Shown here: positions 1 through 33,882 of the stretch, one piece after another
Numbering within the stretch: the stretch's first letter is position 1
Layout: every line of letters starts with the position of its first letter
From: Terriglobia bacterium
GTDB lineage: Bacteria; Acidobacteriota; Terriglobia; Bryobacterales; Bryobacteraceae
Assembly (NCBI GenBank): GCA_020073325.1
Contig: JAIQFJ010000014.1
Span: forward strand, 1-33,882
Length of the DNA: 33,882 nucleotides
Direction: 5' to 3'
Notes under the pieces: generated by a model
Databases searched by the model: none
The model's input: the letters and a program-made list of their open reading frames with translations, nothing else
What the model was told of the DNA's origin: nothing
Translations under genes and position numbers: made by a program

Positions 1-770
1 CGGAGATTTTCCTGTTCCCGATCGCGCAGCTCTTCCGAGGAATCGACCACGATGGCGGCCAGTTGGGTGCCCTCGCCGTTGGCGTAAGTGGAGAACCAAA
101 GGTCGGCCAGAAAAATCTCGCCGTTTTGTTTTCGCCCTTGCGCCTGGGCCGCTGTGCGGAACGGCTTTCCGGCGGTTCCCAGCCGAAGCGCTTCGGCCAG
201 CATCGGCAGGTATGGCTTGATCGAACGGCCTTCCATCTCGCCCGACACGCCGAACATATCGTTGGCGGCGTGATTGGCCGCGATCACGGTTCCCTCGAAG
301 TTGAGCGTCAGAATCGCGGCCGGACTGCTGGCGACCAGCGTTTTCAGCCGCTCCTGCGCCTCGTTGCGAAGGCGCTGTTCCTGCGTAATCTGCTCGACGT
401 GATCGAGCGCCATCCGCCGGTTCCGCATCACGGCGACGACGAACAGGCCGGAGGCGACATAGCTCAGGAATGAAAACGTAAAACGCAGCGCGTACTCGAT
501 CGCGAAATGAGAATTATCGAAGGAGCAGCGGAGCACGGCGCAGCCGACGGCGAGCGCGATAATGGCGCGCGACGGCAGGATGGTAGCCGCCAGCAGCATC
601 GGAAAGATATAGATTCCGCCGAGCGAGAGCGTGCCGACGCGCCAGTCCGCCAGCGCGATCGCCGTAATCGTCGCCGCGGTGACTGCCAGAACGCGTCCGC
701 GGCTGGCATTGAGCAGTCTCGGAATCGCTTTTTCGAACTGGAGAAGGTTCGGGACGATCGCCGTCGCCAT
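1..770 (-). CDS. Membrane-anchored PAS-domain sensor, N-terminal part (runs off left edge)
   Basis: The minus strand is open from an ATG at 770 to the window edge, giving 256 residues of a longer protein. An in-frame TAG lies two codons upstream of the ATG, so this start is well bounded. Residues about 25-117 hold several hydrophobic segments (for example 52-80 and 98-116), followed by a charged helical linker at 118-145. Residues about 141-245 read as a PAS domain, with SSPAAILTLN, VIAANHAANDMFG and a later beta strand QLAAIVVDSS. This layout is typical of membrane sensor kinases or other PAS-coupled output proteins, but the output domain lies outside the window, so kinase, cyclase or phosphatase cannot be chosen. 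A CATAAT box sits just upstream on the minus strand, so the transcript may have a very short leader. Confidence 0.72.
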   Translation of the reverse strand, partial: MATAIVPNLLQFEKAIPRLLNASRGRVLAVTAATITAIALADWRVGTLSLGGIYIFPMLLAATILPSRAIIALAVGCAVLRCSFDNSHFAIEYALRFTFSFLSYVASGLFVVAVMRNRRMALDHVEQITQEQRLRNEAQERLKTLVASSPAAILTLNFEGTVIAANHAANDMFGVSGEMEGRSIKPYLPMLAEALRLGTAGKPFRTAAQAQGRKQNGEIFLADLWFSTYANGEGTQLAAIVVDSSEELRDREQENL

Positions 771-846
771 ACCCTATTATGAGGCGCGAGTTCGGAGCCT
801 TCCATTGCGGCCTTGCGGCTGCCGCCCTGCGGCCGGAGGGGGACAG

Positions 847-878
847 CGCCGCGCGCTGGCGAAAACGCGCGCGCGGCG
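847..878 (-). terminator. GC-rich hairpin after the lysine-rich gene
   Basis: A 10-bp perfect inverted repeat (847-856 with 869-878) extends inward through GCG/CGC around an AAAA loop. It begins 12 nt after the stop of the minus-strand gene ending at 891. There is no T-run, so it is a terminator-like or 3'-protecting stem, not a canonical intrinsic terminator. Confidence 0.45.
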
Positions 879-890
879 CGAGGTCACGGC

Positions 891-1061
891 CTAGTAGCCG
901 CCGCCCTTCTTGTCGCCTTTCTTGTCGTCCTTCTTGTCACCCTTCTTTCCCGTGTCCTTGCCGTCCTTCTTCGGCGCGTCCTGTTTGTCCTGCGCGAAAG
1001 AAAGCGACGCGGTGCCTGTGAGCATCGACACGGCGAGAAGTGCGCCCATCAGCTTCTTCAT
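891..1061 (-). CDS. Small secreted lysine/aspartate-rich low-complexity protein (56 aa)
   Basis: The ATG at 1061 is preceded by a good ribosome-binding site (AAAGGAGA, 9 nt upstream), which decides against longer in-frame starts. Residues 1-23 form a signal peptide (MKKLMGALLAVSML core, ending SFA before Q). The mature part is about 33 residues, almost only K, D and G in KKDGK / GDKKDDKK repeats, ending GGGY. It resembles in style the short secreted pentapeptide MXKDX repeat proteins, though the Met of that repeat is missing. Function is unknown; a highly charged exported peptide could bind acidic polymers, nucleic acid or metal, but nothing here shows that. The gene stands alone, followed by a strong hairpin at 847-878. 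Confidence 0.72.
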   Translation of the reverse strand: MKKLMGALLAVSMLTGTASLSFAQDKQDAPKKDGKDTGKKGDKKDDKKGDKKGGGY

Positions 1062-1231
1062 TTTGTTCGGTCTCCTTTTGTTCGAACGCACACTTCTCCG
1101 ACACATCGGGCCGGCTGTGTGAGTCTGCCCGCCGAGGGAGCAATCGGTTCGCCAGAGCACAACACACGCAATGCGAAGAGATTCCGTGGATCGGAGCGAT
1201 GCGGAGCCTTGCGGGGTCAGACAATCTTACG

Positions 1232-1256
1232 TCTACGGTAAATCTTTACGCGTAGA
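1232..1256. promoter_or_regulatory. Interrupted palindrome, operator-like
   Basis: TCTACG-GTAAA (1232-1242) faces TTTAC-G-CGTAGA (1245-1256), with only TC between the halves and one extra G. The tiny centre suits a protein-binding dyad better than an RNA hairpin. TTACG is also repeated at 1227, 1246 and 1261. It lies about 170 bp upstream of the lysine-rich gene and about 450 bp upstream of the SCO1 gene. Confidence 0.35.
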
Positions 1257-1460
1257 ATTGTTACGTTTTCAGGCTTTTGTCGCTCCGCTTTGTCGTTCTT
1301 TTATGGGAACTCCTAGCGACTGCGACACAAGCGTATTAGGCTTTGTTCATGGGATCTTCAAGACACACCGGAGTACTGTGCGACACATTCACAAATGCCA
1401 CATATGACAATAATACTTGTTTTTATTTGATTAACAGGCAGACAGAGAGTCACCTTTTAT

Positions 1461-1502
1461 CTGCAGGGCCGGGTCGACCAGAAAGGCGTGACGGCCCTGC
1501 AG
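1461..1502. repeat. 11-bp perfect inverted repeat with 20-nt loop
   Basis: CTGCAGGGCCG (1461-1471) is the exact reverse complement of CGGCCCTGCAG (1492-1502). The loop contains the self-complementary GGTCGACC (1472-1479). It lies 200 bp upstream of the GTG start of the CusF-SCO1 gene. It may be a leader hairpin, an upstream terminator, or a degenerate extragenic palindrome. No T-run follows on either strand. Confidence 0.45.
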
Positions 1503-1701
1503 CTTGCCGCTCAGCACGCTGGAGTCGGGACAGACTGCGTGCTTGTGCGCTTATGGAGCAGCAACTCTACAGAGAATAAACCGGAATTCGAAGTGGACGG
1601 ACATTTCTTTTGGCACGCCGGGCCTAACTTTCGTCTATCGGGAATGGACGAGGAGTTGCGCCTCCATTGAGCCGGGGGAAATTCGTGGCAAGATTTCTTA
1701 T

Positions 1702-2502
1702 GTGAGACGAATCCTGATCCCGGCCGCCGCGGCGAGCTTGTTGGCCGGGTGTGCGCATCGGTATCGCATGGAGGGACTCGTGCTGCAAACCGATCCGGCG
1801 GAGCGCACCATGGTCGTTTCACACCGGCCGGTCGAAGGTTTTATGCCCGGCATGGCGATGCCGTTTCATGTCGCGCGCGGCGAGGATTTTTCGAACCTCG
1901 CAACAGGCGCGCGCGTGAAGTTCGATCTGTACGTCGGGAAGAAGGAGTCCGTCGCGAGGCACGTTCGCGTGGAAACAGCGACGCTGGATTATCCGGCGCC
2001 GGCGCCGGCCAACCGGTTGTCACCGGGGGCTCGGGTCCCGGATTTTTCATTGACCGATCAGGCGGGTCGCGTCGTCCGGCTCGGCGATTTTGCGGGGCGC
2101 GTGGTCGCGGTCGATTTTATTTATACTCGCTGTCCGCTGCCCGACGTGTGCCCCCGGCTTTCAGCGAACTTCGCGTACCTTGCGAAGCGCGTGCCGGAGG
2201 TGCAACTGCTTTCGGTGACCATCGATCCGCAGTTCGATACGCCGGCTGTGCTTGCCGAGTACGGCCGCCGTTATGGAAGCGATGGGGAGCGGTGGAGATT
2301 TCTCACGGGCTCGATCGAACAGGTGCGCGAGGTCGCGGGATTATTCGGGCTGATCTATTGGCCTGAAGACGGATCGATCACGCATACGGTGACGACGGGG
2401 ATCATCGGCCGGGACGGCAAACTGGCGGCACTGGTGGGGGGATCGAGCTACCGGCCGGAGCAGTTGCGGGACCTAGTCCAGCACGAGATCGACCGGCGCT
2501 GA
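1702..2502 (+). CDS. CusF-like/SCO1-SenC fusion lipoprotein
   Basis: The GTG at 1702 starts a classic lipoprotein signal (lipobox LLAGC, Cys17), giving 266 aa, so I prefer it to the open frame reaching back to 1504. Residues about 23-92 resemble a CusF copper-binding domain: SHRPVEGFMPGMAMPFHV carries His41, Met48, Met51 and Met53 in the usual arrangement. Residues 106-266 are a SCO1/SenC thioredoxin fold: PDFSLTDQAG, then TRCPLPDVCPR with Cys144 and Cys150, and His228 in SITHTV. The cysteines are spaced CX5C, not the usual CX3C. SCO proteins deliver copper to, or reduce, the CuA site of cytochrome oxidase. The expected location is the outer face of a membrane, and the role is copper handling for oxidase assembly. 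A heme A synthase lies elsewhere in the window (12842). Confidence 0.85.
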   Translation: MRRILIPAAAASLLAGCAHRYRMEGLVLQTDPAERTMVVSHRPVEGFMPGMAMPFHVARGEDFSNLATGARVKFDLYVGKKESVARHVRVETATLDYPAPAPANRLSPGARVPDFSLTDQAGRVVRLGDFAGRVVAVDFIYTRCPLPDVCPRLSANFAYLAKRVPEVQLLSVTIDPQFDTPAVLAEYGRRYGSDGERWRFLTGSIEQVREVAGLFGLIYWPEDGSITHTVTTGIIGRDGKLAALVGGSSYRPEQLRDLVQHEIDRR

Positions 2503-2832
2503 TCATTTCTTTTTCGCGGTCACATTGGCGACGGCTTGCTGCATGGCGCGGCGCACGATCGTGATTTTCGCGGCCTTCAGCTTTACCAGCGTCGCGCCAC
2601 CGCGGCCCCAGCCTCCAGGTACGGGCTCGAACATGTCGGGCTCATCTTTGACGAACATCGCCTGCTGCTCCGGCGTCAGCTTGATCATTCCGACCTTCTC
2701 GTCGGGCTTGGGAAACGTGGCGAAAATTTTGCCGTGCGCGCGGAAGTCGGGATGGCCCATGTGCGACGCTTCCACCGTATCCGGAAAGCTGAGAGCGAGC
2801 TTGCGAAAATCGGCTGCGGTCATGTGCCACAT
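2503..2832 (-). CDS. MmcQ/YjbR-family protein
   Basis: This 109-aa protein matches the small MmcQ/YjbR fold: ADFRKLALSFPDTVEASHMGHPDFRAHGKIFAT at the N-terminus, then a KVGMIKLTPEQQAMF core and a lysine-rich end. The family is often labelled DNA-binding from its fold, but its biochemical role is not settled. An in-frame ATG three codons downstream (2823) is an alternative start, and neither has a strong ribosome-binding site. Its stop abuts the SCO1 stop, so the two genes converge with no gap, and its start lies only 14 bp from the divergent enolase-superfamily gene. Confidence 0.8.
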   Translation of the reverse strand: MWHMTAADFRKLALSFPDTVEASHMGHPDFRAHGKIFATFPKPDEKVGMIKLTPEQQAMFVKDEPDMFEPVPGGWGRGGATLVKLKAAKITIVRRAMQQAVANVTAKKK

Positions 2833-2846
2833 GATAACCTGACACG

Positions 2847-3950
2847 GTGCGGATCACGAGAATCGAAGCGTATCGGGTCGAGTTGCCGCTGCATGAAGGC
2901 AGCTATAAATGGTCGGGCGGAAACGCGGTGAGCGTGTTCGATTCGACCGTGGTGGCGGTCCACACCGACGCTGGGATCACGGGCTATGGAGAAGTTTGCC
3001 CTCTGGGTCCGGCCTATCTGCCGGCGTACGCGGCGGGCGCGCGGGCGGGGATCGCAGAGCTGGCCCCGCAGATGATCGGGCTTGATCCGACGCAGACCGG
3101 CGCGGTGCATCGCTTCATGAATCAGAAGATGCGCGGGCACCCGTATGTGAAATCGGCCCTGGACGTCGCGTGCTGGGATATTTTGGGAAAAGCGTCGGGC
3201 CAAAGCGTGGCGACGCTGCTCGGCGGGCGTTTCGGAGAAGATTTTCCGCTGTACCGCGCGATTTCGCAGGACGCTCCGGTGGCGATGGCGGAGATGGTCG
3301 GCGTGTATCGCGCGCAGGGATACACGAAGTTTCAACTCAAGGTCGGCAGCGATGTGGAAACGGATATCGCGCGGATTTTCGCGGTTGCGGAACGATTGCA
3401 ACCCGGTGACGTTTTGATTGCGGACGCGAATACGGGTTGGACGCAGCATCAGGCGCTGCGCGTGGCGGATGCGGTTCGTCACGTCGACGTGTACATCGAG
3501 CAGCCTTGCCGGACCTATGAAGAATGCCTGGCGGTGCGGCGGCACACGAATCGTCCATTCGTGCTGGATGAAGTGATTGACGATCTGGGCATGGTGGTGC
3601 GCGGCGCGGCGGATCACGCGATGGACGTGATCAACTTGAAGATTTCCAAAGTCGGCGGCCTGACGGCGGCGCGGCAGATCCGCGATCTTTGTGTGTCGCT
3701 CGGAATCGCGCTGACGATCGAGGATACCTGGGGCGGCGACATTACGACGGCGGCGATCGCCCATCTGGCGCATAGTACGCCTCCCGAGATGTTATTCACC
3801 ACAACGGACTTCAACAGCTACGTCACGGTGAGCATCGCCGAAGGGGCTCCGCAACGGATCAACGGGCGAATGACCACGACGAATCATCCGGGATTGGGGA
3901 TCGAGCCGAGGATGGACGTCCTGGGTAAGCCTGTTTTCTCAGTGGGATAG
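2847..3950 (+). CDS. Enolase-superfamily (mandelate racemase/muconate lactonizing) enzyme, possibly cis-3-hydroxy-L-proline dehydratase
   Basis: The GTG start at 2847 gives 367 aa, a normal length. The N-terminal capping domain (about 1-115) carries [12 protein letters not shown]. The barrel carries FQLKVG (Lys165), metal ligands Asp193 (IADANTGW), Glu219 (YIEQP) and Asp241/Glu242 (VLDEVID), and the second catalytic lysine region NLKISKVGG (Lys265/Lys268). These residues support a Mg-dependent enzyme that abstracts a proton alpha to a carboxylate. The first position of the usual KxK motif is Gln163. The pattern [12 protein letters not shown] near the start recalls cis-3-hydroxy-L-proline dehydratases and hydroxyproline-betaine epimerases, but substrate choice is only a guess because no proline-catabolic neighbours are present. 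Confidence 0.85.
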
Positions 3951-4032
3951 GGAAAATCCGTAATAGCCTGGGGCACGGCGGGTCTATACTGAAGGAGAGC
4001 AAGGAGCCGGATGAGGGCCCCCTGCTTTGACA

Positions 4033-4113
4033 CTACCGCCGCTTTTTCCAGCGCACGGTAATCGTGACCGTGAGCGCCATCACGGTGACGACGCTGATCA
4101 CGACTGTGATCAT
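4033..4113 (-). CDS. 26-residue putative membrane microprotein
   Basis: An ATG at 4113 is preceded by an excellent Shine-Dalgarno sequence (AAAGGAGG, 5 nt spacing). It encodes 26 residues ending at TAG 4033-4035. The peptide is one hydrophobic beta-branched segment (MITVVISVVTVMALTVTITV) followed by the basic tail RWKKRR, the pattern of a single-span membrane peptide with a cytoplasmic positive end. It follows the TauE/SafE permease gene (ending 4260) on the same strand, with a long inverted repeat between them at 4130-4181. I do not recognise a family. It could be a small subunit or regulator of the permease, or a type I toxin-like peptide; neither is shown. Confidence 0.55.
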   Translation of the reverse strand: MITVVISVVTVMALTVTITVRWKKRR

Positions 4114-4118
4114 CGTGC

Positions 4119-4126
4119 CCTCCTTT
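4119..4126 (-). promoter_or_regulatory. Strong Shine-Dalgarno site of the microprotein
   Basis: Read on the minus strand, AAAGGAGG lies 5 nt before the ATG at 4113. It is the strongest ribosome-binding site I noticed on this strand and is the main argument that the 26-codon frame is translated. It lies 3 nt past the edge of the inverted repeat. Confidence 0.6.
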
Positions 4127-4129
4127 CCG

Positions 4130-4181
4130 CCCGAACATCGGTATACCACGGCCTGTTAGAGCACGCCGTGGTATGTTCGGG
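4130..4181 (-). repeat. 17-bp inverted repeat with 6-nt bulge upstream of the microprotein
   Basis: The left arm is CCCGAACAT (4130-4138) plus ACCACGGC (4145-4152), separated by a bulge CGGTAT. The right arm 4165-4181 is the exact reverse complement of the two parts joined. The loop is 12 nt. In a minus-strand transcript this stem forms 79 nt after the permease stop and ends 16 nt before the microprotein start. There is no U-run, so it could be a processing or stability element, an attenuator or a leader structure. Confidence 0.6.
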
Positions 4182-4259
4182 ACGTCCAGGAAAAGCCCGA
4201 TCATCACATGCTCGTGCGGAGAAGCCACACGAGGTTGTGCGATTCGGCGGGGAAAATTC

Positions 4260-5150
4260 TCAGATGGAATTCGCGGCGGGAACGGCCGCTTTGACGCGCC
4301 GTTCTACGTACGCAGACCGCAGCATCATGATGGCGGTGTAGATCACGACCACAATCACCAACCAGCGCACGGTGACGACAGACATTTTTTCGCCGACGAT
4401 GAAGGCCGCGATCAGGACCCCGGGAATCCCGCCGATCGCAAGGCCGAACGCCGATTTCAGGTTGTACTTCGCCTCGCGGATGAAGCGCGCGCTGCCGACG
4501 GGCATGAGAAACGCGCAGGACCCCATCATGATGGGATACGCGGTGGTCGAGTTCATGCCGAGCAGCGAGATCAGCACCATGCATGGCGCATACATTCCGA
4601 TTCCGAGCGTCATCAGCGCGCCGAGCACGGCATTGACGGCGACTCCGATGATCAGCTTGATGCCCGTCAATCCATACTCATTGCCGCCGGCGGGCAGAAA
4701 ATCGAGCTGACGAAGCAGGAAGAACACGGCCATGACCAGCAGCGCGATGCCCATGCCGATCTGGATTTTCCGCCGCGACCAGCTTGCGACCACGCCCGCG
4801 CCGAGCCATGCGCCGAGCGCCGCGGCGCCGACCATCAACGCCAGCGTCATCACGTCGACCTTCACCACGGCGATGTAGATAAATGCCTGAATCAGGGTCG
4901 GGACGGTGTGGCCGACGTTGAGCGTCCCGGGGATCTGTTCGTCGGGAACCAGGCCCCAGAGTTTAAAAAACGAGGTCGTCGTGGCGTAAGAGCCGATGCC
5001 CAGCGTGTCGAAGAAATTCGTAATGAGGCCGATGAAACCGTCGCGAAGGTCGGGCTTGGGGCGGTCGCGCCGCTCGCGGATCTCAGCGATCCAGACGTAG
5101 AGATAGGTGGCTCCGAAAATCGCCAGCGCGATGAATAATGCCGTCTTCAT
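4260..5150 (-). CDS. TauE/SafE-family membrane permease
   Basis: This 296-aa polytopic membrane protein has about eight hydrophobic segments. It carries two related halves, each with a small-residue signature: FIGLITNFFDTLGIGSYATT near residues 39-58 and GALMTLGIGMYAPCM near 177-191. That internal repeat is typical of TauE/SafE (UPF0721) transporters, which export sulfite, sulfoacetate or other small organosulfur or organic anions. The substrate here is unknown. Its ATG overlaps the stop of the FAH-family gene by 4 bp (ATGA), so translation is probably coupled and it may export the product of that enzyme. It belongs to the minus-strand operon that starts at 8150. Confidence 0.85.
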   Translation of the reverse strand: MKTALFIALAIFGATYLYVWIAEIRERRDRPKPDLRDGFIGLITNFFDTLGIGSYATTTSFFKLWGLVPDEQIPGTLNVGHTVPTLIQAFIYIAVVKVDVMTLALMVGAAALGAWLGAGVVASWSRRKIQIGMGIALLVMAVFFLLRQLDFLPAGGNEYGLTGIKLIIGVAVNAVLGALMTLGIGMYAPCMVLISLLGMNSTTAYPIMMGSCAFLMPVGSARFIREAKYNLKSAFGLAIGGIPGVLIAAFIVGEKMSVVTVRWLVIVVVIYTAIMMLRSAYVERRVKAAVPAANSI

Positions 5151-5872
5151 GCAACTCGATTCCGCAACACGCCGATGCCTTCAATTTCGACCTCGACGGT
5201 GTCGCCTGGATTCATTTTCTTGGTGCTGCCGGGCGTGCCGGTGTAGATCACGTCGCCGGGCGCCAGCGTCACCCATTGGCGGACGTAGTCGACGATCGCC
5301 GGGCAGTTGAACATCAGATCGGACGTGTACTGCTTCTGCACCGTTTCGCCGTTGTAGCGCGTCTGCAGCAGCAGATTCGAAAAATCGATACCGGTAAGAA
5401 TGGCGGGGCCGAGCGGACCGAACGTGTCGGATCCTTTGGCGCGCCACCATTGCAGGTCTTTATTCGGACCATGCTGCCAGTCGCGCTCGCTGACGTCGTT
5501 GCCGCAGGTGACGCCGAAGATCGACGAATCGGGACCGATGACGATCACCAGTTCGCCTTCGGAATGGACGTTTTTCGCGTCCTTGGGGATCACGATCGGC
5601 TCGTCGGTCGCGATCAGGCAGGAGACAGGTTTGTAGAAAATCTCAGGAGCCGCAGGAGCCGGGCGTCCGTTCAGATGGCTCCCGTAGTTCAGGCCGACAG
5701 CTAGAATCTTCGACGGCGTACAGGGCGGCAGCAGCTTCACCTCGGCGAGCTTGTGTGTCGCGCCGGTTTCGCGATGCTGGAACAAATCGCCGTCAAGTTC
5801 GCGGACAGTCTGGCCGTCAAGGATGCCGTAGGAATCGCGGCCCTGATGATGATAACGGATGAACTTGGTCAT
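5147..5872 (-). CDS. Fumarylacetoacetate hydrolase (FAH) family protein
   Basis: This 241-aa protein has the FAH catalytic domain: ILAVGLNYGSH, a metal-binding E-x-E (HSEGELV, Glu105/Glu107), Asp126 in GNDVSERD, Lys146 in RAKGSDTFGP, and the closing VIYTGTPGS and GDTVEVEIEGIG motifs. Family members hydrolyse, decarboxylate or isomerise beta-diketo or 2-oxo acids using Mg2+ (for example HpaG, 2-keto-3-deoxy acid hydratases and acylpyruvases). The length and order of motifs fit the acylpyruvase/FAHD1-like branch, but the substrate cannot be read. Its start directly follows the TAA of the M56 gene and its end overlaps the TauE gene, placing it inside the BlaI/M56-controlled operon. Confidence 0.88.
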   Translation of the reverse strand: MTKFIRYHHQGRDSYGILDGQTVRELDGDLFQHRETGATHKLAEVKLLPPCTPSKILAVGLNYGSHLNGRPAPAAPEIFYKPVSCLIATDEPIVIPKDAKNVHSEGELVIVIGPDSSIFGVTCGNDVSERDWQHGPNKDLQWWRAKGSDTFGPLGPAILTGIDFSNLLLQTRYNGETVQKQYTSDLMFNCPAIVDYVRQWVTLAPGDVIYTGTPGSTKKMNPGDTVEVEIEGIGVLRNRVA

Positions 5873-6805
5873 TTAGTGGATCAGTGTTTCCAGAGCGCGA
5901 TGAACCAGATCGAAAGTCGAGGGTCTCAATAGGATCGCGGTAGCCGCGAGCATCGCGAGGGCGAGGGATTTCCAGGGCAGTGGCTGGCGGGGAGGCTCAC
6001 CGTTGAGCAGACGGTCGACGCGGGCTTCCAGATCTTCGCCCAGCAGCGAGGTCACCAGCGGCGATACCTCCGTGTGTGCACCCAGCCGTGCGACGCGCAC
6101 CAGAGCTTCGGCCAGGGCCAGCGATCGGGGGCGATCTTCAGCCACAGCCAGATCGTCGGCGGCCCACTCGGCGTAGCGCCTCCAGGCTTTTTCAATCCGG
6201 GCCAGGGGCAGAAACGCGGGGGCCAGGAGAATCGCGAGCCGCTTCAGGTTATCGCGCGAAATCGAGTGCGACCGCTCATGCCGAACCGCCGCTTCCACCT
6301 GCTCAGGCGACAGCGTTTCGAGCACGTCGCGCGAGAGAATCAGGACCGGACGAAAAACTCCGGCGAGCACCGTGGTTCGTGCTGTGCGGACGACCAGCGC
6401 CGGCTCGCCCGCGACGATCTTCGTTTCTCCGGCGAACCGCGACGATTGCAGAAGCCGGTGTGATTTCAGCAGCGCCCGTCCAGCGGAAAGAACCGCGCGC
6501 GTCCACAGCACCACCGTCGCAATCGACGCGGCGATGCACACCGCGCCCAGTTGTTCCGCGGCTGCCTCCGGCTCAAACCATAGATAACTCGGAATGCACA
6601 AGCCGAAGACGGCAAAAATTCCGAGCGCGGCCGGAGCGATGCGCAGGGCGAAGAGAAATCGCGCGGCCGTCCGGGCCTGCATGCGTTGGGCGAAACGGAT
6701 CGCCCAGGAGGAAAGCAGCGTCAGCAGCACACTCGCGGCAAAGGACACGGCGAAAAATGTCGCGAGCGAAAAACAGGCGAGCTTGAGAACGTAAGAAGCC
6801 GTCAT
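5873..6805 (-). CDS. M56 (BlaR1/MecR1-like) membrane zinc metallopeptidase
   Basis: This 310-aa protein has four predicted membrane helices (about 8-35, 52-75, 85-105 and 282-296). It carries the gluzincin motif HERSH (His176, Glu177, His180), with a likely third ligand Glu213 in YAEWAADDLA. M56 proteins cleave or inactivate a partner BlaI/MecI repressor after a signal reaches their extracytoplasmic part. No penicillin-binding sensor domain is present after the last helix, so the signal need not be a beta-lactam. The ATG overlaps the BlaI-family stop by 4 bp, the usual arrangement of this pair. Confidence 0.88.
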   Translation of the reverse strand: MTASYVLKLACFSLATFFAVSFAASVLLTLLSSWAIRFAQRMQARTAARFLFALRIAPAALGIFAVFGLCIPSYLWFEPEAAAEQLGAVCIAASIATVVLWTRAVLSAGRALLKSHRLLQSSRFAGETKIVAGEPALVVRTARTTVLAGVFRPVLILSRDVLETLSPEQVEAAVRHERSHSISRDNLKRLAILLAPAFLPLARIEKAWRRYAEWAADDLAVAEDRPRSLALAEALVRVARLGAHTEVSPLVTSLLGEDLEARVDRLLNGEPPRQPLPWKSLALAMLAATAILLRPSTFDLVHRALETLIH

Positions 6806-7218
6806 CCGTCGTTCCTCCGCTCCAGCTCGCGGCGTTTCAGCCGGATCTTGCGCTCGAGTTCGTCAAGTAGAGCAGCGTCTTCCTGCCCGACCGCATCGAC
6901 CAGAAACGAAATCAGCATCTCGCTTGAGTGCTCGCGGGTGGAAAGCAGGCCGGACAGAAGATGGCCCGCGCGCTTCTGTTCCCACTCGCGGCGCGTCAGT
7001 TTCGGCGAGTAAAGAAAAGCGCGCTCAAACTTACGGCGGTCGAGCATGCCTTTCTTATACAACCGGTCGAGCGTGGTCATCACGGTGGTATAGGCGAGGG
7101 GACGCCCAAGGTGCTCGCCGACATCGCGGACCGAGCTTTCGCCGCGGGTCCACAGCACATCCATCACCGACGATTCCAGCCGTCCCAGCGCCAAGCGGTC
7201 TTTCAGAAAACGAATCAC
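6802..7218 (-). CDS. BlaI/MecI/CopY-family transcriptional repressor
   Basis: The GTG at 7218 overlaps the TGA of the upstream hydrolase gene (GTGA). The 138-aa product is a winged-helix repressor: LGRLESSVMDVLWTRGESSV, then the recognition region RPLAYTTVMTTLDRLYKKGM at about 43-62. A C-terminal helical dimerisation part ends in a charged coiled segment. BlaI-type dimers bind palindromic operators and are removed by the cognate M56 peptidase, here the next gene. It presumably represses its own operon from the promoter upstream of 8150. Confidence 0.9.
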   Translation of the reverse strand: MIRFLKDRLALGRLESSVMDVLWTRGESSVRDVGEHLGRPLAYTTVMTTLDRLYKKGMLDRRKFERAFLYSPKLTRREWEQKRAGHLLSGLLSTREHSSEMLISFLVDAVGQEDAALLDELERKIRLKRRELERRNDG

Positions 7219-8150
7219 GACTTTTGATTATGGCGCACGACGCTGGCATATGCGATTTTCGTCCAGGCGTCCGGCTTGAAGATTCCGCGGCCGAATTTTT
7301 CGTCGAAGTCCTTGGTCGGCGCCGCGGCGACCGCTTCGTCCACCGACTTCCCTTCCTTGATCAGTTTTTCCAGGCGCTGGGTCACGGCGGCGAGCATCTC
7401 GTGCGACGCTTTGAGATCGTCTTTGGTCCCCATCGGCCCGTGCCCGGGAATGATGCGCGTCTTCGCATCGCCCACCTTGTGCATCGCTTCGGCCGCGGCT
7501 GCCATGCCGCCGACCCATCCGCCGGTGGAATAATCGATCACCGGATACATCCCGTTGAACAGCATGTCGCCGGTATGCAGGACGTTGGGACCGGGGAAAA
7601 AGAGATACGTATCGCCGTCGGTGTGCGCCAGCGGGATGTGCACGTACTCGATTTTCTCTTTTCCGTACGTCAGCTTGCCGCCTTTGGCGAATTCCTGCGT
7701 GGGCAGGCCTTCGGGTTTGAGCGGATCGAACGTGCGGCCGTTCGCTTCCATCGTGGTGCGGACGCTGAGGCGTTTTTTCACGTTCTCCTGCGCCATGATC
7801 TTCACGCCCGCGCGGCCCAGCGATTCATTCGAGCCGACATGGTCGAAGTGCCAATGCGTGTCGAACAGCAGGTTCACCTTGTGCGCGTCCACCTGTTCGC
7901 CGATCGCCTTGGCGAGGTCGGCCGCGCGCTCCGGATAACCGCCGTCGATCATCATCAGTCCGTCGGGCGAGATGACCACACCGATGTTTCCGCCGTCGCC
8001 CATCATGACTGCGAGCGAGTCGGAAAGCTTGGTCGCTTTGATCGGAGCCGGAGGATTCTGGCCGAACGCGCGGTAGGTCAGCGACAGGCCCGCAGCGCCG
8101 CCGATCAGCGCGGAGAAAAACTCCCTGCGGTTGGAAGCAAATTTAGACAT
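7215..8150 (-). CDS. Tat-exported metallo-beta-lactamase-fold hydrolase
   Basis: The 311-aa protein begins with a probable Tat signal (SNRREFFSALIGGAAGLSL, twin Arg8-Arg9), so it is exported folded. The MBL-fold motif DTHWHFDHVG gives His99, His101, Asp103 and His104. His176 (PLAHTDGDT), the GD of LHTGDMLF, and His237 (IIPGHGP) complete a dinuclear zinc site. Such periplasmic MBL proteins include class B3-like beta-lactamases but also many esterases and lactonases, and the C-terminal region here does not let me assign beta-lactamase. It is the first gene of the operon and overlaps the BlaI-type gene, so a repressor/sensor pair plus an exported MBL enzyme are co-transcribed. Confidence 0.87.
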   Translation of the reverse strand: MSKFASNRREFFSALIGGAAGLSLTYRAFGQNPPAPIKATKLSDSLAVMMGDGGNIGVVISPDGLMMIDGGYPERAADLAKAIGEQVDAHKVNLLFDTHWHFDHVGSNESLGRAGVKIMAQENVKKRLSVRTTMEANGRTFDPLKPEGLPTQEFAKGGKLTYGKEKIEYVHIPLAHTDGDTYLFFPGPNVLHTGDMLFNGMYPVIDYSTGGWVGGMAAAAEAMHKVGDAKTRIIPGHGPMGTKDDLKASHEMLAAVTQRLEKLIKEGKSVDEAVAAAPTKDFDEKFGRGIFKPDAWTKIAYASVVRHNQKS

Positions 8151-8208
8151 AAGATGCAGCTTACCTGAAAATCGGCGGTCGCGGTATCGCGCCAGCGTGA
8201 AGGAAGTT

Positions 8209-8222
8209 TCACTTTCGAGTGA
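8209..8222. promoter_or_regulatory. Candidate operator/promoter between the MBL operon and the 8253 gene
   Basis: TCACT-TTCG-AGTGA (8209-8222) is a perfect 5-bp dyad in the 102-bp gap between divergent genes, followed by GATAAT (8223-8228), which looks like a plus-strand -10 box. It is the only clear dyad upstream of the BlaI-containing operon, so it is the best candidate for its operator, but it is short. Confidence 0.3.
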
Positions 8223-8252
8223 GATAATATTCGGACGGGTTCAATACTCAAC

Positions 8253-8555
8253 GTGACCGTCGGCCGAATCCTGTCTTTTCTGCTGCTCTGCGCGATCAGT
8301 TTAACGGCGCAGGAATCCGCTTCAAAAAAAGAAGATACATTCTTTGCGGGAACCGTTTCGTCCTGGGATGCGGCGAAGCTGGTGGTGTCGCGGCCGGTGG
8401 CGGCGAAGAAGGAGCAGCGCACGTTTCGCATGACGCCGGAGACGAAGGTCGAGGGAAAGCTGCGCGCGAAGGCGCGCGTGACGGTCCGCTATATTTCGGG
8501 CGAGGATGGCGACGTGGCAACCCTGGTGGTGGTGCACACGAACAAGATGAAGTAG
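8253..8555 (+). CDS. Small secreted protein of unknown function
   Basis: A GTG at 8253 gives 100 aa with a signal peptide (VGRILSFLLLCAISLTAQ). The mature part FFAGTVSSWDAAKLVVSR ... RTFRMTPETKVEG ... KARVTVRYISGEDGDVATLVVV alternates strands in the manner of small OB-like beta-barrel domains (DUF5666-type) that are common as exported hypotheticals. No catalytic residues are recognisable. It is divergent from the MBL operon and its end lies 12 bp from the convergent glmU end. Confidence 0.72.
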   Translation: MTVGRILSFLLLCAISLTAQESASKKEDTFFAGTVSSWDAAKLVVSRPVAAKKEQRTFRMTPETKVEGKLRAKARVTVRYISGEDGDVATLVVVHTNKMK

Positions 8556-8567
8556 CTTCGCGGCGCC

Positions 8568-9944
8568 CTACTCGGTTTTCTTACGCTTCTCGATCCAATC
8601 GGTCTTGACGACCTGGCGCGCGCGGCCGAGCGCGAGAGCCTGTTTGGGGACGTCTTCGGTGATGACACTTCCGGCTCCCAGGTAGCTCTCCGCGCCGACT
8701 TCGAGCGGAGCGACCAGCGTCGAATTGCTGCCGATGAAGGCGCCGGATCCGATCCTGGTCTCGTTTTTCTTTACGCCGTCGAAATTGCAGGTGATCGTGC
8801 CCGCGCCGACGTTCACGCGATCGCCGATTTCGGCGTCGCCGAGATAGGCCAGGTGCTGCGCCTTGGTTCCGGCGCCGAGGCGGCTCTTCTTCACCTCGAC
8901 AAAATTTCCGACGCGCGCATCCATGCCGATGTTGGCGTTCATCCGCAGCCGGGCGAAGGGACCGATTTGCGCTTTCTCGGCGACCCGTGAATCGGCGATC
9001 AGAGTGTACGGCCGGACGATCGCGCCATCGGCCAGGACGGACGATTCGACGATCGCTCCGGCGCCGATGCGGCAATCCTCGCCGATGACGGTTTCGCCCA
9101 GGATGCGCGCGAACGGCTCGACGATGGTGTCCATGCCGATGCGGACGCTGCTGTCGATGGAAACGGTCTCCGGCCGCTCGATGGTGACGCCCTCGAGCAT
9201 CAGTTGCTCGGCCTTGCGGCGGCGCAGGAGGCGATCGGCGTCGGCGAGTTCGATGCGCGTGTTGATTCCGAGCAGTTCGCTCGAATCTGCGACGTGCCGG
9301 GCCTCGACCCGATGGCCGTGTGTGTTGAGAATCGCGGCCATGTCGGTCAGGTAATATTCGCCCGCGGGGAGGGTCGGCTGAATTTCGGAAAGATGCGCCC
9401 AGAGAAGATCGGCGCGGAAACAATAGATGCCGGAGTTGATCAGGCGGATCGCGCGCTGCTCCGGCGTGCAGGCTTTTTCTTCGACGATCGCGCGGACAGC
9501 GTCGGTAGCATCAAGGATGACTCGTCCGTAGCCGGCCGGAGCATCGAGAGACGTCGTAATCAGAGTCGCGGCGGCCGTGGAGCCGGCCTGCGCGTCGCGC
9601 AGACGAGTCAGCGTGTCGGCGGAAAGCAGCGGCGTGTCGCCGTAAAGCACCATGACCAGATCCGAAGGCGGCGCGGCCTCGCGAGCGCACGCAAGGGCGT
9701 GGCCGGTCCCCTTCTGCTTTTTCTGGCGGGCGAAGCGAATCTTGCGAGGCGCGAGCAATTCTTCGACAGCTTCGGCCTGATGGCCCGTCACGGCGACGAT
9801 CGAATCGGCGGGCGCGACGGCGCGGGCGGCCTCCACGACGTGCTCCACCAGCGCGAGTCCGCCGGCGCGATGCAGAACCTTGGCTCGCTTGCTGCGCATG
9901 CGGGTTCCCAAACCCGCGGCCAGTATCACGACGGTTGTGGTCAT
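8568..9944 (-). CDS. glmU: Bifunctional UDP-N-acetylglucosamine pyrophosphorylase / glucosamine-1-phosphate acetyltransferase
   Basis: The start is the ATG at 9944, giving 458 aa, the usual GlmU length. The longer open frame upstream is the shadow of yvcK. The N-terminal uridylyltransferase domain begins with LAAGLGTRMRSKRAKVLH, and VLYGDTPLL carries the metal-binding Asp. The C-terminal half is a left-handed beta-helix of hexapeptide repeats (about 255-440), containing FVEVKKS, HLAYLGDAEIG and NVGAGTITCNFDG. The enzyme makes UDP-GlcNAc from glucosamine-1-phosphate for peptidoglycan and envelope polysaccharides. Its ATG overlaps the yvcK stop by 4 bp, so both are made from one message. Confidence 0.96.
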   Translation of the reverse strand: MTTTVVILAAGLGTRMRSKRAKVLHRAGGLALVEHVVEAARAVAPADSIVAVTGHQAEAVEELLAPRKIRFARQKKQKGTGHALACAREAAPPSDLVMVLYGDTPLLSADTLTRLRDAQAGSTAAATLITTSLDAPAGYGRVILDATDAVRAIVEEKACTPEQRAIRLINSGIYCFRADLLWAHLSEIQPTLPAGEYYLTDMAAILNTHGHRVEARHVADSSELLGINTRIELADADRLLRRRKAEQLMLEGVTIERPETVSIDSSVRIGMDTIVEPFARILGETVIGEDCRIGAGAIVESSVLADGAIVRPYTLIADSRVAEKAQIGPFARLRMNANIGMDARVGNFVEVKKSRLGAGTKAQHLAYLGDAEIGDRVNVGAGTITCNFDGVKKNETRIGSGAFIGSNSTLVAPLEVGAESYLGAGSVITEDVPKQALALGRARQVVKTDWIEKRKKTE

Positions 9945-10972
9945 GTCTTTTTCATTTTCGCGTAACGGCCCTCTTCGGCGAGTTCCACCACGACCGCGCC
10001 CAGCGCGCCCTGATCGTGGCGGATCTTTTCCTGCGGCCGCGCGCCGGACTTGCGCAGCAGATCGACGCCGATGATGCGCATACCCATGCTCTCCAGGCGC
10101 TCCGTGTCGACTTCCACCGGCCGCGCCGCCTGCGCCTGATAACGATGCAGTACGGGCCCGCGGATCGATCGCGTATTGATGACGCACGCGTCGATCAGCG
10201 AGCCTCCGGATCTTCGCCCGGCATGACGCAGAATGGCCGCGACGTGATCCGAGGCGCGGAAATTGGTGGTCTCGCCCGGCTGCGACATCAGGTTCATAAA
10301 ATATACCTTCAGCGCGCGCGATTGCGCGATCGCGCGGGAAACGCCGTCGACCAGAAGATTGGGAATCACGCTGGTGAACAGCGACCCGGGGCCGAGCGTG
10401 ATCAGGTCGGCCTCGGCGATGGCCTTCAAAGTTTCGGGCAGCGGCTTGGGACGGCGCGGACGCAGCTCGATGCGTTCGATGCGATGCTTGCTGCGGCTGA
10501 TGCGCGATTCTCCCAGCACCGTGCTGCCGTCGGCGAGCGTCGCCTGAAGCGCGACGTTCGCGGCCGTCGAAGGATAAATTTTTCCGAGCGCGGCCAGGAC
10601 TTCCGAAGACAACTTGACGGCGGTGCCGAAGTCGCCGGTCAGGTGCGTCATCGCCGTAAGGAAAAGATTGCCGAAGCTGTGGCCCTTCAGTCCGCGTCCG
10701 TTCGAGAAACGGTACTGAAACAATTTCGACAATAATGTTTCATCTTCGGAAAGCGCGACCATGCAGTTGCGGATGTCGCCGGGCGGCAGCACATCGCACT
10801 CGCGGCGCAGGCGGCCGGAGCTGCCGCCGTCGTCGGTCACGGTGACCACGGCGGTCACTTCGATGGCGCCGCGCCCGGCCTTGGCGTAACGCTTCACGCC
10901 GCGAAGAAGCGTCGACAGGCCGGTGCCGCCGCCGATCGAAACAATCTTCAGCGGTTGCGTTTTCGAATCCAC
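9941..10972 (-). CDS. yvcK: YvcK/CofD-like gluconeogenesis factor
   Basis: The 343-aa protein has the family's nucleotide-binding opening KIVSIGGGTGLSTLLRGVK, then VVTVTDDGGSSGRLRRE, PPGDIRNCMVALS, the GLKGHSFGNLFL motif, and LGPGSLFTSVIPNLLV. YvcK/MgfK proteins share the CofD fold but act as regulators of carbon flux and cell-wall synthesis, and B. subtilis YvcK is known to bind UDP-GlcNAc. The position directly upstream of glmU, overlapping it by 4 bp, pairs a probable UDP-GlcNAc sensor with the enzyme that makes that molecule. It is divergent from the acyltransferase gene at 11087. Confidence 0.93.
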   Translation of the reverse strand: MDSKTQPLKIVSIGGGTGLSTLLRGVKRYAKAGRGAIEVTAVVTVTDDGGSSGRLRRECDVLPPGDIRNCMVALSEDETLLSKLFQYRFSNGRGLKGHSFGNLFLTAMTHLTGDFGTAVKLSSEVLAALGKIYPSTAANVALQATLADGSTVLGESRISRSKHRIERIELRPRRPKPLPETLKAIAEADLITLGPGSLFTSVIPNLLVDGVSRAIAQSRALKVYFMNLMSQPGETTNFRASDHVAAILRHAGRRSGGSLIDACVINTRSIRGPVLHRYQAQAARPVEVDTERLESMGMRIIGVDLLRKSGARPQEKIRHDQGALGAVVVELAEEGRYAKMKKT

Positions 10973-11044
10973 AGCTTTCTTGAGGATCTCACGCCGCGCA
11001 GGCCGAAGCCAATCGATTTCACCGATTCGCGCGACAGCAACCCG

Positions 11045-11065
11045 CCGTTAACGCGCGTTTAACGG
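11045..11065. promoter_or_regulatory. Palindrome in the yvcK/acyltransferase divergent promoter region
   Basis: CCGTTAA (11045-11051) and TTAACGG (11059-11065) are perfect 7-bp arms around CGCGCGT. The dyad lies 21 bp before the ATG at 11087, next to a possible -10 box TATTCT (11073-11078). Its spacing suits a dimeric regulator that could act on both divergent genes. The regulator is unknown. Confidence 0.4.
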
Positions 11066-11086
11066 GACGATCCTATTCTGTGGCCG

Positions 11087-12832
11087 ATGCCGACACAACC
11101 AACGGGGATTTTCGATGCGGCGCGCGGACTGCTGGAGCGGGGCCCGGTCGGCGCGGTTCTGCAAAACATTCTGGTGCCGCCCGAACTGGAGCGAACCTGG
11201 CTCGATGCGGCTCGGCAAGCGGGCGGAAGCTCGGTGTTCGAGAATTTTCTATCCGCGATGCACGTGAGCTACGATTGCGACGCGGCGAAAGTGGCGCGCA
11301 TTCCCGCCAAGGGACCGGTAGTCGTCGTCGCGAATCATCCCTTTGGGCTGATCGAAGGCGCGATCGCCGGAGCCCTGGTCGCGCGCGTGCGGCCCGACTT
11401 CAAGATTCTGGCGAACTCCCTGCTGGCGGGGACGCCTGCGCTGGACGATTTCGTGATTCCCGTGGACCCGTTTGGCGGCGCGGCGCGGGCGAACTGGCGA
11501 TCGCTGCGGCGAAGTTTGGAGTGGCTCGAGCAGGGCGGCGTACTGGTGACATTTCCCGCGGGCGAGGTCTCCTCGCTGCAGTTTCCCGCACTTCAGATTG
11601 CCGATCCGGAGTGGAATGAAAATGTCGCGCGCATGATCCGCATCAGCGGCGCGGCGTCGGTCCCGGTTTATTTTCACGGCAACAACGGCGCGGGATTTCA
11701 GATGGCGGGAATGATCCATCCGGCACTTCGTACGGCGCTGCTGCCGCGCGAGCTGCTGAACAAGCGCGGGCGGACGATCCGTGTTTCGCTCGGCCGCCCG
11801 ATCTCGGCAGATCGCGTCGCACGATTGCGCGAGCGCGAAGCGACCGACTATCTGTGGCAGCGGACCTACGCCCTGGAGGCTCGCAAGCCGCAGCGTCGAT
11901 TCCTGAAATTCGAGCCGCGGCAAGCGCACATTGCCGGCGCGGTGGATCCTGCACTGCTCGCGGCGGAAGCGGAGCGGATCGATCCGATGCTCCAATGCGG
12001 CGACTACTCCGTGCGCGTCGCGGCGTCCGGCTCGATTCCGAATACGCTGCGCGAAATCGGCCGGCTGCGCGAAATCGCGTTTCGAGCCGCGGGCGAAGGC
12101 ACCGGGCGCTCGCTCGATCTCGACCGGTTCGACGGCCACTATCAGCACCTCTGGATCTGGAATCAGAAAGCGCGCGAGGTGGTCGGCGCCTATCGCCTGA
12201 TGGGGACCGACCGAGCCGCGTCGCCGCGCGATCTCTACACCAGCACGCTGTTCCGCTTCCGCCCGGGGCTCCTCGACAACCTGTATCCCGCGCTCGAGCT
12301 TGGCCGGTCCTTCGTGCGGCCCGAATATCAACGCAGCTACGTCGCGCTGCTGCTGCTGTGGAAAGGGATCGGACAGTATGTTGCGAAAAATCCGCGCTAT
12401 CGCGTCCTGTTCGGGCCGGTAAGCATCAGCCGCGAATATAATTCCGCCTCGCGCGCAGTGATGGTTTCCTATTTGCGATCGCGCTGCGCGAATCCGAAGC
12501 TGGCCGAACTGGTCGAGCCGAAGCGTCCCTTCCACGCGCGCCGTTTGCGAGCCTGCGACCTGCATTTGCTCGGCTCGCTGCTGGCAAACGTCGACGAGCT
12601 TTCCGACGTCGTCGCCGATCTGGAACCGGACGGCAAAGGTGTGCCCGTATTGCTGCGGCAATATCTGAACGTCGGCGGCGAGATTCTGGCGTTCAACGTC
12701 GATGCCGATTTTTCGGACGTGCTCGATGGACTCGTGATGGTCGACATGGCGCGGATGGAGTGCGGGCTGCGCGAAAAATACCTGGGCAAAGAAGGCGCGG
12801 CGCACTTCGCCGCATTTCACGCGATGCCATAA
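11087..12832 (+). CDS. PlsC-type acyltransferase fused to OlsB-like N-acyltransferase (ornithine-lipid synthase-like)
   Basis: The 581-aa protein has two parts. Residues about 60-270 are a lysophospholipid acyltransferase domain with VVVVANHPFGLIEG (His84 and Glu90 in place of the classic HX4D), an FPAGE motif at 156-160 and a GRPIS end. Residues about 300-575 match the OlsB/hemolysin-like GNAT group: LREIGRLREIAFRAAGEG, HLWIWNQKAREVVGAYR, ELGRSFVRPEYQ and LLLLWKGIGQY. This combination resembles bifunctional OlsF-type enzymes, which add a 3-hydroxyacyl chain to an amino acid and then a second chain to make phosphorus-free aminolipids. The real headgroup is unknown. Heme A synthase follows after 9 bp, probably in one operon. 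Confidence 0.82.
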   Translation: MPTQPTGIFDAARGLLERGPVGAVLQNILVPPELERTWLDAARQAGGSSVFENFLSAMHVSYDCDAAKVARIPAKGPVVVVANHPFGLIEGAIAGALVARVRPDFKILANSLLAGTPALDDFVIPVDPFGGAARANWRSLRRSLEWLEQGGVLVTFPAGEVSSLQFPALQIADPEWNENVARMIRISGAASVPVYFHGNNGAGFQMAGMIHPALRTALLPRELLNKRGRTIRVSLGRPISADRVARLREREATDYLWQRTYALEARKPQRRFLKFEPRQAHIAGAVDPALLAAEAERIDPMLQCGDYSVRVAASGSIPNTLREIGRLREIAFRAAGEGTGRSLDLDRFDGHYQHLWIWNQKAREVVGAYRLMGTDRAASPRDLYTSTLFRFRPGLLDNLYPALELGRSFVRPEYQRSYVALLLLWKGIGQYVAKNPRYRVLFGPVSISREYNSASRAVMVSYLRSRCANPKLAELVEPKRPFHARRLRACDLHLLGSLLANVDELSDVVADLEPDGKGVPVLLRQYLNVGGEILAFNVDADFSDVLDGLVMVDMARMECGLREKYLGKEGAAHFAAFHAMP

Positions 12833-12841
12833 TCGAAATGA

Positions 12842-13768
12842 GTGCGGCGATTCGCAAAATTCGCATGGGCGGTCCTCGGATTCAATCTTCTGGTGATCCT
12901 GTGGGGAGCGCTGGTTCGCGCCTCGCGATCCGGTGAAGGCTGCGGCGACCACTGGCCGCTGTGCAACGGCACCGTCATCCCGCACGCCGCGGAAATCGCC
13001 ACGATCATCGAATTTACCCATCGCGCGACCACCGGGATCGCGTTCTTTTCCGTGGTCGCGATGGCGCTGTGGGCTTTCCGCGCATATCGTCCCGGACCCA
13101 TCTGGCGGGGCGCAATGGCTTCGCTGGTCTTGATCGTGACCGAAGCGCTGCTCGGCGCGGGACTCGTTTTGTTCCGATACACCGGCGCCGACGTGTCCGC
13201 CGGTCGCGCGATTTACCTCTCAGCGCACCTGGTGAACACGCTGCTGATGCTGGCCGCGATGGCGCTGACGGCATGGTGGGCGTCGGGGCATCGCGGAATC
13301 GAATGGTCCGGTAAAAGTTCGCGTCTTCTCGGCTGGGCGATTGTTGCCGCGTTGATCGTCGGCGTCAGCGGAGCCATCGCCGCGCTGAGCGACACGCTTT
13401 TTCCGCAGACCTCGCTACGGGCGGGACTCGAAGCGGATTTTTCTTCTGCGTCACCCATGTTGATGCGCCTCAGAATCTGGCACCCCGCGATCGCCGTGGC
13501 CGCCGGCTTGTATATCGCCGCAGTCGCGATGCGGCTCGGACGAGGATTGCGACTCGGGATGGCCGTAATCGCGCTGGTCGGGCTGCAGCTTGCGGCGGGC
13601 GTCGTGAATCTTGCGCTGCTGGCTCCGGTCTGGATGCAGCTTGTGCATCTGCTGCTGGCCGATCTCCTGTGGATCGCTCTGGTGCTATTCTCCGCGGATA
13701 TCCTCGAAAAGCCGCTGAGCGACAAACCAGCGGTTCGGCCGCGACCGATGGCAACGGTTCCCCGATAA
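12842..13768 (+). CDS. ctaA: Heme A synthase (COX15/CtaA family)
   Basis: The GTG at 12842 starts a 308-aa protein with about eight membrane helices. It carries the four heme-ligand histidines expected of CtaA: EFTHRATTG (His60), LSAHLVN, IWHPAIAV and LVHLLLAD, the second two in the second four-helix repeat. A cysteine pair Cys34/Cys41 lies in the first outer loop (GEGCGDHWPLCNG). The enzyme oxidises heme O to heme A for aa3-type cytochrome oxidases. A protoheme farnesyltransferase is not in the window, though the copper chaperone at 1702 fits the same oxidase-assembly need. It sits 9 bp after the acyltransferase gene and 7 bp before gltS. Confidence 0.9.
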   Translation: MRRFAKFAWAVLGFNLLVILWGALVRASRSGEGCGDHWPLCNGTVIPHAAEIATIIEFTHRATTGIAFFSVVAMALWAFRAYRPGPIWRGAMASLVLIVTEALLGAGLVLFRYTGADVSAGRAIYLSAHLVNTLLMLAAMALTAWWASGHRGIEWSGKSSRLLGWAIVAALIVGVSGAIAALSDTLFPQTSLRAGLEADFSSASPMLMRLRIWHPAIAVAAGLYIAAVAMRLGRGLRLGMAVIALVGLQLAAGVVNLALLAPVWMQLVHLLLADLLWIALVLFSADILEKPLSDKPAVRPRPMATVPR

Positions 13769-13775
13769 TGCTTCC

Positions 13776-14945
13776 GTGACCACCTGGAAGCTCAGCCTTG
13801 TGCAGGTCCTGGGCGCGTCCGCGCTCGGTGTGGTCCTCGGCGGATGGCTGAAACGACGCCTGCCGATTCTCGATCGCCTGAATATCCCCACCTCAATCGC
13901 GGGCGGCATGGTCTACGCGATCCTCGCGCTGGCGCTGCACGACCGCGTCGTGAATCTCGAGCCCGACACGCTGCTGCGCGATCTTCTGCTGATCGCGTTC
14001 ATGACCACCGTCGGACTCAGCGCGCGCTTCCAATTGCTGCGCGAAGGCGGAAAAAAACTGGTCGTGCTGCTGGCGGTCAGCTCCGTCGGCGCGGTGCTTC
14101 AGAACCTGCTGGGGATCGGACTCGCGAAGGCGCTGTTCATCGATCCGCGCCTGGGAATTCTTGCGGGATCGGTCGCGTTGACCGGCGGACCCGGCACCGC
14201 GGTCGCGTTCGGCGGCACGTTCCAGAAGATGGGAGTCGCCGGAGCCGAGGTGGTCGGCATGGCATCAGCGACGTTTGGAATCGCGGTGGCAGGGTTGCTT
14301 GGCGGATACGTCGGGGGATGGCTGGTCCGGCGGCACAAGCTGAAATCCTCGGGCGCGACGGCGGACCCCGCGAAGATCGAAAAAGAAGAGGACTCGCTGG
14401 TCACGACCGTGCTGGTGATCGCGATCGCCATGGGGCTCGGCAATCTGCTGAGCGGTGCGTTGGAGCGGGCCGGGTTGATTCTTCCGCCGTACATCGGCGC
14501 GATGATCGTCGCAGCGGCGATCCGCAATCTGAACGATTCTTTTCACTTCGCAACCATCTCACAGGCCGACGTGAATCAATGCGGACGCATCGCGCTGAAC
14601 CTGTTTATCGTGATGGCGCTGATCGCGCTGAAGCTGTGGGAACTGGCGCACCTCGCTCTGCCGATGATCGCGATCCTGGCGGCGCAGGTGCTGCTGTGCA
14701 TCGCGATGTGCGTGACGATGGTTTTCTGGGCAATGGGCCGCAACTACGAATCGGCGGTCGAAAGCGCGGGCTTTTGCGGCTACATGCTCGGCATCACCGC
14801 GAACGCAGTGGCGTGCATGGAGGAGCTGGTCGAAAAATACGGCGCGGCGCCGGAGGCGTTCCTGGTGGTGCCTGTCGTCGGGGCGTTTCTGATCGACTTC
14901 AGCAATTCGCTCATCATTACGACGATGGCGAATCTGCTGAGATAG
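13776..14945 (+). CDS. gltS: Sodium/glutamate symporter GltS
   Basis: A GTG at 13776 starts a 389-aa polytopic protein, close to the usual length of about 400. It has the two inverted halves of the GltS family, with GLSARFQLLREGGKK (80-94), the conserved glycine-rich loop LTGGPGTAVAFG (135-146), and the matching C-terminal loop GYMLGITANAVACMEEL. GltS imports glutamate with sodium. The centre holds a charged cytoplasmic loop (about 189-208). The gene follows ctaA after 7 bp and ends at the compound palindrome at 14945, which probably terminates the operon. Confidence 0.9.
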   Translation: MTTWKLSLVQVLGASALGVVLGGWLKRRLPILDRLNIPTSIAGGMVYAILALALHDRVVNLEPDTLLRDLLLIAFMTTVGLSARFQLLREGGKKLVVLLAVSSVGAVLQNLLGIGLAKALFIDPRLGILAGSVALTGGPGTAVAFGGTFQKMGVAGAEVVGMASATFGIAVAGLLGGYVGGWLVRRHKLKSSGATADPAKIEKEEDSLVTTVLVIAIAMGLGNLLSGALERAGLILPPYIGAMIVAAAIRNLNDSFHFATISQADVNQCGRIALNLFIVMALIALKLWELAHLALPMIAILAAQVLLCIAMCVTMVFWAMGRNYESAVESAGFCGYMLGITANAVACMEELVEKYGAAPEAFLVVPVVGAFLIDFSNSLIITTMANLLR

Positions 14946-15012
14946 GAGGGCGGGCTTCAGCCGGCGCGTGGCTTCAGCCACGCTACTCGATTGCGGGCTA
15001 AGGCCGCCCTCC
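14945..15012. repeat. Compound palindrome between convergent gltS and M20 genes
   Basis: The outer arms GGAGGGCGG (14945-14953) and CCGCCCTCC (15004-15012) are perfect. Inside lie GGCT-TC-AGCC (14953-14962) and GCGTGGCT-TC-AGCCACGC (14966-14983). The element overlaps the gltS stop and encodes the last residues (GGR) of the M20 gene on the minus strand. It probably acts as a bidirectional terminator and looks like an extragenic palindromic repeat unit. Confidence 0.6.
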
Positions 15013-16167
15013 CAATAGCCGCGCTCGTGTCGCGGGACTCGTCGCCAGATCCGCGATGGTCCACGCCATCGCCAGTGCGCCGTCGAAAATCGCCTGATCG
15101 GCCGCCGGCTTGATGCAATGCGCGGTGAACTCGGGCTGATGATTCGCCGCCGGAAGGCAATCGATCCCGATCATCGGGTGAATCGACGGAATCGCGTGCG
15201 ACACGTTGCCCATGTCGGTCGACGCGGCCAGCCGTTCTTTCATCGGTCCAAGATCGGCGAACTTGCGGCCGATCGCTTCCGCGTTGCGCTGATAGATCGC
15301 CGCCAGTTCCAGATCGTGATTCATTTCGGCGTAGGGTTTGTCGCCGCCGTTCAGTTCGAGCTTCGACCCGGTCGCGATCGCTCCGGCTTCGAAACAGCGG
15401 TAGACCTTCTCTCGAAGCTGTTCCAGTTCCGGCACGTTTTCCGAGCGGATGATGTAGCGCGCCGCCGTATGCGCCGGGACGATGTTCGGCGCGTCGCCGC
15501 CCTTGGTCACGATTCCGTGGATCCGATCTGTCTGTTTGATGTGCTGCCGCAAGAGACCGATGGAAGTTTGCGCGATGGTCAGCGCGTCGGCCGCGTTGAT
15601 TCCCTGCTCAGGAAATGCCGACGCATGCGCTTCCTTGCCGTGATAGCAGGCTTCGAACATCGACGCCGCGATGATCTTCATCGTCGCCAGATCGAACGGC
15701 GCCGGATGCACCATCATCGACGCGTGGATTCCCTCAAAACGGCCGCGTTCGAGCATCAGGATTTTTCCGCTCGCGTTGCCCACTTCTTCCGCCGGCGTGC
15801 CGAGCACCGTAATCGTGACACCCAGCTCATCGGCGATTTTCGCCGCCGCGATTCCCGCACCGGTCGACATCGCGGCGATCAGGTTGTGCCCGCACGCGTG
15901 CCCGATGCCGGGAAGCGAATCGTATTCGGCGCAGATCCCGATGTTGAGCGGCCCTCTGCCGGCCCGCGCGATGAACGCGGTCGGCATGCCCGCGACTCCC
16001 CGTTCGACGCGAAACCCGGCCGCATCGAGCGCTTCGCAGAGCCAAGTCGAGGCGTGTTCTTCCTCAAATCCCAGTTCCGGCTTCGCGTGGATGCGATGGC
16101 TCAGGTCGACCAGGCTCGCGCGGACCGATTCAAGCTTCTCTTTCGCGCCGGATTTTGCGGTTTGCAT
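14998..16167 (-). CDS. M20-family metallopeptidase (AbgB/PM20D2-like amidohydrolase)
   Basis: Starting at the ATG at 16167 gives 389 aa, the usual length. Upstream residues of the longer open frame cross a palindrome and look non-coding. It shows EYDSLPGIGHACGHN (Cys92, His94), GTPAEEVGNASGK (Glu127/Glu128), GVAGMPTAF and ASTDMGNVSHAIPSIHP, the signature of the AbgB/PM20D2 group in clan MH. These cytoplasmic di-metal enzymes split p-aminobenzoyl-glutamate or dipeptides such as beta-alanyl-lysine. No signal peptide is seen. The gene is bracketed by palindromes at 14945-15012 and 16185-16232, and its last codons lie inside the first. Confidence 0.87.
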   Translation of the reverse strand: MQTAKSGAKEKLESVRASLVDLSHRIHAKPELGFEEEHASTWLCEALDAAGFRVERGVAGMPTAFIARAGRGPLNIGICAEYDSLPGIGHACGHNLIAAMSTGAGIAAAKIADELGVTITVLGTPAEEVGNASGKILMLERGRFEGIHASMMVHPAPFDLATMKIIAASMFEACYHGKEAHASAFPEQGINAADALTIAQTSIGLLRQHIKQTDRIHGIVTKGGDAPNIVPAHTAARYIIRSENVPELEQLREKVYRCFEAGAIATGSKLELNGGDKPYAEMNHDLELAAIYQRNAEAIGRKFADLGPMKERLAASTDMGNVSHAIPSIHPMIGIDCLPAANHQPEFTAHCIKPAADQAIFDGALAMAWTIADLATSPATRARLLGGRP

Positions 16168-16184
16168 AAATTGTCCAAAGCGAC

Positions 16185-16232
16185 GGGGGGCGGGCCCCCT
16201 GGTCCGCGCGCGGCCCCAGAGATCCGCCCCCC
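16185..16232. repeat. GGGGGGCGG compound palindrome upstream of the M20 gene
   Basis: Arms GGGGGGCGG (16185-16193) and CCGCCCCCC (16224-16232) match perfectly, with further pairing inside (CTGG at 16199, CCAG at 16215). On the minus strand it starts 16 nt after the NHL gene stop and ends 17 nt before the M20 ATG. It may terminate or attenuate between the genes. Its G-run arms followed by GGGC resemble those of the 14945 element. Confidence 0.55.
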
Positions 16233-16247
16233 TAAGTTTCCAAATGG

Positions 16248-17357
16248 CTACTGATTGCTCGAAGTCCCCGCAGCCTTCTCGGGATGCAGCAGCAGTTTCT
16301 GGACGCGCCAGTTCAAGATTTCCGCGACGTAAATCGTGTTCTCCGACGGGCACGCGATTTCGTGGATCCAGCCGAATTCCTTCAACTGGCGTCCCGATGT
16401 CCCCAGCACGCCGAGCACTTTGCCGTCCAGCGACAGCTTGTACACGCGGCCCGGATACGCGTCGGCGCTATACAGATACTGCGTCGGCCCCGGCGTAATG
16501 CAGATCGCCCAGGGAGCGCCGCTCTGCCTTGCCGCGCCCTCGGGCGACGGCTTCGGACCCATCCACGGCTGCACATCCGGCGGCACCGGCACGTCGATCT
16601 TGATTTCGCGCTGGAAAGTGCCGTCCGGATCGAACACCTGAATGCGGCGATTGCCGCGGTCGGCGACATAAATATTGCCCTTCGCATCCGACGCGATCGA
16701 GTGCGGCGTGTTGAGCTGGCCCGGCTTCGGATTCGCGCGGTCTTCGGGCGGAACCGGCACGCCGAACGACTTCACCCAGCGCCCGTTCTTGTCGAATTTC
16801 GCGACGCGCGAATTGATATAGCCGTCGCTGATAAAGATGTTGCCCTGCGGGTCCCAGGTCACGTCGGTCGGCTGGCGGAACTGCCCGTCGATCGCCGGAC
16901 GCGGCGGATTCACGTGCGTCCACGGCGTCGCTTCGTCGGAGGCTTCTTTCTTGCGGCCGAACACCATCACCACGCGACCTTCGGGATTGAACTTGATGAT
17001 CATGTCCGAACCCTTGTCGATCGCCCACAGATTGTCGTCCTTGTCGAACCGGATCACGTGCGCGTAGCTCCACGCGTAGAGATTGTGGCCGATCTCGCCG
17101 ATGTATTTCCCGGTGGGCCCGAACTCCAGGATCTGCGACGCAGTGGCTCCGTAGGCCGGCCCAGTCGTGTTGCCGCGCGAGAACACGAAAATGTGTCCTT
17201 TTGAGTTCAGCGCCACGCCCGAAGCCTCGCCCAGGTAGAGATCCTTGGGCAATTGCAGGAAGTTCGGCACGGAGTCGAACGGAATCTCAGGAACGGACTG
17301 CTGTGAGAAGGCCACAGGGCCGAACAGCAGGAACAATCCAATGGAAAAACGTTTCAC
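16248..17357 (-). CDS. Secreted NHL-repeat beta-propeller protein (peptidyl-alpha-hydroxyglycine amidating lyase-like)
   Basis: The GTG at 17357 is preceded by GGGAGA at 7 nt, fixing the start. Residues 1-19 form a signal peptide (VKRFSIGLFLLFGPVAFSQ). The rest is a six-bladed NHL propeller, with blades marked by EASGVALNSKGHIFVFSRGN, RFDKDDNLWAIDKGSDMIIKF, QPTDVTWDPQGNIFISDGY, NTPHSIASDAKGNIYVADRGNRRIQVF and IHEIACPSENTIYVAEILNWRVQKL. The spacing matches proteins related to the lyase domain of peptidyl-glycine amidating enzymes, but lyase activity in bacterial members is mostly unproven. The expected location is periplasmic or extracellular. It lies upstream of the M20 gene on the same strand. 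Confidence 0.85.
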   Translation of the reverse strand: MKRFSIGLFLLFGPVAFSQQSVPEIPFDSVPNFLQLPKDLYLGEASGVALNSKGHIFVFSRGNTTGPAYGATASQILEFGPTGKYIGEIGHNLYAWSYAHVIRFDKDDNLWAIDKGSDMIIKFNPEGRVVMVFGRKKEASDEATPWTHVNPPRPAIDGQFRQPTDVTWDPQGNIFISDGYINSRVAKFDKNGRWVKSFGVPVPPEDRANPKPGQLNTPHSIASDAKGNIYVADRGNRRIQVFDPDGTFQREIKIDVPVPPDVQPWMGPKPSPEGAARQSGAPWAICITPGPTQYLYSADAYPGRVYKLSLDGKVLGVLGTSGRQLKEFGWIHEIACPSENTIYVAEILNWRVQKLLLHPEKAAGTSSNQ

Positions 17358-17745
17358 GGTGGTCTCCCAGATAGGCAGTAACGACGCGCCGTCACGATGG
17401 TCGCGCGGGATTCAATTTATCACAGAAGCGTATCTGACGCACTCACGCGTTTGCGGGTTCATTGCGCCGCCGCGCGCTGTTCCCGCTGATCGATCGCCTC
17501 GACACACGTGCGCTTGACTCGTTCGATACGGTCAAGCGGGCCGGCGAATAACGCATCGATGTCGAGCCCTCGCAGATCATCGTCCGACATCGTTTCGAAA
17601 TGCGTGCGCCACTTCTCCTCGATCTCGGTGTTTAGACCTCGCTATCGATGACGCTCTCCGCTTCGAGCGCGAGATTGCCGGGGACCAAATTTCTCCGCAT
17701 CGACCTTCACGCGCACCTTGCGAAACGTGATAAAAACGAATCCTC
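17358..17745. other. 388-bp divergent intergenic region with degenerate minus-strand coding remnants
   Basis: This lies between the NHL gene (minus) and the amidohydrolase (plus), so it holds both promoters. On the minus strand, short protein-like segments occur in different frames: GNLALEAESVIDSEV ends in TAA near 17638, and EEKWRTHFETMSDDDLRGLD runs to 17459. This looks like a decayed gene, not random sequence, but no family is recognised. Confidence 0.35.
17459..17590 (-). pseudogene. Possible remnant ORF (43 aa), C-terminal fragment
   Basis: From an ATG at 17590 the frame reads MSDDDLRGLDIDALFAGPLD and then a charged helical end to TGA at 17459. The frame is open upstream only to a TAG at 17642-17644, and a plausible N-terminal part lies in a different frame (about 17638-17706). 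It reads like the tail of a small acidic/helical protein broken by frameshifts. I do not recognise it, and it may be chance. Confidence 0.3.
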
Positions 17746-19053
17746 ATGAGACCACAAATCGCCTTAGCGATGCTCGCTTTCGCCACAATCTCCTCGGCCC
17801 AGGTCACCGCGATCCGCGCCGGTCATCTGGTGGATCCGGAAACCGGCCGCGCAGCCGACAATCAGATCATCCTGATCCAGGACGGCAAGTTCACCGCCGT
17901 CGGCGCGAATATCTCGATTCCCGCCGGAGCCGAAGTGATCGACCTGTCGCAATCGTACATTTCACCCGGCCTGGTCGACGCGCACAATCATCTCGCGCTG
18001 ACGTACAAAATGGATCCGGAAAACAACTCGTATTACCTGACCAGCGTGCTCGATTCGACGCCGCTGCGCGCGATTCAGGCCGTGTCGAACGGGATCGTGA
18101 TGCTCGGCGCCGGCTTCACCGTGGTCCGCGACCTGGGCAACAACGCGAACTACGCCGATACCGCGCTGCGCGTCGCCATCGAACAGGGCTGGGTCCCCGG
18201 ACCGACGATGATCAACTCCGGAATCATCATCGGCGGCTTCGGCGGGCAGTTCTACCCGGTGCCGGAGCGCGAGTCGCTGATTTATCCCGAATATCTCAAC
18301 GCCGACACCAACGACGAAATCATCAAGGCGGTGCGCCGGAATATTTTATACGGCGCGAAGGTGATCAAAATTTGTGTCGATTGCAAACCCTACGGCTACA
18401 CCGCCGACGAAATGCGACTCTTCATTTCCGAAGCCGCGAAGGCGGGCCTGCATGTCGCCGGACACGTGCAAACCAAGGCTGGGGCGATGCGCGCGATCGA
18501 GGCCGGAATTTTTTCGATCGAGCATTCGAACGCGCTCGACGATGAGGCGCACAAAGCGATGGCTCGCAAAGGGATCTGGCGCGTCGGCACCGAAACTCCG
18601 ATGACCGACTATCACACCGGCGTCAACGATCGCACACGCGCGACATTTCAGCGCACCATCGACGGCATGAAGAACGCCAAAGCGAACGGCGTGAAGATGG
18701 CCTTTTCGACCGATGCCGATTACTACATCCCGAACATGACGCGCGCGCAGGTCGTGATCGATTTTCTGAAGAGCTGGAAGGCCGCCGATTTCTCCGCGCC
18801 CGAGATTCTGAAGATCATGACGATCAATGGCTACCAGGTTTCGGAAATCGCCGACAAGCGCGGGCCGATCAAGGTGGGCCTCGCCGCCGACCTGATCGCG
18901 ATGCGCGGAAATCCTCTGCAGGATATCGACGCGCTACGCTCGGTGAATTTCGTGATGAAGGACGGCATCGTATTCAAGAAGGACGGCGTCATGACGCCTG
19001 AAAAATTCTTTCACAGCGGCCCGACGCCGCCGGGATCGTGGCGGATTCACTAA
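17746..19053 (+). CDS. Secreted metal-dependent amidohydrolase
   Basis: The 435-aa protein has a signal peptide (MRPQIALAMLAFATISSAQ) and then the amidohydrolase-superfamily layout. An N-terminal beta-sandwich holds IRAGHLVDPETGRAADN and IILIQDGKF. The HxH metal motif is in SPGLVDAHNHL (His80, His82). A likely bridging lysine is in GAKVIKICVD, later ligands are in GLHVAGHVQ and SIEHSNAL, and the catalytic Asp is in AFSTDADYY. The end, KVGLAADLIAMRGNPLQDI, is the usual closing segment of Xaa-Pro dipeptidase/imidazolonepropionase-like members. It probably hydrolyses a cyclic amide or peptide in the periplasm. Substrate unknown. A small hairpin follows its stop. Confidence 0.88.
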   Translation: MRPQIALAMLAFATISSAQVTAIRAGHLVDPETGRAADNQIILIQDGKFTAVGANISIPAGAEVIDLSQSYISPGLVDAHNHLALTYKMDPENNSYYLTSVLDSTPLRAIQAVSNGIVMLGAGFTVVRDLGNNANYADTALRVAIEQGWVPGPTMINSGIIIGGFGGQFYPVPERESLIYPEYLNADTNDEIIKAVRRNILYGAKVIKICVDCKPYGYTADEMRLFISEAAKAGLHVAGHVQTKAGAMRAIEAGIFSIEHSNALDDEAHKAMARKGIWRVGTETPMTDYHTGVNDRTRATFQRTIDGMKNAKANGVKMAFSTDADYYIPNMTRAQVVIDFLKSWKAADFSAPEILKIMTINGYQVSEIADKRGPIKVGLAADLIAMRGNPLQDIDALRSVNFVMKDGIVFKKDGVMTPEKFFHSGPTPPGSWRIH

Positions 19054-19060
19054 GGCCGCC

Positions 19061-19077
19061 GTTGCGGTTCCCGCAAC
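19061..19077 (+). terminator. Hairpin after the amidohydrolase gene
   Basis: GTTGCGG-TTC-CCGCAAC forms a perfect 7-bp stem with a 3-nt loop, 7 nt after the TAA at 19053 and 31 nt before the next start. It lacks a T-run, so it is a weak or factor-dependent terminator candidate. Confidence 0.4.
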
Positions 19078-19108
19078 ACCTCAACCCATCCGAGATACAT
19101 TTGTAGCA

Positions 19109-22066
19109 ATGCGCCTCTCATCTCTGCTGCTGCTTTCGTCTACCCTCTCGCTCCACGCCGCCGACCCGGCGCTGTTCGACAAACTCGAATGGCGGTTGGT
19201 CGGTCCCTTCCGGGGAGGACGGGTCGCCGCCGTCGCCGGTGCACCGGGCGATCTCGCGCTGGGTTATTTCGGATCGGTCGGCGGCGGCGTGTGGAAGACC
19301 GAGGACGCCGGCACCACCTGGGCTCCCGTCTTCGATCAGCAGCACATCTCCTCTATCGGCGCGATCGCCGTCGCGCCGTCCGATCACAACGTCGTCTACG
19401 TCGGCACAGGCGAGGCCGATATTCGTTCGCAGATCGGCTTCGGCGACGGCATGTATAAATCCACCGACGCGGGCAGGACGTGGAAGCATATCGGTCTGCG
19501 CGACTCGCGGCAGATCGCCAAAGTTCTGGTCGATCCGAAAAATCCCAACCTGGTTTACGTCGCCGCGCTCGGCCATGCCTATGGGCCAAACAACGAGCGC
19601 GGCGTGTTTCGGTCGAAGGACGGCGGCGCGACGTGGCAGCGCGTGCTCGATCGGGGACCCGAAGTCGGCGCGGTCGATATGACGTTCGATCCCGCAAATT
19701 CGCAGGTGATCTACGCGACGGTATGGAACGGAAAACGTCCGCAATGGTCGCAGTACGCGCCGCTCGAGGGACCGGGCAGCGGCCTTTGGAAGACCACCGA
19801 CGGCGGCGATCACTGGACGCAAATCACCGGAAACGGCCTGCCTGCTTCCGGATGGCATCGCTCCGGCGTCGTGACATCCGGCAATCGGGTTTATGTGCTT
19901 CTCGAAGCCGACAACGCATGCTCCGGCCTCTACAGCTAAGACGAGAACGGCGCCAACTGGACTCGCGTCAACGCGAATCCCGGCATCACCAGCCGCAACT
20001 GGTATTTTTCGGGGATCACCGTGAATCCGAAAAATCCCGACGATGTGTGGATCCCCAACGTCGCGGTTTATCATTCGCTCGACGGCGGGAAAAATTTCAC
20101 GATCAATCGCGGCGCCCCTGGCGGCGACGACTACCGCATCATCTGGATGGACTCCGCCGACCCGCGCCACATGATTCTCGGCTCCGATCAAGGGACGAAC
20201 ATTTCTCTGAACGCCGGCAAATCCTGGTCGAGCTGGTACAACCAGCCGACCGCGCAGTTCTATCACGTCATCACCGACAATCAGTTCCCCTATTGGATTT
20301 ATGGCTCGCAGCAGGACAGCGGGACCGCGGCCGTGCCGAACCGGACCAACCACGGCGAGATCGACGCGCGCGACTGGATCAGCTTTGGCGGCGAAGAGAG
20401 CGGTTATGTCGCCATCTATCCGAAAGATCCGAATATCGTCTACGTCGGCAACACCAACGGCGCGCTGAATCGCTTCGACAAGCGCACGGGCGAGGCGCAG
20501 AACATCACGCCCTGGCCGATGCGCGGCGCGCGCGGCGATATTTCGCAGGAAAAATATCGCTACCCGTGGACCTCGCCGCTGATTTTTTCGCCCGTCGATC
20601 ACGCGCTGTATTGGGGATCGCAGTACGTCATGAAGACCGTCGACGGCGGGCTGCATTGGGACACGATCAGCCCGGATTTGACCGGCGCGAAAAATCGCAT
20701 CGGAATCGACGGCAACATCAATGATCCCGCGGTCAAAATTCAGCAGGGCTACGGCGTCGTCTACTCGATCGCTCCGTCGAAATTCAAAGCCGGCGAAATC
20801 TGGGCCGGCAGCGACACCGGACTGATCCATCTGACGCGCGACGGCGGAAAAACATGGTCGAACGTCACGCCTCCCGGCCTTCCCGCGTGGAGTAAAGTTT
20901 CGCAGATCGACACCTCACATTTCGACGCCGGCACCGCCTACGCCTCCATCGATCGCCATCGCATGGAAGACTACAAGCCCTACATCTATCGCACCCGCGA
21001 CTACGGCAAGACATGGTCGTTGATCGCCGGCGGACTCGAAGAACCCGCCTTCATGAACTGCGTTCGCGAAGATCCGGTGCGCAAAGGACTGCTCTACGGC
21101 TGCACCGAACTCGGCGTGGTGGTGTCGTTCGACGACGGACAGAACTGGCAATCGCTGCAACTCAACCTGCCTCCGGTTTCGGTGCGCGACCTGACGATCC
21201 ACGGCGACGATCTGGTGATCGCGACACACGGCCGCGCCTTCTGGGTGCTCGACGATATGGCTCCGCTGCGCCAGGTTGACGACAAGATCAGCAGCACGTA
21301 CCTCTACAAACCCGCGCCGGTGATTCGTCTGAATCCCGAATCGTTCTCGGGTACGCCGTATCCGGTCGAGGAACCCAAGGCGAAGAATCCTGCCGATGGA
21401 GCGATGATCGATTACTACTTCAAATCGGCGCCGTCCGGCGAGGTCGTGATCGAGGTGCTCGATTCGAAAAACCAGGTGATCCGCAAAGTGTCCAGCAGCG
21501 ACCGGCTATCGCCGGGCGGACGCGGCGGCGCGATTGCCGACGTCTGGATCACGCCTCCGCCGCGCGTCAACGCGAAATCCGGTATGAATCGCTACGCCTG
21601 GGATCTTCGCTACGGCATGCCGGAAGGCGTCGAAGGCGGCGGACGTGGCGGCTCGCGCGGCCCGCAGGTGCTGCCGGGGAATTATACGGTTCGCCTGATC
21701 GCCGATGGAAAAACGCTGACGGAGACGCTAAAGGTCGCCATGGATCCGCGGTCCGTCGCGACGGCGGCCGATCTTCAGAAGCAGCTCGACTTCAGCCTGC
21801 AGGTGATGGCGTCGCTGAAGGAGGGCGCGGATGCGATGCGCCAGGCTCGCTCCAAGGGGCCGGAAGGCGCGGCGATTGCAGGATCGGGCGGGGGACGCGG
21901 CGGATCGGGTGGACCGACCATCGCCGCCGCCATGAATGAGTTGAACACCGCTCTCAGCGTCGCGCTGAGTGCGGACCGGCAGCCGCCGGCATCGGCCGTG
22001 CAGTTGTTCGAGCAGGGCAAGCGCGATCTTGCCGAGCAGGTCGCCCGATTGCGCGCCGTCAAATAG
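19109..22066 (+). pseudogene. Secreted Asp-box (sialidase/sortilin-like) beta-propeller protein interrupted by an in-frame TAA
   Basis: One frame of 986 codons reads through a signal peptide (MRLSSLLLLSSTLSLHA) into about eleven Asp-box repeats, such as TEDAGTTW, STDAGRTW, SKDGGATW, TTDGGDHW, TVDGGLHW, TRDGGKTW and TRDYGKTW. A beta-rich C-terminal part (about 730-985) includes Gly-rich loops. It is broken only by TAA at 19937-19939 (codon 277). The intact pieces are 19109-19939 (276 aa) and a same-frame remainder that could restart at ATG 20021. The stop takes the first position of an Asp-box (x-D-E-N-G-A-N-W), where Ser or Thr is expected, so TCA to TAA fits. Such propellers are exported and bind or cleave glycans or peptides. 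The gene may be a true pseudogene, a read error, or read through. Confidence 0.8.
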
Positions 22067-22075
22067 GAGGACTCC

Positions 22076-22504
22076 ATGCGAGCCTTGGCAGTGGCAGTGC
22101 TCATCGCGGCGCTCGCCGCGCTTCTTCCGCAATCGACCGGCCGGGCGCAGAGTGCCCCTTCCGCCGCGTTCTGCGGATCGAACGGATCGCACCAGATGCG
22201 CACCACGCTGTATTTCGGCCTCAGCCATCCCGCGGGAGTGATCAGTGAAAGTCAGTGGCAGACATTCTTGCGGCAGCAGGTGACGCCGCGCTTTCCGGAC
22301 GGCCTGACCGTGTGGCAAGCCGACGGCCAATGGCGGACTTCAGAGGGCAAGATCGCGCGAGAACCAGCCAGGGTGCTGCTTCTCGTTCACGACGAGACGC
22401 CATCGGTGAGGCAGTCGATTACGGAGATCGTCCGGCTCTATAAGCGCGATTTTCACCAGGAATCGGTGCTGTGGGAGACGGCGCCGGTCTGCGCGGCGTT
22501 CTGA
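22076..22504 (+). CDS. DUF3574-like secreted protein
   Basis: An AGGAGG site 5 nt before the ATG at 22076 supports the start. The 142-aa product has a signal peptide (MRALAVAVLIAALAALLPQS, cleavage near RAQS). The conserved-looking core is TLYFGLSHPAGVISESQWQ, then TPRFPDGLTVWQADGQWR and KIAREPARVLLLVH, which I recognise as the DUF3574 pattern. No function is established for this family. Two cysteines (in AAFCGSN and PVCAAF) bracket the mature domain and could form a disulfide. It starts 9 bp after the Asp-box gene and is probably co-transcribed with it. Confidence 0.75.
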   Translation: MRALAVAVLIAALAALLPQSTGRAQSAPSAAFCGSNGSHQMRTTLYFGLSHPAGVISESQWQTFLRQQVTPRFPDGLTVWQADGQWRTSEGKIAREPARVLLLVHDETPSVRQSITEIVRLYKRDFHQESVLWETAPVCAAF

Positions 22505-22508
22505 CCCG

Positions 22509-23666
22509 TTACTTCAAATGAAAGTTGACTTCAATGGTGGCCTGCACAGGCACCGGCTTGCCGTCTTTCCTGGCGGGCGAGAACTGCCATTGCGAAACCG
22601 CCGCGACCGCGTTTGAATCGAGCCCCGCGTCAACCGATCGCACCACTTCGATGTTTTCCGCCAAGCCCGAGTCGCCGATGACGCACTTCAGCACCACGGT
22701 CCCGTCGATCTTCGCATCGCGGGCTTCGGGCGTATACACAGGCTCAACTTTTGAGATCACGCGCGGCGGAGTCAAGCCCGCCTCCCCGATCTTGTGAACC
22801 GTCGGATCCTGAAAAGCGGCCAGCGGCAGCACGATGGCCGCCGCGACCACCGCAATCGCGATGCGAGCCGCCCAGCCGGCGCGCGAACGCGGACGCGCAT
22901 CGTCGAGAATCGACCGTACGCGCGTTTCGAGCTCGGAACTCCGCACCATCGCGACCGCTGCCGCCGGAGCCCCGCCGCTCAGCCCGCGCGCGATGGCCAG
23001 CAAGTCGCCGGCGTATTCGGCGGGATTCGCTCCCGACGCCAGCACGCAATCGTCGACGGCCTGCTCGGCCTCGCGCCGCAGCGCGCGGTCGGCCAGCCAC
23101 ACCAGCGGCTGGAACCAGAACGCCGCGGCGATCATCCGCGCGATGGTCTGCCACAGCCAGTCTTGTCGCAGGATGTGCGCTCGCTCATGCCGCAGTGCGG
23201 CGTCGAGCTGCGCCGCGCTCCACCCGGCGGCCGTCGCCGGCAGCACGATCGCGGGACTGAGGACGCCCCAGGTCAGCGGCGTCGACACCGCGTGGCTATA
23301 GAAGATGCCGTCGCGCTCGACCGCGCTTCGGGTGATCCGCGCGATCCGCGCCATCCCGGCCAGCAGCCGGAGCATCACCACGCTCGCGCCCGCCGCCCAG
23401 ATCGCCGCGAGCCAGGAAAATCCGCGCATGGCTCGTTCCGCGCGCGCCGTTCCCGCCAGGATCGGCGATGCGGCCGCGATCTGCGCCACCGGCCACGAGC
23501 GCGGAATCGAAAGTGCGGCGACCGGCAACACCGCCACCGCCAGCAGCGCGGCCAGCCAGACGCGATGCCGCACGTCGGCCGAGGCGCGTCGCAAAAGTTG
23601 CGCGATGATCCAGGCCGCCGAAAGAATGGCGGTGGATTTCAGTGCGGAGTCCAGAATGACGTTCAC
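22509..23666 (-). CDS. M56 membrane metallopeptidase with C-terminal TonB domain
   Basis: This 385-aa protein starts with the BlaR1-like membrane domain (helices about 10-27, 36-52, 84-105 and 263-282), with zinc motif HERAH (His160, Glu161, His164) and a downstream Glu in LRREAEQAVDD. After the last helix, residues about 297-385 form a TonB C-terminal domain: PPRVISKVEPVYTPEARDA, GTVVLKCVIGDSG and WQFSPARKDGKPV. The TonB-like domain lies in the periplasm, where BlaR1 would carry its penicillin-sensor domain. The start overlaps the BlaI-type stop by 4 bp, as in the first pair at 6802. It probably senses an envelope state and inactivates that repressor. Confidence 0.88.
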   Translation of the reverse strand: MNVILDSALKSTAILSAAWIIAQLLRRASADVRHRVWLAALLAVAVLPVAALSIPRSWPVAQIAAASPILAGTARAERAMRGFSWLAAIWAAGASVVMLRLLAGMARIARITRSAVERDGIFYSHAVSTPLTWGVLSPAIVLPATAAGWSAAQLDAALRHERAHILRQDWLWQTIARMIAAAFWFQPLVWLADRALRREAEQAVDDCVLASGANPAEYAGDLLAIARGLSGGAPAAAVAMVRSSELETRVRSILDDARPRSRAGWAARIAIAVVAAAIVLPLAAFQDPTVHKIGEAGLTPPRVISKVEPVYTPEARDAKIDGTVVLKCVIGDSGLAENIEVVRSVDAGLDSNAVAAVSQWQFSPARKDGKPVPVQATIEVNFHLK

Positions 23667-24034
23667 GATTTGCGCTCCTTTCGACTGCGCTCGATCAGGG
23701 ATTGGATCCGGTCCAGTTCTTCCGGCGTCACTTTGCGCGCGTCCAGCAAAGCCGCGACGGCGTCGGTGGCCGAATTGTCGAAAAACGTTTCGAGCAGGTG
23801 CTTCAGCGCCGACCTCCGCGCCCGTTCCCGCGGCACGGCCGGCGAAAAAACGTAACGGGCTCCATCCGCCTCATGCCGCACGTGGCCTTTTTCTTCCAGG
23901 ATCCGCAGCAGCGCCCGCGTGGCGGAGTAGCTGGGCGGATCCGGCAGAGATGCCTGCACATCGGCCGCCGTCGCCCGGCCGCGGGAATAGAGGATGTCGA
24001 GGATCTGCCGTTCGCGCCGGCTCAGCTTTTCCAT
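23663..24034 (-). CDS. BlaI/MecI-family transcriptional repressor (second copy)
   Basis: I choose the ATG at 24034, giving 123 aa beginning MEKLSRRERQILDILYSRG, the usual BlaI opening. The longer frame up to 24127 would read through the operator-like dyad. Residues 15-60 form the winged helix (ATAADVQASLPDPPSYSATR, then ALLRILEEKGHVRHE), and a C-terminal dimerisation helix region ends in a basic tail. Its stop overlaps the M56 start by 4 bp. A dyad TGCTA-N6-TAGCA sits directly upstream of the start and is a natural site for autorepression. It is divergent from the barrel protein at 24128, so it may control both sides. Confidence 0.9.
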   Translation of the reverse strand: MEKLSRRERQILDILYSRGRATAADVQASLPDPPSYSATRALLRILEEKGHVRHEADGARYVFSPAVPRERARRSALKHLLETFFDNSATDAVAALLDARKVTPEELDRIQSLIERSRKERKS

Positions 24035-24037
24035 GCC

Positions 24038-24053
24038 TGCTAGAAAATTAGCA
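24038..24053. promoter_or_regulatory. BlaI-type operator candidate
   Basis: TGCTA (24038-24042) and TAGCA (24049-24053) form a perfect dyad around GAAAAT, starting 4 bp before the repressor ATG. BlaI/MecI repressors bind dyads of this size overlapping their own promoters or start regions, so autoregulation is likely. Confidence 0.5.
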
Positions 24054-24127
24054 CTCGCCGCGGACCCCGTCAACTGTATATTTTCGGAAACAGCTCGTTT
24101 CTCCCCGGCACATCGACCCGGCCACAT

Positions 24128-26539
24128 ATGCCCGGCCCATATAATGGTGCCAAGGTATTTGCCGTGTCACGGGGTGTCACGCTCGCGGGCGCTATCATCG
24201 CGATCGCTCTTTCGGCCCATGCGGCGGCCCTTACCGGACGCGTGGCCGATGAGAACAATGCGGGTGTGGCTCAAGCGCGTGTCACATTTCACTCCGCTTC
24301 GGGCGACACCTCCGCGCTGTGCGACCCCACCGGCGCGTTTTCGATCGAGCTTCCCCCCGGACACTATACGGCGCGCGCCGAGCACGAAGGTTTTTTCCCG
24401 CTCAAGGATTTTCCCATCGACATCGCCGAGGACACACGCGAGCTTCATCTCACCTTGAATCACGTCCGCGAAGTGAGCGAATCGCTCAACGTGCATGAAT
24501 CCACCGGCGCCGTGGATGTCGACAAAATCGCCGCCGAGCGCAAGCTGACCGGGCTGGAAATGATCGACGTGCCCTACGCGCCGACACGCGATCTGCGCGC
24601 GGCCCTGACGCTCATGCCCGGCGTCCTGCAGGATCCCTCCGGCAGCCTGCATTTCGACGGCGCCGCCGAAGGCCAGACGCTGTATCTGCTCGATGGATTC
24701 AATTTCAGCGATCCGCTGACGGGAAAACTGAACACTCGCGTGAGCGTCGAATCGGTGCGGACCATCGACTGGGCGAGCGGGCGCTATTCGGCCGAGTTCG
24801 GCAAAGGCTCCGGCGGAGCGCTCGCCATTCATACCGACATGGGCGACGATCGCTGGCGCTATTCGTCCACCAATTTCCTGCCCGGCTTCGACACCCGCGG
24901 CGGATTTCATCTGGGGACCTGGGCGCCGCGCTTCAATATTTCCGGGCCCGTCGTGCCGGGACGCCTCTGGTTTTCCGAACATCTCGACCTGGAATATTCC
25001 GTGCCCGTCGCTCCCGACCTGCCGCGCGGACAGGATCGCACGCAGGTTTTTCAGGGCAGCAATCTTGCCCGCGTGCAGGCGAATCTGACGCCGTCGCAGA
25101 TCCTGTTTGCCGACGTGCTGGTCGATTACACGTTTGCGCCGCGAACCGGGCTGGACGCGCTCGATCCATTGTCGACGACGGCGGACCGGCGATCGCACAC
25201 CTGGTTCGCGAGCCTCAAAGACCAGATCTATTTGAAGCACGGCATGCTGCTCGAAGTCGGCTATGCGCAGGATCTCAACTATCTGCGCGTGGTTCCGCAG
25301 GGCGATCAGTTTTATCAGCTCACGCCCTATGCGCGCGGCGGGAACTTCTATCTCAACTCGGAACAGCGTTCGCGTCGCGGACAATTTTTGGCCAATCTTT
25401 TTTTGCCGGCGGTAGGCAAGCATCAGTGGAAAATCGGCGCCGACCTCGACCGGTTGCGCTACTGGCAGGACGCGCGGCGCACCGGAATTAACGTCTACGA
25501 CGTCGCGGGCGCCCTGGTCCGCCAGACCATTTTCGGAGGCAGCGGGCTGCTGGCGCAGGCCGGGTCCGAAGCGTCCTGGTATGCGATGGATCACTGGAAA
25601 ATCCGGCCCGATCTGCTGATCGAGTACGGGATCCGCCAGGATTGGGACCAGGTGTTGCGCCAGGCGGCGTTTTCTCCGCGCGCGTCGGTGGCGTGGGCGC
25701 CGTTCGGATCGAAGGACACCAAAATCTCGGCGGGCTACGCCGTGGTGCGCGACGCGACGCCGCTCGAATTGTTCACGCGGCCTCGCGACCAGTTCGCGAT
25801 TCAGACGCTCGAGACCGGCGCGTCGTACACCACGTCGTTCGAGATTCCTGATCCCCGGTTGAAAGCGCCGCTCTATCAGAACTGGACGGTCGGGCTGGAG
25901 CAGCGCTTTGGCCATCGATTCGATCTGACGTTGACCGGACTGCGCAAGCGCGGTGACGACGGGCTCGCTTACATCCCCGCGGCAACCGGCGTGTACACCC
26001 TGGCGAACGCGCGGCACGACGCCTACGCTGCGATGGAGGTCGCCCTTCATCAGCGCTTCGGCGAGGCGTACGAATGGATGGCCAGCTATACCCGGTCGCG
26101 CGCCTATTCCAACGCCGTGATCGACGTGACGGTGGATCAGCCGCTGGAGATTTTCGACAACAGCGGTCCGGTCGCGTGGGATGCGCCGAATCGTTTCGTG
26201 AGTTGGGGATATCTGCCGACCAAATGGCGCAACTGGGCGATCGGCTATTCCGCGGAGATGCGCACCGGATTCCCCTATTCACGCATCAACGATTTCGGAC
26301 AAGTGGTGGGAGCGGTGGATTCGCAGCGCTTCCCGCGATTCTTCACCCTGAACATCCATCCCGAATGGAAGTTCAACGCGTTCGGCCGCCGCTGGGCGCT
26401 GCGCGGCGGCGTGAATAATGTAACCAACCGCAATAACCCGACGCTCGCGCAGACGCTTCCGGGGATGCCGGTCCAGTTTTTCGGCAGCGAGGGGAGGCAT
26501 TTCGTCGTCCGGATCCGCTGGCTCGGCAAGGCGATGTGA
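24128..26539 (+). CDS. TonB-dependent receptor-like outer-membrane protein with carboxypeptidase-regulatory-like domain
   Basis: The 803-aa protein has a signal peptide (GVTLAGAIIAIALSAHA) and then a carboxypeptidase-regulatory-like (CarboxypepD_reg) domain at about 33-112 (LTGRVADENNAGVAQARVTF, GAFSIELPPGHYTARAE). A plug-like region follows at about 120-240 (LRAALTLMPGVLQDPSG, YLLDGFNFSDPLTG), then a long beta-barrel ending VVRIRWLGKAM. No clear TonB box is seen. This layout is common in Acidobacteriota, and such proteins are thought to import or handle oligosaccharides or peptides. An in-frame GTG at 24164 (MSRGVTLAG signal) with AAGG upstream is a plausible true start, and TATAAT at 24140-24145 would then be its -10 box. 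It is divergent from the BlaI/M56-TonB pair. Confidence 0.86.
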   Translation: MPGPYNGAKVFAVSRGVTLAGAIIAIALSAHAAALTGRVADENNAGVAQARVTFHSASGDTSALCDPTGAFSIELPPGHYTARAEHEGFFPLKDFPIDIAEDTRELHLTLNHVREVSESLNVHESTGAVDVDKIAAERKLTGLEMIDVPYAPTRDLRAALTLMPGVLQDPSGSLHFDGAAEGQTLYLLDGFNFSDPLTGKLNTRVSVESVRTIDWASGRYSAEFGKGSGGALAIHTDMGDDRWRYSSTNFLPGFDTRGGFHLGTWAPRFNISGPVVPGRLWFSEHLDLEYSVPVAPDLPRGQDRTQVFQGSNLARVQANLTPSQILFADVLVDYTFAPRTGLDALDPLSTTADRRSHTWFASLKDQIYLKHGMLLEVGYAQDLNYLRVVPQGDQFYQLTPYARGGNFYLNSEQRSRRGQFLANLFLPAVGKHQWKIGADLDRLRYWQDARRTGINVYDVAGALVRQTIFGGSGLLAQAGSEASWYAMDHWKIRPDLLIEYGIRQDWDQVLRQAAFSPRASVAWAPFGSKDTKISAGYAVVRDATPLELFTRPRDQFAIQTLETGASYTTSFEIPDPRLKAPLYQNWTVGLEQRFGHRFDLTLTGLRKRGDDGLAYIPAATGVYTLANARHDAYAAMEVALHQRFGEAYEWMASYTRSRAYSNAVIDVTVDQPLEIFDNSGPVAWDAPNRFVSWGYLPTKWRNWAIGYSAEMRTGFPYSRINDFGQVVGAVDSQRFPRFFTLNIHPEWKFNAFGRRWALRGGVNNVTNRNNPTLAQTLPGMPVQFFGSEGRHFVVRIRWLGKAM

Positions 26540-26651
26540 TCGGATCGTGAGGATCGACGAAACGTAACCCGCGCGGCGTACGCCTAAGCTTCTTGTAACT
26601 GCTAGAATAGGCGGAAGCTCGCCCCAAAAATACAACACCAATGAGGATTTC
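26540..26651. other. Intergenic region before the barrel gene at 26652
   Basis: A 112-bp gap with no coding sign. It holds nested short inverted arms (CGCCTA near 26581 with TAGGCG near 26608; AGCTTC near 26588 with GAAGCT near 26613) that could form a stem, plus TAGAAT (26603-26608) as a possible -10 box. No assignment is firm. Confidence 0.3.
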
Positions 26652-27590
26652 GTGAAGTTGAGACTCGCCTGCGGCCTCCTGTGCTGCGCAACGTATCTGG
26701 CCTACGGTCAGGATCCCCAACCACCACAGACGCCGCCGCAAACGCCGCCGCCCCAACAACCGCAGCAGCCTCCGCCCACCGCGCCCGGGACCCCGGCGTC
26801 GGTGAAACCCACCGTGACCATGCCGCCGCAGCCGCAAGGCCAGCCGTCGAAAGCTCCGCCGCCGGAGCGCGACACCGAAGGCGACGGGTTTTCGATCATG
26901 CCCCTTTACTGGATGGCGCCCGGGCAACCGTTTGTGCGAAAAGGCCACAACTCCTTTGTGACGCAGTCCGGCAACCTGGATATGGACGGAAACAAGAAAT
27001 ACGGACTGGGCGGCGTCCTCACGATTCCGACCGGACATGAGAACAGTTTGCAGCTCACCTACGTCCGCAAGCTTGGCATGTCAAACACCACATTAGGAAC
27101 GGATTATTCACTTTTCGGCGACCCGTTCTACAGCGGTGACGCGGTCGCCATGCACTACACCATGCAATACCTCAAGCTTTCCTGGAATTTTCTGACGTAT
27201 CCCTTTCCATCGGCTGGATCCAAGTTCCGCCTGAAAACCTTGTGGGAGATCCAATACGTCGGCATGCATGGCGTGTTCGACGCTCCCGGCGACACCGCGA
27301 CCACCACCACGGAGGGCCGCAAGAACGTGATTCTTCCGGCGCTTGGCCTGGGGATTGAGTATCATGCGTCCAAACACGTCGTATTCGAGGCCAAGGGAAG
27401 CGGGTTTGGAATTCCGCACCATGCCGATTTGTGGGACACCGAGGCAAACCTGATTTTCAAGACGACGCGCGTCGAGCTGCTGGTGGGCGGCAAGGCGTTC
27501 CATTTCAAGACCTCGCCGAATGTTTCGGACAATTATTTTTACCAGACGCTGATCGGGCCATACGCGGGGATCCGCTACATTTTCAAATAG
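26652..27590 (+). CDS. Putative outer-membrane beta-barrel protein with proline/glutamine-rich N-terminus
   Basis: A GTG at 26652 with GAGG 6 nt upstream starts a 312-aa protein. It has a signal peptide (VKLRLACGLLCCATYLAYGQ), then a roughly 50-residue Pro/Gln-rich linker (PPQTPPPQQPQQPPPTAPG) and an alternating beta-strand region with aromatic ends (SLQLTYVRKLGM, YLKLSWNFLTYPF, KTLWEIQYVGM, VILPALGLGIEYHA, GPYAGIRYIFK). The final Phe-Lys and preceding aromatics fit the last strand of an outer-membrane barrel. Function is unknown. The Pro-rich arm may span the periplasm or touch the cell wall. It ends 18 bp before xseB. Confidence 0.72.
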   Translation: MKLRLACGLLCCATYLAYGQDPQPPQTPPQTPPPQQPQQPPPTAPGTPASVKPTVTMPPQPQGQPSKAPPPERDTEGDGFSIMPLYWMAPGQPFVRKGHNSFVTQSGNLDMDGNKKYGLGGVLTIPTGHENSLQLTYVRKLGMSNTTLGTDYSLFGDPFYSGDAVAMHYTMQYLKLSWNFLTYPFPSAGSKFRLKTLWEIQYVGMHGVFDAPGDTATTTTEGRKNVILPALGLGIEYHASKHVVFEAKGSGFGIPHHADLWDTEANLIFKTTRVELLVGGKAFHFKTSPNVSDNYFYQTLIGPYAGIRYIFK

Positions 27591-27608
27591 ACGCGGCATA
27601 ATAGAGCG

Positions 27609-27842
27609 ATGCCTGATGAAGCGCCCTTGAGTTTCGAGGCGGGCCTCCAGCAACTGGAGACGATCGTGAAAGAGATGGAAGGCGGCGACCTGCCGCTCGA
27701 ACGCGCCATCGAGTTGTTCGAGCGCGGAACCAAACTGAGCGAAACCTGCCGCAAGCAACTGGAAGAAGCCGAAACGCGTGTCGAGGTCCTGATGAAGCGC
27801 GCCGGCGAGATGCAGGCGCAGCCCTTCAAGACCGACAAATGA
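27609..27842 (+). CDS. xseB: Exodeoxyribonuclease VII small subunit
   Basis: The 77-aa product matches XseB closely: LSFEAGLQQLETIVKEMEGG, DLPLERAIELFERGTKL and a charged C-terminal helix. XseB wraps the XseA catalytic subunit to form exonuclease VII, which cuts single-stranded DNA from both ends. XseA is not in the window. The stop overlaps the next start by 4 bp (ATGA), the common xseB-ispA arrangement. Confidence 0.94.
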   Translation: MPDEAPLSFEAGLQQLETIVKEMEGGDLPLERAIELFERGTKLSETCRKQLEEAETRVEVLMKRAGEMQAQPFKTDK

Positions 27843-28723
27843 CCTTTTCCGAATTTATCGCCACGCAGCAGAAGCGGGTGGACGCGGCGCTCGATCGCCG
27901 GGTGCCGGCCGAATCGGTCGAGCCCACGACGATCCATCGCGCGATGCGCTACAGCCTGTTCGCCGGCGGAAAGCGGATGCGTCCGCTGCTGGCGATCGCC
28001 GCGGCGGATGCGGTTTCGGACGCGCCGGCGGGAATCGAATCGGCGGCGTGCTCGCTGGAACTGATCCATACCTATTCGCTGATTCACGACGATCTTCCGG
28101 CGCTTGACAACGACGATCTGCGGCGCGGGCGTCCGACGTGTCACAAAGTGTTCGGCGAAGCCATGGCGATCCTGGCCGGCGATGCCCTGCTGACGCTGGC
28201 GTTTGAAGTCCTGGCGAAGCTCGATTGCGTGGATCCCGAGCGGCGGTCGGCGCTGGTGGCGGAGCTGGCGACGGCGTCGGGAACCGTGGGCGGGATGATC
28301 GGCGGGCAGGTGTGCGATATCGAGGGCGAAGGAAAATTCGCCACGGCGGCGCTGCTCGAATCGATCCATCGCGCCAAAACGGGCGCGTTGCTCAAGGCAA
28401 GCGTTCGCATGGGCGCGATCTACGGCGGCGCCGACGCGGCGCAGCTCGACGCGATGACAAAATTCGGTGAGCACGTGGGACTCGCGTTTCAGATCGTCGA
28501 CGATGTGCTGGATGTCGAGCAGTCCTCGGAGGCGCTGGGAAAAACGGCGGGCAAGGACGCCAAGCAGCAGAAAATCACGTTTCCGGCGGTGTATGGAATC
28601 GAGCGGTCGCGCGAGATGGCGGAACAGGAGCGCATTCAGGCCCATCTTGCGCTGCAAATGTTCGACGATCGCGCCGAACGGCTGCGCGAGATTGCCGATT
28701 ACGTCGTCCGGCGTAACGCATGA
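27839..28723 (+). CDS. ispA: Polyprenyl (farnesyl/geranylgeranyl) diphosphate synthase
   Basis: This 294-aa protein has the trans-prenyltransferase signatures: the FAGGKRMRP diphosphate-binding segment, the first Asp-rich motif HDDLPALDNDDLRRG (Asp84, Asp85, Asp90), and the second in FQIVDDVLD. It condenses isopentenyl diphosphate with allylic diphosphates to make C15 (possibly C20) prenyl diphosphate for quinones, undecaprenyl lipid carriers and heme farnesylation. The gene order xseB-ispA is standard in bacteria. It overlaps both neighbours by 4 bp, so translation is probably coupled. Confidence 0.92.
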   Translation: MTFSEFIATQQKRVDAALDRRVPAESVEPTTIHRAMRYSLFAGGKRMRPLLAIAAADAVSDAPAGIESAACSLELIHTYSLIHDDLPALDNDDLRRGRPTCHKVFGEAMAILAGDALLTLAFEVLAKLDCVDPERRSALVAELATASGTVGGMIGGQVCDIEGEGKFATAALLESIHRAKTGALLKASVRMGAIYGGADAAQLDAMTKFGEHVGLAFQIVDDVLDVEQSSEALGKTAGKDAKQQKITFPAVYGIERSREMAEQERIQAHLALQMFDDRAERLREIADYVVRRNA

Positions 28724-29445
28724 TGGCCGCCGTCCGCAAAATCAGGCTCGATCAACTGCTGGTGGAGCGAGGCCTGGCCGATTCGCGAGAAAAAGCGCAG
28801 GCCCTGATTCTCGCCGGGCAAGTTCTGGTCGACGGACAGAAAAGCGATAAACCCGGCCGCAGCATCGGCGAAGGGAGCCGCGTCGAGCTGCTCGAAAAAA
28901 TGCCGTATGTGAGCCGCGGCGGATACAAGCTGGCGGCGGCGCTCGATCATTTTCACATCGACGTGAGCGCGCTGACCTGTATCGACGTGGGCGCGTCGAC
29001 CGGCGGATTCACGGATGTCCTGCTGCAACGTGGCGCCGCGCGCGTATGGGCGATCGACGTGGGGCACGCGCAGCTCGATTGGAAAATTCGCAATGATCCT
29101 CGCGTGGTGGTGCAGGAAGGCGTGAATGCGCGGCACCTCCGCGCGGAGGATTTCCCGCATTTCGATCTGGCGGTGTGCGACGTGAGTTTCATTTCCGCGA
29201 CGATGATCGTGCCCGCGATGGCGCCGCTGGCGGATCGGATGATCGTGCTGGTGAAGCCGCAGTTCGAAGTGGGACGCGAAGACGTCGGCAAGGGCGGGAT
29301 CGTGCGCGACCCGGCTCTGCACGCGGCTGCCTGCGAGCGCGTTCGCGCCGCGGTTGAAGCCGCGGGGTTCAAGACTGATATCATCGAGAGCCCGATCCTC
29401 GGGGCAGAGGGGAATCGGGAATTTCTGTTGTATGGCCACCATTGA
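28720..29445 (+). CDS. tlyA: TlyA-family rRNA 2'-O-methyltransferase
   Basis: The 241-aa protein has an N-terminal S4 RNA-binding domain (KIRLDQLLVERGLADSREKA, residues about 6-65) and an FtsJ-like SAM methyltransferase domain (CIDVGASTGGFTDVLLQRG). CDVSFISATMIVP and LVKPQFEVGRE complete the signature. TlyA proteins methylate 2'-OH groups in 16S and/or 23S rRNA. Two adjacent start codons (28720 and 28723) are possible. It overlaps ispA by 4 bp and nadK by 14 bp. A dxs gene, often found between ispA and tlyA, is absent here. Confidence 0.92.
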   Translation: MMAAVRKIRLDQLLVERGLADSREKAQALILAGQVLVDGQKSDKPGRSIGEGSRVELLEKMPYVSRGGYKLAAALDHFHIDVSALTCIDVGASTGGFTDVLLQRGAARVWAIDVGHAQLDWKIRNDPRVVVQEGVNARHLRAEDFPHFDLAVCDVSFISATMIVPAMAPLADRMIVLVKPQFEVGREDVGKGGIVRDPALHAAACERVRAAVEAAGFKTDIIESPILGAEGNREFLLYGHH

Positions 29446-30295
29446 TACGGTCGGGATCGTCTCGAAGCCGCGCAGCGAACTGGCGGCGCGCATCGTTCCG
29501 GAGCTGATCCGCTGGCTTTCCGATCGCGGCGTCCGGGTGCGGCTGGATGACGAGACGGCGCACTACGCGCAGGTTTCGCGCGGGCTGTCGCGTACCGAAG
29601 TGCCGCGGGGCGCGCAACTCGTCATCGTGCTGGGCGGCGATGGAACATTGCTTTAGGCCGCGCGCGCCATCGGCGGAGGCGATATTCCGCTGTTCGCGGT
29701 GAACCTGGGCGGGCTTGGATTTCTGACCGCGATTACCGTCGACGAGATTTATCCGCAGCTCGAACGCGCATTGCAGGGCGATTACCGCGTCGGCCGGCGG
29801 CGCATGCTGCATTGCGAGCATCGCCGCGGCAGCGACGTACTGGCCCGCTATGACGCGCTCAACGACGTCGTGCTGACGAAATTCGAAATCGCGCGCATGA
29901 TCGATCTCGAAATGCACATCGACGGCAATTTCGTATGCGTGTACCGGGCTGACGGGCTGATCATCGCGACGCCCACCGGGTCCACCGCGTATTCGCTTTC
30001 GGCCGGCGGGCCGATCGTGTTTCCAAGCGTCGGCGCGATCGTGGTGACGCCGATTTGTCCCCACACCTTGACCAATCGTCCCGTGGTTCTGGACGACGCG
30101 AGCGCAATTTCGGTGACGAATCTGAGCGACGATTCGGCGACGTATCTGACCATCGACGGGCAGGTGGGCGAGTTGCTGCGGCGCGGAGACGTGGTCGAGT
30201 GCAAGCGGTCTGAAAATTCGATTTGCCTGATTCGTCCGCCCGAGATGATGTTCTTCGACGTGCTGCGGGAGAAGTTGAAGTGGGGCGGGCGATGA
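29432..30295 (+). pseudogene. nadK: NAD kinase interrupted by an in-frame TAG
   Basis: From the ATG at 29432 one frame reads a full NAD kinase of 287 codons, except for TAG at 29654-29656 (codon 75), directly after the catalytic GGDGTLL motif (Asp70). The same frame continues with AARAIG, NLGGLGFLT, the ALNDVVLTK strand and TPTGSTAYSLSAGGPIV (about 180-196), all family signatures. Without the stop it would be normal. The fragments are 29432-29656 and 29699-30295 (possible GTG restart at 29699). Many NadK sequences have Ser here (GGDGTLLSAAR), so TCG to TAG is the simplest change. NAD kinase makes NADP and is normally essential, so a dead copy would need a paralogue, suppression, or a sequence error. 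Confidence 0.85.
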
Positions 30296-30374
30296 ACACC
30301 TCGATGTCGGACCGCGTCGCTGCAAGCCGTGACCGAAGGGAGCGGTTCCGCGTCACAGCGGAGGCAAACTGCGG

Positions 30375-31574
30375 ATGAAGAAAATCTCGCTCACCACGTG
30401 GATCCTGATCGGGCTCGCAGCGGGGATCGCGGTTGGCGCGCTGTGGCCGGCGCAGGCGGTGAAAATGAGCCTGCTCGGCACGATTTTCCTGCGGCTGATC
30501 AAAGCGATCATCGCGCCGCTGCTGTTCGGGACGCTGGTGGTGGGGATCGCCGGCACGGGCAGCATCAAGACGATGGGGCGCATCGGCGGCAAGGCGATTC
30601 TGTATTTCGAAATCGTCACGACAGTCGCCCTGTTCATCGGATTGGGCACGGTGAATCTCGTAAAACCAGGCGCCGGCGTGCGTCTGGAGGGCGGCGGCGC
30701 CACGGCGCTGGCTGCGGCGAAGCAGGATTTTTCGCAGATTGTCGAACATATTTTCCCGACCAGCCTCATCGACTCCATGGCGCGCGGCGATGTCTTGCAG
30801 ATCGTGGTGTTCGCGTTCATCTTCGGCGCGGCATGCGCCGCGATCGGAGCGAAGGCCCGGTCCGTCGTGGAATTTTGCGACTCGCTTTCCGAAGTGATGT
30901 TCCGCTTCACGAACTACGTCATGCTGTTTGCGCCGTTCGGCGTCTTTGGCGCGATCGCGGCCACGGTGGGCGCCAAAGGACTGGGCGTTCTGTTGAACTT
31001 GGGCAAGCTGGTGGCGACCCTCTACGCCGCGGAGGCGATCGTGGTGCTGATCTGCTTCGGCGGATCGGCCATCGTCGCGCGGGTGCCGATCGGACGCTTC
31101 ATCCAATACGCGCGCGAACCGTTTCTGATCGCATTTTCGACGGCGTCGAGCGAGGCGGCGCTGCCGCGCGCGCTGGAGAACATGGAACAGTTCGGCGTGC
31201 CGAAACATATCGTGTCGTTCGTGTTGCCACTGGGATACAGCTTCAACCTGGTGGGCTCGACGCTGTATCTTTCGTTAGCCGCGGTTTTTATCGCGCAAGC
31301 GGGCGATATTCCCATGCCGCTCGGAACACAGCTCGTGATGATGCTGACCCTGATGCTGACCAGCAAGGGAGTCGCGGGAATCCCGCGCGCGGCGCTGGTG
31401 ATTCTGGCGGGGACAGCGTCGAGCTTCAATTTGCCGGCGGAAGGAATCGCGCTGCTGCTCGGAATCGACGCACTGCTCGACATGGCGCGGACGTCGGTCA
31501 ACGTGCTGGGAAATTGCCTGGCGACGGCCGTGGTGGCCCGCTGGGAAGGAATCTCGTTTTCGGCGAAGCGATAG
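30375..31574 (+). CDS. Dicarboxylate/amino acid:cation symporter (DAACS family)
   Basis: The 399-aa protein has the glutamate/aspartate transporter fold: hydrophobic helices through residue about 220, then hairpin loop 1 (STASSEAALPRALENM), the unwound-helix region (LGYSFNLVGSTLYLS), hairpin loop 2 (LTSKGVAGIPRAAL) and the substrate-binding last helix (DALLDMARTSVNVLGN). The Arg that holds the side-chain carboxylate in homologues is present in MARTSVN. Where GltPh has Asp405 in a GD pair, this protein has Asn (GN). It imports acidic amino acids or C4-dicarboxylates with Na+ or H+. It lies 79 bp after nadK and converges with the DCC/LMF gene. Confidence 0.88.
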   Translation: MKKISLTTWILIGLAAGIAVGALWPAQAVKMSLLGTIFLRLIKAIIAPLLFGTLVVGIAGTGSIKTMGRIGGKAILYFEIVTTVALFIGLGTVNLVKPGAGVRLEGGGATALAAAKQDFSQIVEHIFPTSLIDSMARGDVLQIVVFAFIFGAACAAIGAKARSVVEFCDSLSEVMFRFTNYVMLFAPFGVFGAIAATVGAKGLGVLLNLGKLVATLYAAEAIVVLICFGGSAIVARVPIGRFIQYAREPFLIAFSTASSEAALPRALENMEQFGVPKHIVSFVLPLGYSFNLVGSTLYLSLAAVFIAQAGDIPMPLGTQLVMMLTLMLTSKGVAGIPRAALVILAGTASSFNLPAEGIALLLGIDALLDMARTSVNVLGNCLATAVVARWEGISFSAKR

Positions 31575-31589
31575 GTTTTGCGTCGCGCG

Positions 31590-33344
31590 CTACTTTTCGC
31601 GCATCCCTACCGGAGGCAGATACGTCCCCAGCGGCTTACGAGTCCACCATCCCGGCTCGCCCCGATTCGTGAACGAATATTCGTAAACCATCGCCCGGAT
31701 ATATTTCGGCGGCGCGTTCGGGAACGGATTCTTCTCGATCAGCGCGATCACGTCAGGCGACCCTTCCAGCAGCTTCGCCACGAATCCGACGAACCATAGA
31801 TTCTGCCGGTAATTCCCCAGGGCGGCGAACCACATCTGCCAGTCGAGCCTCGGCTGAAACGGCGCCACCCAGCGCGGCGCGCGGTTCAGGTCGCCGGGTT
31901 TATAGCGGAACTCATAGGGCGTCCAGTGGTCGCCGTCGTCCGATCCTTCGACGATGATTTCCGGCCGCGTGGTCGTCATCGACGCGAAGAGTCCGTACGA
32001 ATTGACGATTTGAAACGGAGAGACAATCTTCGCGACGGCGCTGAGCGCATCCGGAGCGCGCCCGAACATTTCGAGAATGCGCGCCGATCCCAGCAGGAAC
32101 ATGACGCCCGCAAAGACCGCCACGAAAGCTCGCTCGACGCGCGGCAGCTGCCCGAGCACCGGCCGCCGGGGCGCGAATCGGGCCAGCGCCTGATCGTCGA
32201 ACAGAAAAACACACAGCGCCAGCGTCAGCCAGTTGAAGAACGCGAAATTTCCAGTCAGCAGGATCAGGATCTGCAACCCGATCAGGCACCACGCGCCGAA
32301 GATCCGGATCCGCCGCGGCAGGAAAATCAGAAACGGAATGCCGATCTCGATGCCCAAAACCGCGGCGGTCGAAAAATGTTCGAAGGCGCGCGGCAACTTG
32401 TCGGCGTACCAGGAAATGAAATTTGGCAGCGGCTGCGTATGGTAGTGGTAATCGAGCGCGGTCAGGCTGCGCCACGTTGGATCGCCGCTCAGCAGCTTCA
32501 CGAATCCCGACATGAAATTCAGCCGGAAAACGAGAACGCGGAACAGCCAGACGATCACGGTCGCGCGTCCCAGGAAAATCGCCAGGAACCCCGCTTCGAG
32601 CAGCAGTGCGTCCCATTGGAAGGACAAAAAATCCTGACCCGCCAGGCTGAGCGACAAATAGAGCACGAACAGCAGCACGAGCATCAGTCGTTCCAGCCGC
32701 CCGGCCAGTAAAAGCAGCGAAAATGCGACGCCGAGCACGCAGATGGTCATCAGCGCGCCGTCGCTCGAATCGATCCAGAAGACCGTCGGCATGGCGTAAA
32801 ATCGCGACGGTCCCAGGCTCTTCGCGACGGCGTCCATGAATTGCGCCAGCGGCAGGATTCCGTGCGAGCCGATCAGTCCTTTGATCTGGGTCGCCAGCGA
32901 GAGGAACGCGATTCCATACACCACGGCCAGCGCGCGGAGAAAAATCCATTGCGTGGCCGCGAATCGCGCGGGCTCGAGTCGCGTTCCGAACGTCAGGCGC
33001 GTGACCCAGTAAAAAAAATCGCGATGCCGCGCGACCACGCGATAGCCGCGTTCGGCGATCCAGGCAAGCACGCCGGACCGCTCATAAACTTTCTCCAGAC
33101 CCAAGGTTTCGAACACCGCGCGCGCGCCGTTGATCACCGAGCCGTCGGTACGGACAAGCTGTACGGATTCGCTGAACGCCTGCGCCGGAATTTGCGGAAA
33201 CTGGCCGCGGACCTCCTGCGAAGGAGCGTAATCGACACGGTCGCCGGTGAGTTGCTTCCAATAATCGATCCAGATCTTGCAGAACCCACAACGTCCGTCG
33301 TAGATCAGCAGCGGTTTTTCGCGAGCCACAAACGTATTATGCAC
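31590..33344 (-). CDS. DCC thiol-disulfide oxidoreductase domain fused to lipase maturation factor-like membrane protein
   Basis: I choose the GTG at 33344 (GGAG 7 nt upstream), giving 584 aa. A longer frame from 33416 would overlap the divergent esterase start. Residues about 8-120 are a DCC-family thioredoxin-like domain with YDGRCGFCKIW (Cys19, Cys22). Residues about 150-584 match lipase maturation factor (LMF1) proteins: many helices, QWDALLLEAGFLAIF, LNFMSGFVKLLSGDPTW, YHYHTQPLPN, then GNYRQNLWFVGFVAKLLEGSP and WWTRKPLGTY. In animals LMF1 assists folding of secreted lipases in the ER; bacterial roles are unproven. The gene is divergent from a secreted carboxylesterase, suggesting a folding aid, but this is inference. 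Confidence 0.85.
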   Translation of the reverse strand: MHNTFVAREKPLLIYDGRCGFCKIWIDYWKQLTGDRVDYAPSQEVRGQFPQIPAQAFSESVQLVRTDGSVINGARAVFETLGLEKVYERSGVLAWIAERGYRVVARHRDFFYWVTRLTFGTRLEPARFAATQWIFLRALAVVYGIAFLSLATQIKGLIGSHGILPLAQFMDAVAKSLGPSRFYAMPTVFWIDSSDGALMTICVLGVAFSLLLLAGRLERLMLVLLFVLYLSLSLAGQDFLSFQWDALLLEAGFLAIFLGRATVIVWLFRVLVFRLNFMSGFVKLLSGDPTWRSLTALDYHYHTQPLPNFISWYADKLPRAFEHFSTAAVLGIEIGIPFLIFLPRRIRIFGAWCLIGLQILILLTGNFAFFNWLTLALCVFLFDDQALARFAPRRPVLGQLPRVERAFVAVFAGVMFLLGSARILEMFGRAPDALSAVAKIVSPFQIVNSYGLFASMTTTRPEIIVEGSDDGDHWTPYEFRYKPGDLNRAPRWVAPFQPRLDWQMWFAALGNYRQNLWFVGFVAKLLEGSPDVIALIEKNPFPNAPPKYIRAMVYEYSFTNRGEPGWWTRKPLGTYLPPVGMREK

Positions 33345-33385
33345 AGGCCCGCTCCAGTGCCTGCGAGCCACGATATTATGTTCAG

Positions 33386-33882
<497 letters not shown>

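Follow-up and report, generated by a model that had tools for sequence, protein, structure and literature searches.

A single amber codon in the nadK frame

What is the meaning of a stop codon placed inside the gene of an enzyme that is regarded, in the available part of PMC7660225, as essential and ubiquitous? The question is raised by a NAD kinase gene (nadK) located in the window, that is, the whole 33.9-kb stretch of DNA that was analysed. Is its in-frame TAG translated, does it inactivate the gene, or is the base itself wrong? The features of the locus are as follows:

28720..29445, + strand: S4 + FtsJ methyltransferase gene (tlyA-like), upstream and overlapping the nadK start; domain matches
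29432..30295, + strand: nadK frame (NAD kinase) with one internal TAG; open reading frame and domain matches (Pfam, NCBIfam)
29432..29653, + strand: nadK first piece, 74 residues, C-terminal GGDGTLL; PF01513 positions 1-86, 36 bits
29654..29656, + strand: amber codon 75 of nadK, in frame; 94 of the 96 distinct relatives have Ser or Ala here
29657..30292, + strand: nadK second piece, 212 residues: the C-terminal domain, which contains TPTGSTAYS; PF20143 positions 1-125 of 126, 122 bits, and PF01513 positions 88-130
30375..31574, + strand: sodium:dicarboxylate symporter family gene, downstream of nadK, with TAG as its own terminator

The S4 + FtsJ methyltransferase gene at 28720..29445 resembles tlyA; further upstream lie genes for the exonuclease VII small subunit and polyprenyl synthetase. 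No other interrupted gene was recognised within the window by a scan for stops in coding frames, sorted by eye. An Rfam scan of the window gave no match, and promoter and terminator scans gave 0 and 1 sites, respectively, as compared to 0.3 and 1.0 expected.

Because of the TAG at 29654-29656, which directly follows the codons for VIVLGGDGTLL, nadK is not one uninterrupted reading frame. The two pieces, searched separately, contain the PF01513 and PF20143 domains and the GGDG motif that place the gene among the NadK proteins. When searched alone, the first piece matched positions 1-86 of the 130 of PF01513 and the second piece positions 88-130, the latter with 23.2 bits (below the curated 25.5). 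NCBIfam models of NAD kinase agree; for example, in PRK01231 positions 7-80 correspond to the first piece and positions 82-293 to the second. Since the two same-frame pieces match adjoining parts of the models, the interruption is limited to a single codon and the frame does not shift, as the first-pass annotation had proposed; judged from the family models, this arrangement is not due to chance. With respect to the NadK of Bryobacteraceae-type Acidobacteriota (PF01513 + PF20143), the frame, the domains, GGDG and the near-invariant residues are the same, whereas TAG at codon 75 occurs in none of the relatives searched.

An in-frame GTG at 29699, 15 codons past the stop, opens a frame of 198 codons, from which translation might restart to give two cooperating NadK pieces. 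Such a split enzyme is extremely improbable: the restart would lose residues 76-89, including the AAR that follows the site in most relatives, PF01513 spans the break, and the relatives have neither the stop nor a split.

Codon 75 and the gene in relatives

Among 60 relatives, a PF01513 match above cut-off was found in 59, and none of these NadK matches contains a stop; the remaining genome (G005, 82% complete) gave a weak PF01513 match only. In a survey of the phylum, 390 of 396 genomes gave a match, and among the matches listed only that of the present assembly has a stop. For the alignment of codon 75, 109 loci were collected, 7 were dropped (the gene being missed by the motif pattern) and identical proteins were merged, which left 96 distinct relatives. 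The residue at the site is Ser in 79, Ala in 15, Thr in 1 and Met in 1, and TCG is the commonest codon. Serine, which had been put forward as a plausible original residue, is indeed plausible here; the two nearest relatives also have TCG. Among the best 80 of at least 570 loci, the two nearest records, both metagenome genomes, encode proteins 79% (Bryobacteraceae bacterium) and 76% (Acidobacteria bacterium) identical to the second piece.

As a side observation, among the matches listed, the second piece is matched at 64% identity by a NadK from a record titled Arcobacter sp. (DYJN01000006.1); to judge from this sequence, the name looks wrong for that contig.

No decay of the gene is apparent around the stop. 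All 64 of the columns that are near-invariant in the 96 distinct relatives are retained, and 8 rare residues were counted, as compared to a median of 7 in the other 96 (range 0-42; 46 of the 96 with at least 8). Against the two nearest relatives, pN and pS were 0.25-0.26 and 0.48-0.62 before the stop, 0.13-0.16 and 0.45-0.69 after it, and 0.17-0.20 and 0.52-0.62 in the neighbouring tlyA-like gene. These comparisons indicate that the part of nadK after the stop is under constraint, and no sign of decay elsewhere in the gene was given by invariant columns, rare residues or pN/pS. The stop is therefore either recent or not real, two cases that the pN/pS figures cannot separate.

Copy number of nadK in the draft assembly

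The assembly, a draft from an uncultured member of the Acidobacteriota (6.54 Mb in 600 contigs, of which the window is contig C190), is 93.4% complete and 4.5% contaminated. According to the first-pass annotation, a second intact nadK would make the interrupted copy an ordinary pseudogene. Searches with models of both domains found no second NadK in the draft, which represents about 93% of the genome, and the interrupted copy is the only one. A match on contig C391 was considered and discarded, as its 24.9 bits are below the cut-off and the protein is of the YegS/DAGK type.

The stop may be a real and very recent nonsense mutation that leaves this copy dead, with another NAD kinase encoded outside the assembled sequence, or with the sequenced cells belonging to a short-lived mutant lineage. 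At about 93% completeness a second copy could be missing from the draft, and the quarter of the assembly described below contains two other recognised mid-gene TAG codons, one of which interrupts a gene whose two close paralogs are intact, a pattern expected of ordinary pseudogenes. We nevertheless consider such a mutation unlikely, since the draft lacks a second NadK, the rest of nadK is free of decay, and the 60 relatives have one strong NadK match each (59 genomes) or none (G005), any extra matches reaching at most 36 bits.

TAG as a terminator and the release factors

In 375 kb of the assembly, the terminators of 263 called genes were TAG in 71 cases (27%), TAA in 88 and TGA in 104; the calls were made by a simple script based on codon use, not by a standard gene finder. 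The coding score of the 40 codons past the terminator was -0.22 for TAG, -0.23 for TAA and -0.30 for TGA, so that the sequence past TAG is as non-coding-like as that past TAA. Also the full-length glnS gene terminates with TAG. TAG is thus a normal stop signal here, and a common one.

No match to a full release factor 1 (RF1) above cut-off was found in the draft, whereas RF1 is present in 20 of 22 other genomes searched, the two without it being 64-65% complete. This absence would be expected if UAG had been reassigned to an amino acid throughout the genome. Loss of RF1 was rejected, however, because the first bases of contig C291 (1-96) encode a 31-residue RF1-like C-terminal tail followed by prmC, an order that matches that of a relative (G007); RF1 appears to have been cut by the assembly and not lost. 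Release-factor matches at the ends of contigs C293 (1-513) and C519 (3-356) read like pieces of RF2, a reading based on what we take to be its SPF signature. Release-factor genes are, in fact, truncated at contig ends. A genome-wide reassignment, already contradicted by the 27% of called genes, including glnS, that end with TAG, and at odds also with the recognition of only three mid-gene TAG codons in 1.62 Mb, is hardly conceivable.

Two minor observations concern the same genes. A TGA contained in the prmC match was suspected to be an internal stop, but the translation places it at the end of the gene, where it is a normal terminator. In a relative (G043, C235:2010-2723), a third release-factor-like match of 206 bits contains one TGA and one TAA, the other two matches being stop-free; this locus is perhaps a release-factor pseudogene.

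The tRNA set and decoding of the TAG

The draft contains 38 tRNA genes, and ARAGORN read anticodons for all of them, one (on C248) with two letters only. A tRNA with anticodon CUA, proposed earlier as a thing to look for, was not found among them: a CTA anticodon occurs in none of the 38 tRNAs read, including six serine tRNA entries. The set is incomplete (Cys, Ile, Gly-GCC, Lys-TTT and Pro-TGG, among others, are missing), and the absence of CTA from the draft therefore proves little. The two-letter anticodon belongs to a tRNA-like sequence at C248:1243-1313 with a six-base anticodon loop, CUGUAA.

Suppressors of the supD type read amber codons by means of a mutant serine tRNA. Insertion of Ser in this manner would suit the nadK site, which is Ser in most relatives; unlike the supD type, no tRNA with a CTA anticodon was read here, TAG is a frequent terminator, and one mid-gene TAG lies at a Gln/Glu site (see below). 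Programmed readthrough of the stop was also considered and rejected: the stop is not shared by the relatives searched and no structured element follows it. The fold of the 80 bases from the stop is in fact not unusual, with a z of 0.50 and 136 of 200 shuffled sequences folding at least equally well.

Other mid-gene TAG codons in the genome

The search for stops was extended to 141 stretches (1,617,744 bases, 25% of the assembly including the window). The scan required 40 open coding-like codons on each side of the stop in the best-scoring frame, and stops in other settings were missed. It gave 94 candidates (35 TGA, 32 TAG and 27 TAA), which were sorted by eye from their translations, with family searches for some; most of them appeared to be the end of a gene followed by the next gene in the same frame. 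Six were judged to be mid-gene, three TGA and three TAG, with a few others ambiguous; no mid-gene TAA was recognised in the 25% of the assembly scanned.

The mid-gene TAG codons are that of nadK and those at C439:4262 and C258:10512. The first of the latter two is in frame in a gene for an M20/amidohydrolase-type peptidase; 19 other loci were examined, and the site is Ser in all 10 that matched the pattern. Two close paralogs of this peptidase, encoded in the same genome, are free of stops in the part that matches and are 80-81% identical over the last 132 residues. The TAG at C258:10512 lies in frame in a FliN-like gene, close to its beginning and where conservation is weak, and aligns with Gln in one relative (G016) and Glu in another (G010). 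From these alignments, the three sites have no residue in common and no single amino acid fits them all. Under this codon use TAG is the commonest product of nonsense-making substitutions (52%), and finding it in three cases out of three is therefore unsurprising (about 0.14). Two of the three are Ser sites, as compared to an 18% share of TCG among the TAG-making changes; with three cases, the excess of Ser is weak.

The TAG of nadK might be real and partly decoded, by a mutant serine tRNA acting as an amber suppressor or by leaky readthrough, yielding enough NAD kinase. Ser is the commonest residue at both the nadK and the peptidase sites, and the tRNA set of the draft is incomplete; but the lack of a CTA anticodon in the tRNAs read, the 71 called genes terminated by TAG with non-coding-like sequence downstream, the alignment of the third TAG with Gln/Glu and the unremarkable fold 3' of the stop all make such decoding improbable. 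Its serine-only form, suggested by the two Ser sites, became less likely in view of the TAG in the FliN-like gene and of the anticodons read. Still less probable is the specific case in which the unassembled part encodes an amber suppressor (a mutant serine tRNA being the simplest form) that sustains an essential single-copy nadK, with TAG remaining the terminator of about a quarter of the genes; this would amount to an ambiguous UAG code. A genuine TAG that is read through would represent natural ambiguous decoding of UAG in an essential gene.

Most probable origin of the nadK stop

Most likely, nadK does not reveal a novel mode of decoding. A tolerated or recoded stop, which the first-pass annotation implied, finds no support, considering that TAG is a frequent terminator, that an RF1-like tail is present, that the stop is unshared among the relatives searched, and that the other mid-gene TAG codons recognised stand at different amino acids. 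The TAG probably reflects an error at one base of the consensus, or a minority variant. This is the simplest explanation because the gene is constrained, single-copy and essential, the stop is seen in one draft only, and TAG is an everyday terminator. The organism would then carry a normal nadK, and the TAG would be one wrong base in a fragmented, metagenome-type assembly, or a base of a minority strain that won the consensus; no mechanism would need to act on it. We infer, then, that the base is wrong or rare.

Other features of the draft point in the same direction, as further essential genes are broken (the release-factor pieces at contig ends) and several tRNAs are missing. On the other hand, the contig of the window (33.9 kb) is among the longer ones examined and has no other recognised broken gene, and two of the three mid-gene TAG codons are located at Ser sites, a pattern also expected of a serine suppressor.

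In draft genomes, consensus errors of this kind and stops in pseudogenes likewise affect one base, with no other damage and no shared ancestry. A screen of 250,000 genomes describes, in the part of the paper available, in-frame stops of pseudogenes that derive from changes of one base and can be mistaken for reassignment (PMC8629427); that part speaks of transitions from certain codons, whereas TCG to TAG is a transversion. Our literature search for stops in metagenome genomes caused by assembly errors found no paper. Two consequences follow for similar loci. When one in-frame stop appears in a metagenome-derived draft, read support is called for before a functional reading, and recoding can be told from error even without reads by the frequency of TAG as a terminator together with the residues found at the other mid-gene TAG codons of the genome.

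Mid-gene TGA codons

The three mid-gene TGA codons (C456:5386, C573:6151 and C180:3218) each split an AhpC/TSA-type protein, at what is presumably the redox Cys site of this family. The pieces match adjoining positions of the model, with both pieces at C573 and the first at C456 below the curated cut-off. SelA is present on contig C262 (411 bits), and a tRNA-Sec match was found on C130 (75 bits), with a model that also matches serine tRNAs and that gave weak matches in all 14 controls, above cut-off in 5 of them. These three TGA codons probably encode selenocysteine and the genes are probably those of selenoproteins, which have been reported in Acidobacteria (PMC1794560, in the part available).
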